This document shows, piece by piece, positions 1-54,416 of a stretch of 54,416 nucleotides of DNA. The stretch is from the NCBI RefSeq assembly GCF_000179555.1, contig NZ_AECZ01000026.1, positions 1-54,416 on the forward strand, read 5' to 3'. Each line of letters opens with the position of its first letter. Position 1 is the first letter of the stretch. The position numbers and the translations under genes are program-made. This DNA comes from Solidesulfovibrio fructosivorans JJ] (GTDB taxonomy: Bacteria > Desulfobacterota > Desulfovibrionia > Desulfovibrionales > Desulfovibrionaceae). The notes under the pieces are model-generated. The model was given only the letters and a program-made list of their open reading frames with translations, searched no databases and had not been told where the DNA came from.

Positions 1-31
1 TTCCCTCCCCCGGTTCCTTCCTCCCCCTCTC

Positions 32-1339
32 CTACGCCGGGACCTGGGCCAGGGCCTGGTCCAGGTCGGCGATGATGTCGCGCACGTCTTCGATGCCGAC
101 CGAGATGCGCACCATGTCCGGGGCCACGCCGGCCGCCGCCAGCTCGTCGGGGGTGAGCTGGGAATGGGTGGTGCTGGCCGGGTGGATGACGAGGGTCTTG
201 GCGTCGAGAATGTTGGCCAGATGCGAGCACAGCTTCACCGATTCGATGAATGTGCGCCCGGCCTCGATGCCGCCCGTGAGTCCGAAGCCGAACACCGCTC
301 CCGGACCGAGGGGAAAGAACTTCTTGGCCCGGGCATGGTCCTTGTGGCTTGGCAGGCCGGCGTAATTGACCCAGGCCACCTTGGGATGGGCTTCCAGAAA
401 TTCCGCCACGCGCTGGGCGTTGGCGCAGTGCGCCCGGGCCCGAAGCGGCAGCGTCTCCAGGCCCTGGATGATAAGGAAGCTGTTCATGGGGGCCGGCGTC
501 GCGCCGATGTCGCGCATGAGCCCGGTGCGCAACTTGGTGCAAAAGGCCGAGCACGGCGTGCCCTCGAGCTCACAGAGCATCTCCCAGAAATTGGCCCCGT
601 GGTAGGTGGGGTCGGGCGCGGTGATCTCCGGGAATTTTCCGCCCGCCGCCCAGTCGAAGCCGCCGCTTTCGACAATGGCCCCGCCGATGCATGTGCCGTG
701 GCCGCCGATGATTTTCGTCAGCGAATAGACGGCGATGTCCGCCCCCACCTCGAAGGGATTGAGGATGGGCGGCGCGGCCACAGTGTTGTCCAGAATAAAG
801 GGGATGCCGGCGTCGTGGGCCACCTTGGCGATGGCGGGCAGATCGTCCACGTTGCAGCGCGGGTTGCCGATGGATTCGGTGTAGACGAGGCGCGTGTCGG
901 CATCGATGGCCCGGGCGAAATTGGCCGGGTCGGAAGAATCAACGAACCGCACCTCGATGCCGAAGCGCCTCAGCGTATGCTCGAAAAGCGTGTGGGTGCC
1001 GCCGTAGAGGTTGCTGCCCGAAACGATGTTCTGTCCGGCCTTGGTGATGGCGACCACAGCGTAGAAAATGGCGGACATGCCCGAGGCCGTGCACAGGCAG
1101 GCCGGAGCGCCGTGCAGGGCGGCCAGGCGCTTTTCCAGCACGTCGGTGGTGGGGTTGCCAAGCCGCGTGTAGATGTAGCCGGCTTCCTTGAGCGCGAACA
1201 GGTTGGCCGCATGGGCGGCATCGCGGAACAAAAAGCTTGTGGTCTGGTAGATGGGCACGGCCCGGGAAAGCGTATCCTCATCCGGAGCATGGCCGGCATG
1301 CAGGGCCAGCGTCTGGGCATGCCACGTGGAATTGGTCAT
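32..1339 (-). CDS. metY: O-acetylhomoserine sulfhydrylase (PLP-dependent)
   Basis: This 435-residue protein belongs to the Cys/Met metabolism PLP enzyme family and most resembles O-acetylhomoserine aminocarboxypropyltransferase, which makes homocysteine from O-acetylhomoserine and sulfide in the cytoplasm. Visible signatures are the N-terminal TRLGNPTTDVLEKRL block, the ASGMSA phosphate-binding loop, and SLTKIIGGHG, where K209 is the expected PLP lysine. A MetY-typical insertion follows (KFPEITAPDPTYHG). Its length fits MetY rather than the shorter MetB/MetC. The start is placed at the second ATG (1339) because GAGGA lies about 5 nt upstream; the ATG four codons earlier has no ribosome site of its own. 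It is transcribed divergently from the amidotransferase gene. I saw no S-box-like leader in the gap. Sulfide is abundant in a sulfate reducer, so direct sulfhydrylation makes sense, but that is inference. Confidence 0.9.
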   Translation of the reverse strand: MTNSTWHAQTLALHAGHAPDEDTLSRAVPIYQTTSFLFRDAAHAANLFALKEAGYIYTRLGNPTTDVLEKRLAALHGAPACLCTASGMSAIFYAVVAITKAGQNIVSGSNLYGGTHTLFEHTLRRFGIEVRFVDSSDPANFARAIDADTRLVYTESIGNPRCNVDDLPAIAKVAHDAGIPFILDNTVAAPPILNPFEVGADIAVYSLTKIIGGHGTCIGGAIVESGGFDWAAGGKFPEITAPDPTYHGANFWEMLCELEGTPCSAFCTKLRTGLMRDIGATPAPMNSFLIIQGLETLPLRARAHCANAQRVAEFLEAHPKVAWVNYAGLPSHKDHARAKKFFPLGPGAVFGFGLTGGIEAGRTFIESVKLCSHLANILDAKTLVIHPASTTHSQLTPDELAAAGVAPDMVRISVGIEDVRDIIADLDQALAQVPA

Positions 1340-1456
1340 GGAGTTCCTCATGTTTTAATTGGTAGCCGCCCGCGCCGGGGCGTGGGGCATGATGCCCCTA
1401 TATGACAACCCGCCCCCCCGTGGAAAGCCCCGGCCGGCGTTTGCGGCCCCCCGGCC

Positions 1457-1485
1457 TTGACAAGAACCCGGGGCGGAACCGACAA
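1457..1485 (+). promoter_or_regulatory. Weak candidate promoter for the amidotransferase gene
   Basis: A perfect TTGACA hexamer at 1457-1462 is followed after 17 nt by CGACAA, a poor -10 match. It lies about 55 nt upstream of the ATG at 1540. The -35 is convincing, the -10 is not. Confidence 0.25.
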
Positions 1486-1539
1486 CCGGCATCGGCGCTT
1501 TCGCCGCGCCGACTTCCATCGTCACTTCGGGAGGTACCC

Positions 1540-2235
1540 ATGCGCCTGCACGCCTTTTACCATGTCCCCTTCGAGGATGTGGGCTCCATCGCATCCTTTG
1601 CCGCCGAAAAAGACCACTCCCTGACCGCCACCAGCTTCTACGCCGACGAGACCCCGCCTCCGGCCTCGGACTACGACATGCTCATCGTCATGGGCGGGCC
1701 CATGAGCGTCTACGACGAAAAAGAATATCCCTGGCTGGCCGGCGAGAAAAAAGCCATCGAAGCGGCCATCGCCGCCGGCAAGAAGGTGCTCGGCATCTGC
1801 CTGGGAGCCCAGCTCGTCTCCGCCGTCCTCGGCGGCACGGTGACCAAGAATCCGGTGCCGGAAATCGGCTGGTTCAAGGTGGAAATGACCCCGGAAGGTC
1901 TGGCCGAGCCGGTCTTCGCCGGATTCCCCCAATCCTTCTACGCCTTCCACTGGCACGGCGACACCTTCTCCATCCCGCCGGGAGCCGTCCATGCCGCTTC
2001 CTCTGCCGCCTGCGCCAACCAGGCCTTCGTCGCCAACGGCGGCCAGGTCGTCGGCCTGCAGTTCCATCTGGAGACCCAGCCGGTGAACATGCAGAAGCTC
2101 ATCAAGTACTGCGCCGCCGATGTGGCCACCCCCGGCCCCACCATCCACCACCCCAAGCAGATGCACGCCGGGCGCGAAGCCTTCAAGGACATCAAGGCGC
2201 TCATGCACAAGGTCTGCGACGCCATGACCGCGTAA
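1540..2235 (+). CDS. Class I glutamine amidotransferase
   Basis: A 231-residue stand-alone glutamine amidotransferase of the GMP-synthase-like class I type. The triad is visible: the nucleophile C87 in GICLGAQL, and H176 and E178 in GLQFHLET. The oxyanion region is MGGPMSVYDE. The start at 1540 is set by GGGAGG 6 nt upstream; the reading frame stays open further 5' but without a ribosome site. Proteins of this size release ammonia from glutamine, or hydrolyse gamma-glutamyl compounds, for an unknown partner; the substrate cannot be read from the sequence. It has no close operon partner and is followed directly by an intergenic hairpin repeat. Confidence 0.85.
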   Translation: MRLHAFYHVPFEDVGSIASFAAEKDHSLTATSFYADETPPPASDYDMLIVMGGPMSVYDEKEYPWLAGEKKAIEAAIAAGKKVLGICLGAQLVSAVLGGTVTKNPVPEIGWFKVEMTPEGLAEPVFAGFPQSFYAFHWHGDTFSIPPGAVHAASSAACANQAFVANGGQVVGLQFHLETQPVNMQKLIKYCAADVATPGPTIHHPKQMHAGREAFKDIKALMHKVCDAMTA

Positions 2236-2260
2236 GCCGATGCGATGAGAGGGAATGGAA

Positions 2261-2330
2261 TGCCTCCGGCGGCCGGGGGAAACTTTTTGAAAAAAGTTTC
2301 CCCCGGACCCCCTTCAAAAACGTTCAAAGG
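2261..2330. repeat. Intergenic hairpin repeat, family A copy 1
   Basis: The conserved prefix TGCCTCCGGCGGCC leads into a 14-bp hairpin (2275-2304, GGGGGAAACTTTTT paired with its complement), then a conserved tail GGACCCCCTTCAAAAACG. The same prefix, hairpin and tail recur at 7954 and 54280. It follows the amidotransferase stop and can act as a terminator, but the conservation outside the stem shows it is a dispersed repeat. The rest of 2331-2583 holds element C1 and no gene. Confidence 0.8.
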
Positions 2331-2437
2331 GGCGGAGGCTCCGCCTGAGAGGGGATATGGGGTTTTTCATTTTTTTGGGAACAGAGCCAGGCTTTCCCCA
2401 CAGGGATGCCGGGCGGGCGGAAATCGTTCCCGAACCT

Positions 2438-2534
2438 GGGACGCGTTCCCAGGGCCGGCGGCGGGGTGGAGCGGACGCGAAGGCGTATTCTTCAAATATG
2501 CGCCGCACGCGGCTATCCCGCCCCGCCGCCGGCC
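2438..2534. repeat. Structured intergenic element, family C copy 1
   Basis: A 13-bp perfect outer stem (2454-2466 with 2521-2533) encloses an invariant 23-nt core at 2482-2504 that begins GGCGTATTCTTC and can itself form a short hairpin. A second copy at 8319-8414 keeps the core exactly, while its outer stem has a different but equally complementary sequence. Conserved GGGACGCG lies 5' of the stem. No protein-coding signal was recognised. It could be a small RNA, an mRNA leader element for the downstream gene, or a mobile palindrome; the strand cannot be fixed. Confidence 0.65.
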
Positions 2535-2583
2535 AGCCAGCCCCAACCAAACAAACGGCTCGAATGCTGCCGGGAGAAAGGCG

Positions 2584-3057
2584 ATGCGCAAGAAAGAGCG
2601 GGAACTCACGGACAGAGGCGTACTGGAAGAACAGCTCATGCGGGCCAAGGTGTGCCGGCTCGGGCTCTACGACGGCGCGTGGCCCTATGTCGTGCCCGTC
2701 AACATCGGCTACGCCGCCGGACACCTTTATTTCCATTCATCGCTCAAGGGCAAGAAGATGGACATCCTGCGTCAAAACCCCAAGGTCTGCTTCGAGATCG
2801 ACAGCGCCGTGGAAATCGTCACCGGTGAACGCCCCTGCGATTACACCGCCTACTACAAGTCGGTCATCGGCTTCGGCACGGCCGTCTTCCTCGAGGACGA
2901 AGCGGAAAAAGTCGAGGGATTGCGCATCCTCATGCGGCACTTTGCCGGCCCGGAAGAAGGTTTCCGGCCCGAGGTGGTGTCCAAAACGGCCGTGGTGCGC
3001 ATCGACATCGAATCCATGACCGGCAAGTCCAACCCGCCGATGAAGGAATGGAGTTAG
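2584..3057 (+). CDS. Pyridoxamine 5'-phosphate oxidase-family protein (NimA-like)
   Basis: A 157-residue protein of the split-barrel flavin-binding family, closest by eye to the NimA/5-nitroimidazole-resistance-like group. It starts MRKKEREL and carries the family pattern WPYVVPVNIGY, then LYFHSSLKGKKMDIL, then KVCFEID. A partial ending PPMKEWS is typical of the group. Start chosen at 2584 because GGGAG lies 8 nt upstream. It probably binds FMN or another flavin and reduces or shields small molecules; the substrate is unknown. It stands alone, with structured element C1 ending 49 nt upstream, so its leader may include that structure. Confidence 0.8.
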   Translation: MRKKERELTDRGVLEEQLMRAKVCRLGLYDGAWPYVVPVNIGYAAGHLYFHSSLKGKKMDILRQNPKVCFEIDSAVEIVTGERPCDYTAYYKSVIGFGTAVFLEDEAEKVEGLRILMRHFAGPEEGFRPEVVSKTAVVRIDIESMTGKSNPPMKEWS

Positions 3058-3221
3058 CCGACTCCGCCACCTTTTCCATTTTCAGGAAAACCGTATCGCC
3101 CAATTTGTCGAAGGCGGGCGGGTGAAGCCGCATTGCCGCCCGCTGGGCTTTCGCGTAACAGGAAAGCCATTGCGGGCATGGACCTGCCGCAAGACGGCGC
3201 GACTTCAACAACAGAGCGGCA

Positions 3222-6200
3222 ATGCGATTTCCAATACCCGAGGCGGCGGCCTCTCGCCGCCCGTCCGACGCCTTTCCCCCGGCCGCTTTCGCCGGCCATC
3301 CCTTGTCGCTCGCCGCCCGCGCCTTCTTTTTTCTTATTGTCGCCGCCTTCCTGGCGATCGCCCTCCTCCCCGCCTTCGCCCCGGCCGCAACCGAGCCGTC
3401 CCCGGCGGAACCGCCCCAAGCCGCACCCACACGCCCGGAAAAACTCACCGTGGTCGTGGACAAGGATTACCCGCCCTACATCATCACCACCCCTTCGGGC
3501 GAGGTGCGCGGCATCCTGGTTGATCGCTGGAAGCTTTGGGAAAAACGCACCGGCGTGCCGGTCACCCTCGTTCCCATGAACTGGGACGCGGCCCAAAACG
3601 CCATGCGCCATGGCGAGGCCGACGTCATCGACCTGTTTTTCGAAAACGAGACCCGCCAAAAGGACTTCCTGTTCTCCAAACCCTACGCGACCATCGACGT
3701 GCCGGTCTTCGTGCAAAAGGACCTCTCCGGCATCACCGACATGGCTTCCCTGCGCGGCTTTCCGGTGGCGGTCAAACGCGGCGACGCCTGCGCCGAGATT
3801 TTGCAGCGGCACGGCATCGGCCCGCTTTTGTACTACGACACCTACGAGGACGTGATCCAGGCCGCCAAGAACGGCAATATCAAGGTCTTTTGCATGGACG
3901 CCCCGCCGGCGATGTACCACCTTTACAGACAGGGGCTCGACGGCGAATTCAGGCTGGCCTTCATCCTCTATTCCGGCAAGTTGCACACTGCCGTGCGCAA
4001 GGGAAACGCGGCGCTTTTGCGCTTCGTCGAAGCGGGCTTCGACGGCATTGCGGCCAAGGACCTCAAGGCAATCGACAAGAAGTGGCGCGGCACGCCCCTT
4101 TTCCCCTCGTCCGGCCTGCGCTACGCCCTGCTGGCCGTGGCGGCGTTGGCCGCGGCCGCGCTCGTTTTGCTGTCCATAAACGCGCTGCTGCGGCGCACCG
4201 TCCGCCGCCAGACAGCCAGGCTCGAGGAGCTGCTCGAAGCGGTCGGCCAAAGCGAACGCCGCTACCGGGAACTGGTCGAAAACGCGGCCTGCCTCATCGT
4301 GCGCCTCGATCTCCTCGGCCGGGTGGTATTCTGCAACGCCTGGGGCCAGCGGGTCTTCGGCCTGCCCCTTGAGCGCATGCTCGGACGCGACATCGACGCC
4401 TTGGGTGGCGCGCCGGGAAGCGATGCCTCCGAATCGTGGGGGGCGATCCTGGCCGTCCTGGCCGAGGCTCCGGACGGCGCGCGAACCCTGGACCGGCGGC
4501 ATATCGGCGAGAACGGCCGCGCCATCTGGATCACGTGGTCCGTCATCGCCCTGCGCGATCCCAAGGGACTCCCGACCGAATTCCTGTGCGTCGGCAACGA
4601 GATCACCCAACGCAAGCAGGCCGAGAAAGCGCTCGCCGCCAGCGAAGCCCGCTATGCGCTGGTGGTGCGCGCTTCCAACGACGGCATCTGGGACTGGGAC
4701 CTGCGTACGGATGCGGTCTATTTTTCGCCCCGTTACCTGGAAATCCTCGGGCTCGCCCCGGACGCGTTATCCCCGACCGTTACGGAATGGAACCAACGCA
4801 TCCATCCCGACGACGTCGAGGCCGTCCTGCGGGAAAACCGTCGCTGCGCCACGGGTGAAACGGACAGCTTCGTCGTGGAATACCGCATGCGTCACGCGGA
4901 CGGCTCCTACCGCTGGATCGTCGGACGGGGTGCAAATTCCAAGGACGAAAAGGGCCAGGTCGTGCGCATGGCCGGCTCCCATACAGACATCACCCGCCGC
5001 AAAAGGGACGAGACCGCCCTGCGGGAAAGCCAGGACCAACTGGCCAAGATCTTCCGCCTCTCCCCGGTCGGGCTTTGCGTGAGCGCCCAGCGCGACAGCC
5101 GCGTCGTGGATATCAATGAAAACGGAGCGCGCATGTTCGGCTACGAAAAGGCGGCTGTGATCGGCCGCGAAAGCCTGCACCTCGGGGTGTGGCCACACCC
5201 CGAGGACCGCCGGGCGCTGGTGGACGAACTTGTCGCCAAGGGCTCCATCGTCGGCAAGGAACTCGAACTGCTCCACCAAAACGGCTCCACCGTGGTGGTG
5301 CTCTATTCCGCCGTGCCCATCCAGGCGTACGGCGAAACCTGCCTCCTGTCCGTGCTGGTGGACATCACCGAGCGCAAGGCCATAGAGCGGTCCCTGCGCC
5401 GGGCCAAGGAAGCCGCCGAAGCCGCCAACCGGGCCAAAACGGAATTCCTCTCCACCATGAGCCATGAAATCCGCACGCCCATGAACACCATCCTGGGCAT
5501 GGCCCAGGCGCTCTCGGCCGCCGACCTGCCGCCCAAGCAGACCCAGGCCATCCGCGCCATCGAAATCGCCGGGGGAAGCCTGCTCACCTTGTTAAACGAT
5601 ATCCTCGACCTGTCCCAGATCGAATCCGGCGGACTTATCATCGAGGAAAAGCCCTGCGACATCGGGAAGCTGGCCGGACGCATCGTGGACATGATGCGCC
5701 CCGACGCCGCCGCGAAAGACATCGCCCTGCGCCTCGATCTCGCCGAAGACCTGCCCCCGAGCGTTTCCCTAAGCCCGGACCGCATCCGGCAAGTCCTGGT
5801 CAACCTGCTCGGCAACGCCGTCAAATTCACCCACCAGGGCAGCATCGTCCTGGCCGTCGGCCGGGAGGCCGGCCCCACCGGCGGGGACTGGCTGCGCCTG
5901 GACGTGCGCGACACCGGCATCGGCATCCCCGTGGACAAACTGCCCGTCATTTTCGACCGCTTCACCCAGGCCGACGCCACCACCAGCCGGCTCTACGGCG
6001 GGGTAGGCCTGGGGCTGGCCATCTCCAAAAAGCTCGTGGACCTGATGGGCGGCAGCATCCGGGTGGAAACGGCGGTCGGCCAGGGATCGACCTTCACGGT
6101 GCGCCTGCCGTTGCGCCCGGTGCATACCCCGGTCCCGCAAGACGCCTTGCCGCATGCGGCAAAACCCACAGTCATTTCCCATCCAGGCCGACGGGCGACG

Positions 6201-6575
6201 GTCCTGCTCATCGAGGACAGCCCCGGCAACGCCGAAGTCACCAGAATCATGCTCGAAGACAGCCGCTTCGACCTGACCTGGGCTCCCAGCGGGCAGGCCG
6301 GACTCGAAGCCCTGCGCGAGACGCCCTACGACATCGTGCTCATGGACATGGAAATGCCCGAAATGGACGGCCTCGAAACGACAAGGGCCCTGCGCCGCAT
6401 GGAAACGGAACTGGGCCGCCCCCGCACCCCGGTCATCGCCCTGACCGCCCATGCCTTCGAGGAACACCGCCAGCGGGGACTGGCCGCCGGCTGCGACGAT
6501 TTCCAGGCCAAACCCGTCGCCAAAACGCGCTTGCTCGACGCCCTCGAAACCTGGATGGCCGTGGCCGGAAATTAG
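3222..6575 (+). CDS. Hybrid sensor histidine kinase with periplasmic SBP_bac_3-type sensor
   Basis: An 1117-residue membrane sensor. Order: signal/TM segment at about 29-56; a periplasmic solute-binding domain of the amino-acid-binding (SBP_bac_3) type at about 74-295 (VVVDKDYPPYIITTPSG start); a TM helix at about 300-322; three PAS/PAC units at about 345-725; HisKA with MSHEIRTP (H748); HATPase with NLLGNAVKF and GVGLGLAI; and a C-terminal receiver with LMDMEMPEMDG (D1042). It should sense a periplasmic ligand and pass phosphate to its own receiver. No HPt domain is present, so a separate phosphotransfer partner is expected. No strong ribosome site precedes the ATG; GAGCGG is the only candidate. 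The gene is monocistronic and ends before repeat B1. Confidence 0.92.
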   Translation: MRFPIPEAAASRRPSDAFPPAAFAGHPLSLAARAFFFLIVAAFLAIALLPAFAPAATEPSPAEPPQAAPTRPEKLTVVVDKDYPPYIITTPSGEVRGILVDRWKLWEKRTGVPVTLVPMNWDAAQNAMRHGEADVIDLFFENETRQKDFLFSKPYATIDVPVFVQKDLSGITDMASLRGFPVAVKRGDACAEILQRHGIGPLLYYDTYEDVIQAAKNGNIKVFCMDAPPAMYHLYRQGLDGEFRLAFILYSGKLHTAVRKGNAALLRFVEAGFDGIAAKDLKAIDKKWRGTPLFPSSGLRYALLAVAALAAAALVLLSINALLRRTVRRQTARLEELLEAVGQSERRYRELVENAACLIVRLDLLGRVVFCNAWGQRVFGLPLERMLGRDIDALGGAPGSDASESWGAILAVLAEAPDGARTLDRRHIGENGRAIWITWSVIALRDPKGLPTEFLCVGNEITQRKQAEKALAASEARYALVVRASNDGIWDWDLRTDAVYFSPRYLEILGLAPDALSPTVTEWNQRIHPDDVEAVLRENRRCATGETDSFVVEYRMRHADGSYRWIVGRGANSKDEKGQVVRMAGSHTDITRRKRDETALRESQDQLAKIFRLSPVGLCVSAQRDSRVVDINENGARMFGYEKAAVIGRESLHLGVWPHPEDRRALVDELVAKGSIVGKELELLHQNGSTVVVLYSAVPIQAYGETCLLSVLVDITERKAIERSLRRAKEAAEAANRAKTEFLSTMSHEIRTPMNTILGMAQALSAADLPPKQTQAIRAIEIAGGSLLTLLNDILDLSQIESGGLIIEEKPCDIGKLAGRIVDMMRPDAAAKDIALRLDLAEDLPPSVSLSPDRIRQVLVNLLGNAVKFTHQGSIVLAVGREAGPTGGDWLRLDVRDTGIGIPVDKLPVIFDRFTQADATTSRLYGGVGLGLAISKKLVDLMGGSIRVETAVGQGSTFTVRLPLRPVHTPVPQDALPHAAKPTVISHPGRRATVLLIEDSPGNAEVTRIMLEDSRFDLTWAPSGQAGLEALRETPYDIVLMDMEMPEMDGLETTRALRRMETELGRPRTPVIALTAHAFEEHRQRGLAAGCDDFQAKPVAKTRLLDALETWMAVAGN

Positions 6576-6603
6576 GGAAGAGGGAAGGAAGAATGGGGAA
6601 GAA

Positions 6604-6671
6604 AGTGCGAGAGGGGAAACCCTTTTGAAAAAGGGTTCTCCCCTCTCGCGCTCTCCCCTTCCTAAAATTTA
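6604..6671. repeat. Intergenic hairpin repeat, family B copy 1
   Basis: Stem GCGAGAGGGG (6607-6616) pairs with CCCCTCTCGC (6640-6649), with an inner AACCCTTTT stem. The conserved flank CTCTCCCCTTCCTAAAATTT follows. Six copies of this unit occur in the window. Here it lies just after the hybrid kinase and is followed, 42 nt later, by a family A copy. Confidence 0.8.
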
Positions 6672-6713
6672 TAACGTGGCCAGTGTTATACAGTTAACAC
6701 TTCATTATTATTA

Positions 6714-6773
6714 AAAGTCTTTGGAAAGGGGGTCCGGGGGGAGAACCTTTCTGCAAGAAAGGTTTCCCCCCGG
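6714..6773. repeat. Intergenic hairpin repeat, family A copy 2 (inverted)
   Basis: Family A in the opposite orientation to copy 1: AAAGTCTTTGGAAAGGGGGT, then a hairpin of AACCTTTCT against AGAAAGGTT flanked by G6 and C6 runs. It ends only 15 nt before the ATG of the next gene, so it occupies the place where a ribosome site would be expected. Confidence 0.75.
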
Positions 6774-6788
6774 CTCATCTCTCACAAT

Positions 6789-7949
6789 ATGCACACTGAC
6801 GTCGTCATTCTGGGAGCCGGGGCCTCCGGGCTTTGCTGCGCCATTGCCTGCGCCGGCAGGGGGCGCGACACCCTCGTCATCGACCACGGCCCCAAGGCCG
6901 CCCGCAAGGTGCTGGCCGCCGGCGGCGGCCGGGCCAATTGCACCAACACCGACATCCGGGCCGCGGATTACCATTGCGCCAACCCGCATTTCGTCAAATC
7001 GGCCCTGGCCCGCTTCTCCCCCGCCGACTTCCTGGACTGGATCCATGCCGGCGGTGTGGCCACGGTCGAGGAACCCGGCGGCAAGGTCTTCTGCCGCGAC
7101 GGCGCGCGTGCCCTGACCCGGTTTCTCCTGAGCGAGGCCCGGCGGGCGGGCGCTCGCATCCAGCTCGGCACGCGTGTGCGCGACGCCCGCAAGGACGGCG
7201 ACGTCTTCGTCATCGACACCGAGGCCGGTTCCGTGCGCGCAACCTCCCTGGTGCTGGCCCTGGGCGGGAAATCCTGGCCGGGACTTGGTGCCACGGATTG
7301 CGGCTACACCCTGGCCCGGGGCTTCGGCCTGCCGGCCACTGAACTGCGCCCGGGCCTCACCCCGCTTCTGGCCGGGCCGGACATGGCCCCGCTTTGCCGC
7401 GAACTTGCCGGCGTATCCCTGCCCGTGCGCCTGACCGGCCCATGCGACATCACCGGCGAGCTGCTTTTCACCCACAAAGGCGTCTCCGGCCCGGCCGTGC
7501 TCGATGCCTCGCTTTTCTGGCGCGAGGGCGAAACGCTTTCCATCGACTGGCTGCCCGGCCGCGATCCCGAGGCGATCCTGGCCGAAGCCGGCCGCCAGGA
7601 GATCAAAAACGCCCTGTCCGGTTGCCTGCCCAAACGCCTGGCCACCGCCCTGTGCCAGCACCTCGGCGCGACCGGCCCCGCCGCCGGCCTCTCCCCCAAA
7701 GCCCGCCGCAAGCTCGCCGCGTCGCTTGCCGCCTTCTCCTTCGCCCCGGCCCGGGCCGAAGGCTACGCCAAGGCCGAAGTGACCCTCGGCGGCGTCACCG
7801 TGGACCGCATCTCCTCCAAGACCCTGGCCGCAAGCGACATCCCCGGCCTCTACGTCATCGGCGAACTGCTCGACGTCACCGGCCGCCTCGGCGGCTTCAA
7901 CCTGCACTGGGCCTGGGCCTCGGGCTTCGCTGCCGGAGGCGATATATGA
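6789..7949 (+). CDS. HI0933/YhiN-family FAD-dependent oxidoreductase
   Basis: A 386-residue flavoprotein of the HI0933 (BaiN/YhiN) family. The N-terminus carries the dinucleotide-binding GAGASGLCCAIACA, then the family hallmark AARKVLAAGGGRANCTNTD, and near the end GLYVIGELLDVTGRLGGFN and a WAWASGF close. FAD and NAD(P)H use are expected; physiological substrates of most members are unknown. No Shine-Dalgarno is visible before the ATG because repeat A2 ends 15 nt upstream, so translation may be weak, leaderless or coupled in some other way. It is followed 4 nt after the stop by repeat A3. Confidence 0.88.
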   Translation: MHTDVVILGAGASGLCCAIACAGRGRDTLVIDHGPKAARKVLAAGGGRANCTNTDIRAADYHCANPHFVKSALARFSPADFLDWIHAGGVATVEEPGGKVFCRDGARALTRFLLSEARRAGARIQLGTRVRDARKDGDVFVIDTEAGSVRATSLVLALGGKSWPGLGATDCGYTLARGFGLPATELRPGLTPLLAGPDMAPLCRELAGVSLPVRLTGPCDITGELLFTHKGVSGPAVLDASLFWREGETLSIDWLPGRDPEAILAEAGRQEIKNALSGCLPKRLATALCQHLGATGPAAGLSPKARRKLAASLAAFSFAPARAEGYAKAEVTLGGVTVDRISSKTLAASDIPGLYVIGELLDVTGRLGGFNLHWAWASGFAAGGDI

Positions 7950-7953
7950 GGGG

Positions 7954-8029
7954 TGCCTCCGGCGGCCGGGGGGAAACTTTTTGAAAAAAGTTTCCCCCCG
8001 GACCCCCCATCAAAAACTTTCAAAGGGGG
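7954..8029. repeat. Intergenic hairpin repeat, family A copy 3
   Basis: Prefix TGCCTCCGGCGGCC, the GGGGGGAAACTTTTT hairpin and tail GGACCCCCCATCAAAAACTT, matching copies 1 and 6 closely. It begins 4 nt after the flavoprotein stop codon. The stretch 8030-8539 then holds a terminator and element C2 but no gene. Confidence 0.8.
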
Positions 8030-8053
8030 CATGGGGTTCACCGGGCGCGGCAG

Positions 8054-8094
8054 AAAAAGGGCTCTTCATTTCCAAAGGAATGAAGAGCCCTTTT
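8054..8094. terminator. Bidirectional intrinsic terminator
   Basis: AAAAGGGCTCTTCATTTCC pairs with GGAATGAAGAGCCCTTTT around an AAA loop, with one bulged T. The A- and T-runs at the two feet let it work on both strands. It would end the plus-strand flavoprotein transcript and the minus-strand ffh-rpsP-khpA-rimM transcript. Confidence 0.75.
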
Positions 8095-8318
8095 CTATCC
8101 ACAAAGGAAGAGCAATACTGTAGAGGCGCACCCTTCACTCGAATGGGAGTCCACATCGGGCGAGCCGGCGAACCTGCACACGCAGCAGCGGGGGTTGTTT
8201 TCAGCTTTGGCGGCAAGCCGCGCTCGCCGGAGTGCCATGCCATGCGAGGGTACGTACGCCTCTTGCTTTCCAATGGCTGTGTGGATCCGTACGGTCGGTA
8301 CGCATCGCTTTCGGGGAT

Positions 8319-8414
8319 GGGACGCGCGACCAGGGCCGGCTGGGGGCAGGACGGACGCGAGGGCGTATTCTTCAAATATGCGCCGCGCGCGGCCGCACTG
8401 CCCCCAGCCGGCCC
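8319..8414. repeat. Structured intergenic element, family C copy 2
   Basis: Outer stem 8335-8348 (GCCGGCTGGGGGCA) pairs perfectly with 8399-8412 (TGCCCCCAGCCGGC). The core at 8362-8384 is identical to that of copy 1, and GGGACGCG again precedes the stem. The paired stem bases differ from copy 1 on both sides, which is covariation. The surrounding 8095-8318 has no recognisable gene. Confidence 0.65.
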
Positions 8415-8539
8415 GACCAACAACAGCGACAGTGCAACGACAACACGGCAGCCTCCCCCAAACAAAACCGATATATGTCGGCCTTGCCTTGCGGGAAAAC
8501 ATCGCCATTGCGGCAACACTCGGACGAATGAACGCGGTG

Positions 8540-9091
8540 TCAGTCGGTCTGGTAGAGTTCCAACAAACCGGGCGGCGGGTCGATGACCACGAAACCGGCC
8601 TCAAGGTCGATGTCGGGGACCAGCTCGTCGGCGGCGGGAAAAAGAATCTCGTGGCCGGCGGCGTCGCGAATCACCCAAAGCTCGGCCCCGCCGGAGTCGC
8701 GGACGTCTTCGATGACGCCGAAATCGGGACTGCCCGGGGCGGCTTGGGCCAGACGCACGCGCAGGCCGAGGAGTTGATGCAGGAAGACTTCGTCGGGATC
8801 GGGCGGGACAAGGCGCGAGGCCGGCACGCAAACGGCCAGCCCCCGCAGGAGCTCGGCGGCGTTGCGGTCCGGGACGCCCTCGAAGCTGACGAGAAGGCGT
8901 TCCTTATGGACGCGGGCGGCGCGCACGGTATAGACGCGGCCGCGCCCAGGAGACCCGGGCGGGCACAGGAGCACCTCCGCTCCCCGGTCGAAGTACGAAG
9001 GGGAGTCGGCATGGCTGTCGATGCACAACTCCCCCCGGATGCCGTGTGGGCGCGCCACGTCACCCACAATGATGTATTTTTCCGGGCCCAT
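8540..9091 (-). CDS. rimM: Ribosome maturation factor RimM
   Basis: A 183-residue RimM that binds the S19/30S head during 16S rRNA processing. It starts with YIIVGDVARPHGIRGELCID, the N-terminal barrel signature, and has the C-terminal PRC-barrel segment DFGVIEDVRDSGGAELWVI. It lies 30 nt after khpA in the ffh-rpsP-khpA-rimM order. trmD and rplS, the usual next genes, are missing here: the following sequence is element C2 and a terminator. Confidence 0.93.
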   Translation of the reverse strand: MGPEKYIIVGDVARPHGIRGELCIDSHADSPSYFDRGAEVLLCPPGSPGRGRVYTVRAARVHKERLLVSFEGVPDRNAAELLRGLAVCVPASRLVPPDPDEVFLHQLLGLRVRLAQAAPGSPDFGVIEDVRDSGGAELWVIRDAAGHEILFPAADELVPDIDLEAGFVVIDPPPGLLELYQTD

Positions 9092-9121
9092 GGCGGTCGT
9101 GTCGAATCGGCGCGGGCGTTC

Positions 9122-9355
9122 CTACTCGAGGATCTCCAGCACGGAGCGCTTGCGGGCCTTGGTCGAGGCCGCGCCGAGGATGGTACGCATGGCGCGGGCG
9201 GTCCGGCCTTGTTTGCCGATGACCTTGCCGAGGTCTTCCTTGGCCACCTTGAGTTCGATGACCGAGGTCTGTTCGCCCTCTATCTCCGACACCTGCACCT
9301 GATCCGGGTTGTCCACCAGGGATTTGGCCACATACTCAATCAAGTCCTTCAACAT
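9122..9355 (-). CDS. khpA: KH-domain RNA-binding protein KhpA
   Basis: A 77-residue single-KH protein with the conserved [19 protein letters not shown] loop, including the GxxG-type IGKQG, and start [15 protein letters not shown]. It binds structured RNA, usually with a KhpB partner. The start is placed at 9355 because AGGAGG lies 5 nt upstream; the open frame extends ten codons more without a ribosome site. It sits between rpsP and rimM, its standard position. Confidence 0.93.
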
Positions 9356-9502
9356 ACGCACCTCCTGAGGTAACCGTAAGAGCAAGCGAAGGACTTCCGC
9401 CTCCGTTTCCGTATACCCCCGGGCCGCACCCGGGGGTGAAGCGGCGGCGTCTGGGATTTCCGGCCCGGACCTCTCCTTCCAAGCGGCGTGTGCCGGAGGA
9501 GC

Positions 9503-9742
9503 CTAGACGTCAGCCTTCTGCAGCAGGGCGCGCACGGTATCCGAGGGCTTGGCTCCACGCTCAAGCCAGGACCGCACTTTTTCACTATCCACTTTTATTT
9601 CGGCCGGGTCAACCATGGGGTTGTAGTAGCCGAGATACTCCAGGGCGCGGCCGTCGCGGCGGGTCTTGGAATCCATGGCGACGATGCGGTAAAACGGGCG
9701 CTTCTTGGAACCCATGCGGGTCAGACGCAGTTTCATGGCCAT
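9503..9742 (-). CDS. rpsP: 30S ribosomal protein S16
   Basis: A 79-residue S16, starting [20 protein letters not shown] and containing [10 protein letters not shown]. Length and motifs are standard for the family. It is the second gene of the ffh operon, 59 nt after ffh and 147 nt before khpA. Nothing odd is visible. Confidence 0.97.
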
Positions 9743-9801
9743 AACGTATTCTCCTGTCCTTCGGGGTGAGAGCTGTTGTGGAATATTCGCCCGCCATGCG
9801 G

Positions 9802-11319
9802 CTAGCGTTTTTTCCGTTTTTTCCGTTGTTCCTTTTTCTTCTTGGCCGCGGCCTTGGCCGCGGCCCGGGCGGCGCGAACGGCTTCGGGATCGCCGCCGGG
9901 GGCTCCCGGCATGCCCCCAGGCATACCGCCAGGCATTCCCGGAGGCATCCCCGGCATCCCGCCCGGCATGCCGCCGGGCAGCTTCATGCCGGGGGGCATC
10001 TTGGGCATGCTCGGCATGCCCTTGCCGCCCATCATGCGCTGCATCATCTTTTGCATCTGGGTGAAATTTTTCAGCAGTTGGCTGACTTCCAGGACCGTGG
10101 TGCCCGAGCCCTTGGCGATGCGTTCCTTGCGGCTGACGTTGATGAGCTTGGGCGTGGCCCGCTCGGCCTTGGTCATGGAATTGATGATGGCCTCGACCCG
10201 GGCCATCTCCTTTTCCGGCATCTGCACTTCGCCCAGCTGCTTGCGGATCTGGGACATGCCGGGGATGAGCTTGAGCAGGCCCTCGATGGAACCGAGCTTT
10301 TTGACCCGGCGCATCTGGGTGCGGAAATCTTCCAGGGTGAACTGCGCCTTGCGCAGTTTCTTTTCCATGGCCGCCGCTTCATCGGCGTCCACGTCGGCCT
10401 GGGCCTTTTCGATGAGCGTCAGGATGTCGCCCATGCCGAGGATGCGCGAGGCGACCCGGTCGGGATGGAAGACTTCCAGGTCCGAAACCTTTTCGCCCGT
10501 GCCCACGAACTTGATGGACTTGCCCGTGACCTGGCGCACGGACAAGGCCGCGCCGCCCCGGGCGTCGCCGTCCATCTTGGTGAGCACCACGCCGGTGACG
10601 CCCAAGCGGTCGTTGAACGAGGAGGCGACGGTGACGGCGTCCTGGCCGGTCATGGCGTCGGCCACGAACAGGATTTCGCCGGGCCCGGTCTTGGCCTTGA
10701 TGGCCGAAAGCTCCTCCATGAGGGCTTCGTCGACATGCAGGCGGCCGGCGGTGTCGAGCAGCACCACGTCGTGGCCGGTGCGCTTGGCCTCTTCCAGGGC
10801 GGCCGTGCAGATGTCCACCGGGTTCTGGTCCGTGGTGGACGGAAAAGCCTCGATATCGAGCTGTGACGCCAGCTTATGGAGCTGGTCGATGGCCGCCGGG
10901 CGGTAGACGTCGGCCGGCACCAGATAAGGCTTGCGCTTCAGTTCCCGCCGCAGCTTCAGGGCCAGCTTGGCGCAGGTGGTGGTTTTGCCCGAGCCTTGCA
11001 GCCCCACGACCATGATGACGGCCGGGGAGGCCTTGAGGTCCAGTTCCCGGGCTTCGCCGCCGAGCAGCTCGACCATTTCGTCGTGGACGATCTTGACGAC
11101 CTGCTGGCCCGGGGTCAGGCTTTTGAGGACGTCCTGGCCCATGGCCCGCTCGCGCACGCGGTCGACGAAGTCCTTGACGACCTTGAAGTTGACGTCGGCC
11201 TCGAGCAGGGCCAGACGAACCTCGCGCAAGGCGGTCTGGACGTTCTCCTCGGTCAGGCGGGCGTGCCCCCTGATCTTGCGGAAGACGTCGTCGAGTCTGT
11301 CGGTAAGGCTGTCGAACAT
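9802..11319 (-). CDS. ffh: Signal recognition particle protein Ffh
   Basis: A 505-residue SRP54 GTPase. The N domain starts [19 protein letters not shown] motifs include [15 protein letters not shown] (G1), DTAGR (G3) and [10 protein letters not shown] (G4). The M domain ends in a long Met/Gly/Pro tail of GMPGG repeats and a Lys-rich end. The protein binds 4.5S RNA and signal sequences of membrane proteins. It opens the operon with rpsP, khpA and rimM. A good sigma-70-type promoter lies 37-65 nt upstream. Confidence 0.97.
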
Positions 11320-11355
11320 GGTCCTTGGGCACCTCGGTAAAGGGCAAAGTTGGAC

Positions 11356-11384
11356 TACTTAACCGCCTTTGGCCAAGGCGTCAA
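11356..11384 (-). promoter_or_regulatory. Promoter of the ffh-rpsP-khpA-rimM operon
   Basis: On the minus strand, TTGACG (11384-11379), 17-nt spacer, TAAGTA (11361-11356). A start site near 11349 gives a leader of about 30 nt before the ffh ATG. The same TTGACG-type -35 appears before several other genes here. Confidence 0.6.
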
Positions 11385-11415
11385 GTAAGCGTCCCGTCGG
11401 GCGGGAATCACGAGA

Positions 11416-11445
11416 AAGGCCCCATCCGCAAGCGGACGGGGCCTT
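11416..11445 (-). terminator. Terminator of the RRM protein gene
   Basis: AAGGCCCC-TCCGC pairs with GCGGA-GGGGCCTT around an AA loop, with one mismatch, and the minus strand then reads TTTCTC. It lies 40 nt after the RRM stop and separates that gene from the ffh promoter. Confidence 0.65.
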
Positions 11446-11485
11446 GGCTACATACCGTGGCCGGCTTGCACCGGCGTGTCGGCGA

Positions 11486-11776
11486 CTACCAGCTGTTGCG
11501 ACGGGGGGCGCCGTAACCGCCGGAGCGGGGCTGACGCTCCTGCGCCTCGTTGACGCGCAGGTCGCGACCACCGAAAGCCTTGCCGTCGAGGGCTTCCATG
11601 GCGGCATCGGCGCCTTCGGGGGACATTTCCACGAAGCCGAAGCCGCGCAGGCGGCCGGTCTCGCGGTCAACGATCAGGTTGACCGACTCCACATCGCCGT
11701 AGGCGGCGAAAAGGTTGCGGATTTCATCTTCGTTGGTGGAAAAAGGCAGGTTGCCGACGTAGAGTTTCTTGGACAT
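11486..11776 (-). CDS. Single-RRM glycine-rich RNA-binding protein
   Basis: A 96-residue RNA-recognition-motif protein. RNP2 is LYVGNL at the N-terminus and RNP1 is RGFGFVEM in the middle, followed by the usual AMEALDGKAFGGRDLRVNEA and a short Arg/Gly-rich tail. Cyanobacterial Rbp and plant-type GRPs share this layout and often respond to cold. It has its own promoter and a leader of about 108 nt, which could carry regulation. It is not part of the ffh operon because a terminator and a promoter intervene. Confidence 0.92.
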   Translation of the reverse strand: MSKKLYVGNLPFSTNEDEIRNLFAAYGDVESVNLIVDRETGRLRGFGFVEMSPEGADAAMEALDGKAFGGRDLRVNEAQERQPRSGGYGAPRRNSW

Positions 11777-11890
11777 TCGCTAAAGCTCCAAACTTTTTTT
11801 CGGGCTAACTCTTCAAAGGTCGACGGGAGCTCGCAAACGCAAAGATCCTCGGAGACGGTTACAAAGACTTAGCCAACGTTGAGATGCGAT

Positions 11891-11919
11891 CAATTAAGCC
11901 GCCCCACCGGGGCTGTCAA
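11891..11919 (-). promoter_or_regulatory. Promoter of the RRM protein gene
   Basis: On the minus strand, a perfect TTGACA (11919-11914), 17-nt spacer, TAATTG (11896-11891). The predicted start near 11884 leaves a 108-nt untranslated leader. Confidence 0.65.
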
Positions 11920-11947
11920 CAGATATCTTGTAAAAAAAGCCCGTCCG

Positions 11948-13135
11948 TTATCCGGCCATGGCCTTGGCGAAGCCGGCCTCGGACCGGTTGATGACGGCCT
12001 CGTCCACGCAGAAAGCCAGCCGAAAGTGGCCGGGCAGCCCGAAACCGCGCCCGGGCACGGCCAGCACCCGCTCGGCCGCGAGGCGCTCCACAAACGCCAC
12101 CTCGTCCGGAATGGGCGATTTGGGGAAGAAATAAAACGCCCCGCGCGGCATGAAAAACGAATATCCGGCCCGGGTCAGCACCCCGGCCATGGCCTTGCGC
12201 CGGCGTTCGTAGATGGTGCGGTCCACTTCCTGGCCGAGCGCCCGCAGCAAAAGCGCCTGGCCCACGGCCGGGGCGTTGACGAAGCCCATGATGCGGTTGG
12301 CGAAGACCATGCCGGCCACAAGCTTTTCCCGGCCCGGCATGTCCGGCGAGACCACGACGAACCCGACCCGCTCGCCCGGCAGGGACAGGTTTTTGGAAAA
12401 AGAGCCGATGACCAGGGAATACGGATAGAGCGGCAGCACCGACGGCACCGTCGCGCCGTCGTAGGCCAGAAAACGGTACGGCTCGTCGGCGAGCAGGTAG
12501 ATGGGCCGGTCGCGGCCCGCGTTTTGGCGGGTGAGCATGGCCGAAAGCTCGATGAGCGTTTCCTTGGAATAGATCTGGCCGGTGGGGTTGTTGGGCGAAT
12601 TGATCATCACCACCCGCGTGCGCGGGGTGATGGCCGCCTCCATGGCCGCGATGTCCAGCTCGAAGGTGTCGGGCTTGGTCGGCACGGTGGTCAGGGTCGC
12701 GCCGTGGTTGGCGGCGTAAAAGTCGTATTCCACAAAATAGGGGGACGGGCACAGGACCACGTCGCCGGGGGTGAGCACGGTGCGGAAAAAGACGTTGATG
12801 CCGCCGGCCGCGCCGCAGGTGAGGATCACGTCGCCGGCGGTAATGGGCGCGCCGTCCTGCTCCTTGCGCAGGTGTTCGGCCAGGGCGGCCCGCACTTCGG
12901 GGTAGCCGGGGTTGGGCATGTAGCCCAGGGCGAAGGGCTTATCCATCCGGCAGGACAGGTCGGCCAGGCACTCGCCGATCACGGGCGGCGGCGGCAAGTC
13001 GGGATTGCCGAGGGAAAAGTCGCAGACCGCTTCCTCGCCGTACTTCTTCTTGAGTTCCAGGCCCTGTTCGAAAATCTTGCGAATCCAGGCCCCGCCCGAC
13101 AAATACCGCTCCATCTGTTCGGTGACCAGCTGCAT
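11948..13135 (-). CDS. Class I/II PLP-dependent aminotransferase
   Basis: A 395-residue fold-type I aminotransferase, aspartate-aminotransferase-like. Motifs: DFSLGNPDLPPPP near the start; MINSPNNPTGQIYS; LADEPYRFL; and SFSKNLSLPGERVGFV, where K248 is the PLP lysine. The start at 13135 follows GGAGGGGG 6 nt upstream; the frame extends further 5' without a ribosome site. The amino-acid substrate cannot be told from sequence. It is divergent from the U32 gene, with 202 nt between the two starts. Confidence 0.9.
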   Translation of the reverse strand: MQLVTEQMERYLSGGAWIRKIFEQGLELKKKYGEEAVCDFSLGNPDLPPPPVIGECLADLSCRMDKPFALGYMPNPGYPEVRAALAEHLRKEQDGAPITAGDVILTCGAAGGINVFFRTVLTPGDVVLCPSPYFVEYDFYAANHGATLTTVPTKPDTFELDIAAMEAAITPRTRVVMINSPNNPTGQIYSKETLIELSAMLTRQNAGRDRPIYLLADEPYRFLAYDGATVPSVLPLYPYSLVIGSFSKNLSLPGERVGFVVVSPDMPGREKLVAGMVFANRIMGFVNAPAVGQALLLRALGQEVDRTIYERRRKAMAGVLTRAGYSFFMPRGAFYFFPKSPIPDEVAFVERLAAERVLAVPGRGFGLPGHFRLAFCVDEAVINRSEAGFAKAMAG

Positions 13136-13337
13136 GTTCCCCCTCCGGTGAAAACGTGGCAGCCACCATTGCATCAAAACCGGACTGTTGCAATATGGTA
13201 ACCAATTCGCCGCCGGAAGGAGACGGACGGGCCGGCGGCCGAGGATGCGGAAAAAGTATTCCCTCTTGATCGACTTTGACCTATGGTATTCCCCTCGCGG
13301 CATCTCCCGCCTAAAATTCCTGCAAACGAGTATCCCT

Positions 13338-15320
13338 ATGACCGAGGCGAAAAAGCCTGAAATCCTGGCCCCTGCGGGGGATCCCTATTCCTTTCTGGCG
13401 GCCGTGGCCGCCGGAGCCGACGCCGTCTACTGCGGGCTCAAGCACTTCTCCGCCCGCATGCTGGCCCGAAATTTTTCCATCTCCGAACTGGCTGGGCTGG
13501 CCGAGCTGGCAAGGGGACGGGGCGTTCGCACCTACGTGGCCGTAAACACCCTGCTCAAGCCCGACGAGGCGGACAAGGCCGGCCGGCTGGTCAAGCGGCT
13601 CATGGCCGACGTCGGCCCGGAAGCGCTCATCGTCCAGGACCTCGGCGTGGCCGCCGTGGCGCGGCAGGCCGGCTACAAGGGCGAACTGCACCTGTCCACC
13701 CTGGCCAACGTTTCGAGCCCGACCGGACTTGCCGCCCTGCCCGGCTATTCCTTTTCCCGGGTGGTGCTGCCGCGCGAACTCTCCGTGGACGAGATGCGCG
13801 AGATGGCCGAGGCCGCGCCCGAGGGGTTTTCCCTGGAGGCCTTCGTCCACGGCGCGCTGTGCTACAACGTCTCGGGCCGCTGCTACTGGAGCAGCTTCCT
13901 CGGCGGCAAATCCGGGCTTCGCGGCCGCTGCGTCCAGCCCTGCCGCCGCGTCTACGCCCACCGGGGCCAGAAGGGCCGTTACTTCTCCTGCCAGGACCTG
14001 AGCCTCGACGTTTTGACCAAGGCGCTTCTCACCATCCCGGAAGTGGCGGCCTGGAAGATCGAAGGCCGCAAGAAAGGCCCCCACTACGTCTACCACACCG
14101 TCGCGGCCTACAAGCTCCTGCGCGACTTCGCGGACGACGCCTCGGCCAAGAAAATGGCCCTGGAATTCCTGGAACAGTCCCTTGGCCGGGCCACCACCAA
14201 CTACAATTTCCTGCCCCAGCGTCCCAAGAATCCCATCGACGCCAAGGAGCGCACCGGCTCGGGCATGCCGGCCGGCAAGCTTACGCGGGGCATGAAGCCC
14301 GGACAATGGAACCTCTCGACCCGCGTGACGCTCATGACCGGCGACTTGGTGCGCCTCGGCACCGAGGACGAGCCCGGCCACCGCATCATCAAGGTGACGC
14401 GCCCGGTGCCCAAGGGCGGCCGGTTGACGCTGACCATAACCGACAGCCCGCGCCCGGAATCCGGCATGGCCGCCTACCTGATCGACCGCCGCGAACCGGC
14501 GCTCATGGACAAGCTGCGCCCCTTGGAAGCCGCGCTCGAGGGCCTGCCCGAGCGCGAGGCCAAGCCCGTGGAGTTCACTCCCGCCATGCCCAGGCCCAGG
14601 AAGCCGGGCCGGGGCGAGCCCCTTGCCATAAGCGTGTGGCGGCATCCGGACATGCGCAAGGAAAAGGGCGGCGCGTTCGGCGTGTGGGTCTCCACCAAGC
14701 GGGCGCACAATCTGCCGCTGGGCCGGGCCGCCTCGGTCTGGTGGTGGCTGCCGCCGGTGATCTGGCCGGATGAGGAAAGCGAGTTCGTGAGCCTTGTCGC
14801 GGCCATCTGCTCGCGCGGCGGCAAGCGGTTCGTGCTCGGCGCGCCCTGGCAGACCGGGCTTTTCCCGGCCAAGGCCAAAGGACTGGAACTGTGGGCCGGG
14901 CCGTTTTGCAATATCGCCAACCCCCTCGCCCTCGGCGAGCTGGAGCGGACCGGCTTCGCCGGGGCGTTCGTCTCGCCCGAGCTTTCCGGCGAGGATTTGC
15001 TCGCCCTGCCCAAGCTCTCGCCGTTGCCCCTTGGCCTTGTGTACAAGGGTGCCTGGCCGCTCGGGCTTTCCCGGGTGCTTTCCGGCGAGATCAAGACCTG
15101 CCTGCCGGTCATAAGCCCCAAGGAAGAGGGGCTCTGGGCCGTGAAGTACGACCGCACCTACTGGCTCTACGCCAACTGGGAGGTCGACCTCGGCCGGCAC
15201 CGCGAGGGACTGGCCAAGGCCGGCTACGCCGTGTTCGCGGACCTGCGCGAGCCCATGCCCAAGGACGTGGAGCGCCGCGAACGCTCCAGCCATTTCAACT
15301 GGGAAGTGGGGTTGCTCTGA
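13338..15320 (+). CDS. U32 peptidase-family protein (RlhA/UbiU-type)
   Basis: A 660-residue U32 family protein, starting with the family signature PEILAPAGDPYSFLAAVAAG. Four cysteines, C175, C182, C198 and C202, sit in the CYNVSGRC...GRCVQPC block that binds a [4Fe-4S] cluster in characterised members. Despite the peptidase name, studied homologues (RlhA, TrhP, UbiU/V) hydroxylate RNA bases or a quinone precursor using prephenate-linked or other chemistry. The long C-terminal part fits the RlhA-like subgroup best. Its stop overlaps the next gene's ATG by 1 nt, so the two are co-translated. No strong ribosome site is visible; the start is the first Met of the conserved region. Confidence 0.88.
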   Translation: MTEAKKPEILAPAGDPYSFLAAVAAGADAVYCGLKHFSARMLARNFSISELAGLAELARGRGVRTYVAVNTLLKPDEADKAGRLVKRLMADVGPEALIVQDLGVAAVARQAGYKGELHLSTLANVSSPTGLAALPGYSFSRVVLPRELSVDEMREMAEAAPEGFSLEAFVHGALCYNVSGRCYWSSFLGGKSGLRGRCVQPCRRVYAHRGQKGRYFSCQDLSLDVLTKALLTIPEVAAWKIEGRKKGPHYVYHTVAAYKLLRDFADDASAKKMALEFLEQSLGRATTNYNFLPQRPKNPIDAKERTGSGMPAGKLTRGMKPGQWNLSTRVTLMTGDLVRLGTEDEPGHRIIKVTRPVPKGGRLTLTITDSPRPESGMAAYLIDRREPALMDKLRPLEAALEGLPEREAKPVEFTPAMPRPRKPGRGEPLAISVWRHPDMRKEKGGAFGVWVSTKRAHNLPLGRAASVWWWLPPVIWPDEESEFVSLVAAICSRGGKRFVLGAPWQTGLFPAKAKGLELWAGPFCNIANPLALGELERTGFAGAFVSPELSGEDLLALPKLSPLPLGLVYKGAWPLGLSRVLSGEIKTCLPVISPKEEGLWAVKYDRTYWLYANWEVDLGRHREGLAKAGYAVFADLREPMPKDVERRERSSHFNWEVGLL

Positions 15321-16537
15321 TGGCCAGGCCGCGCAAGCTCTACATCGCCATGGTGGGGCTGCCGGCCATGGGCAAGTCCACCGTCGGCGCCAAGATCAAG
15401 GAGAACCTGGAAAAGGACGACATCAAGGTCGGGATCTTCAACAACGGCGACGTGCGCCGGCGCATGATCCCGGGCAACACGTCCAACCCCGACTTCTACA
15501 ACCCGGCCAACATCCACGCGGCCGGGCTGCGCGAACGCATCGCGGCGGTCAATTTCGCCGAGGCCAAAGCCTACCTTTCCACCGAAGGCGACATCGCCAT
15601 CCTCGACGCCACCAACGTCTCCCGCAAACGGCGGGAGACGTTGCGGGCCCATCTGCCCAACCACCCCATCCTTTTTATCGAGTGCATCAACGACGACCCC
15701 GAGCTTTTGGCCCTGTCCATCGCCCGCAAGACCAGGCTCCCGGAATTTTCCACTCTGTCCGAGGCCGAGGCGAGAAAAAGCTTCGTCACCCGCATCGGCT
15801 ACTACCGCCACATCTACGAGCCGCCGGACGAGGTCCACGACCTGGTGCGCCTGGACACGCTCAACAACCGCATTCTCTTCGAGCGCATCTCGGCCGGCCT
15901 GCCCTACTACGGCCGCATTCGCGACCTGCTCATGTCCGACTGGATCAAGAACCTCTTTCTGGTGCGCCACGCCGAAAGCGAATACAACGTGCGCGACATG
16001 GTGGGCGGCAACTCGAACCTGACCGACAAGGGCCGCAAACAGGCCTGGGCGCTCTCCCGCCATTTCATCGGCACGCCCCTGCCCTACATCTTCACCAGTT
16101 CGCTCACCCGCACCCTGGAGATGGCCGAGCCGCTCCTGGAGACGCGCAAGGGCCAGACCACCCACCACGCCTTCCCGGAATTCGACGAGATCGACGTGGG
16201 CGAATGCGACGGCATGAGCTACGCCGAGATCGAGCGCACGCGGCCGGACCTTTTCGCGGCCCGGACCCGCAACAAGTACAACTTCGTCTACCCCGGCGGC
16301 GAGGGCTACGCCACCATGGCCGGCCGGGTCTACCGGGGCGTGAAAAAGGCCCTCTATTTGAGCGGCAATTCCGAGCACATCATGATTATCGGCCACCAGG
16401 CCGTCAACCGCATGATCCTCTCGGATTTCCTGTTCCGCCGGGCCGAGGACGTGCCCTATATCTTCATCCCCCAGGACAAGTACTTCCACATCGTCTCGAC
16501 CCAGACGAAAAAGCTGTTCGAGCTCAGAAAGTTTTAA
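15320..16537 (+). CDS. 6-phosphofructo-2-kinase/fructose-2,6-bisphosphatase-like bifunctional protein
   Basis: A 405-residue two-domain protein. The N-terminal kinase half has the P-loop GLPAMGKST (13-21) and the PFK-2-like stretch FNNGDVRRR, then PDFYNPAN and DATNVSRKRR. The C-terminal half is a histidine phosphatase with LVRHAESEYN (H217) and IGHQAVNR near the end. The order and spacing match eukaryotic PFKFB enzymes, which make and break the glycolysis regulator fructose-2,6-bisphosphate; such proteins are uncommon in bacteria. It starts within the stop codon of the U32 gene (TGATG), a coupled pair with no obvious biochemical link. Actual substrate is unproven. Confidence 0.85.
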   Translation: MARPRKLYIAMVGLPAMGKSTVGAKIKENLEKDDIKVGIFNNGDVRRRMIPGNTSNPDFYNPANIHAAGLRERIAAVNFAEAKAYLSTEGDIAILDATNVSRKRRETLRAHLPNHPILFIECINDDPELLALSIARKTRLPEFSTLSEAEARKSFVTRIGYYRHIYEPPDEVHDLVRLDTLNNRILFERISAGLPYYGRIRDLLMSDWIKNLFLVRHAESEYNVRDMVGGNSNLTDKGRKQAWALSRHFIGTPLPYIFTSSLTRTLEMAEPLLETRKGQTTHHAFPEFDEIDVGECDGMSYAEIERTRPDLFAARTRNKYNFVYPGGEGYATMAGRVYRGVKKALYLSGNSEHIMIIGHQAVNRMILSDFLFRRAEDVPYIFIPQDKYFHIVSTQTKKLFELRKF

Positions 16538-16549
16538 TGGCAGGGACCC

Positions 16550-17254
16550 TCAGTCCAATGGCCGCCGCAATTCCTGCGGCCGATCGGAACCGGACGGGGC
16601 GCGATACTGGAGATTGACGAGCCTGGCGATGAAAACCACCAGGAAACACTGGCCAGCTATTCCCTCCAGCACACTTAGACATTGCCCCCATGCATTCATG
16701 GGCACAATATCGCCAAAGCCGGAGGTCAAAAGACAGCTGTAACTAAAATAAAAAATCATTCCCATGGCATTCAGGAGCGGCGGGTGCTTTCCATGCGACG
16801 TGAAATCAAAGGCGCTGGCATCAAAAAGGTACATTGAAAAGTATATCATGTAAAAAAACTGTCCAATAAGCAAGAAAACGCAGATCCCCCCCATGATGAC
16901 ATCCGCGTTAACTTGCCTCACCTTGTGAATAGCGAACAATATACTGACGCATACGCCGAGAATAATGACCGCCCCCAGCAGACATACCAACATTATGATC
17001 GTTGTATTTTTGAGCAACAGCCCAACGACATCACCAGCGATATAAAACGGCGCAAGCGCCATAAGCATACGGGAAAACCACAAAGAGGCTATTGAACGCA
17101 ATCCTACAATTACAACTACATAATAAACTATATCCAACACTATTCCATAGTCCAAACTTCGCGTGCCCACCGGGACCAAAATGAACAAGGCCGTCAAAAC
17201 AATGAGCAAACTCAGATAAGGACGATTTACCATCGCGGTAATGCGGGGCAACAC
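16550..17254 (-). CDS. Potassium channel-like membrane protein (ion channel 2 family)
   Basis: A 234-residue integral membrane protein with about five or six hydrophobic helices and a pore loop SGFGDIVPMN, a variant of the K+ filter TVGYGD. The conserved pore-following helix is SVLEGIAGQCFLVVFIARLV. No cytoplasmic RCK domain follows; the protein ends shortly after the last helix. The start is placed at GTG 17254 because AAGGAG lies 7 nt upstream. The gene is clearly richer in A+T than its neighbours, suggesting acquisition. Its 3' end is 12 nt from that of the PFK-2-like gene, with no terminator between them. Confidence 0.82.
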   Translation of the reverse strand: MLPRITAMVNRPYLSLLIVLTALFILVPVGTRSLDYGIVLDIVYYVVVIVGLRSIASLWFSRMLMALAPFYIAGDVVGLLLKNTTIIMLVCLLGAVIILGVCVSILFAIHKVRQVNADVIMGGICVFLLIGQFFYMIYFSMYLFDASAFDFTSHGKHPPLLNAMGMIFYFSYSCLLTSGFGDIVPMNAWGQCLSVLEGIAGQCFLVVFIARLVNLQYRAPSGSDRPQELRRPLD

Positions 17255-17428
17255 GCGCGGTCTCCTTTGCGGCGCAACACGGCACAAGACTTGATGCTAT
17301 TCAAAGCAATACTTCGAAAACCCGCCCTCGCACAGCTACCTACGCGTCGGACTTGTTTTTTTGTGCCTCGCACTCGAACCTTCGCAGCGACCTGACCCAC
17401 GTGGTTTTGTCGACAAGTTCACATCCTC

Positions 17429-17746
17429 TTATCCTTGCAGGTATTTCGCATTCATCTCTTGCAACCCTTGCCGCAAAGTATCGACCTTGCTTTCTGGAAA
17501 ACCAATTTTCACTATCCTCGGGATCGCATAGTCGCAAATTGCCGCGAAAAATTTTTCGCGCGTCGATCGAGGTCCCTTGCCGATATCCTTCCAACTCGAT
17601 TCGCCAAAATCCTTAAGGGCCGCCGCGATGGCGAGACGAAAGTCTCCTTTAACCGAAAGATGGGAAAGCCCGGCATGGACCTTCTCAACAACATTTGCCA
17701 TTTCTTCAATCTTTTTTTCCTGTTTCGATTGACCAGTGACGTCCAT
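17429..17746 (-). CDS. Small hypothetical protein
   Basis: A 105-residue cytoplasmic protein, not recognised. It starts MDVTGQSKQEKKIEEMANVV and is charged and probably helical, with LSVKGDFRLAIAAALKDFGE in the middle. The start at 17746 is supported by GGAGG 7 nt upstream and by a good promoter further up. Its base composition is less GC-rich than the chromosome around it, like that of the neighbouring channel gene. It lies 175 nt upstream of the channel gene on the same strand, with no gene between. Confidence 0.6.
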   Translation of the reverse strand: MDVTGQSKQEKKIEEMANVVEKVHAGLSHLSVKGDFRLAIAAALKDFGESSWKDIGKGPRSTREKFFAAICDYAIPRIVKIGFPESKVDTLRQGLQEMNAKYLQG

Positions 17747-17780
17747 ACCCCTTCCTCCATCATACAATTATGAATCAAGC

Positions 17781-17808
17781 ATTATGTCATCTACATAAAA
17801 CATATCAA
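17781..17808 (-). promoter_or_regulatory. Promoter of the 105-residue hypothetical gene
   Basis: On the minus strand, TTGATA (17808-17803), 16-nt spacer, CATAAT (17786-17781), five of six matches in each hexamer. It lies about 35 nt upstream of the ATG and independently supports that gene being real. Confidence 0.6.
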
Positions 17809-18291
17809 AACGACACTGAAGTTAGCCGCGCCAAAGATTCCTTAGCACATATACACAGCAATAGTTTTTTTTGAGTATCCTTTTACCCGCTGCGGCAAAC
17901 ATTACCTTTTCTTTGTTCAAATGAAAATAAAAATCGAAACCATTGCCTCAGTCCTCCCATCCTTGATTCTTCCATACGCCTGCCGTCTCAACCTTCGTCG
18001 CGGCAATTCTTGCGGGCCCGCAACCCGCCGGGCGGCCAGACGGCCTCGTCCGCCACGACGTTGCGCCATAGCAAGCCAAAAATTCTCGAAGAACATTGAA
18101 AACAAGAAGGCAATTTTCCTTCAATTCCTCATGCAGTAGGATTGCAATACTACACTCACATGGAAAGTTTACATCTCGTGTGACTGAAAATTTCTTTGAA
18201 AAAAGTCTTTCTCTGACTGGAAACAATTCATCTTTGTGCTATGAAGGATTCGCAAACTCCGCAAGCATCCTTCAACCAGGAGAAAAAAACA
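17809..18291. other. AT-rich non-coding stretch upstream of mop
   Basis: No convincing gene is seen in these roughly 480 nt. The stretch is AT-rich except for a GC-rich block at about 17990-18070 that contains small inverted repeats around GCGGGCCCGC. The mop leader lies at the right end. It could hold regulatory sites for mop, but none was recognised. Confidence 0.4.
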
Positions 18292-18498
18292 ATGAAAGTC
18301 AGCGCCCGCAACCTTATCCCCGGCACCGTGAAGTCCGTCAACATCGGCATGGTCAACGCCGAAGTGATCATCGATGCCGGCGGCGTGGACATCGTCTCCG
18401 TCATCACCAAGGAATCCGCCGAAAACATGGGGCTCAAGGCCGGCTCTCCGGTCAAGGCCATGATCAAGGCCACCAGCATCATGGTCGTCACCGACTAA
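18292..18498 (+). CDS. mop: Molybdenum-pterin-binding protein (Mop, TOBE domain)
   Basis: A 68-residue protein made of one Mop/TOBE domain: MKVSARNLIPGTVKSVNIG, then AEVIIDAGG, then VSVITKESAENMGLKAGS and a closing KATSIMVV. It matches the length of the clostridial Mop proteins, which form hexamers and bind molybdate or molybdopterin. The start at 18292 follows AGGAG; the in-frame ATG 17 codons earlier lies in the leader and has no ribosome site. A sulfate reducer needs molybdenum and tungsten for formate dehydrogenases and related enzymes, so storage or homeostasis is a likely role. It has its own terminator downstream. Confidence 0.93.
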   Translation: MKVSARNLIPGTVKSVNIGMVNAEVIIDAGGVDIVSVITKESAENMGLKAGSPVKAMIKATSIMVVTD

Positions 18499-18516
18499 CC
18501 GCCGCTTCCGCCTGCG

Positions 18517-18550
18517 GGGGAAAGGCCTTGGCTCGCCAAAGCCTTTCCCC
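18517..18550 (+). terminator. Terminator-like hairpin after mop
   Basis: GGGGAAAGGC pairs with GCCTTTCCCC, and the stem continues with one mismatch through TTGGC/GCCAA. It starts 18 nt after the mop stop. There is no long T-run, so efficiency is uncertain. Confidence 0.5.
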
Positions 18551-18607
18551 TGGCTCTCGATACTTTCCTCCGCAAATGCCCGTGCGTGGCACCCGTGCCG
18601 GCAAAAA

Positions 18608-18670
18608 GTTCAGGAAAGGGAGAGCGCGAGAGGGCTACTGCCCTCTTCAAAGGGTTGCCCCTCTCGCATT
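18608..18670. repeat. Intergenic hairpin repeat, family B copy 2
   Basis: CAGGAAAGGGAGAGCGCGAG leads into the GCGAGAGGG stem, closed by CCCTCTCGC. It lies between the converging ends of mop and the radical SAM gene and overlaps the last eight codons and stop of the latter. Confidence 0.8.
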
Positions 18671-20470
18671 ATCCTCCCTCCCCCTCCCTTTCACAAAGCG
18701 CCAATCACGGCTCGGCTTGGCAAAGGACCGGTTGATGCTCGCGAGCGGAAAGTGCCGGCCGAAAACGTGGGCATGATAGTCCGCCGCGTCCGCCACGCTG
18801 TCGAAGTGGAAAACCTCCGGGTGCAGCTTGCTGGCGATAAAGCGCAGCCCCAGCACCCACTTGGGCGCGCCGAAGTCGCTCGACGGCACGGGGGCGGTGT
18901 ATACGCGCCCGTCTCGCACCGCGGCCACGTCAAGCCCCAGTTCCCCGCATTCCCGGCAAAAATCGTCGATGTTGTTCGAGAGAAAAGACGAGATGAAGAT
19001 CACCTCGGGGTCAAGCTCTTGCAGCGTTGCCGCCGAGACCGTACGGCCGGGCCGGCCGTCGAGGTCCAGGGTGGTGTTGAGGCTTTCCCCGCCGGCCACG
19101 CCCACGAGATGGTTTTCGAACCGGTCTCCCTTGAGGCCGAAAAGCGGCTTGCCCATGGCGTAAAAGGTCCGGGGATGCCTGGCGACCTTGGCCGCCCCTT
19201 CGCGCACCGGCGCGATCATCTCCGCCAGAAAATCCACCAGACCCGACGCGGCCCGGTCGCGGCCGAGCACCCCGCCGAACTCGCGGATCAGCCGCATGTA
19301 GCCGTCGATGGTCTGGATGTCCTTGTGGAGCTGGTGCAACATGCCCCGCGCGAGCAGATGCTCCCACACGGCGACCACCTCGGCCTGATCGTCCACGCCC
19401 ATGGCCAGGCACATGGATTCCACGATCTCCAGCGCCCGGGTGAACGGGTAGCCGCCTTGAAAGGCCCCCTCCCGCATGACCGGCGGCTCCACCGGCCCCC
19501 GCACGGCCGTGTCGGCCCCGCAGGCGCCGCAATGCACGGATTCGGGCGACACGCCCGGGGCGAGCCCGACCAGCCGCGCCCCCATGGGGCCGTAAAAATC
19601 GCGTGAAACGACCGGCGCGCCGCACGACGGACACACCGTGTCCAGGCCGCGCGTGCCCGGGGTGTTGAAGACGTAGGTGAAGGGGAGCGTGCGGCGCAGC
19701 TCCCGGGCAAAGGCCTCGGTGTCGGCGATGGCCGGCTCCAGGGCCGGGTCGGCGTCCTCGATGGGCACGAAGCGCATCATCTGGAGCACCATGTCGGGAG
19801 AGATTTCCGCCAGGGTCGCGGCCAAAAGCCGGGTGTCGTCCCGGTTGTCCAGGCGGTCCATGCAGGCGACCTCCACATGCACGCCCGCCCCGATCAGCGC
19901 CCGGATGTTGCGCAGCACCACTTCCGGGTTCGCCCCGCCGCACAGCCGGGCGCGCGCCGCGCTCATCCCTTTGACGCCGACGTTGATGCAGTCCAAAAGC
20001 CCCAGAAACGGCTCCAGGGACGCCTCGGTGAAATAGGCGTTGCTGGCGCAGCCGACCATAAGCCCCCGCGCCTTGGCCTCCCTGGCCACCTCCAGAAAGG
20101 TGAAATAGGAGGCCAGCGGGTCGTTCATCAAAAAGGCGATGCCCCGGCAGCCCTGCTTTTCGGCCATGTCCACCACGGCCTCGGGCGGCATGCGGCGCAG
20201 AGCCGGGCTGTCCGGCCGCATCTCCCGGGCCGTGACCGTGGCGATGCAGCCCGGGCAGTCGAAATTGCAGCCCACGGTGCTGATCTGGAAAAACGGCGCG
20301 CCCGGATGAAAGTGGAGCAAGGGAATGGTTTCCACGGAAATGGGGCTGGTGATCAGGTAACGGTCCGGATAGCACTCCTCGACGCCGCCGTCCTCCAGCG
20401 TGTAGCGGCCGCAAAGGCCCGTCTTTCCGGATTCGAGGATACAGCCGCGTTCGCAAATGGGACAGCGCAT
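18647..20470 (-). CDS. Radical SAM protein fused to a periplasmic-binding-protein-like domain
   Basis: A 607-residue protein with an unusual domain order. Residues 1-20 hold four cysteines (C3, C6, C10, C20) in a PflA/AmmeMemoRadiSam-like lead. The radical SAM cluster motif is CNFDCPGC (C68, C72, C75). A zinc-ribbon-like CPSCG...CGACG block begins at C280. The last 200 residues resemble a cobalamin/siderophore-type substrate-binding domain (DPEVIFISS, then PKWVLGLRFIASKLHPE). No signal peptide is present, so that domain would be cytoplasmic. The start at 20470 follows AGGAG 8 nt upstream. The C-terminal residues and TGA stop come from repeat B2. Substrate is unknown; metal or cofactor handling is a guess. 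Confidence 0.8.
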   Translation of the reverse strand: MRCPICERGCILESGKTGLCGRYTLEDGGVEECYPDRYLITSPISVETIPLLHFHPGAPFFQISTVGCNFDCPGCIATVTAREMRPDSPALRRMPPEAVVDMAEKQGCRGIAFLMNDPLASYFTFLEVAREAKARGLMVGCASNAYFTEASLEPFLGLLDCINVGVKGMSAARARLCGGANPEVVLRNIRALIGAGVHVEVACMDRLDNRDDTRLLAATLAEISPDMVLQMMRFVPIEDADPALEPAIADTEAFARELRRTLPFTYVFNTPGTRGLDTVCPSCGAPVVSRDFYGPMGARLVGLAPGVSPESVHCGACGADTAVRGPVEPPVMREGAFQGGYPFTRALEIVESMCLAMGVDDQAEVVAVWEHLLARGMLHQLHKDIQTIDGYMRLIREFGGVLGRDRAASGLVDFLAEMIAPVREGAAKVARHPRTFYAMGKPLFGLKGDRFENHLVGVAGGESLNTTLDLDGRPGRTVSAATLQELDPEVIFISSFLSNNIDDFCRECGELGLDVAAVRDGRVYTAPVPSSDFGAPKWVLGLRFIASKLHPEVFHFDSVADAADYHAHVFGRHFPLASINRSFAKPSRDWRFVKGRGREDNARGATL

Positions 20471-20510
20471 GGGACAGGCTCCTGGCTTGGGCGTTTTTCG
20501 AAACGCCAGG

Positions 20511-20540
20511 AGTATAGACTTGGGGCGACGGCCCGGGCAA
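20511..20540 (-). promoter_or_regulatory. Promoter of the radical SAM fusion gene
   Basis: On the minus strand, TTGCCC (20540-20535), 18-nt spacer, TATACT (20516-20511). The start site would be near 20504. The short leader contains GGCGTTT-CGAA-AAACGCC and a GCCAGG that overlaps the ribosome site, so the leader may fold. Confidence 0.45.
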
Positions 20541-20753
20541 TTTGACACTGGCTCTATTTCATTCGACATCACAGCAGGATAGAAGAATCCCCCCAACAAA
20601 GGAGCGTCACGAAAATTCTATAAACCCGGCCGCCGTCTACTTCGGACGCGTTTTGCGCCCGGAGGAAACGGGTTTGCCCACCTGGTACCCCCCGTGGTCC
20701 CGGCCGGTTGGCGCGTGGGCTTTCGGACCGCGACCGGCGGCACAAGCGCCGGC

Positions 20754-20782
20754 TTGACGCCGGCCGGGCTTTGGCCTAGCAG
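20754..20782 (+). promoter_or_regulatory. Candidate promoter for the 20954-21903 gene pair
   Basis: TTGACG (20754-20759), 17-nt spacer, TAGCAG (20777-20782), leaving a leader of about 165 nt. The gap 20541-20953 otherwise shows only GC-rich inverted repeats and no gene. Confidence 0.4.
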
Positions 20783-20953
20783 GGCAAATGGACGCCCGCT
20801 TGAGCCGCCGGGGAGCGCCGCTCCGCCGGCCGGCGACGCGGGTGCGCAGCCGCATGAGTGCAGCCACGAGTACGCGACAACGCCTTTTCCCCTTCGCCCG
20901 GCACGTGGCCCCCAAAGCCCCGAGCCGATTCCCGGACGCCCGTATTTTCCGCC

Positions 20954-21391
20954 ATGCCGCCTAACCCCGCCCAGACTTCCCTGATCTATGTCTCTTTTTC
21001 CGTGGTCGCCCTGTACGGCCCGGCGCTTCTTCTGACCTTTCTGGCCTACCGCTACCTGCTCGGCCGCAAAACCCGGCTGGAACGGCGACTGGAAAAACAC
21101 CGCCGCATCCGGGAAGATATCGCGGCCAAAGGCCAAAAAACGCGGACCAAGCTGGCGCTGCGGCATCAGCGCCGCAACATCCGCGAGATGGCGGTCATCG
21201 TGCGCGAACAGCTCGAGGCCAACAAACGCAGGATGACGCCCTACATGCACCAGCGCACGTCGGTTTTCATCGAAAAGGCGATCACGGATGTCGATTTCGA
21301 CCGGCTTGCGGCGCTCAACCGCTTTTTCGCCAACGCGGGCGCTTCGGACACGCCGCCGGTGATGGAACTTTTTTTCGAACAAACGAGGTAA
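20954..21391 (+). CDS. Hypothetical single-pass membrane protein with charged cytoplasmic region
   Basis: A 145-residue protein, not recognised. An N-terminal TM helix (SFSVVALYGPALLLTFLAYR) is followed by a strongly basic, helical stretch rich in Arg/Lys (KTRLERRLEKHRRIRE) and a more ordinary C-terminus. No ribosome site is visible before the chosen ATG; a later start would cut the TM helix. Its stop is 2 nt before the next ATG, so the two genes form one transcription unit and their products may work together. Confidence 0.65.
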   Translation: MPPNPAQTSLIYVSFSVVALYGPALLLTFLAYRYLLGRKTRLERRLEKHRRIREDIAAKGQKTRTKLALRHQRRNIREMAVIVREQLEANKRRMTPYMHQRTSVFIEKAITDVDFDRLAALNRFFANAGASDTPPVMELFFEQTR

Positions 21392-21393
21392 CC

Positions 21394-21903
21394 ATGTCGA
21401 TACCCGAGAACATCGCCAAGGCCATCACCAGGCTTTGCTACTCTGTCCGCAGCGAGGCGGCCCAGTGGCGCAAGGAAAACCAGCCCGAGCTCGACCGGCT
21501 CAAGGAAGAAAAGCTCGTGGCCGCGGCGGAGCTCAAAAAGCGCCTGGAACTCATGGAAATCCGCTTCAAGGAAGAATGCCGCCGGGCGCGCATGGAAGAA
21601 GAGCGGCAAACCGAACACTTCGCCGAATTCCTGGAAAGCATCGACGAGATGAAGGCCAACATGCTGGAATACTATGGCAGCATGCCCAAGCCCATCGCGC
21701 TCATGATCCACCACCACGCGGCGGAACTGCTCAAACAGGCCTGGCACAGTCCCGATGCCCAGGAACGCTTGCACATGCAGACGCGCTTCACCAACCTCAT
21801 GCTCACCATCACCGAAGACCTGACGGAACTCTCGGCCGCCGGCGGCCAAAAAGCCCTGCCGGAAAAAACCATCGCCTTCATTCAGAACAACGAAAAAGAC
21901 TAA
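21394..21903 (+). CDS. Hypothetical coiled-coil protein
   Basis: A 169-residue soluble protein, not recognised. Residues of about 25-75 are dense in Glu/Lys/Arg with heptad-like spacing (ELDRLKEEKLVAAAELKKRL), suggesting a coiled coil. The C-terminal half has HHHAAELLKQAW. The start follows ACGAGG about 6 nt upstream. It is translated immediately after the membrane-anchored protein, so a membrane-tethered complex is a reasonable inference. Repeat B3 follows 10 nt after the stop. Confidence 0.7.
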   Translation: MSIPENIAKAITRLCYSVRSEAAQWRKENQPELDRLKEEKLVAAAELKKRLELMEIRFKEECRRARMEEERQTEHFAEFLESIDEMKANMLEYYGSMPKPIALMIHHHAAELLKQAWHSPDAQERLHMQTRFTNLMLTITEDLTELSAAGGQKALPEKTIAFIQNNEKD

Positions 21904-21913
21904 AGAAGATAGG

Positions 21914-21980
21914 AAGTGCGAGAGGGGAAACCCTTTAAAAAGGGCAGTAGCCCCTCTCGCGCGCTCCCTTTCCTAAATTT
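21914..21980. repeat. Intergenic hairpin repeat, family B copy 3 (inverted)
   Basis: GTGCGAGAGGGGAAACCC stem closed by GCCCCTCTCGC, then the CTCCCTTTCCTAAATTT flank, same orientation as copy 1. It is followed 44 nt later by A copy 4, repeating the B-A arrangement seen at 6604-6773. Confidence 0.8.
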
Positions 21981-22024
21981 TTTAACTTTTACGAGTTATT
22001 GGCGGACAACATCCCGTCACCGTG

Positions 22025-22083
22025 AAAAGTCTTGGGAAGGGGGTCTGGGGGGAACCTTTTGAAAGACAAGGTTCCCCCCAGCC
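22025..22083. repeat. Intergenic hairpin repeat, family A copy 4 (inverted)
   Basis: AAAGTCTTGGGAAGGGGGTC, then GGGGGGAACCTTTTGAAAGA against AAGGTTCCCCCC. It ends 3 nt before the stop codon of the old-yellow-enzyme gene and serves as its terminator region. Confidence 0.75.
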
Positions 22084-22086
22084 TCA

Positions 22087-23205
22087 TTACGACGCCCTGC
22101 GTCGGGCTTCCCGGGCCGCCGTCAGGCAGGAGACGCCTTCGCCCCGGCGCAGGGGCACGAAGCAGGCGTTGTCGCTGACGCAGGCCGAGGGCGCGGCATC
22201 GCCGGATTCCCAGCGCGCGACGAGTCCCGGTTCGCGAATCAGCGGCCGGGACAGGGCGACCATGTCGGCCGTGCCCGAGGCGACAATCCCATTGGCGGTT
22301 TCCAGGCTGCGTATGCCGCCGACCAAAATGAGCGGTATGCCGAGCCCCTTTGTTTTGATCGCGGCCGCCTGTTCCCGGTAATAGGCCTCGCCGTCGGGAA
22401 TGGCGATCTTTCCGGGCCGCACGGGCGACAGTTTGCCCGAATCCAGCGTGCCGCCGGAAAGCTCCACCGCGTCAGCGCCGGCCAGCGCGAGCCAGGAAAC
22501 GACTTGCCGGCCTTCCTCGGCCGTCATGCCGCCCTCGATGAAATCCTCGCAGTTGATCTTGGCCAGCACCGGGTAATCGTTGCCGATCCGGCCCCGGATG
22601 GCGCCTATGGTCTCGAGCAGCAGCCTGGCCCGGTTGGCCAGCGCGCCGCCGTAGGCTCCCGAGCGGCGGTTGGTGCGCGGCGAAAGAAACTGGCTTATGC
22701 CGTAGCCGTGGGCGGCGTGAATCTGCACGCCGTCGGCCCCGGCGTCGCGGCACAGGGCGGCGGCCGCGCCGAAGGCGGCCTCGAACCGGGCCAGGTCCTC
22801 GGCGCTCATGGCCGAGCACGGCGGCGCGTCCGGGTCCTCGGGCTGCGAAGGCCCGACCACCGGCTCGCCGGACAGGGCCGGATCGGCCCGGCACCCGGCA
22901 TGGGCGAGCTGGACCACAAACCGGCCGCCGTGGGCGTGCACGGCCCTGGCGAGCCTGGCCACCCCCGCCTCCATCTCCGACGTGTGGACGCCAAGCTGGC
23001 CCATGCCGGCCTGCCCCCGTTTCTCCACATAGGCATGGCCCGAAATGATCAGCCCCACCCCGCCGACGGCCAGGGCGGCCAGCGCCGCCTCGAGCCGGTC
23101 CGTGACCGTGCCGTCGGGGGCGGCCAGGCCCTCGGCCGTGGCCGAGCGCACAAAGCGGTTCTTGATCCGCATGCCGTTGATCACGATGGGATCGAAGACG
23201 TTCAT
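22087..23205 (-). CDS. NADH:flavin oxidoreductase (old yellow enzyme family)
   Basis: A 372-residue TIM-barrel flavoprotein that binds FMN and reduces activated alkenes with NAD(P)H. It begins MNVFDPIVINGMRIKNRFVR, as usual for the family, and contains HAAHGYGISQFLSPRTNRRS and GGIRSLETANGIVASG, the phosphate-binding end of the barrel. It lacks the extra FeS/FAD domains of 2,4-dienoyl-CoA reductase. It is the second gene after the 124-residue hypothetical gene, 4 nt apart, so the two are co-transcribed. Substrate is not evident. Confidence 0.9.
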   Translation of the reverse strand: MNVFDPIVINGMRIKNRFVRSATAEGLAAPDGTVTDRLEAALAALAVGGVGLIISGHAYVEKRGQAGMGQLGVHTSEMEAGVARLARAVHAHGGRFVVQLAHAGCRADPALSGEPVVGPSQPEDPDAPPCSAMSAEDLARFEAAFGAAAALCRDAGADGVQIHAAHGYGISQFLSPRTNRRSGAYGGALANRARLLLETIGAIRGRIGNDYPVLAKINCEDFIEGGMTAEEGRQVVSWLALAGADAVELSGGTLDSGKLSPVRPGKIAIPDGEAYYREQAAAIKTKGLGIPLILVGGIRSLETANGIVASGTADMVALSRPLIREPGLVARWESGDAAPSACVSDNACFVPLRRGEGVSCLTAAREARRRAS

Positions 23206-23209
23206 GGCC

Positions 23210-23584
23210 TTACGCCGCCTCGAATCGGTCGATAAACCGTTCCAGATCGTTGAGGTCGCCGTCCTGGTACTCTTCGGGATACAGCAACGCGCCCATGAAA
23301 AAAATGCTCTCGAGCGACAGGGCCATGCCGGCCCGTCGGGCGAAATCCTCGAGCCCGGCGGTAAAGGCGGTCACACCGTCGGTATCGGCGTCGGCCAGGA
23401 CATCGGCCGCCTCCTCGGACAAGGCCTCGAGGGTCAAGCATTTGTCGGTCAGATACTTCCGGTGACCGGCGGTGTCCCCCGCCTCGTGCAGGGCGCTGGC
23501 CGCCTCGGCTTCCAGGCGGCGGATATCGCCGGCCGCCTGCCGGGCCATGTCCAGGGCCGCCTGGGGAACCTTGGGTTTTCCCAT
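23210..23584 (-). CDS. Small hypothetical protein co-transcribed with the flavin oxidoreductase
   Basis: A 124-residue acidic helical protein, not recognised (MGKPKVPQAALDMARQAAGD; LALSLESIFF-type middle; YPEEYQDGDLNDLERFI near the end). The start at 23584 is supported by GGGAGG just upstream. It precedes the old-yellow-enzyme gene by 4 nt, and a promoter candidate lies 47 nt upstream. A helper or regulator of the flavoprotein is possible but unsupported by any motif. Confidence 0.7.
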   Translation of the reverse strand: MGKPKVPQAALDMARQAAGDIRRLEAEAASALHEAGDTAGHRKYLTDKCLTLEALSEEAADVLADADTDGVTAFTAGLEDFARRAGMALSLESIFFMGALLYPEEYQDGDLNDLERFIDRFEAA

Positions 23585-23630
23585 CTCTCCTCCCGTATTG
23601 CGACAGAGATTATCACGCCTATCGATGCCG

Positions 23631-23659
23631 TGCATAACAAAACAGTTTTGACAGGCCAA
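23631..23659 (-). promoter_or_regulatory. Promoter of the hypothetical/flavin oxidoreductase pair
   Basis: On the minus strand, TTGGCC (23659-23654), 17-nt spacer, TATGCA (23636-23631). It lies back to back with the plus-strand promoter at 23679. Confidence 0.45.
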
Positions 23660-23678
23660 GCGGCCCGCCCGTCGCCCC

Positions 23679-23708
23679 TTGACGCCCAGCGTGGCCGGAC
23701 GCTAGGTA
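23679..23708 (+). promoter_or_regulatory. Promoter of the 1046-residue membrane protein gene
   Basis: TTGACG (23679-23684), 18-nt spacer, TAGGTA (23703-23708). The start near 23715 leaves a leader of only about 17 nt before the ATG at 23732. Confidence 0.55.
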
Positions 23709-23731
23709 TTTTTCAAGGAAAAAAGTCGGTT

Positions 23732-26700
23732 ATGCAACAAACTGATTTCCCAGCCAATTTCCTCCCGCGGCTCGCCCCGGCCAGGCAGCGCCCCCCGCTT
23801 CCGCCCGGTCCGGAACTGTCCGGCCCGGCCCGGTTGTGCTTCGACCGGGGGGACTACGAACTGCTGGGACTTGTGGCCGACGTCTGGTCCCGGCGGGATT
23901 CACCGGGACTGCGGGGACTGCTCGCCTCGTACCTGCACCCCCACGGCATCAAGGAAATGGCCGCCCCGCGCGCCATGCGCCTGGCCTATGCCATCATCCG
24001 CCTGATCGGCTCGCTGGACGCCGGCCTGGCCGACGTCAGGTTGCGGGCGCTACGCTGTCTGCGTGACGAGGCCACGGCCATCGCCGGCACGGGCCTGGAG
24101 AAAAATACGGCCCGGGTGCTGCTGGAAATCATGAAGCGGCTCGTGCGGGCGGGCGACGACCGCAGGCGGCAGCTTGAGCTGGCCCACGACTTTCGCGCCG
24201 CCGTGCCGGGCAATCCCCGGGTGGTGCGCCGCCTGCTCGCCGAGCACCACCTGCTCGAAATGCCCGAGGAGTGGAACCAGGTTGCCTTCGACGACCACGT
24301 CCACGACGCCGCGACCAAGGGTCGCAAATCCCCCACCCACCTGATCCTCGACGCCTGGATCAAGGGCATCCGCCGGCTCACCGTGATCCATTACCATCAC
24401 GTGCATCCGGACACCGCCGCCGAACTGCTGGCCGCCGCAGACATCATGGAGATGGAGGTGGCCATCGGCATTGAGCTTTTGGCCCGCCACGACGGCAGGC
24501 CGGTCAAGTTCCTGTGGACGCCGGAGGCCCTGTCCCGGCCCGAGGAAAGCGCGGCCTTCCTGCGCGATCCGGCCATCGAGGACTTCATGCGCCAGGGACG
24601 GGAAATCTCCGAGCGTTTCAAGCGCCACGCCCTGGCCCTGCTCGACGCCTTCAACGCGCGCCACCGGCCGGCCATAAACGCCCGTTTCGGGCTCGACCTG
24701 CCCCCGCTATCCCCGGACGATTTTCTCGAGAGCGTGGGGCACGGCCAACCAAGCCCCCTGCACCTGGCCCGCTTCGTCCACGAGCGGCTGGAGCCGCTTC
24801 TGGCCGCGCGGGGCAAGGACGTGCAGGCACGGACGCCCTCGGACGAGGCCGCGCTCAAGGACTACCTGGCCAGCCTGGAGGCGCTGGATGTGGAAGCGCT
24901 TCTTGACGGCTGGCTCTCGCCCGAGGCCAACCCCGGGCTCACGGCGCCCGAGGAGGCCGCGCCCGGCGAAACCCTGCCCAAGCGCATGCGGCTTTCGCCG
25001 GGGGAGCTTTGCCGGGCGCTCGCCGAACTGTGCGGCACGCACCGCCTGACCCTGGTGGCGGCGGGCATGGATGTCGCCGACGTGCTGCGCCTGCTGTTCG
25101 CCTGCCGGGGCGCGATCACGCACATCGAGATCTTCAACCTGCGGGTTTTCGAAACGCAAAAACGCGACGCGGCCGACACCCTGGAGCTGCTGGCCATCCT
25201 CAACGTCGGCGACGCCGTGGGACTCAAGGAGCGCATCACCCGGACGGCCGAGAAGGCCGAAGCGACCGGCGACGCGGCAACGGCCGCGCGGCTGCGGGAG
25301 TTGCGCCCGGAGGTGGGGGAGATGACGGCCGCCTACCGCCTCTCCCCCCTTGGCGTGCGCATGGGTTCGGATTCCTCGGGCCATTCCACCCGCTGCCACG
25401 GCATGGGGCTGGCCGTGGCCGACACCCTGCCCCACCGCACCCGGGCCCATCTGGCCGCCCGGGCCAAAAAACCGGGCCAAAGCCTGCGCCGGGTCATTCC
25501 CGTGGGCCTGGCCGTGTCGCCGCGCCTTTGCGCCCTGCCCGACGACTGCCCGCCGGGACCGCTCACCAGGACGCTTCGCCGCCTTGGCGAATGGCCGCTG
25601 CTGCGCCTTGGCGGCTACCGCTGGCGGCTGTCCTGGACCACCGGGCGGGCATTCCGGGCAACCGGGAAGACGGCCAATATCCATACCCTGGGCGGCACCC
25701 AGCCAAGCGCCGCCGAACGTTTTCTGGAAGCGGCCGCCGATGCCAAGCCCATGCGCTTTCGGGCGCGCTACGCCAACGGCTCACTCAAAAACGCCGCGAA
25801 GATCGGCATCGGCTTCGCCGTGGCCGCCGCCTCCTTCGCCAGCACCCATTCGTGGTGGGTGCTGGCCTATGGCGGACCGTTCATCTGGTTCGGCATCACG
25901 GGCCTGCGCAACCTGATCCAGACGGCTTTCGGCTGCGGCGGGCTGCGGCGCAGCCAGCTTTTGCGCTGGGAGGACTACGTCAGCATCGACCGGATCGCGG
26001 ACTCGCTTTTTTTCACCGGCTTTTCCGTGCCGCTGCTCGACGTCCTGGTGCGCTCGGCGCTCCTCGGCCACGGGCTCGGCATCACCACCGCCACCAACCC
26101 GACCGCGCTTTTCACCATCATGGCCCTGGCCAACGGACTTTACCTGGCCAGCCATAATCTTTTCCGGGGGCTTCCCCGGGCGGCGGCGCTTGGCAACCTG
26201 TTCCGCTCGGTGCTCTCCATTCCGCTGGCCGTCGGCATCAACTTCGCCCTGGCCTGGGTGTTGCGCCACGCCGGCGCGGCCTCGCCCGAGGCGATCCTGG
26301 AACCCTTCGCGGCCATCGTGTCCAAGTTCGCCTCGGACTGCGTGGCCGCGGTGATCGAGGGACTGGCCGACCGGGGACGCTACCTGCGCCTGCGCGCCCG
26401 CGACTACCGGGAAAAATTCCGCCAGCTCCGGGAGGCGCAGACCCGGCTCGAGCTGCTCCATCCCGACGCCGATGCGGCGAGCCTGCTTGAGTCGCCCAAG
26501 AAATTCCTTTCCGGCCTGGAATCGCACCCGGGCGGCCTGCAAGCCATCTTCATCGCCAATGCTTTGGATTTTCTCTATTTCTGGATGTACCAGCCCCACG
26601 CCCGCACGGTCATGGCCCGGGCGCTTCGGGCCATGTCGCTGCGCGAGCGCCGGATTTTTTTGCTGTCGCAGTACGTGCTGTTGCGGGAAAAGGAAATCAG

Positions 26701-26872
26701 CCGCCTTTTTATCGACGGCCTGGTGGGAAAGACGTTCGCGCCGGCCCTGGCCTTCTTCTTGAGCAACGCCCGGTGCTACCTGGAAGACATCCAGAAGCTG
26801 GCCATGCGCCTGCCGCCGGCCGAGACGCAAAGCCTGGAAAATACCTTCTTCGGCCACGACGCCCCGTCATAA
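23732..26872 (+). CDS. Large membrane protein with PHP-like metal-site motif, function unknown
   Basis: A 1046-residue protein, not assigned. Around 187-226 there is FDDHVHD (H189, H191) followed by SPTHLILDAWIKGIRRL and VIHYHHVHP (H220, H222, H223, H225). This resembles the first strands of PHP-type phosphoesterases, though later PHP motifs are not obvious. A second His/Cys patch, SDSSGHSTRCHGMG, lies at about 548. Four or more TM helices occur at about 690-850, followed by a charged cytoplasmic tail. It has its own promoter and no operon partner. The start is the first Met after AAGGA, with a long 12-nt spacing. Confidence 0.7.
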   Translation: MQQTDFPANFLPRLAPARQRPPLPPGPELSGPARLCFDRGDYELLGLVADVWSRRDSPGLRGLLASYLHPHGIKEMAAPRAMRLAYAIIRLIGSLDAGLADVRLRALRCLRDEATAIAGTGLEKNTARVLLEIMKRLVRAGDDRRRQLELAHDFRAAVPGNPRVVRRLLAEHHLLEMPEEWNQVAFDDHVHDAATKGRKSPTHLILDAWIKGIRRLTVIHYHHVHPDTAAELLAAADIMEMEVAIGIELLARHDGRPVKFLWTPEALSRPEESAAFLRDPAIEDFMRQGREISERFKRHALALLDAFNARHRPAINARFGLDLPPLSPDDFLESVGHGQPSPLHLARFVHERLEPLLAARGKDVQARTPSDEAALKDYLASLEALDVEALLDGWLSPEANPGLTAPEEAAPGETLPKRMRLSPGELCRALAELCGTHRLTLVAAGMDVADVLRLLFACRGAITHIEIFNLRVFETQKRDAADTLELLAILNVGDAVGLKERITRTAEKAEATGDAATAARLRELRPEVGEMTAAYRLSPLGVRMGSDSSGHSTRCHGMGLAVADTLPHRTRAHLAARAKKPGQSLRRVIPVGLAVSPRLCALPDDCPPGPLTRTLRRLGEWPLLRLGGYRWRLSWTTGRAFRATGKTANIHTLGGTQPSAAERFLEAAADAKPMRFRARYANGSLKNAAKIGIGFAVAAASFASTHSWWVLAYGGPFIWFGITGLRNLIQTAFGCGGLRRSQLLRWEDYVSIDRIADSLFFTGFSVPLLDVLVRSALLGHGLGITTATNPTALFTIMALANGLYLASHNLFRGLPRAAALGNLFRSVLSIPLAVGINFALAWVLRHAGAASPEAILEPFAAIVSKFASDCVAAVIEGLADRGRYLRLRARDYREKFRQLREAQTRLELLHPDADAASLLESPKKFLSGLESHPGGLQAIFIANALDFLYFWMYQPHARTVMARALRAMSLRERRIFLLSQYVLLREKEISRLFIDGLVGKTFAPALAFFLSNARCYLEDIQKLAMRLPPAETQSLENTFFGHDAPS

Positions 26873-26892
26873 GCCCGCCGCGCCGGACCTGT

Positions 26893-26941
26893 CCGCCTCC
26901 CGCCGCCGCGCCTCGCAGCGCGTCCCGGCGACGGGAGGCGG
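26893..26941. terminator. Terminator-like stem between convergent genes
   Basis: CCGCCTCCCG (26893-26902) pairs perfectly with CGGGAGGCGG (26932-26941). It fills the 79-nt gap between converging genes. There is no T-run on either strand, so it may instead block or stabilise transcript ends. Confidence 0.35.
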
Positions 26942-26951
26942 CACTTGCGGA

Positions 26952-27464
26952 TTACGCCTCGGAAGCCCCCACACCGGAAAGCGCGCCGGAAATGATGCTG
27001 TCGACGTTTTCCATGGGGTTGCCGCCGCCGCTTTGGTGGGCGGCGTATTTCATGGCCGCCTGCCCCTGAGCGCCGGAAGCGTTGCTCGGCGGCTCGGAGG
27101 GACCCAGCGAAGACATGCTGCCCGACTTGGCGGCCTGGGCGAACTTGCCGGCCATATCGCTGTACATGCCGGCGGCCTGGGAATCCGAAGAGTTCTTGGC
27201 CGCATCGGACAGACTGTTCGAAATCTTCTGCGCCACTTCCTTGAACTTGTCCGGATCGGAACTTTGCAGATTCTTGAGCTTCTGCATCATTTCCGCGCCG
27301 TTGGAAAAATTCTTGCCGTCACCCTGGATGCCCGGGCTCCCGGAGGAGTCGTCGTCCGAACTTGAAGCCGCGCTCACGGTCGAGGATTTGCTGGAGCTGG
27401 CCAGCGTGCCCAGGCTCGTACCGGTGCCGCTGCCGTAACTGAGGCCGATAAGATCAGAGGACAT
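26952..27464 (-). CDS. Serine-rich small protein under sigma-28 control
   Basis: A 170-residue protein, not recognised. The first 45 residues are almost only Ser/Thr/Gly/Ala/Asp (SSSKSSTVSAASSSDDDSSG). The middle is helical (FKEVAQKISNSLSDAAKN) and the tail is Gly/Ser-rich. There is no Sec signal peptide and no TM helix. The low-complexity start resembles flagellar or type III export signals, but this is inference. The start follows AAGGAG 7 nt upstream, and a perfect FliA-type promoter lies 42 nt before the ATG, which ties it to the late flagellar/motility regulon. Confidence 0.75.
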   Translation of the reverse strand: MSSDLIGLSYGSGTGTSLGTLASSSKSSTVSAASSSDDDSSGSPGIQGDGKNFSNGAEMMQKLKNLQSSDPDKFKEVAQKISNSLSDAAKNSSDSQAAGMYSDMAGKFAQAAKSGSMSSLGPSEPPSNASGAQGQAAMKYAAHQSGGGNPMENVDSIISGALSGVGASEA

Positions 27465-27505
27465 GGCGTTTCTCCTTTGGTTTTGTGCAACCTTGCCTGC
27501 GGGAC

Positions 27506-27532
27506 TTATCGGCCGAAGGAGAAAGGAGTTTA
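27506..27532 (-). promoter_or_regulatory. Sigma-28 (FliA) promoter
   Basis: On the minus strand, TAAA (27532-27529), 15-nt spacer, GCCGATAA (27513-27506). This is the exact TAAA-N15-GCCGATAA consensus for flagellar sigma-28. The start site near 27499 leaves a leader of about 35 nt. No flagellar gene lies nearby in the window. Confidence 0.8.
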
Positions 27533-27890
27533 GAGAAAAAATAAATTATTTCGATGTAACCTTTTAATTAACATTGCGTCACATAAACAAGTATCCAGAA
27601 AAAAGTTAAAATACTCCTGCAATATAAAAGTACATTTCCCCCAATCCCATTTTATTTATCTTCAAAAAGAGAAATAATTCTCTCAATATTCCATTCATTT
27701 CACAGACGTAATTCCATCCATATCACGCCATATAAAAGGCGTACCCTCCAGACATTTCCACCATTACTGGCGTAATATCTTCAAAAGCACCATAGGCCAC
27801 CCTCTCGCAAAAGTCCTGTCCGGCGCCGCCGTCCATCATCCGCCCGAAAAAAGCCGCTGCCAACACCGTGCCCACAGCCGGACAGGCCGC
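27533..27890. other. AT-rich non-coding stretch
   Basis: About 360 nt with much higher A+T than the rest of the window and many A/T tracts. No gene was found. The 3' end of the PBP1A transcript lies on the right. It could be a nucleoid-protein target or a remnant of inserted DNA; neither can be shown here. Confidence 0.45.
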
Positions 27891-27928
27891 AAAAAAAGTC
27901 GCCCGGCTGCCGAACCAGTCCGGGCGAC
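27891..27928 (-). terminator. Intrinsic terminator after the PBP1A gene
   Basis: On the minus strand, GTCGCCCGG pairs with CCGGGCGAC around a loop that itself contains CTGG/TTCGGCAG, and a run of seven T follows. It lies 143 nt after the PBP1A stop; nothing is coded in between. Confidence 0.85.
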
Positions 27929-28071
27929 AAAGAATACGCTGTTTGAAGGGGAAAGCGCCACGCGGGATGCCCGTTCCGGGGCCGCCATCGCCCCGGGCAA
28001 GACCGCCGACCGGACGGCCCCCGGGCCCCGCCCGCGGTCCAGGCGCCCCAAACGGGCGCGGGCGGACGCGA

Positions 28072-30438
28072 TCAGAACATCTGCTTGAGCAGGTCCTCGC
28101 CCTTGCCGAGGGGCGCGTTGGGGTCGGTGAAAAAGGCCTTCTCCTGCTCCTCGTCCATGACGGCCATGGAACCGCGTTCGGTGCCCTCCTTGAAGGCCAT
28201 GGGCACGCCGTCCACGTTGGCCATGACGATGCCCGGGGGCCGCGAGAAATCCTCCACCGGATAATCGTTCTCCACGGCTTCGCGGTAGGCCAGCCAGATG
28301 GGCAGGGCCGCCCGCCCGCCGGTCTCGCCCCTGCCCATGGGTTTGGGCTGGTCGAAGCCGACGTAGCAGCCGGTCAGCAGATAGGGCGAAAAGCCCATGA
28401 ACCAGGCATCCTGGAAGTCGTTGGTGGTGCCGGTCTTGCCGGCGATGGGCCGGCCGAGGACCTTCACCCGCGTGGCCGTGCCGGCCCGCACCACTTCCTT
28501 GAGCATGCAGTCCATGATGTAGGCGGTCTGGGGCGTGAGCACCTGCTTGATCTCGGGCTTGTTGACGTAGAGTTCCTCGCCCCAGGGGCTCTTGACGTCC
28601 AGGACGAAGCGCGGGGTGATGGTCGAGCCGTCGCGGGCAAAGGCGGAATAGGCGTGGATCATGTCCAGCAGGTTGACGGCCACCGCTCCCAGGCTCACCG
28701 GCAGGTACGGCACGAATTCGCCCCGCAGCCCCAGTTCCTGGGCCCGGGCGATGATCTTTTTCATGCCCACCTGCTGGGCCACCCGCACCGTGACCAGGTT
28801 TTTCGACTTGGACAGCGCGGCCCGAAGCGTCATGGGACCGGAAAAGTTGCCCTCGTAGTTGCCCGGGGACCAGACCTGGCCGCTCCAGGGATCGCGGTAG
28901 GAAAAGGGCGCGTCCATGACCACCGTGGCCGGGGTCATGCCGTTGTCCATGGCCACGGAATAGACGATGGGCTTAAACGACGAACCGGGCTGGCGAAACG
29001 ACTGGGTGGCCCGGTTGAACTGGCTTTTTTCGAAGGAGAAGCCGCCGACGCAGGCCAGCACCTCGCCCGTGCGCGGGTCCATGGACACGATGGCCCCCTC
29101 GATGCGCGGCTCGAGCTGCATGGCCAGCTTCCACATGGGCCGGGAGGACGCCGACGGCGCGGCTTTCCTCGATTCGGCCTTGCCCTTCTTGCCCTTGGGG
29201 GCCGGGGCCTCGGCCTCCTCCTTGCGGGCGCCGGGCTTTTCGGGCTCGGCCAGCACCGACGTCCAGACGATGTCGCCGACTTCCACCCGGCCCTTGGCCC
29301 AGCCGACCTCGCTGGCCGGAATGAAGCCGTACTTGTCGCCGAAGCGCACGGTCACGCCCTGGCCGCCGACCTCCGTGACCAGGGCCTTGAGCCAGCGCCC
29401 CGGGGTCAAAAGCGACGCGGGGACGTTGCTGTGGGCCAGAAAATCCGCGAACTTGTCCTTGTCGAGCTTTTCCAGGGCCGGCTTGTAGCCCCGGCGCTTC
29501 TCCGAGGCGACCAGCCCCTCGCGCAGGGCCCGTTCGGCCGCTTCCTGGTGCTTGAGGTCCACGGCCGTGCGCACGTGCAGGCCGCCGTTGTAGACCTGAT
29601 CCTCGCCGAAACGGTCGATGAGTTCCCGGCGCACCTCCTCGAGGTAGAACGGGGCCACCTCCCAGGACGGGTCGGGCATGCTTTTAAAGACCAGCGGCTC
29701 GGCCACGGCCTGGTCGTGCTGGGCCTGGGTGATCCAGCCCTGGGCCAGCATGCGGCCGAGCACGTATTTCTGGCGGTTCTTGGCCGCCTGGAAATCCCGA
29801 AACGGACTGTAGCGCGAAGGCGCCTGGGGCAGGCCGGCCAGAAGCGCGGCCTGGGCCAGGGTCAGGTCGCCGACGTGGACGCCGAAATAGGTCCGCGCCG
29901 CCGCTTCCACGCCGTAGGCCCGGGAGCCCAGGTAGATCTGGTTGAGGTAGATGGTGAGGATTTCGTCCTTGGTCAGGTACTTCTCCAGGCGATAGGCTAG
30001 GATGGCTTCCTTGATCTTGCGCTTGTAGCTTTTTTCCGAGGACAAAAGCAGCCGCTTGATGACCTGCTGGGTGATGGTGGAACCGCCCTGCCGGATGCCG
30101 CCGCGCTGGAGGTTTTTGATCATGGCCCGGACGATGGCCGAAAGGTCCACGCCCTCGTGCTGGTAGAAGGTGGCGTCCTCGGCGGCCAGGAAGGCCTTGG
30201 GCAAAAACTCGGGCATCTCCGAGAGCGTCACCAAAAAGCGCTTTTCGGAATAGAGGTAGCCGAGCACCTTGTTGTCGCGGGTGTAGATGGTCGTGACCAG
30301 CGGCGGGCGGTAGTCGGTGATTTTGCGGAAACTCGGCAGATCGCTCGAGGCCCAGTAGTACAAGCCGATAAGGCCGGCGGCCCCGGAGACGATGCCGACG
30401 AACACCAACAGAACAAGCAAAATGAGGAATTTTTTCAC
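28072..30438 (-). CDS. mrcA: Penicillin-binding protein 1A (bifunctional peptidoglycan synthase)
   Basis: A 788-residue class A PBP that polymerises and cross-links peptidoglycan at the outer face of the inner membrane. An N-terminal TM helix (about 3-27) leads to the GT51 transglycosylase (EDATFYQHEGVD; GGSTITQQVIKRLLL). The transpeptidase motifs are SSFK, SKN and KTGTT (AGKTGTTND). An insertion between the domains at about 390-430 is rich in Lys/Ala/Glu (PAPKGKKGKAESRK). The start is GTG, and that codon overlaps the TGA of the upstream Cys-cluster gene, so the two are translationally coupled. A strong terminator follows. Confidence 0.95.
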   Translation of the reverse strand: MKKFLILLVLLVFVGIVSGAAGLIGLYYWASSDLPSFRKITDYRPPLVTTIYTRDNKVLGYLYSEKRFLVTLSEMPEFLPKAFLAAEDATFYQHEGVDLSAIVRAMIKNLQRGGIRQGGSTITQQVIKRLLLSSEKSYKRKIKEAILAYRLEKYLTKDEILTIYLNQIYLGSRAYGVEAAARTYFGVHVGDLTLAQAALLAGLPQAPSRYSPFRDFQAAKNRQKYVLGRMLAQGWITQAQHDQAVAEPLVFKSMPDPSWEVAPFYLEEVRRELIDRFGEDQVYNGGLHVRTAVDLKHQEAAERALREGLVASEKRRGYKPALEKLDKDKFADFLAHSNVPASLLTPGRWLKALVTEVGGQGVTVRFGDKYGFIPASEVGWAKGRVEVGDIVWTSVLAEPEKPGARKEEAEAPAPKGKKGKAESRKAAPSASSRPMWKLAMQLEPRIEGAIVSMDPRTGEVLACVGGFSFEKSQFNRATQSFRQPGSSFKPIVYSVAMDNGMTPATVVMDAPFSYRDPWSGQVWSPGNYEGNFSGPMTLRAALSKSKNLVTVRVAQQVGMKKIIARAQELGLRGEFVPYLPVSLGAVAVNLLDMIHAYSAFARDGSTITPRFVLDVKSPWGEELYVNKPEIKQVLTPQTAYIMDCMLKEVVRAGTATRVKVLGRPIAGKTGTTNDFQDAWFMGFSPYLLTGCYVGFDQPKPMGRGETGGRAALPIWLAYREAVENDYPVEDFSRPPGIVMANVDGVPMAFKEGTERGSMAVMDEEQEKAFFTDPNAPLGKGEDLLKQMF

Positions 30439-31037
30439 GTGCCAAATCTCGCTGGGACGGGAGTGACCGCGGGCATGTCTTCCCGGGGAGGAAGCCCCCA
30501 GGCCAGTCGCAGCCGGCCGTGGAGATCGCGCACCTGCCCCTCGGTCGCCGCAAGAAGCGTGAGCATCCCGGCGACGGTGCGGCCCTGGCGGTGGACGAGA
30601 CAGCTGGCGGCGGCAAAGGCCGTGACCCGTCCGTCAGCCATCCAGAATGGGAAGAGGCGGCAATAATACGGCCGGGCCTCCCTTGGCAAGCGGCATCCGT
30701 CGGCCTGCAGAAACACGCAGTGCCCCCCGGGAGAGACCGACAGGCGCAGGTGGCGGCCCGATTCGGGAAAAAGACTTTCGAGCAACTTGCCCTCACGGGG
30801 GAAAAGCCGACGCATACAGGAGAGAAACGCCCCGGAATTGGCTTCCGGCGTGAACGCCCCGAGCGAAAGGCCCACATGTTCGGCAATGCGGTGCCGCTCC
30901 ACCTCGGAGATGGGGAAACACAATTCCTCATGCCCGGGCGTCAGCGTGCAGCATGTGGGGCCGGCCGCGGCACAACGGCGGCAGCTTTCCGGATTGCGCG
31001 ACCCGGGGGAATCCCCGGACCGGGATAAGGCGTTCAC
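30435..31037 (-). CDS. YkgJ-family cysteine-cluster protein
   Basis: A 200-residue protein with the zinc/iron-chelating Cys pattern of the YkgJ (UPF0153) family: CRRCAAAGPTCC near the N-terminus, then ELCFPISEVE, and later CVFLQADGCRLPREARPYYC. Function of the family is unknown. The GTG start at 31037 is favoured by GGAGG 5 nt upstream; the frame runs further 5' without a ribosome site. Its TGA overlaps the GTG of the PBP1A gene (GTGA), which suggests a link to cell-wall synthesis or merely shared transcription. Confidence 0.8.
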   Translation of the reverse strand: MNALSRSGDSPGSRNPESCRRCAAAGPTCCTLTPGHEELCFPISEVERHRIAEHVGLSLGAFTPEANSGAFLSCMRRLFPREGKLLESLFPESGRHLRLSVSPGGHCVFLQADGCRLPREARPYYCRLFPFWMADGRVTAFAAASCLVHRQGRTVAGMLTLLAATEGQVRDLHGRLRLAWGLPPREDMPAVTPVPARFGT

Positions 31038-31278
31038 GGCAACCTCCAGGCGCGCTTGGCCGGCACCGCATGGCGCATGGCCGGCGCATCGATACTGGAC
31101 ACCATAATACCGCCACGCGCGACCGTAAAGGCCGCGCCGGGATACCGGGACCTTCGCCGGGCCCTGTTCCGTTAAAGCCTGCCGAGGCGGGACCACGTTT
31201 TCCGAAGGATGCTTCCCCGGCCCTCCAGCCCCAGGAGGCAAGCCAGGGTGTCCATACGACGCCGGTCAAGGCAAGGGT

Positions 31279-31338
31279 TTTGGAAAGGGAGGGCGCGAGA
31301 AGAGAGACCCCTTTTTAAGAAGGGTTTCCCCTCTCGCA
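31279..31338. repeat. Intergenic hairpin repeat, family B copy 4
   Basis: TTTTGGAAAGGGAGGGCGCG leads in, then an imperfect stem GCGAGAAGAGA with CCCCTCTCGC. It lies downstream of the peroxiredoxin unit and upstream of the Cys-cluster gene. The stem carries more changes than the other copies. Confidence 0.7.
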
Positions 31339-31359
31339 TCCTCTTTGCAAAAGAAATAT

Positions 31360-31629
31360 CTAGCGCGGGAGTTTTTCCCGCGCCAGCTCGGTCAGGGCCA
31401 GCCGGCCCTCGACATCCATGAGCAGCCCCAGATTGATCAGATCGCGCACCATGGGCTCGACCTGGGAAAAATGGCGCACCAGGGCCCGGCTGATATCCTC
31501 TTCGGTCGCCGGTGGATCGCAGACGCGCAGGATATCCTTGGCCGTCTGGGTGAGCCCTCCGTCGGGTTTGATGGCGGCGACGCTTTCATCAGCGTCTATG
31601 CGTTCGTCTAGGTTGTCCTCGGACGTCAT
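31360..31629 (-). CDS. Small hypothetical protein downstream of the peroxiredoxin
   Basis: An 89-residue protein, not recognised. It starts MTSEDNLDERIDADESVAAI and contains LRVCDPPATEEDISRALVRH and DLINLGLLMDVEGRLALT, a pattern like a small winged-helix. The start at 31629 follows AAGGAG 5 nt upstream and overlaps the peroxiredoxin stop by 4 nt (ATGA), so it is translationally coupled. A role in regulating or aiding the peroxiredoxin is inference. Confidence 0.72.
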   Translation of the reverse strand: MTSEDNLDERIDADESVAAIKPDGGLTQTAKDILRVCDPPATEEDISRALVRHFSQVEPMVRDLINLGLLMDVEGRLALTELAREKLPR

Positions 31630-32279
31630 GCAGTCTCCTTTTTGCAAAAATACCAATCCGGGCAGCCCGGCCCGCCCGCCTTCACCCGCTCCTCGGCCAT
31701 GGCCTTGGTGCGGGGCGGCGGGACGAGCACCGCCTCGCCCGGCTTCCAGCCGGCCGGGGTGGCGACGCCGCGGGCGTCGGTCGTCTGCAGGGCCGCGACC
31801 AGCCGCACGATCTCGTCGACATTGCGGCCGGTTGTCATGGGGTAGGCGAGATGGGCCCGCACGATCTGGCGGTCATCGATGACGAAGGTCACGCGTGACG
31901 GCTCGTTGGGCGATTCGGCAGGCATGCGCATGCCGTAGCGCCGCGCCACCATGCCGGTGGTGTCCGCGCCCAAGGGGAAATCGACGGTGACCGAAAACCG
32001 CGACTCCAGGGAGCGCACCCAGGCGATGTGGGAAAAGATGGAATCCACGGACAGCCCGAGCAGTTCGCAGCCGCTGGCGCGCAGGGTCTCGCGCGCGCCG
32101 GCGAAGGCGATGATCTCCGTGGCGCACACCGGAGTGAAATCCGCCGGATGGGAAAAAAGCACCAGCCAGCTTCCCCGGAAATCTTCCAGACGCAGAATGC
32201 CCTGGGTGGTTTCGATCTCGAAATCCGGGGCGGGCTCCCCGAGACGCGGGGGGCACGGCAGGGCTTCAATGTCGCTCAT
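31626..32279 (-). CDS. Peroxiredoxin, Prx6/archaeal TPx type
   Basis: A 217-residue AhpC/TSA-family peroxidase that reduces hydrogen peroxide or organic peroxides. The peroxidatic Cys is C52 in HPADFTPVCATE. Two further cysteines, C206 and C212, lie in CPDWYFC near the end, as in the archaeal thioredoxin peroxidase group. The start at 32279 follows GGAG 5 nt upstream. Its ATGA overlap with the small hypothetical gene makes a two-gene unit. A promoter candidate and an 8-bp leader hairpin lie upstream. Oxygen defence fits an anaerobe. Confidence 0.9.
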   Translation of the reverse strand: MSDIEALPCPPRLGEPAPDFEIETTQGILRLEDFRGSWLVLFSHPADFTPVCATEIIAFAGARETLRASGCELLGLSVDSIFSHIAWVRSLESRFSVTVDFPLGADTTGMVARRYGMRMPAESPNEPSRVTFVIDDRQIVRAHLAYPMTTGRNVDEIVRLVAALQTTDARGVATPAGWKPGEAVLVPPPRTKAMAEERVKAGGPGCPDWYFCKKETA

Positions 32280-32332
32280 GCGGGCTCCTTGACGGTCGCG
32301 GCGCAAGGCCGCGACACGACGTAGATGCCCAA

Positions 32333-32361
32333 GGTATCGCCGCAACCAAGGCCGTCGTCAA
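32333..32361 (-). promoter_or_regulatory. Promoter of the peroxiredoxin unit
   Basis: On the minus strand, TTGACG (32361-32356), 17-nt spacer, GATACC (32338-32333). The leader contains a perfect 8-bp hairpin, GTCGCGGC/GCCGCGAC at 32295-32315, just before the ribosome site. Confidence 0.4.
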
Positions 32362-32393
32362 GCGTCGACACCGCTCGGATACGCCCGCCGGGC

Positions 32394-35054
32394 TCAGTGC
32401 GCGGCGCACAAATCGTCGGCCAGCCGGTGCAACAGCGCGGCCTTGATCTCCGCCGCCTGCTCCGGGTCCTCCACCCGCCTGCCGTCGGGACCGCGCACGT
32501 AAAACACGTCGCGCACCCGGCCGGCCGGGGTCACCACCTTGGCCAGATGCGTCTCCAGGCGCAGCTCGTAAAGCGTGTGGGCGATGTCGTAGAGGAGGCC
32601 CACCCGGTCGTCGCAGGTCACCTCCAACACGGTGTAGAGGTCCGAGGCCCGGTCGTCGAGCACCACCTCGGGCGGGGTCCGGGGGCAATTGGCCGCCGCC
32701 GGCGCGCACAAAAACGATTCCCGCTTTTTCGCCAGCCGGTAGGCGAGAAAAAGCTTGCCCGAAAACGCATAGCGCACGGCCCGGGCGACCCGGGCGAAGA
32801 CCTCGTCGGCATAGAGCACATCCGGCGGATTGGCGGTGCGAAGCGACAAGATCGTCACCCCGCCCTCCCACACGAAAACGTCGGCGTCGCGGATGGACAG
32901 GTCGTAGAGGGCCAGCGCCCCGCAGACCGTGGCGAAAAGGGCGCGCACGCCCCGGGCCGCAACGGTCAGGCGAAAGCCGTCGCCCTCGGGCAAGGCCTCG
33001 TGGCGCAACACGGCCACGTCCCGGCCCCGGCGGGCCGAGCGGGCGCTCGGGCACATGCGCCTGTCCTCGACCTCGGCCGCGTCCAGCTCTTTGAGCAAGG
33101 CCAGATGGACCAGGATGGTTTCAGGCGATTCCACCACCAGGTAGCGCGGCGGCATGGCCAAAAGCGCCCGCTCCAAGGCCTCGGGCTCCATGCCCTCGCC
33201 GGCCAGCTCGCGCACGCGCTCCCGCGTCGCCAGCATGATTCTGGCGTCGCCGGCGTCGAAGATCCGCCCCTGCTCGATGGCGGCGCGGACCTTGTCGTAG
33301 AGTTCGAAGATGAGCGATTCCTTCCAGCCGGTCCAGGCCTGGGGCCCGGTGGCCTGACCGTCGCAGCGGGCGATGAGCGTCAGCATGTCGAGGGTTTCCA
33401 CCGTGGCCACCCGGGCCGCCACTCCGGCCACCACGTCCCGGTCGGCCAGGTCGCGGCCGGTCGCCGTTTCCGGCAACAGCAGGTGCTCGCGCACGAGTCC
33501 GGCCACGGCATGGCGCACCTCCAGCGGCGCGGCCAGCCGGGCCAGCATGGCCTCGGCCAGCTGCGCCCCCTTTTCCGCGTGCCCCCCGCCAAGCCCCTTG
33601 CCCACGTCGTGGAGCAAAAGTCCCCAGAAAACCAGCTCCGGCCGGGGCAGGCCGGCCAGAAGCGCCTTGTAGCGCGAGGGCTCCCCGGCCCGGATGCCGG
33701 CCAGGAGCCGCACCGCCTCCAGGGTGTGCCGGCCCACGGGGTGCACGTGGTAGATGTCGAAGGCGACGATGTCCTCGACCCGGGCGAATTCCGGCAAGGC
33801 GGCCCGCAACAGCCCGGTGGCCATGACCGCGTCCATGGCCGCGCCGGTGGCGTCGGCCGCCATGACCGCGCCGAGGCCGTCGTAGAGCCGCCGCCCGGTG
33901 CGCGGGGACACACCGGCCAACCGGGCATAGGCCGAAGCAATGTCCCGCATCCGGCGAAGCGTCTCGTGGGACGGCGCCCGGCCCGTCCGGGCGCAGGCCA
34001 GAAGCAGGTCGAAAAGCCCCTCCATGGCCGCCTCTTCGGAGAGTCCCGGCGCGAAGCGCAGCCCCTCCGGGGCGAACTCCACGCCGCCCCCCAGGGCCTT
34101 GGCCGGCGCGCCGAGATCGAGCGCCCCGAGAGAGCCGGCCAGAAGCGGCCAGGCGGAAAGGCGCAAGGCCTTGATGTCGGCCATGCGGCGCAACAACCGG
34201 GCCAGGAACCGTTCCACCCCGGCCCGGTCGCCGCGCGGTCCAAAGCCCATAGCCTCGGCCACGCGCTCCTGAAACTCGAAATAGAGCTTGTCGTTTTTGC
34301 GGCCGCACAGGCGGTGCAGGTGCATCCGGGCGGTCAGGACGAAACGGAAATCCTCGGCAAGGGCGGCCAGTTCCGGGGCGAGGAGTACGGCATCGCGCTC
34401 GCGCCCGGCGTCCAGGGCCAGTAGCCAGCGCACCTGATGGGCGTCGCGAAGCCCGCCAAGGCCGTTTTTGAGGTTGGGCTCGAGCATGGCCCCGGCATCG
34501 CCGTAGGAGGCCTTGCGCTCCTTGTTGCCCGCATCCAGCCACAAGGCGAAATCGGCGGATCGGGCCGGAAACACGTCGGCGGCCAGCCGGGCGGCCAGCC
34601 CCTCGTGCACGCCGGGGTCGCCGGCAAGAAACCGGGCGTCGAGCAGCGAGGCCAGCACCTGATGGTCCGTACGGGCAAGCGTCAGACACTGGTCCAAGGT
34701 GCGCACGCCATGGCCCAGGTCCACGCCCAGGTCCCACAGCGGGAAAAAGAGGAACCGCGCCAGTTCCGGCGCGTCGGCCGGGCATTCGCCGCCGAAGACC
34801 ACCAGGACGTCGATGTCCGAGGCCGGGCACAGCTCACGCCGGCCGTAACCGCCCACGGCCACCAGGGCAAAGGCCGCCCGTTCGCCCGAGGACGCCTCGT
34901 ATTCGGCCAGACGTTCGCGAAAATAACGGTCGAAGACGTCGGCCAGAGCGGCGACGTAGGACACGTCCACCTGGCCGTCGGCCAGGGCCGTATCCAGAAG
35001 GGCCTTGCCTTCGACGAGCAGGGCCGCGCTCGGCGGCTTTTCTTGTAGGGACAT
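32394..35054 (-). CDS. glnD: Bifunctional PII uridylyltransferase/uridylyl-removing enzyme
   Basis: An 886-residue GlnD. The nucleotidyltransferase motif GGYGRRELCPASDIDVLV is near 70-87. The HD hydrolase domain carries LLHDVGKGLGGGHAEKG. Two ACT domains close the protein (RDADVFVWEGG; VLEVTCDDRVGLLYDIAHTL). It adds UMP to PII when glutamine is low and removes it when glutamine is high. The start at 35054 follows GGAA about 6 nt upstream; a GTG seven codons earlier is possible. It lies downstream of amt-glnK on the same strand, with repeat B5 between them, so transcription is probably separate. Confidence 0.93.
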   Translation of the reverse strand: MSLQEKPPSAALLVEGKALLDTALADGQVDVSYVAALADVFDRYFRERLAEYEASSGERAAFALVAVGGYGRRELCPASDIDVLVVFGGECPADAPELARFLFFPLWDLGVDLGHGVRTLDQCLTLARTDHQVLASLLDARFLAGDPGVHEGLAARLAADVFPARSADFALWLDAGNKERKASYGDAGAMLEPNLKNGLGGLRDAHQVRWLLALDAGRERDAVLLAPELAALAEDFRFVLTARMHLHRLCGRKNDKLYFEFQERVAEAMGFGPRGDRAGVERFLARLLRRMADIKALRLSAWPLLAGSLGALDLGAPAKALGGGVEFAPEGLRFAPGLSEEAAMEGLFDLLLACARTGRAPSHETLRRMRDIASAYARLAGVSPRTGRRLYDGLGAVMAADATGAAMDAVMATGLLRAALPEFARVEDIVAFDIYHVHPVGRHTLEAVRLLAGIRAGEPSRYKALLAGLPRPELVFWGLLLHDVGKGLGGGHAEKGAQLAEAMLARLAAPLEVRHAVAGLVREHLLLPETATGRDLADRDVVAGVAARVATVETLDMLTLIARCDGQATGPQAWTGWKESLIFELYDKVRAAIEQGRIFDAGDARIMLATRERVRELAGEGMEPEALERALLAMPPRYLVVESPETILVHLALLKELDAAEVEDRRMCPSARSARRGRDVAVLRHEALPEGDGFRLTVAARGVRALFATVCGALALYDLSIRDADVFVWEGGVTILSLRTANPPDVLYADEVFARVARAVRYAFSGKLFLAYRLAKKRESFLCAPAAANCPRTPPEVVLDDRASDLYTVLEVTCDDRVGLLYDIAHTLYELRLETHLAKVVTPAGRVRDVFYVRGPDGRRVEDPEQAAEIKAALLHRLADDLCAAH

Positions 35055-35160
35055 GCATGGTTCCGGGGAGATCACGCGCGAAGACGGGGAAACCTTGGCA
35101 ACCTCTTCATCGTTTTCCTTACCGATGAGGCAATATTCTTCCTTTCCCCAACACCTTTAG

Positions 35161-35225
35161 AAAATTTAGGAAAGGGAGAGCGCGAGAGGGGACAACCCTT
35201 TTTCAAAGGGTTTCCCCTCTCGCAC
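35161..35225. repeat. Intergenic hairpin repeat, family B copy 5
   Basis: AAAATTTAGGAAAGGGAGAG leads into GCGAGAGGGGACAACCCTTT, closed by AAAGGGTTTCCCCTCTCGC. This copy is complete and closest to the family consensus. It lies 15 nt after the glnK stop and probably ends the amt-glnK transcript. Confidence 0.85.
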
Positions 35226-35240
35226 TTCTTCCTCTTTTCC

Positions 35241-36813
<1,573 letters not shown>

Positions 36814-37082
36814 GGTTTTCCCCCTCTCATAACGTTTTTGTGTACCAAACCCCAGACGACGCCGTGTCTCCATCCGCCCCGGGGCAGGCAGGCCGGACCT
36901 TTCTCCACATGAGTCCGGCGCGCTCCGAAGGCGGCACGACGTGAGTCTCCCTAGTTTGAAGTTGACATTTTTGCAACTCCCAAAAAGCCCCACCCCGGCC
37001 GCGCGGATATTGCCGCGCCCCTGGCAAGGCGCGGCCGAATGGTCTAAGCTTCCACCATAATCAGCTGTCCGCGGAGACCGCC

Positions 37083-38576
37083 ATGGCCGAGACCACCACT
37101 GCCACGATCCTGATCGTCGAGGATGACCCCGACGTGCGGCAAGCCGTGAGCCTTTGGCTGACGGCCTCGGGCTACGCCGTCGCCACCGCCGACGACGGGC
37201 GGACCGGGCTTGCCGCCATCCGCGAACACAAACCCGACGCCGTGCTGCTCGACCTGCGCCTGCCCGGCCTGGACGGGTTCGACGTGCTCAAGGCCCTGGC
37301 CCGGGAAGGCGGCAAGCCGCCGCCGGTCATCGTCATCTCCGGCCAGGACGAAATCCAGGGCGTGATCCAGGCCTTTCGCCTCGGCGCGGCGGATTATCTG
37401 CAAAAACCCATCGTCAGCTTCGACCTGCTCGGCCATGCCCTGGAAGCCGTGCTCGAGCGGCAGCACCTGTCCCGGGCCGTACGTCTGGCCGAGACCCGCT
37501 ATTTCAATCTGGTGCAAAACCTGCCGCTTCTGGTCTTCGTCCTGGAAGCGGACCTGCGCGTGGCTTTCATTAACAAATTTTGCCGCACGTTGCTCGGTTT
37601 TTCTCGAGGCGAGGCACTGAGCGAACGGGATTGGTTCGTGACGCGCCTGCACCCGGACGACCGGGAACGCGTGGTCCAAAGCCTCACCCGGGACTTCCCG
37701 GCCCGGGGCCGCGCCCGCACCGAGGAATGCCGGTTCATCCACAAAAACGGGGCCACGGTCCACGCGCTGCTGCGGGCCATCCCCTCGACCCGGCCCAACC
37801 ACGACGATGCCGCAACCATGATCGAGGGCATCGTGGTGGACATCACCGACCGGGTGGAACTGGAACGCTTCGTGGTCCAGGAGGAAAAGCTCAAGACCCT
37901 GGGCGCGATCTCGGCGGAAGTGGCCCACGAGATCCGAAACCCGCTTTTTTCCATCGCCGGCTTCGCCCATCGCCTGCAAGCCCGGATGCCGGACAACCGC
38001 GAGGCGGGCATCATCCTGGCCGAAGCCAGACGCCTCGAGGATATCCTGGACCGGATAAGCACCTACCTGCACCCCGTCGATCTGCGCCCGCGGCTTTGCT
38101 CGCTCGGGGCCATCGCGTCCGCCGTGGTGGAGTTCCTGGCTCCGGAATTTTCCGCCCGGGGCCTCGCCGCCGATACCAAGCTCGCCCCCGGGCTGCCCGA
38201 TCTCCAGCTCGACCCGGAACTGCTCACCCAGGTGGTCACGAGCCTCGTGCGCTACGCCTCCAAACGCCTGCCCCAGGGCGGCCGGGTGTCCCTCGCCACC
38301 TCGCGCCACGCCCGGTTCATCCACCTCGACGTGACCTTCGCCACAACCATGCCGGTGGACGATCCGGAACTGCTCTTCCTGCCCTTCGAGGAAGGCGAGG
38401 AGCGCCTCGGGCTGCCGCTGGCCTACCGCATCGTCAAGAACATGGGCGGTTCGCTCACCTTCTTCCAGCTTGGCGGCGAGGCGACCTTCACCGTGCAACT
38501 GCCCCTCGGCGCGCCCTACGACCAGGCGCCGGATTTGGATGAAGAGGAGGATGAGACCGGGGGGGAACCTTTTTGA
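37083..38576 (+). CDS. REC-PAS-histidine kinase-like protein with degenerate ATPase
   Basis: A 497-residue protein. An N-terminal receiver (LIVEDDP; LLDLRLPGLDG; KPI) occupies about 8-125. A PAS domain follows at about 140-260, then a HisKA-like helix AEVAHEIRNPLFSIAG. The ATP-binding domain is eroded: the N-box reads TSLVRYASKRL without the metal-binding Asn, and the G1 motif DxGxG is absent, though a G2-like RLGLPLAYRIV and GGEATFTVQLP remain. It may be a pseudokinase acting as a phosphatase or scaffold. It is divergent from amt-glnK. The last four codons and TGA stop come from repeat A5. Confidence 0.83.
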   Translation: MAETTTATILIVEDDPDVRQAVSLWLTASGYAVATADDGRTGLAAIREHKPDAVLLDLRLPGLDGFDVLKALAREGGKPPPVIVISGQDEIQGVIQAFRLGAADYLQKPIVSFDLLGHALEAVLERQHLSRAVRLAETRYFNLVQNLPLLVFVLEADLRVAFINKFCRTLLGFSRGEALSERDWFVTRLHPDDRERVVQSLTRDFPARGRARTEECRFIHKNGATVHALLRAIPSTRPNHDDAATMIEGIVVDITDRVELERFVVQEEKLKTLGAISAEVAHEIRNPLFSIAGFAHRLQARMPDNREAGIILAEARRLEDILDRISTYLHPVDLRPRLCSLGAIASAVVEFLAPEFSARGLAADTKLAPGLPDLQLDPELLTQVVTSLVRYASKRLPQGGRVSLATSRHARFIHLDVTFATTMPVDDPELLFLPFEEGEERLGLPLAYRIVKNMGGSLTFFQLGGEATFTVQLPLGAPYDQAPDLDEEEDETGGEPF

Positions 38577-38617
38577 AAAAAGGTTCCCCCCCCGGACCCC
38601 CTCTCCAAAAACTTTTA
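38558..38617. repeat. Intergenic hairpin repeat, family A copy 5
   Basis: GGGGGGAACCTTTTT pairs with AAAAAGGTTCCCCCC, followed by GGACCCCCTCTCCAAAAACT. The TGA stop of the upstream pseudokinase is the loop of this hairpin. The B6 copy follows 39 nt later, the reverse complement of the B-A arrangement seen elsewhere. Confidence 0.8.
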
Positions 38618-38656
38618 ACGGTGATAATACGTTCTACCTATCGCATCCCCTTATTA

Positions 38657-38720
38657 TAAAATTTTGGAAAGGGAGAGCGCGAGAGGGGACAACCCTTTTT
38701 AAAGGGTTTCCCCTCTCGCA
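38657..38720. repeat. Intergenic hairpin repeat, family B copy 6
   Basis: TATAAAATTTTGGAAAGGGA leads into GCGAGAGGGGACAACCCTTT, closed by AAAGGGTTTCCCCTCTCGC. It lies 30 nt before the FkbM gene. Confidence 0.85.
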
Positions 38721-38750
38721 CTGTCTTTCTTCCCAAAGGAATGCCCATTC

Positions 38751-39389
38751 ATGCGGGAGAGCTGGATCGATCGTCTTTTGGAGCTGGCGTTGCCGGAAGC
38801 CCCTGTCATTGTCGACGGCGGGGCCAACAAGGGCAATGTCGTGGAGCGGCTGCTTACGGCCCTGCCCCGGGCGCGCGTGTTGGCCGTGGAGCCCCAGCCG
38901 CGTCTGGCGCGCAAGCTGGCCAAGCGCTTTGCCGGCGACGCCCGGGTGACGGTCCGGGCCGTGGCTCTCGGCGATGCGGCGCAGACGCGCACCCTTTCGG
39001 TCATGAACCGCCCCACGCTGTCCTCGCTCCTCCCGCCCACGGGAATCCGCGACAAATATGCCGACCAGACGCTCACGGTGACGGAGACGGTGGACGTGCC
39101 GGTGGCGCGGCTCGACGCCGTGGCCGCGGCCGCCGACGTCATCAAGCTGGACTTGCAGGGCTACGAGTTGCCGGCGCTTCGCGGGGCGACCGGACTTTTG
39201 CCGGGCGTGTCGGTGGTGGTGGCCGAGACGGCGCTGGTGCCGCTCTACGCCGGACAGGCGCTTTTGCCCGAACTTGAGGCTTTCCTGACGGAATACGGAT
39301 TCGCCTGCGACGGGCTCTACGATTTCGCGCGGGACGCGGACGGCCGGATCGTGTCCGGGGATGCGGTCTTCGTCAAACGGAAGGCGTGA
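38751..39389 (+). CDS. FkbM-family methyltransferase
   Basis: A 212-residue SAM-dependent methyltransferase of the FkbM family. The SAM-binding motif is VIVDGGANKGNVVERLL, and the later signature is DVIKLDLQGYELPALRGA, typical of the group. Such enzymes methylate hydroxyls on polysaccharides or secondary metabolites. The ribosome site AAGGA lies 10 nt upstream. The gene overlaps the convergent glycosyltransferase gene by 17 nt at their 3' ends. Together with the glycosyltransferases to the right, a polysaccharide modification role is likely. Confidence 0.88.
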   Translation: MRESWIDRLLELALPEAPVIVDGGANKGNVVERLLTALPRARVLAVEPQPRLARKLAKRFAGDARVTVRAVALGDAAQTRTLSVMNRPTLSSLLPPTGIRDKYADQTLTVTETVDVPVARLDAVAAAADVIKLDLQGYELPALRGATGLLPGVSVVVAETALVPLYAGQALLPELEAFLTEYGFACDGLYDFARDADGRIVSGDAVFVKRKA

Positions 39390-40530
39390 CCAGCAACGCG
39401 GCCGTGCGCCGCGCGCCGTCGAGATCGACAGCGGCCCGGGGCGGCCGGGGCGCGTCCAGAGCGGCGACGATCCGGTCGGCCAGACGGTCCGGGACGAGAT
39501 CCTCCGGCGCAACCAAGCCCAAAAGACCCATTTCCTCCAGGCGGCCGGCCCGCAGACGCTGCTCGCGATTCTGGTCGAAGGGGTACACCAACGCCCGGGC
39601 GCGGGCGGCCAGAAGCGCCATGACCGTGTTGTACCCGGCCAGACTCACCGAGACATCGGCAATCTTCAAAATGTCGGCAAAATTGTCGGCAAAACGCGCC
39701 ACTCCGGCGTCCGGCAGGCTCGCCGCCGCGTCCCCGAGCGCCCGGTACGCGTCGTCCGGGCAATACGGCCCGGCAAAGACCCGCACCGCCAATTCCGTAA
39801 GACGCGCCCGCTCGCGGCAGGCGGCCAGGGTGGCGGCCAAAAGCTCGGAGCCGACCTTGCCCCCTCCCGCGCTTGCGACCAAAAGCCCCTTCCCCTTTTT
39901 CACGCCAAGCGCCCGGCGCACGGCCCCCCCGTCGACGGCCGCCTGCGGCGCGGGAGCCACGTAGCCCGTGTAGGCCACGGGCACGGGAATATCCGCGGCC
40001 CGGGAAAACGTGGCCGACAGCGGAAAAAGCGCCGGGTCGCCATGGACGCACACCGCGTCGAAAAAGCGCTCCAACCGGTCCAGGACCCGGGCCTCGTAGC
40101 CGGCCTGGTCCTTTTTCTCGACCAAAATGTCGCGCACGCCGCAAACGACCCGGCAGGGGCCGTACGCGCCGGCACGGATGGCGGCCAGGGCGGGCACGAG
40201 CTCGAATTCGAAGGCCTTGCGGCCAAAAGGATAGAGTTCGACGAAAAAGACGTCCGGTGCAAAGGCGGTCAGGGCATCGAGCAGCATGGCGGCCCGGGTC
40301 TTCTTGGCCGTTTCCAAAGCCTCCCCGTCCAGGGACAGCGCGGAAAATTCCTCGTCCATGGACAGGGCCGGCAGCCGCACGACGGCAACGTCCTGCGGCA
40401 GGCCGACCGGGGCGTCGGGCCCGCCGAGGATGCACAGCCGCTCATGCCCTTCCAGGGCGGCGACGATCTCCAGGGTGCGCATGAGATGCCCCATGCCGAG
40501 CACATGCTGGCAGTACAGGGCGATTTTCAC
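39373..40530 (-). CDS. Glycosyltransferase, MurG-like (GT28) fold
   Basis: A 385-residue protein beginning VKIALYCQHVLGMGHLMRTL, the start typical of MurG/GT28-like transferases. It has a Gly-rich nucleotide-sugar region near VASAGGGKVGSELL and a late SLAGYNTVMALLAARARALV, which matches the donor-binding helix of GT-B enzymes. The start is GTG at 40530, overlapping the previous gene's TGA by 4 nt (GTGA), so it is coupled to the histidine phosphatase gene. It overlaps FkbM tail to tail by 17 nt. Acceptor is unknown. Confidence 0.83.
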   Translation of the reverse strand: MKIALYCQHVLGMGHLMRTLEIVAALEGHERLCILGGPDAPVGLPQDVAVVRLPALSMDEEFSALSLDGEALETAKKTRAAMLLDALTAFAPDVFFVELYPFGRKAFEFELVPALAAIRAGAYGPCRVVCGVRDILVEKKDQAGYEARVLDRLERFFDAVCVHGDPALFPLSATFSRAADIPVPVAYTGYVAPAPQAAVDGGAVRRALGVKKGKGLLVASAGGGKVGSELLAATLAACRERARLTELAVRVFAGPYCPDDAYRALGDAAASLPDAGVARFADNFADILKIADVSVSLAGYNTVMALLAARARALVYPFDQNREQRLRAGRLEEMGLLGLVAPEDLVPDRLADRIVAALDAPRPPRAAVDLDGARRTAALLVTPSV

Positions 40531-41150
40531 GCAATGTCCGGGGCGGGGACTTCCTCGGGCGGGACCACGTCCAGGGCGTCGATGGACAGCACGCCGTCCT
40601 GGCAGACCAGGCGCTGCAACCGGGACAGGTCGAACGCCGGCGGTTCGTCCGGCGTATAGTTCCGGCCGAGCAGATGGTACAGGATGGCCTTGATGACGCC
40701 CTGGTGGGTGACGACCAGGACCGCGCGCCCGGCATTGGCCCGGGCGGCGTCGATCAGGGCGTGCTCGGCGCGCTGGCGCACGTCGCTTCGCGACTCGCCG
40801 CCGGGGGGACGGAAATCCCAGCCCGCCGCCTCGGCGGCGCATTTGTCGGCCTCGGGGATGTCGCGCCAGTACTTGCCCATCCAGTCGCCAAAATGCTGTT
40901 CACGCAACCGGCGGTCAAGGGTCACCGGCAGGCGCAGGCGCAGGTTGAAAATGCCGGCCGTGGACTTGGCCCGGCCCAGGTCGCTGACGAGGATGCGGGA
41001 CAGGCCGAGCCCCGAAAGGCGCGGCGCCAGGGCTTCGGCCGCGGCGTGCCCTTCCGGGTGCAATTCGCTGTCCCATTGCCCCTGGATGCGCTTGTCGCGG
41101 TTCCACAGCGTCTCGGCGTGGCGTAAAAGATAAAAGACGGTTCGAGCCAT
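40527..41150 (-). CDS. Histidine phosphatase (phosphoglycerate mutase-like)
   Basis: A 207-residue histidine phosphatase. The catalytic RHG-type motif is LLRHAETLWN with H11, followed by SDLGRAKSTAGI, EQHFGDWMGKYW and the second His in VVTHQGVIKAIL. The family includes alpha-ribazole phosphatase, sugar-phosphate phosphatases and mutases. Its stop is shared with the GTG of the glycosyltransferase gene, suggesting it may supply or clear a sugar phosphate for that enzyme. The start follows GGAGGGGG 7 nt upstream. It lies 65 nt after the large hybrid kinase gene. Confidence 0.87.
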   Translation of the reverse strand: MARTVFYLLRHAETLWNRDKRIQGQWDSELHPEGHAAAEALAPRLSGLGLSRILVSDLGRAKSTAGIFNLRLRLPVTLDRRLREQHFGDWMGKYWRDIPEADKCAAEAAGWDFRPPGGESRSDVRQRAEHALIDAARANAGRAVLVVTHQGVIKAILYHLLGRNYTPDEPPAFDLSRLQRLVCQDGVLSIDALDVVPPEEVPAPDIA

Positions 41151-41215
41151 GGAAACGCCCCCTCCGTGATGCGTTGCGCCCGGTATGCCCCAAAATCCCT
41201 AAGAGCGCACCCCGA

Positions 41216-45190
<3,975 letters not shown>

Positions 45191-45240
45191 GACAGGCTCC
45201 GGCCTTGTCGACGCGCACCGCTTAGGCCGCAAGGCGTATG

Positions 45241-45300
45241 TAAGGAATAATAATTCCTATATAACAAACATTTTATTATATATCATACCATAAATGTTTT
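45241..45300 (-). promoter_or_regulatory. AT-rich promoter region of the CBS-PAS hybrid kinase gene
   Basis: A sharply AT-rich stretch in otherwise GC-rich DNA. On the minus strand it holds a perfect TATAAT (45280-45275) with a poor -35, and a palindrome GGAATAATAATTCC at about 45244-45257. The leader would be about 85 nt. Confidence 0.35.
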
Positions 45301-45320
45301 GATTTCGGCCAGAAGCATTT

Positions 45321-46436
45321 TCAACCCTCGCCGGCCAGCCGGCGCAGCACCCGGGCCATCACGCCGTAATTGCGGTCCCGGTCGTGCTTCTCGCGCACGT
45401 ATGCCTCGGCCGCCTCGCCCATGTCCCGGCGGAGCTGCCTGTCCGTGAGCAGCTCGCACAGGGCCCGGCGATAGGCCGCGTCGTCGCCGGGAGGGGTGAG
45501 CAATCCCGTGCGGCCGTTCGCCACCACTTCCGGCACGCCGCCGTCGGCCAGGGCCACCACCGGCAGCCCGGCGGCCTGGGCCTCCAGGTAGACCATGCCG
45601 AGGGATTCCCGAATGCCGGGAAAAGCGAAGATATCCCCCGCGCCGAAAAGCGCCCCCATGTCCTCCCGGTCGACGCGGCCCAAAAACAGATGGCGGTCGG
45701 GCAGCTCGCGCCGGGCCAGGGCCATCAGCTTGTCCCGCATGACTCCGTCGCCGGCGATCACCAGGAAAAAAGGCGTTCCCTCCCGGGCCAGCTCGCCCAG
45801 GCGCAGAAAAAGATAGACAAGACTCTTGGTCTTCACGTCGTCGCGAAACATGGCCGCAGTGACGATGATCGGCGCGTCGCCCACGTCCCACTCCCGGCGC
45901 AGTTCCCGCCGGGCCTCGGCGTCGAAAGCGAAGGCGTCGGGCCGGATGCCTGGGCGCACATAGGCGAGCCTGTTTTTGGGCAACAGCCGGGCCAGGTTGG
46001 CGTAATCGAGCCGACGGTTGGTGACCACCAGCCGGGCGGCCAGAAGCGCCCGGCGGTTGAGCTCGTAGCCAAGGCGGGTCTTGAGCCTGCGCTGGGTCTT
46101 GGTGGAATAGACGCCCTGGAAAACGACGTAGGGAATGCCGAGCTCCCGGGCGACGTAGGGGCCGAGGATATCCGGCGACTTGTAGTAGGTGTGGAAAGTG
46201 AGCCAGACCTTGACCCGGGCCAGACTGGCCGCTTCCAGGGCGGCGCGGCGCGCGGCCAGGGCCTTCAACCACAAAAGCGGCCGCGTGGAAAACCAGCGGG
46301 TGCGAAACCGGCTCGGGGTCACGATCGTGATTCCCCCCGCTTCCAGGGCGGCGGCCAGCTCGCGGCCGATGGTCCGATCGCCTGAGGGATCGGGATGATC
46401 CAGGGGCTTGAAGGGCGCGTACAGGGCGACGTTCAC
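45321..46436 (-). CDS. Glycosyltransferase family 4
   Basis: A 371-residue GT-B fold glycosyltransferase. The N-terminus VALYAPFKPLDHPDPSGDRT is a typical acceptor-side start. The C-terminal donor-binding part contains GRVDREDMGALFGAGDIFAF and ESLGMVYLEAQAAGLPVVAL, the GT4 EX7E-like region. The start is GTG and overlaps the upstream glycosyltransferase's stop by 4 nt (GTGA), so both are made together. Donor and acceptor are unknown; surface polysaccharide synthesis is the likely context. Confidence 0.9.
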   Translation of the reverse strand: MNVALYAPFKPLDHPDPSGDRTIGRELAAALEAGGITIVTPSRFRTRWFSTRPLLWLKALAARRAALEAASLARVKVWLTFHTYYKSPDILGPYVARELGIPYVVFQGVYSTKTQRRLKTRLGYELNRRALLAARLVVTNRRLDYANLARLLPKNRLAYVRPGIRPDAFAFDAEARRELRREWDVGDAPIIVTAAMFRDDVKTKSLVYLFLRLGELAREGTPFFLVIAGDGVMRDKLMALARRELPDRHLFLGRVDREDMGALFGAGDIFAFPGIRESLGMVYLEAQAAGLPVVALADGGVPEVVANGRTGLLTPPGDDAAYRRALCELLTDRQLRRDMGEAAEAYVREKHDRDRNYGVMARVLRRLAGEG

Positions 46437-47719
46437 GCGGCCCCGCCCGGTCCGGCAACAGGCGACGGGACCTTGCCTCCGGCATGGCGGGCGAAGATGG
46501 CCGCCAGCCGTTCGATGTTGGCCGCGTTGTCGAAATCGCGGGCCACGGCGGCCCTGGCCGCGTCGGTCAGGCGCGCGCGAAGCTCCGCGTCGGCGAGCAA
46601 GCGCCGGATATTGGCCGCCAGCGCCGCCGGATCGTCGGGCGGACAGGCCAGGGCCGTCTCGCCGTCTTGCGCCAGCTCCGGCAGGGCCGAGACGTTGGTG
46701 GCCGCAACCGGCACTCCCATGGCCATGGCCTCGACGATGACGTTTGGCACGCCGTCGCGGTCGCCGTTTTTAAGCACGCGGCAGCCGAGGACAAACACGT
46801 CGGCTTTCCGGTAGAGCGCCAGCACCGCCTCGTGGGGCATCGCCCCGCAAAAATTCACCCGGTCCGCGATGCCAAGGGCCCGGGCCCGCGCTTGCAGGGC
46901 TTCCCGGTCCTCGCCCTCTCCCACGAGGTCGTAGGTGAAGTCCATCCCCTCTCCGGCCAGACGGCCCAGGGCGGCAAGGACCGTGTCCAGACCTTTTTTG
47001 GCCGTCAGTCTGGCCACGGTCAGGATGCGATACGGCGGGGCCGGATCGGGGCGTTTTTCCGGACCGTGGAAAAGCGACAGGTCGATGCCGTGGTAGACGT
47101 CGTAGACCGGCGTGCCGTTTGGCGAAAGCCGGCGCAGATAGGCGGCGTTGGCCTTGGTGCAGGTGACGACGAAGGCGGCCCGGCCGATTTTTTCGGCCAG
47201 CTTGCCCGGCTCCTGGGTCCAGACGTCCTTGGCGTGGCCGGTGAAGCTCACGGGCAGGCCGCTTATGAGCCCGGCATAAACCGCGACCGAAGTGGGCGAA
47301 TGGGCGAAATGGGCGTGCAGGTGGGCGGGTTCGCCCGGGGTCAGCGCCCGGCGGCAGAGAAACCCGGCCTGGAGCAGGTGCTTGACCGTGGCCGAGCGGC
47401 GCGTCCGGGCCAGATGCCGGACCATGAGGCCAAAGGCGCGCAGGTAGCCGCGCGGCGCGGCCAGGGCGGCCCGGAAATTCTCGTAGAGAAGCTCCCCGAG
47501 CGCCGGCCGGATGTATTCCGGCAGATACACCACATCGGCCTTGATGCGGTAGATCGAGGCATGGCGCGCGGCCTCGCGCGGATCGCGCATGGACACGATG
47601 CGCACCTTGAAGCCCTTGGCCTCAAGCAGCAGTATCTCGTTGGAAATAAACGTCTCGGACAGACGCGGATAGCCCTTGAGCACCATGACAAGCCGCACCG
47701 CCTCGCTCCCCTCCGTCAT
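46433..47719 (-). CDS. Glycosyltransferase family 4 (colanic acid WcaL-like)
   Basis: A 428-residue GT4 enzyme starting MTEGSEAVRLVMVLKGYPRL and SETFISNEILLLEAKGF, as in WcaL-like transferases. It has HLHAHFAHSPTSVAVY, the GHAKDVW loop and, in the donor domain, VNFCGAMPHEAVLALYRKAD and NVIVEAMAMGVPVAATNVSA. The start at 47719 follows GGAG 7 nt upstream; the frame extends 20 codons further 5' without a ribosome site. It is the first gene of a two-glycosyltransferase unit. Confidence 0.9.
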   Translation of the reverse strand: MTEGSEAVRLVMVLKGYPRLSETFISNEILLLEAKGFKVRIVSMRDPREAARHASIYRIKADVVYLPEYIRPALGELLYENFRAALAAPRGYLRAFGLMVRHLARTRRSATVKHLLQAGFLCRRALTPGEPAHLHAHFAHSPTSVAVYAGLISGLPVSFTGHAKDVWTQEPGKLAEKIGRAAFVVTCTKANAAYLRRLSPNGTPVYDVYHGIDLSLFHGPEKRPDPAPPYRILTVARLTAKKGLDTVLAALGRLAGEGMDFTYDLVGEGEDREALQARARALGIADRVNFCGAMPHEAVLALYRKADVFVLGCRVLKNGDRDGVPNVIVEAMAMGVPVAATNVSALPELAQDGETALACPPDDPAALAANIRRLLADAELRARLTDAARAAVARDFDNAANIERLAAIFARHAGGKVPSPVAGPGGAA

Positions 47720-47792
47720 CGCGCCACTCCCCCGCGGCCAGGCGTCCGCCGCCCGCCGCCAGATAAATTTGTCCGTCAATCATCCGAAATGG

Positions 47793-49232
47793 TTACCGCT
47801 TTCCCCGATAACCGAAAAAAAGACGCAATACCCGCCGCACGACGGGCGAAAAAAGTTTCGCCTCGAGCCCGCGCCCGGCCGCCCGTTTACTCGTCTCGGC
47901 CAGGGTCGGATAGGGGTGGACCGCGCCGGAAAGCGTGCCGAGCCCCACTTTTCCGGCCAGCGCCGCCACCCATTCGCCGGCAAGCTCTCCGGCGTCCGGA
48001 CCGACGATGCCGACGCCAAGCGGCCGCCCCTTGTCCCCGAGCACGATCTTGACCAGCCCCTCGGTTTCGCCCTCGGCCCTGGCCCGGTCGTTGCCGGAAA
48101 AGGGCTCGGTAATCGTCGTGACCGCAAGGCCGGCCTTTCGGGCCCCGTCCTCGGTCGCGCCGACCACGGCCAGCTCCGGCTCGGCGTACACGCAGCGCGG
48201 CAACAGCCGGTACTCGGCCTTTTTGGGCAGCCGAAACACCGCGCCCGCGACCACCACCCCGCCCTCGTAGCCGGCGGCGTGCGTGAAAAGGTGCTCCCCC
48301 GTGACATCGCCGGCCCCGAAAATATGCGACCGGCTGGAGCGCAACCGGGCGTCGAGCACAAGGCCTTTTTTTGTATGGACAACCCCGGCCGCGTCAAGCC
48401 CAAGCCCTTCGAGGTTCGGGGCGCGGCCCATGGCCACGAGGATATCCGTGGCCGCGACGGCCTCGCGCCGCCCGTCCCGCTCGAGGGTGACGGTTTTCGG
48501 CGCGCCCGGGGTCACGGACACGACTTTGGCCCCAAGGCGCAAATCCAGGCCCTCGGCGGCGAGGCGCGCCTGGACCACCGTCGCCAGGTCCGCATCCTCC
48601 CGGGTGAGTATCCGGGCGCTGCGCTGCACCAGCGTAACCTTGCTCCCCAGGCGAAAAAAAGCCTGCCCCATCTCCACGGCGATCGGCCCGCCGCCGAGGA
48701 TCACCAGCCGCTCCGGCAGGCGCTCCAGCGAAAAGATCTCCCGGTTGGTGAGAAACCCGGCTTCGGCCAGTCCCGGGATATCCGGCACGGCGGCCCGCGA
48801 TCCGGTGGCGACGACGATCCGGGCGGCGCTTACGCGCCCGCCGTCGATCTCCAGGACATGATCGTCCAGAAACCGGGCCTCCCCGAAACGGACCTCGGCC
48901 CCGAGCCCGCGAAAACGCTCCGGCGAATCGTGTTGCTGGATCGCCGCGATCACGGCCTCGATGCGCCGGCGCACCAGGGCGAAATCCACCGGCGGCAAGG
49001 CGACCTCGGGCAGGCCGAATTCCCCGGCCCGGGCCATCATCCGCCGGGCCCTGGCCGTGGCGATGAGCGTCTTGCTCGGCACGCAGCCGAAATGCAGACA
49101 GTCGCCGCCAAGCCGGCCCTCACGCTCGACCAGCAGAACCTTGACCCCAAGCCTTGCCGCCCCGGCCGCGACCGTCAGTCCCGCCGCGCCGCCGCCAAGA
49201 ACCGCCAGATCATAGTCGTATCGCGCTCCCAT
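47793..49232 (-). CDS. FAD-dependent pyridine nucleotide-disulfide oxidoreductase (Lpd/MerA-like)
   Basis: A 479-residue flavoprotein. FAD binding: YDLAVLGGGAAGLTVAAGAA. The redox-active disulfide is GGDCLHFGCVPSKT. NAD(P) binding follows LVILGGGPIAVEMGQAF. Near the end, AVHPYPTLAE holds the His-Glu pair expected for the dimer active site. It resembles dihydrolipoamide dehydrogenase, with no MerA-type heavy-metal domain. No lipoyl enzyme gene lies nearby, so the partner is unknown. It is divergent from a second, less typical oxidoreductase gene. Confidence 0.9.
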   Translation of the reverse strand: MGARYDYDLAVLGGGAAGLTVAAGAARLGVKVLLVEREGRLGGDCLHFGCVPSKTLIATARARRMMARAGEFGLPEVALPPVDFALVRRRIEAVIAAIQQHDSPERFRGLGAEVRFGEARFLDDHVLEIDGGRVSAARIVVATGSRAAVPDIPGLAEAGFLTNREIFSLERLPERLVILGGGPIAVEMGQAFFRLGSKVTLVQRSARILTREDADLATVVQARLAAEGLDLRLGAKVVSVTPGAPKTVTLERDGRREAVAATDILVAMGRAPNLEGLGLDAAGVVHTKKGLVLDARLRSSRSHIFGAGDVTGEHLFTHAAGYEGGVVVAGAVFRLPKKAEYRLLPRCVYAEPELAVVGATEDGARKAGLAVTTITEPFSGNDRARAEGETEGLVKIVLGDKGRPLGVGIVGPDAGELAGEWVAALAGKVGLGTLSGAVHPYPTLAETSKRAAGRGLEAKLFSPVVRRVLRLFFGYRGKR

Positions 49233-49291
49233 CTTCGCCTCCGCCCGGGCCGCCGCTTTTCACGCGCGCCCCTGTCTTCGCCGCCCGATCC

Positions 49292-49320
49292 ATGCTAGCC
49301 TGATCCCACTTTAAGCCAAA
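49292..49320 (-). promoter_or_regulatory. Candidate promoter of the Lpd-like gene
   Basis: On the minus strand, TTTGGC (49320-49315), 17-nt spacer, TAGCAT (49297-49292), about 60 nt before the start codon. Confidence 0.35.
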
Positions 49321-49353
49321 GGCCGGGCCGCCCGCCCGGCAAAGGAAGCCATC

Positions 49354-50688
49354 ATGACGCGAACATACGACCTGCTCGTGCTCGGCGCGGGACCGGCCTG
49401 CCACCCGGCGGCGCGTCGCTGCCGGGAAGCCGGCTGGTCCGTGGCCATCATCGAATCCGGACCGCTCGGCGGGGTCTGCCCGCATACCGGCTGCAACCCC
49501 AAAAAAGTGCTCATGGCCGCCGTCGAGGCCGTCTCCGCCGCCCGCCATCTGGCCGGCAAAGGCCTGTCCGGCGAGCCCGCCGTCGACTGGCAGGCGCTTA
49601 TGGCCTTCAAACGCGGTTTCACAAGCCCCATCGACGCCAGCATCGAAAAATCCTATGCCCAGGCCGGCATCGACATCATCCGGGGGCGCGGCGTCTTCAC
49701 CGGCAGCAACACCATAGCAGTGGACGCAACGGAATACACGGGCAAGAAAATTCTCATCGCCGTGGGCGCGCGGCCCCGGCGTTTCGACTTTCCCGGCAGC
49801 GACCGGCTCGACACCAGCGACACCTTCCTCGACCGCGACGCCCTGCCCAAATGCCTGGCCTTTATCGGCGGCGGCTTCATCGCCTTCGAACTGGCCCACA
49901 TCGCCAAATTCTGCGGCGGGAAAGAGGTCGCCATCATCACCCACGGCGACGCCTTCCTGCGCAACTTCGACCAGGACGCCGTTTCCCGCCTCGTGGATGC
50001 GACCCGCGCCCTGGGCATCGACGCGCGCTTAAACGCCCCGGTCTCCTCCATTACCCAAAGCCCCGAGGGCCTGCGCATCGAGGCTCCGGGCGCCAGTCTC
50101 ACCTGCGACATGGCGGTCAACGCCGCCGGCCGCCCCGCCGCCATCGACGACCTCGACCTCGAAGCCGCAGGCGTCACCCACACCAAGCGCGGCATCACCG
50201 TCAGCCCGTACCTCCAGACCGCCAATCCCGACATCTACGCCGCCGGCGACTGCCTGGACGCGCCCTACGCGCTCACCCCCACCGCCGACCTCGAAAGCAA
50301 GACCGCCGGGCACAACATGCTCACCGGCAATACCCTGCCCATCGACCGCCGCGGCACCCCGAGCGTGCTCTTCACCCAGCCGCCGCTCGGCATGGCCGGC
50401 CTGACCGAAGCCCAGTGCCGGGCCCGCGACATCCCCTACGAGAAAAAGGAATACGACCTGGCCGACGCCTTCCCCTGGAAGCGCCTGGGCGAAACCGTCG
50501 GCTATTCCAAGATCCTCACCGCCCCGGACACCGGCCGGATCCTCGGCGCGCACATCCTCGGCCACGACGCCGAGGAAATCATCAACGCCATCGCCCTGGC
50601 CATGCGCAACAACCTGCCGGCCAAGGCCCTGGCCGACGCCATCTGGGCCTACCCCACCTGCGGCTATTATCTGCGCTACATGGTGTAA
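49354..50688 (+). CDS. Disulfide oxidoreductase-like flavoprotein lacking the active-site His
   Basis: A 444-residue glutathione-reductase-fold protein. FAD motif LLVLGAGPACHPAARR, disulfide GGVCPHTGCNPKK, second nucleotide fold LAFIGGGFIAFELAHI, and GDCLDAPYALTPTADLESK are present. At the C-terminus, where relatives have HPT and a Glu, this protein reads IWAYPTCGYYLRYMV: Tyr replaces the His base and no Glu follows. Catalysis may differ from the family. The start follows AAAGGA 7 nt upstream. It is divergent from the Lpd-like gene and separated by only about 120 nt. Confidence 0.87.
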   Translation: MTRTYDLLVLGAGPACHPAARRCREAGWSVAIIESGPLGGVCPHTGCNPKKVLMAAVEAVSAARHLAGKGLSGEPAVDWQALMAFKRGFTSPIDASIEKSYAQAGIDIIRGRGVFTGSNTIAVDATEYTGKKILIAVGARPRRFDFPGSDRLDTSDTFLDRDALPKCLAFIGGGFIAFELAHIAKFCGGKEVAIITHGDAFLRNFDQDAVSRLVDATRALGIDARLNAPVSSITQSPEGLRIEAPGASLTCDMAVNAAGRPAAIDDLDLEAAGVTHTKRGITVSPYLQTANPDIYAAGDCLDAPYALTPTADLESKTAGHNMLTGNTLPIDRRGTPSVLFTQPPLGMAGLTEAQCRARDIPYEKKEYDLADAFPWKRLGETVGYSKILTAPDTGRILGAHILGHDAEEIINAIALAMRNNLPAKALADAIWAYPTCGYYLRYMV

Positions 50689-50690
50689 TA

Positions 50691-50813
50691 TAGGCTCAGG
50701 CTGGGGCGCTGCCCCCCGCTCTCCCCCATCCACCAGACCTACCCGGTAAAGGGGGGTTCGGGGGGCATCAAGCCCCCCGATGGAGGGGTGCAGGGGAGGC
50801 AAAGCCTCCCCTG
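50691..50813. repeat. G/C-run hairpin cluster, family D
   Basis: Just after the oxidoreductase stop lie a GGGGGGCATCAAGCCCCCC hairpin (50758-50777) and a perfect CAGGGGAGGC-AAA-GCCTCCCCTG hairpin (50791-50813). The layout looks like another Desulfovibrio intergenic unit, but only one copy is in the window, so it is called a repeat with caution. It likely ends the upstream transcript. Confidence 0.5.
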
Positions 50814-50826
50814 CCTGCCCCGGGGC

Positions 50827-50856
50827 TTGACGGGCCGGGGGAAGCCGGGGTAAGGA
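50827..50856 (+). promoter_or_regulatory. Promoter of the ilvBN operon
   Basis: TTGACG (50827-50832), 18-nt spacer, TAAGGA (50851-50856). The start near 50863 lies about 22 nt before the leader-peptide ATG. Confidence 0.5.
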
Positions 50857-50884
50857 TAACCAAACTGACGGAGAAAACCCTGCC

Positions 50885-50968
50885 ATGACTACGACGAATT
50901 CCCGCATGCTACCCGAGTCCTTCCGGACCAGCGCGGTCGTAGTAGGCGTCGTTATAACGGCGCCTTAG
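50885..50968 (+). CDS. ilvBN leader peptide (ivbL-like)
   Basis: A 27-residue peptide beginning MTTT and ending AVVVGVVITAP. Six of its last ten residues before the final Pro are Val or Ile. It closely parallels E. coli IvbL, which starts MTTS and ends in a Val run and NAP. A GGAG ribosome site lies 11 nt upstream. It is followed by a strong terminator and then ilvB. ACTACGAC (50888-50895) can pair with GTCGTAGT (50936-50943) and 50945-50964 is a self-complementary stem over the last Val/Ile codons; ribosome stalling at these codons would change the folding. Confidence 0.85.
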   Translation: MTTTNSRMLPESFRTSAVVVGVVITAP

Positions 50969-51002
50969 CGGGGATTCTTTTACAGCAATTCGAAGCTTAT
51001 CC

Positions 51003-51034
51003 AGCCCCCGCCGGCGCGCCGGCGGGGGCTTTTT
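51003..51034 (+). terminator. Attenuator terminator of ilvBN
   Basis: AGCCCCCGCCGGCG pairs perfectly with CGCCGGCGGGGGCT, followed by TTTTTGCGTTTT. It lies between the leader peptide and ilvB, where a transcription attenuator is expected. GCGGGG at 50968-50973 could pair with its 5' arm (51006-51011) to form the competing structure. Confidence 0.85.
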
Positions 51035-51076
51035 GCGTTTTCCGCCGCGCGTCGTTGGGGCCCAAGGAGGCCCAAG

Positions 51077-52762
51077 ATGATTGAGATGACCGGAGCGCGC
51101 ATCATTGCGGAAAGTCTCGTGCGGCATGGCATCACCGTGGTGTCGGGCATCCCGGGCGGAGCCAATCTGCCGATGTTCGACGCCATCGCCGAAACGCCGG
51201 TGCGCATCGTGCTGGCGCGCCATGAACAGGGCGCGGGGTTCATCGCCCAGGGCATGGCCCGGGTCTCGGGCACGACCCAGGTGTGTCTGGCCACGTCGGG
51301 GCCGGGGGCGATGAACGTGCTGACCGCCATTGCCGACGCCAAGGCCGACTCCGTGCCGCTGGTGTGCATCACGGGGCAGGTTTCGCGCGGGCTTATCGGC
51401 ACGGACGCCTTTCAGGAAGTGGACGTGTACGGCCTGACGATCCCCATCGCCAAGCACAACATGCTGGTGCGCCGGGCGGCCGATCTGCCAAGGCTCATGG
51501 CCGACGCCTTTCACATCGCCGCCTCGGGCCGGCCCGGTCCGGTGGTGATCGACGTGCCCCGGGACGTGCAGACCGAACTGGTCCGGTTCGACGCCTGGCC
51601 CGAGACGGGGCATGCCGATGCCCAGGCCATGCCGCACACGACCGAGCTGGCCAAGGCGGCGGCGCTCATGGCGGCGAGCCGGCGGCCGGTGCTCTACTGC
51701 GGCGGCGGCGCGGCCCGGTGCGGCGCGGGCGAGGCCGTGACCGCCCTGGCCGAGGCGCTCGACGCGCCGGTGGTGACCACGCTGATGGCCCTTGGCCTGC
51801 TGCCGGTCGACCATCCGCGAAACGCGGGCATGATCGGCATGCACGGCCGGCCGGCCTCCAATCATCTGCTCACCGACTGCGACCTGCTCGTGGCCATCGG
51901 CGCGCGTTTCGACGACCGGGCCACGGGCGACGCCAAGCGGTTCTGTCCGGACGCGGCCGTAGTGCACATCGACATCGACCCGGCCGAACACCACAAGAAC
52001 AGGCGCGCCCATGTCGCCCTGGCCGGGGACGCGGCCAGGATTCTCGATGCGCTCCTGCCCCTGGTGCCGTCCCGGGCGCGGCCGGACTGGTCGGCGCACC
52101 GGGCGGTGCTGCGCGAGCTGCATCCCTTTTCCCTGCCGGCCCTCGGCGATCCCAAAAGCCCGTACGGCGTGCTGGCGGCGGTGGCCGACATCCTCGGCCC
52201 CGAGGCCATCGTGACCACCGACGTGGGCCAGAACCAGATGCGCGCGGCCCAGGTCTGGCCGTGCTCGCGGCCGGGACGGTTCCTCACCTCGGGCGGGCTC
52301 GGCACCATGGGCTTCGGGCTGCCCTCGGCCATCGGCGCGGCGCTGGCCGAACCGGGCACGCCGGTGGTGTGCGTCACCGGCGACGGCGGGCTGCTCATGA
52401 ACATCCAGGAGATGGCCACGCTGGTGGAGCTGGGGTTGCCGGTCAAAATCCTGCTCATGGACAACGGCGTGCTCGGGCTCGTGCGCCAGCAGCAGGCCTT
52501 TTTCGTAGAGGGGCGCTACACGGCCACGACCTTTTCCGCCCGGCCGGATTTCGCGGCCCTGGCCGCCGGGTTCGGCATGGCGAGCCTCGACATGGCACGC
52601 TGCCGCGATGGACGCGGCGCTTTGGCCGCCGCCCTGGCCGCGCAGGGACCGGCACTCATCCGCGTCCCGGTCGATCCCGACGCCCACGTGTACCCCATGG
52701 TGCCCCCCGGCGCCGCCAACAGCGAAATGATTCTGGAGGGAAGCCATGCCGACGCCAATTGA
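51077..52762 (+). CDS. ilvB: Acetolactate synthase large subunit (AHAS I type)
   Basis: A 561-residue thiamine-diphosphate enzyme that makes acetolactate and acetohydroxybutyrate for valine, leucine and isoleucine. The catalytic Glu lies in LARHEQGAGFIAQGMAR. The ThDP motif is GDGGLLMNIQEMATLVELG and an FAD-type region follows MALGLLPVDHP. It ends VYPMVPPGAANSEM, which matches the end of E. coli IlvB, the valine-sensitive AHAS I. The start follows AAGGAGG 6 nt upstream. The 3' end overlaps ilvN by 17 nt. Confidence 0.95.
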   Translation: MIEMTGARIIAESLVRHGITVVSGIPGGANLPMFDAIAETPVRIVLARHEQGAGFIAQGMARVSGTTQVCLATSGPGAMNVLTAIADAKADSVPLVCITGQVSRGLIGTDAFQEVDVYGLTIPIAKHNMLVRRAADLPRLMADAFHIAASGRPGPVVIDVPRDVQTELVRFDAWPETGHADAQAMPHTTELAKAAALMAASRRPVLYCGGGAARCGAGEAVTALAEALDAPVVTTLMALGLLPVDHPRNAGMIGMHGRPASNHLLTDCDLLVAIGARFDDRATGDAKRFCPDAAVVHIDIDPAEHHKNRRAHVALAGDAARILDALLPLVPSRARPDWSAHRAVLRELHPFSLPALGDPKSPYGVLAAVADILGPEAIVTTDVGQNQMRAAQVWPCSRPGRFLTSGGLGTMGFGLPSAIGAALAEPGTPVVCVTGDGGLLMNIQEMATLVELGLPVKILLMDNGVLGLVRQQQAFFVEGRYTATTFSARPDFAALAAGFGMASLDMARCRDGRGALAAALAAQGPALIRVPVDPDAHVYPMVPPGAANSEMILEGSHADAN

Positions 52763-53057
52763 CGCGAGAGGTCCCGAAAGCGGCCACGCCGTGCTGGAGT
52801 TGGCCGCCCATGATCCCATGGCCGCCGTGCGCCATGTGGCCGCCTGTCTGGCCAGGCGGGCCTATCCCCTGCTGGGGCTGGCCTGCCTGCCCCGTCCCGA
52901 CGGAACGACGCGGTTGGTCGTGGCCGTAACCGACGACGGACGCCTGTCCCGGCTGCTGGCGGAACTGGCCGGATTGCCGGAGATTTTCGCCGCCCGGCTG
53001 GGCGATCCCGGCGCCCCGATCCTGGCCGCGCTGGCGGGGAATGCGGCCATGGCCTGA
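52746..53057 (+). CDS. ilvN: Acetolactate synthase small (regulatory) subunit
   Basis: A 103-residue single-ACT-domain protein with VLELAAHDPMAAVRHVAACL and ARRAYPLLGLACLP, matching E. coli IlvN in length and pattern. It binds valine and controls the IlvB large subunit. The start, inside ilvB, follows TGGAGG 6 nt upstream, so translation is coupled. Most bacteria use the longer IlvH; the short form here fits the ilvB/ivbL context. Confidence 0.92.
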   Translation: MPTPIDARGPESGHAVLELAAHDPMAAVRHVAACLARRAYPLLGLACLPRPDGTTRLVVAVTDDGRLSRLLAELAGLPEIFAARLGDPGAPILAALAGNAAMA

Positions 53058-53124
53058 GGACTTGCGGGAGCAGTGCGCCATGCGGTATGCGGACCGGGCG
53101 GGATATCCGCGCGGAGGTAGTTCT

Positions 53125-54264
53125 GTGAACGCCGGAGTTGTTCCGTTTTTACCGGCCCAGCGCACGTCCATAACAAAAATCGGCCGCCAGGCGCAGATTT
53201 TCGCCTCGAGCCCGGCGGCCGGCGTGCTCAACCGCCTGCCGTTGGGCGTGGCCGTGTGCAACGATACGCGGCAGATCATCTATTCCAATGAAAAATTCCG
53301 GGAACTGGCTTCCCTGGATTGTCCGAACAAGGATGTGCTCGGCCAGCGCCTGGGCGAGGCGCTCTCCTGTCTGGGCGCGAACATCGAGATCGGCGGCTGC
53401 GGCACGAGCGAAACCTGCCGCAGCTGCGGCGTGGCCCGGTCGATGGGCAAACTGCTGGCCGGCGCCGATACGGTTCAGGGCGAATGCTCCCTGGCCCGGC
53501 ATGGCGGCAAGCGCCTGGAGACCCTGGACTTCCGGCTCTGGGCCTGGGGGCTGCCCTACAACGGGGAAATGTTCCACGCCATCATCCTGACCGATACGCG
53601 GGCCGAGAAACGCCTGTCGCTTATCGAGCGCATCTTCTACCACGACATCCTGAACATCGTCTCCGGCATGCAGGGCATCTGCGAGATCATGCGCGAAGAG
53701 GAGGAAGGCGCCCGCAATGCCGAGCTGGACCTGCTGCTGTTCGCCACCGAGCGCATTAACGACCTCATCGTGTCCCAGCGAGACTTCACCCAGGCCGAGC
53801 ACGGGGACTACGAAGTCACGGTGAGCAAGCTCGGGACGCTCTCCCTTTTAAACGACATCGTCGCCTTCATGCGGCGGGAAACCTCCGCCCGGGGCAAAAC
53901 CCTCGTCGTGGCCAAGGACAGCTCCGACGCCTTTTTCGCCACGGACCGCAAGCTCCTCGCCCGCATCCTGGTCAACATGCAGAAAAACGCCCTGGAAGCG
54001 TCCGGCCCCGGCGACACGATCACGGCCGGTTGCGACCTGGACGACGGACATGTGCGCTTCTGGGTGCACAACCCCGGTGTCGTGCCTGAGGAGGCCCGGG
54101 CGCAGATTTTCCGCCGTGCCTTTTCCACCAAGGGAACCGGCCGGGGACTGGGCACTTACGGCATGAAGCTTTTCGCGGAGAAATACCTCGGCGGCGAGGT
54201 CGGCTTCGCCAGCGACGACGACGCCGGCACCACCTTTTTCGTGCGCCTGCCGCTTGAGATCTGA
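53125..54264 (+). CDS. PAS-domain sensor histidine kinase with Cys-rich motif
   Basis: A 379-residue soluble kinase. A PAS domain covers about 25-150, and includes the Cys-rich GGCGTSETCRSCG (with a nearby DCP), which could bind metal or sense redox. The dimerisation helix has RIFYHDILNIVSG, with the HDxxN-type phospho-His. The ATPase keeps LVNMQKNALEAS (N-box) and FSTKGTGRGLGTYGMKLF (G2), but G1 is HNPGVV. The GTG start is favoured by GGAGG 7 nt upstream; an ATG at 53080 lies further 5'. It is 67 nt after ilvN and may share the ilv transcript. No response regulator follows in the window. Confidence 0.83.
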   Translation: MNAGVVPFLPAQRTSITKIGRQAQIFASSPAAGVLNRLPLGVAVCNDTRQIIYSNEKFRELASLDCPNKDVLGQRLGEALSCLGANIEIGGCGTSETCRSCGVARSMGKLLAGADTVQGECSLARHGGKRLETLDFRLWAWGLPYNGEMFHAIILTDTRAEKRLSLIERIFYHDILNIVSGMQGICEIMREEEEGARNAELDLLLFATERINDLIVSQRDFTQAEHGDYEVTVSKLGTLSLLNDIVAFMRRETSARGKTLVVAKDSSDAFFATDRKLLARILVNMQKNALEASGPGDTITAGCDLDDGHVRFWVHNPGVVPEEARAQIFRRAFSTKGTGRGLGTYGMKLFAEKYLGGEVGFASDDDAGTTFFVRLPLEI

Positions 54265-54279
54265 AGAGGGATGGGGAGA

Positions 54280-54345
54280 TGCCTCCGGCGGCCAGGGGGA
54301 AACTTTTTGAAAAAAGTTTCCCCCTGGACCCTCTTCAAAAACTTT
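54280..54345. repeat. Intergenic hairpin repeat, family A copy 6
   Basis: Prefix TGCCTCCGGCGGCC, the GGGGGAAACTTTTT hairpin with the TGGACCCTCTTCAAAAACTT tail. It begins 15 nt after the kinase stop and is nearly identical to copies 1 and 3. Confidence 0.8.
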
Positions 54346-54390
54346 CATCGGCTTTGACGGGCAGCGATAGAGATGGACCGCGGCCCACAG

Positions 54391-54416
54391 CCCCTTTTGA
54401 AAGTTTTTGGGGAGGG
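54391..54416. repeat. Family A repeat, inverted copy 7, cut by the window end
   Basis: CCCCTTTTGAAAGTTTTTGG is the reverse complement of the conserved tail of family A. With copy 6 it forms a head-to-head pair about 45 nt apart. The rest lies beyond the window. Confidence 0.6.

Follow-up and report, generated by a model that had tools for sequence, protein, structure and literature searches.

A probable ribosome-mediated valine attenuator preceding the AHAS-I-type ilvBN operon of Solidesulfovibrio fructosivorans and its relatives

Short open frames rich in branched-chain codons precede ilvB in several bacterial lineages. Attenuation has been proposed for the ilvB-II, ilvB-OMG, and Leptospira ilvB motifs and for the actinobacterial ilvB leaders, which share this layout with the element described here (PMC10272879 and PMC1262725). 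Leader peptides before ilvB are reported or predicted in these papers for Corynebacterium, Mycobacterium, Streptomyces, and Leptospira. The presence of such a leader is no proof of attenuation, since altering the putative control codons of an ilvB leader in Streptomyces coelicolor had no effect (PMC1262725). Within the sulfate reducers, a putative attenuator of an aromatic-pathway operon of Desulfovibrio vulgaris, taken from Merino's predicted-attenuator database, is tabulated in PMC1173090; our searches of the open-licence literature listed no paper on ilvB attenuation in Desulfovibrio.

We analyzed a stretch of 54,416 nucleotides from S. fructosivorans JJ (contig NZ_AECZ01000026.1; hereafter, the window). 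The sequence-only reading of this DNA had proposed a leader peptide and attenuator of the Escherichia coli ivbL type before ilvBN, and the comparison bears this out: the alignment score of the leader with E. coli IvbL was matched by only 3 of 5,000 shuffles, and the K-12 annotation places ivbL in the same position. The two loci share a Val-rich leader ending in -AP-stop, an AHAS-I ilvB, a short ilvN, and a terminator 5' arm with CCCCGCCGGCGC, and the same antiterminator contrast was computed for L080. The window differs from E. coli in its rare GUA control codons (GUG/GUC in E. coli), in a leader of 27 residues (32 in E. coli) with fewer Val codons, in an IlvB that belongs to a separate group, and in an IlvN without the NHPG motif. 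Zoogloea and its relatives (Betaproteobacteria) also have a GUA-rich Val leader and similar terminator and antiterminator segments, but the Zoogloea leaders end in -AS and the IlvB falls in a different group; alignments of the window leader with a Dickeya and a Zoogloea leader were not special (matched by 917 and 1,222 of 5,000 shuffles, respectively). On the basis of the sequence comparisons below, we put at roughly 0.87 the probability that the ilvBN (AHAS I) operon carries a classical ribosome-mediated valine attenuator inherited within the Desulfovibrionaceae. The mechanism is already known, and the window element adds another member. Its features are as follows.

50827-50856, + strand: candidate promoter TTGACG-18-TAAGGA, by consensus reading only
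50870-50873, + strand: GGAG, putative ribosome-binding site of the leader, read from the sequence
50885-50968, + strand: leader peptide frame MTTTNSRMLPESFRTSAVVVGVVITAP, 27 codons and a stop (ATG at 50885, TAG at 50966-50968)
50936-50953, + strand: control region GTC GTA GTA GGC GTC GTT; of its five Val codons, two are the rare GTA
50944-50965, + strand: protector hairpin 1:2, spanning the second half of the Val codons (50944-50952 with 50957-50965, -14.4 kcal/mol)
50960-50973, + strand: predicted antiterminator 5' segment around the leader stop (GCGCC, 50960-50964; GCGGGG, 50968-50973)
51003-51034, + strand: intrinsic terminator and T-run (stem 51003-51014 with 51019-51030, -28.5 kcal/mol)
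51006-51017, + strand: predicted antiterminator 3' segment in the terminator 5' arm and loop (CCCCGC, 51006-51011; GGCGC, 51013-51017)
51077-52762, + strand: ilvB, AHAS-I-type acetolactate synthase large subunit, 561 aa (NCBIfam and tree)
52746-53057, + strand: ilvN, AHAS-I-type small subunit, 103 aa (NF006036, 32.4 bits; cut-off, 128)
52812-52823, + strand: DPMA at the position of the NHPG motif, IlvN residues 23-26 (IlvN alignment)

The 27-codon frame, its ribosome-binding site, and the peptide ending AVVVGVVITAP are present as the sequence-only reading had described them. The GGAG lies 11 nt upstream of the ATG, which is a long spacing, and the genus alignment has GGAG or AGGA at this position, as judged by eye. 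A loose promoter rule (TTGAC, a spacer of 16 to 19, and a second hexamer starting with TA) finds a site in 11 of 11 genus loci; a stricter scan of 50400-51200 found no promoter. We scored short frames ending 50 to 200 nt before ilvB by Val density, with Leu and Ile at half weight. The window leader scored 5.5, a value reached in none of 2,000 dinucleotide shuffles of its upstream region; among sliding 340-nt stretches of the window on both strands, 3 of 2,164 reached it, and all three are the leader itself. A Val-rich leader (score of at least 5) occurs in 83 of the 90 Desulfovibrionales AHAS-I loci fetched out of the order's 134 (shuffles, 2 of 1,800). The earlier suggestion that ilvB attenuation is described mainly in gammaproteobacteria is not borne out by PMC1262725 and PMC10272879, cited above.

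The leader is also found in close relatives, where its absence would, according to the sequence-only reading, have counted against the proposal: all 10 other aligned loci of the genus have one. Within the leader, all 18 gaps in the alignment of the 11 genus loci are 3 nt long, and those 3' of the stop are 1, 2, 3, 5, 6, or 9 nt long. The sequence hardly varies in the antiterminator segment, the terminator, and the latter half of the leader, and it drifts in the earlier half of the leader and in the linker. The element thus has the short Val-rich frame of a classical attenuator, and the pattern of conservation suggests that this frame is translated. The peptide itself had no match in Pfam or NCBIfam. 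In three loci (L145, L144, and L169; the genome of L145 is G120), there are apparent tandem attenuators before ilvB, i.e., two leader-terminator units, each with a Val-rich frame, and L186 perhaps has tandem attenuators as well.

Between the leader and the first gene lies an intrinsic terminator with a 12-bp stem and a 4-nt loop (51003-51030). The number of terminator-like sites counted by a scan (i.e., one; shuffled mean, 0.6) is not above chance, and the terminator covaries, with 38 alignment cells altered on both sides (equaled in 0 of 500 shuffles). None of 200 shuffles was as stable as the folded region (z = -2.92). Three stems had been noted from the sequence alone. The terminator stands; the middle stem stands with one more base pair at its base (50944-50952 with 50957-50965), and its arms, GGCGTCG...CGGCGCC, occur in 11 of 11 genus loci, where the same bases also encode the conserved peptide. 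The remaining stem (50888-50895 with 50936-50943) is present in the minimum-energy fold; we do not count it as functional because its 5' arm is unconserved in the genus, being kept, by eye, only in the window and largely in L120. The T-run and the succession of ilvB and a short ilvN were found as described.

A pairing of the leader end (50960-50973) with the terminator 5' arm and loop (51006-51017) was absent from that description. With RNA polymerase at 51018 and the Val codons occupied by a ribosome, the computed fold contains this antiterminator, at -24.9 kcal/mol. When the ribosome is placed on the stop codon, only -5.4 kcal/mol is left, and the terminator arm therefore stays free for the terminator. 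This contrast was seen in all 29 loci picked by hand, 11 from the genus and 18 others. At equilibrium, the full transcript favors the terminator even with the ribosome on the Val codons (-35.4), so that antitermination would have to be kinetic.

The comparison among loci is consistent with such a switch. The antiterminator pairing is retained in all 11 genus loci. Across 88 loci, the leader end pairs with the terminator arm of its own locus at -22.4 kcal/mol, compared with -19.2 kcal/mol for mixed loci (reached in 0 of 10,000 permutations); the median rank of the own arm is only 21.5th of 88 because the motif is conserved. In the 60 of these 88 loci selected for alignment A2, the antiterminator register pairs in 87.9% of the cells, and in 35 to 64% when it is slid. 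Related loci are not independent in these pairing tests, and A2 omits 20 tree loci in which the leader end is not at the stop or is divergent, as well as 8 loci removed by hand (L010, L017, L090, L130, L144, L155, L169, and L178); in six others (L024, L072, L108, L176, L199, and L200), automatic detection found no leader-terminator unit. Covariation of the antiterminator is modest (the score was reached in 28 of 500 shuffles, and the percentage paired in 105 of 500), with few compensatory changes, chiefly at columns 30-84 and 32-82. Folding and comparison thus point to an antiterminator that excludes the terminator, with a weak shuffle control in the window itself (dinucleotide-shuffled leader ends equal its pairing energy in 10 of 200 cases); no more than 2 of 200 shuffles reach the pairing energy in only 22 of 88 loci (median z, -1.79). 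At the level of sequence, the comparison shows a leader frame, a terminator, and a register-specific complementarity between the leader end and the terminator 5' arm. What supports the antiterminator is comparison among loci; the mechanism, which would be kinetic, is one that we infer.

In this mechanism, a ribosome short of Val-tRNA would stall on GUC-GUA-GUA, where it covers the protector hairpin's 5' arm. The two segments GCGCC and GCGGGG could then pair with the first terminator arm before the second arm is made, and RNA polymerase would continue into ilvBN. Under ample valine, the ribosome would reach the stop codon and cover the antiterminator 5' segment, so that the terminator would form. 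If the leader were not translated, the protector hairpin would sequester GGCGCC, and the terminator would again be expected to form.

No Rfam 15 family matched the element above its gathering score, either in the window or in any of 15 relatives; the overlaps seen below threshold were with P15 (other strand of the window, 25.2 of 70 bits) and with ctRNA_pGA1 (L166, 28.2 of 45 bits). When the own genome was searched with a model of the element built from the alignment, a single strong full-length match appeared (76.6 bits), the next full-length matches being 27.2 bits (the same terminator, other strand) and 24.2 bits elsewhere. Across 150 Desulfovibrionales genomes, the 65 matches that reach 44 bits all directly precede an AHAS-I ilvB, as judged by comparing coordinates, and many of them are members or kin of the model's own alignment; the best matches elsewhere reach 39.7 and 39.3 bits. 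Among held-out AHAS-I loci, 40 of 46 match at 31.9 bits or more (0 of 5 other AHAS-like loci), against a background of up to 31.5 bits on the opposite strand of the element and 32.1 bits for a terminator elsewhere in the own genome. The held-out loci below 30 bits (L139, L191, L199, L200, L036, and L078) are indistinct from the background. The AHAS-III-type locus of the same genome (L081) is without a Val-rich leader or attenuator element.

The best NCBIfam model for IlvB is NF006016 (779.6 bits, below its cut-off of 870), and the protein scores above the cut-off of TIGR00118 (623.5 bits). It groups with the AHAS-I rows, not with four AHAS-III-type rows, and we accordingly class it as AHAS-I type. 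It has QQQ where the AHAS-III-type paralogue has QWQ, which we take to be a distinction between the AHAS types. Taking a best NF006016 match of at least 727 bits as AHAS-I type, ilvB of this type occurs in 134 of 297 Desulfovibrionales genomes sampled, 86 of them above the cut-off. In the phylum sample (E ≤ 1e-200), 14 of 247 genomes have a match, and three matches at 667 to 669 bits group with the AHAS-III-type rows.

The small subunit is a short IlvN, with a predicted ACT domain, that scores under the NF006036 cut-off. Its predicted model (mean pLDDT, 79.5) has the ACT fold beta-alpha-beta-beta-alpha-beta, and its best PDB match is the E. coli IlvN-valine structure, 5ypp. The agreement with E. 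coli claimed earlier for the short ilvN therefore extends to length and predicted fold, but the valine-site motif NHPG is missing (DPMA in the window). Of 70 other AHAS-I loci, 67 keep N, all 70 keep H, 64 keep P, and 69 keep G. Of the 12 loci of the genus (11 distinct, since L002 and L118 encode the same IlvN protein), none retains N, H, or P, and G has been replaced in 9, with 3 keeping it. These proteins were aligned by MAFFT; a search next to ilvB yielded no IlvN in 13 of 99 loci (L125-L128, L131-L133, L183, L184, L186, L195, L198, and L200). By analogy with Corynebacterium IlvN, whose Gly20 we take to correspond to the G of NHPG, the motif presumably takes part in valine inhibition. In Corynebacterium, Gly20Asp together with changes at neighboring residues relieves feedback inhibition (PMC8709942 and PMC9834717). 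The small-subunit motif of the AHAS-III-type paralogue (L081) is DEPG, with N likewise replaced by D, so that N to D alone need not abolish binding. Reasoning from the analogy, valine inhibition of the window's AHAS I would have been lost. Since N, H, and P, and in most loci G, are lost in the IlvN of the genus, attenuation may be the main remaining valine control of this isozyme in Solidesulfovibrio.

The altered motif would also fit a relic, i.e., an operon that is no longer valine regulated and in which leader and hairpins merely persist. The ilvN frame is intact. Its dN/dS (0.21 to 0.63) is higher than that of ilvB (0.11 to 0.23) in 8 of 8 pairs, which leans the same way. Such decay is nevertheless improbable, given the near invariance of the leader's second half, the antiterminator segment, and the terminator, and the pairing kept in every genus locus. 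Only slightly less credible would be a recent arrival of the whole cassette with its leader from a gammaproteobacterium, one of the two origins offered by the sequence-only reading (the other being inheritance from a common ancestor). For such an arrival speak the resemblance of the leader to IvbL and, among the best 80 matches of a capped list that may omit near kin, the best named IlvB matches outside the genus, which are gammaproteobacterial and betaproteobacterial (about 55%) and come after those of S. alcoholivorans (84%) and S. aerotolerans (77%). However, a quick tree of 95 rows, which has no bootstrap and includes several long rows, places the window IlvB within Solidesulfovibrio (100) and, closest to this genus, a second genus of the Desulfovibrionaceae (SH-aLRT, 97); the larger enclosing group is almost wholly Desulfovibrionales with weak support (85). 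An AU test rejects a clade of Solidesulfovibrio with eight gammaproteobacterial rows, six of them Enterobacterales (p = 0.0008); with six betaproteobacterial rows added, the clade is not rejected (p = 0.051). AHAS-I ilvB is, moreover, common in the order, as counted above, and rare in E. coli's class (11 of 369 genomes at E ≤ 1e-215). The Desulfovibrionales rows do not form one clade in the quick tree: those outside Solidesulfovibrio need seven changes, at least three of them forced by starred branches. Because of the IlvB grouping and the AU test, the ilvBN cassette looks native to the Desulfovibrionaceae, so that inheritance, within the family, is the part of the earlier origin claim that is upheld, and recent gammaproteobacterial acquisition the part that is not.

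What the ribosome-dependent switch senses could also differ from valyl-tRNA, e.g., leucine or general starvation through rare CUA and GUA codons. We consider this unlikely, if less so than the two preceding explanations. A rare CTA Leu codon (13 of 1,596 Leu codons in 28 window frames) is present in all 11 genus leaders, and attenuation of E. coli ilvB is said to respond to several amino acids. The window leader nevertheless has a single Leu codon, well 5' of the protector hairpin; a ribosome there would leave this hairpin in place, although part of the antiterminator can still form as long as the second terminator arm has not been made. Least probable of all is a metabolite-binding riboswitch in place of a ribosome-dependent switch. 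The structure is conserved, and ppGpp riboswitches control ilvB in some bacteria (PMC10272879), yet the element and its relatives match no Rfam family at the gathering score, and its conservation tracks a reading frame with in-frame gaps.

The valine attenuator in the order is marked by its codons. In 89 Desulfovibrionales loci, GTA makes up 312 of 681 leader Val codons (46%) versus 136 of 3,670 (3.7%) in ilvB, and in 9 betaproteobacterial loci, 51 of 71 versus 3 of 371. The bias is reversed in 65 mostly enteric gammaproteobacterial loci (15 of 614 in leaders versus 277 of 2,163 in ilvB; the group includes L059, which bears a Chryseobacterium title) and small in 8 other loci of E. coli's class (13 of 70 versus 36 of 326). 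Leaders were trimmed to their last 22 codons for these counts, and L036 and L078 stand outside every group. The opposite choice of Val codons can be seen between the Desulfovibrionales and betaproteobacterial leaders (GUA; L086-L175) and the enteric ones (GUG/GUC; L004-L080).

Among the 30 tRNA loci read out of 44 matches, the own genome has tRNA-Val with GAC, CAC, and UAC anticodons. With its tRNA-Val(CAC) gene as the query, full matches were found in four of six genomes searched (G115, G049, G107, and Zoogloea G536). In E. coli G535, nothing exceeded 30.1 bits, and the matches in G083, whose leader has GTA, were all Gly and Cys tRNA genes; such a search can overlook a diverged gene. Because of these four matches in six and the absence in G083, a link between codon choice and the tRNA-Val set is only a hypothesis. 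Hypothetically, where a separate tRNA-Val(CAC) takes the common GUG codon, leaders would avoid GUG and use GUA, read by tRNA-Val(UAC), and where the CAC tRNA is lacking, as in E. coli, they would use GUG. PMC1183508 argues that being rare is not by itself what makes a control codon the most sensitive. We regard as tentative, and on balance doubtful, the joint proposal that the Solidesulfovibrio AHAS I has lost its valine site, that the attenuator is its only remaining valine control, and that the control codons were chosen for the tRNA set. If the codon part were true, these loci would form a natural experiment, with one attenuator design, varied control codons, and varied valine tRNAs; if the IlvN part were true, the enzyme would be one whose transcriptional control outlasts its allosteric site; and if both were, the choice of attenuator control codons would become directly testable.

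The occurrence of the element in sulfate reducers indicates that the AHAS-I valine attenuator is more than a peculiarity of enterics, being conserved as a regulatory RNA across many sulfate reducers and in some other bacteria. Additionally, we noted several minor features of the surrounding DNA. The stretch 50690-50830, which separates the upstream oxidoreductase gene from the candidate leader promoter, is very G+C rich and contains inverted repeats, and L002 has a stretch that looks similar by eye. In S. alcoholivorans (L001, 1640-1700), long runs of C and then of G lie 5' of the leader, possibly an assembly fault. Near the end of the window, an inverted repeat at 54290-54330, possibly a two-way terminator, has sub-threshold microRNA matches on both strands.
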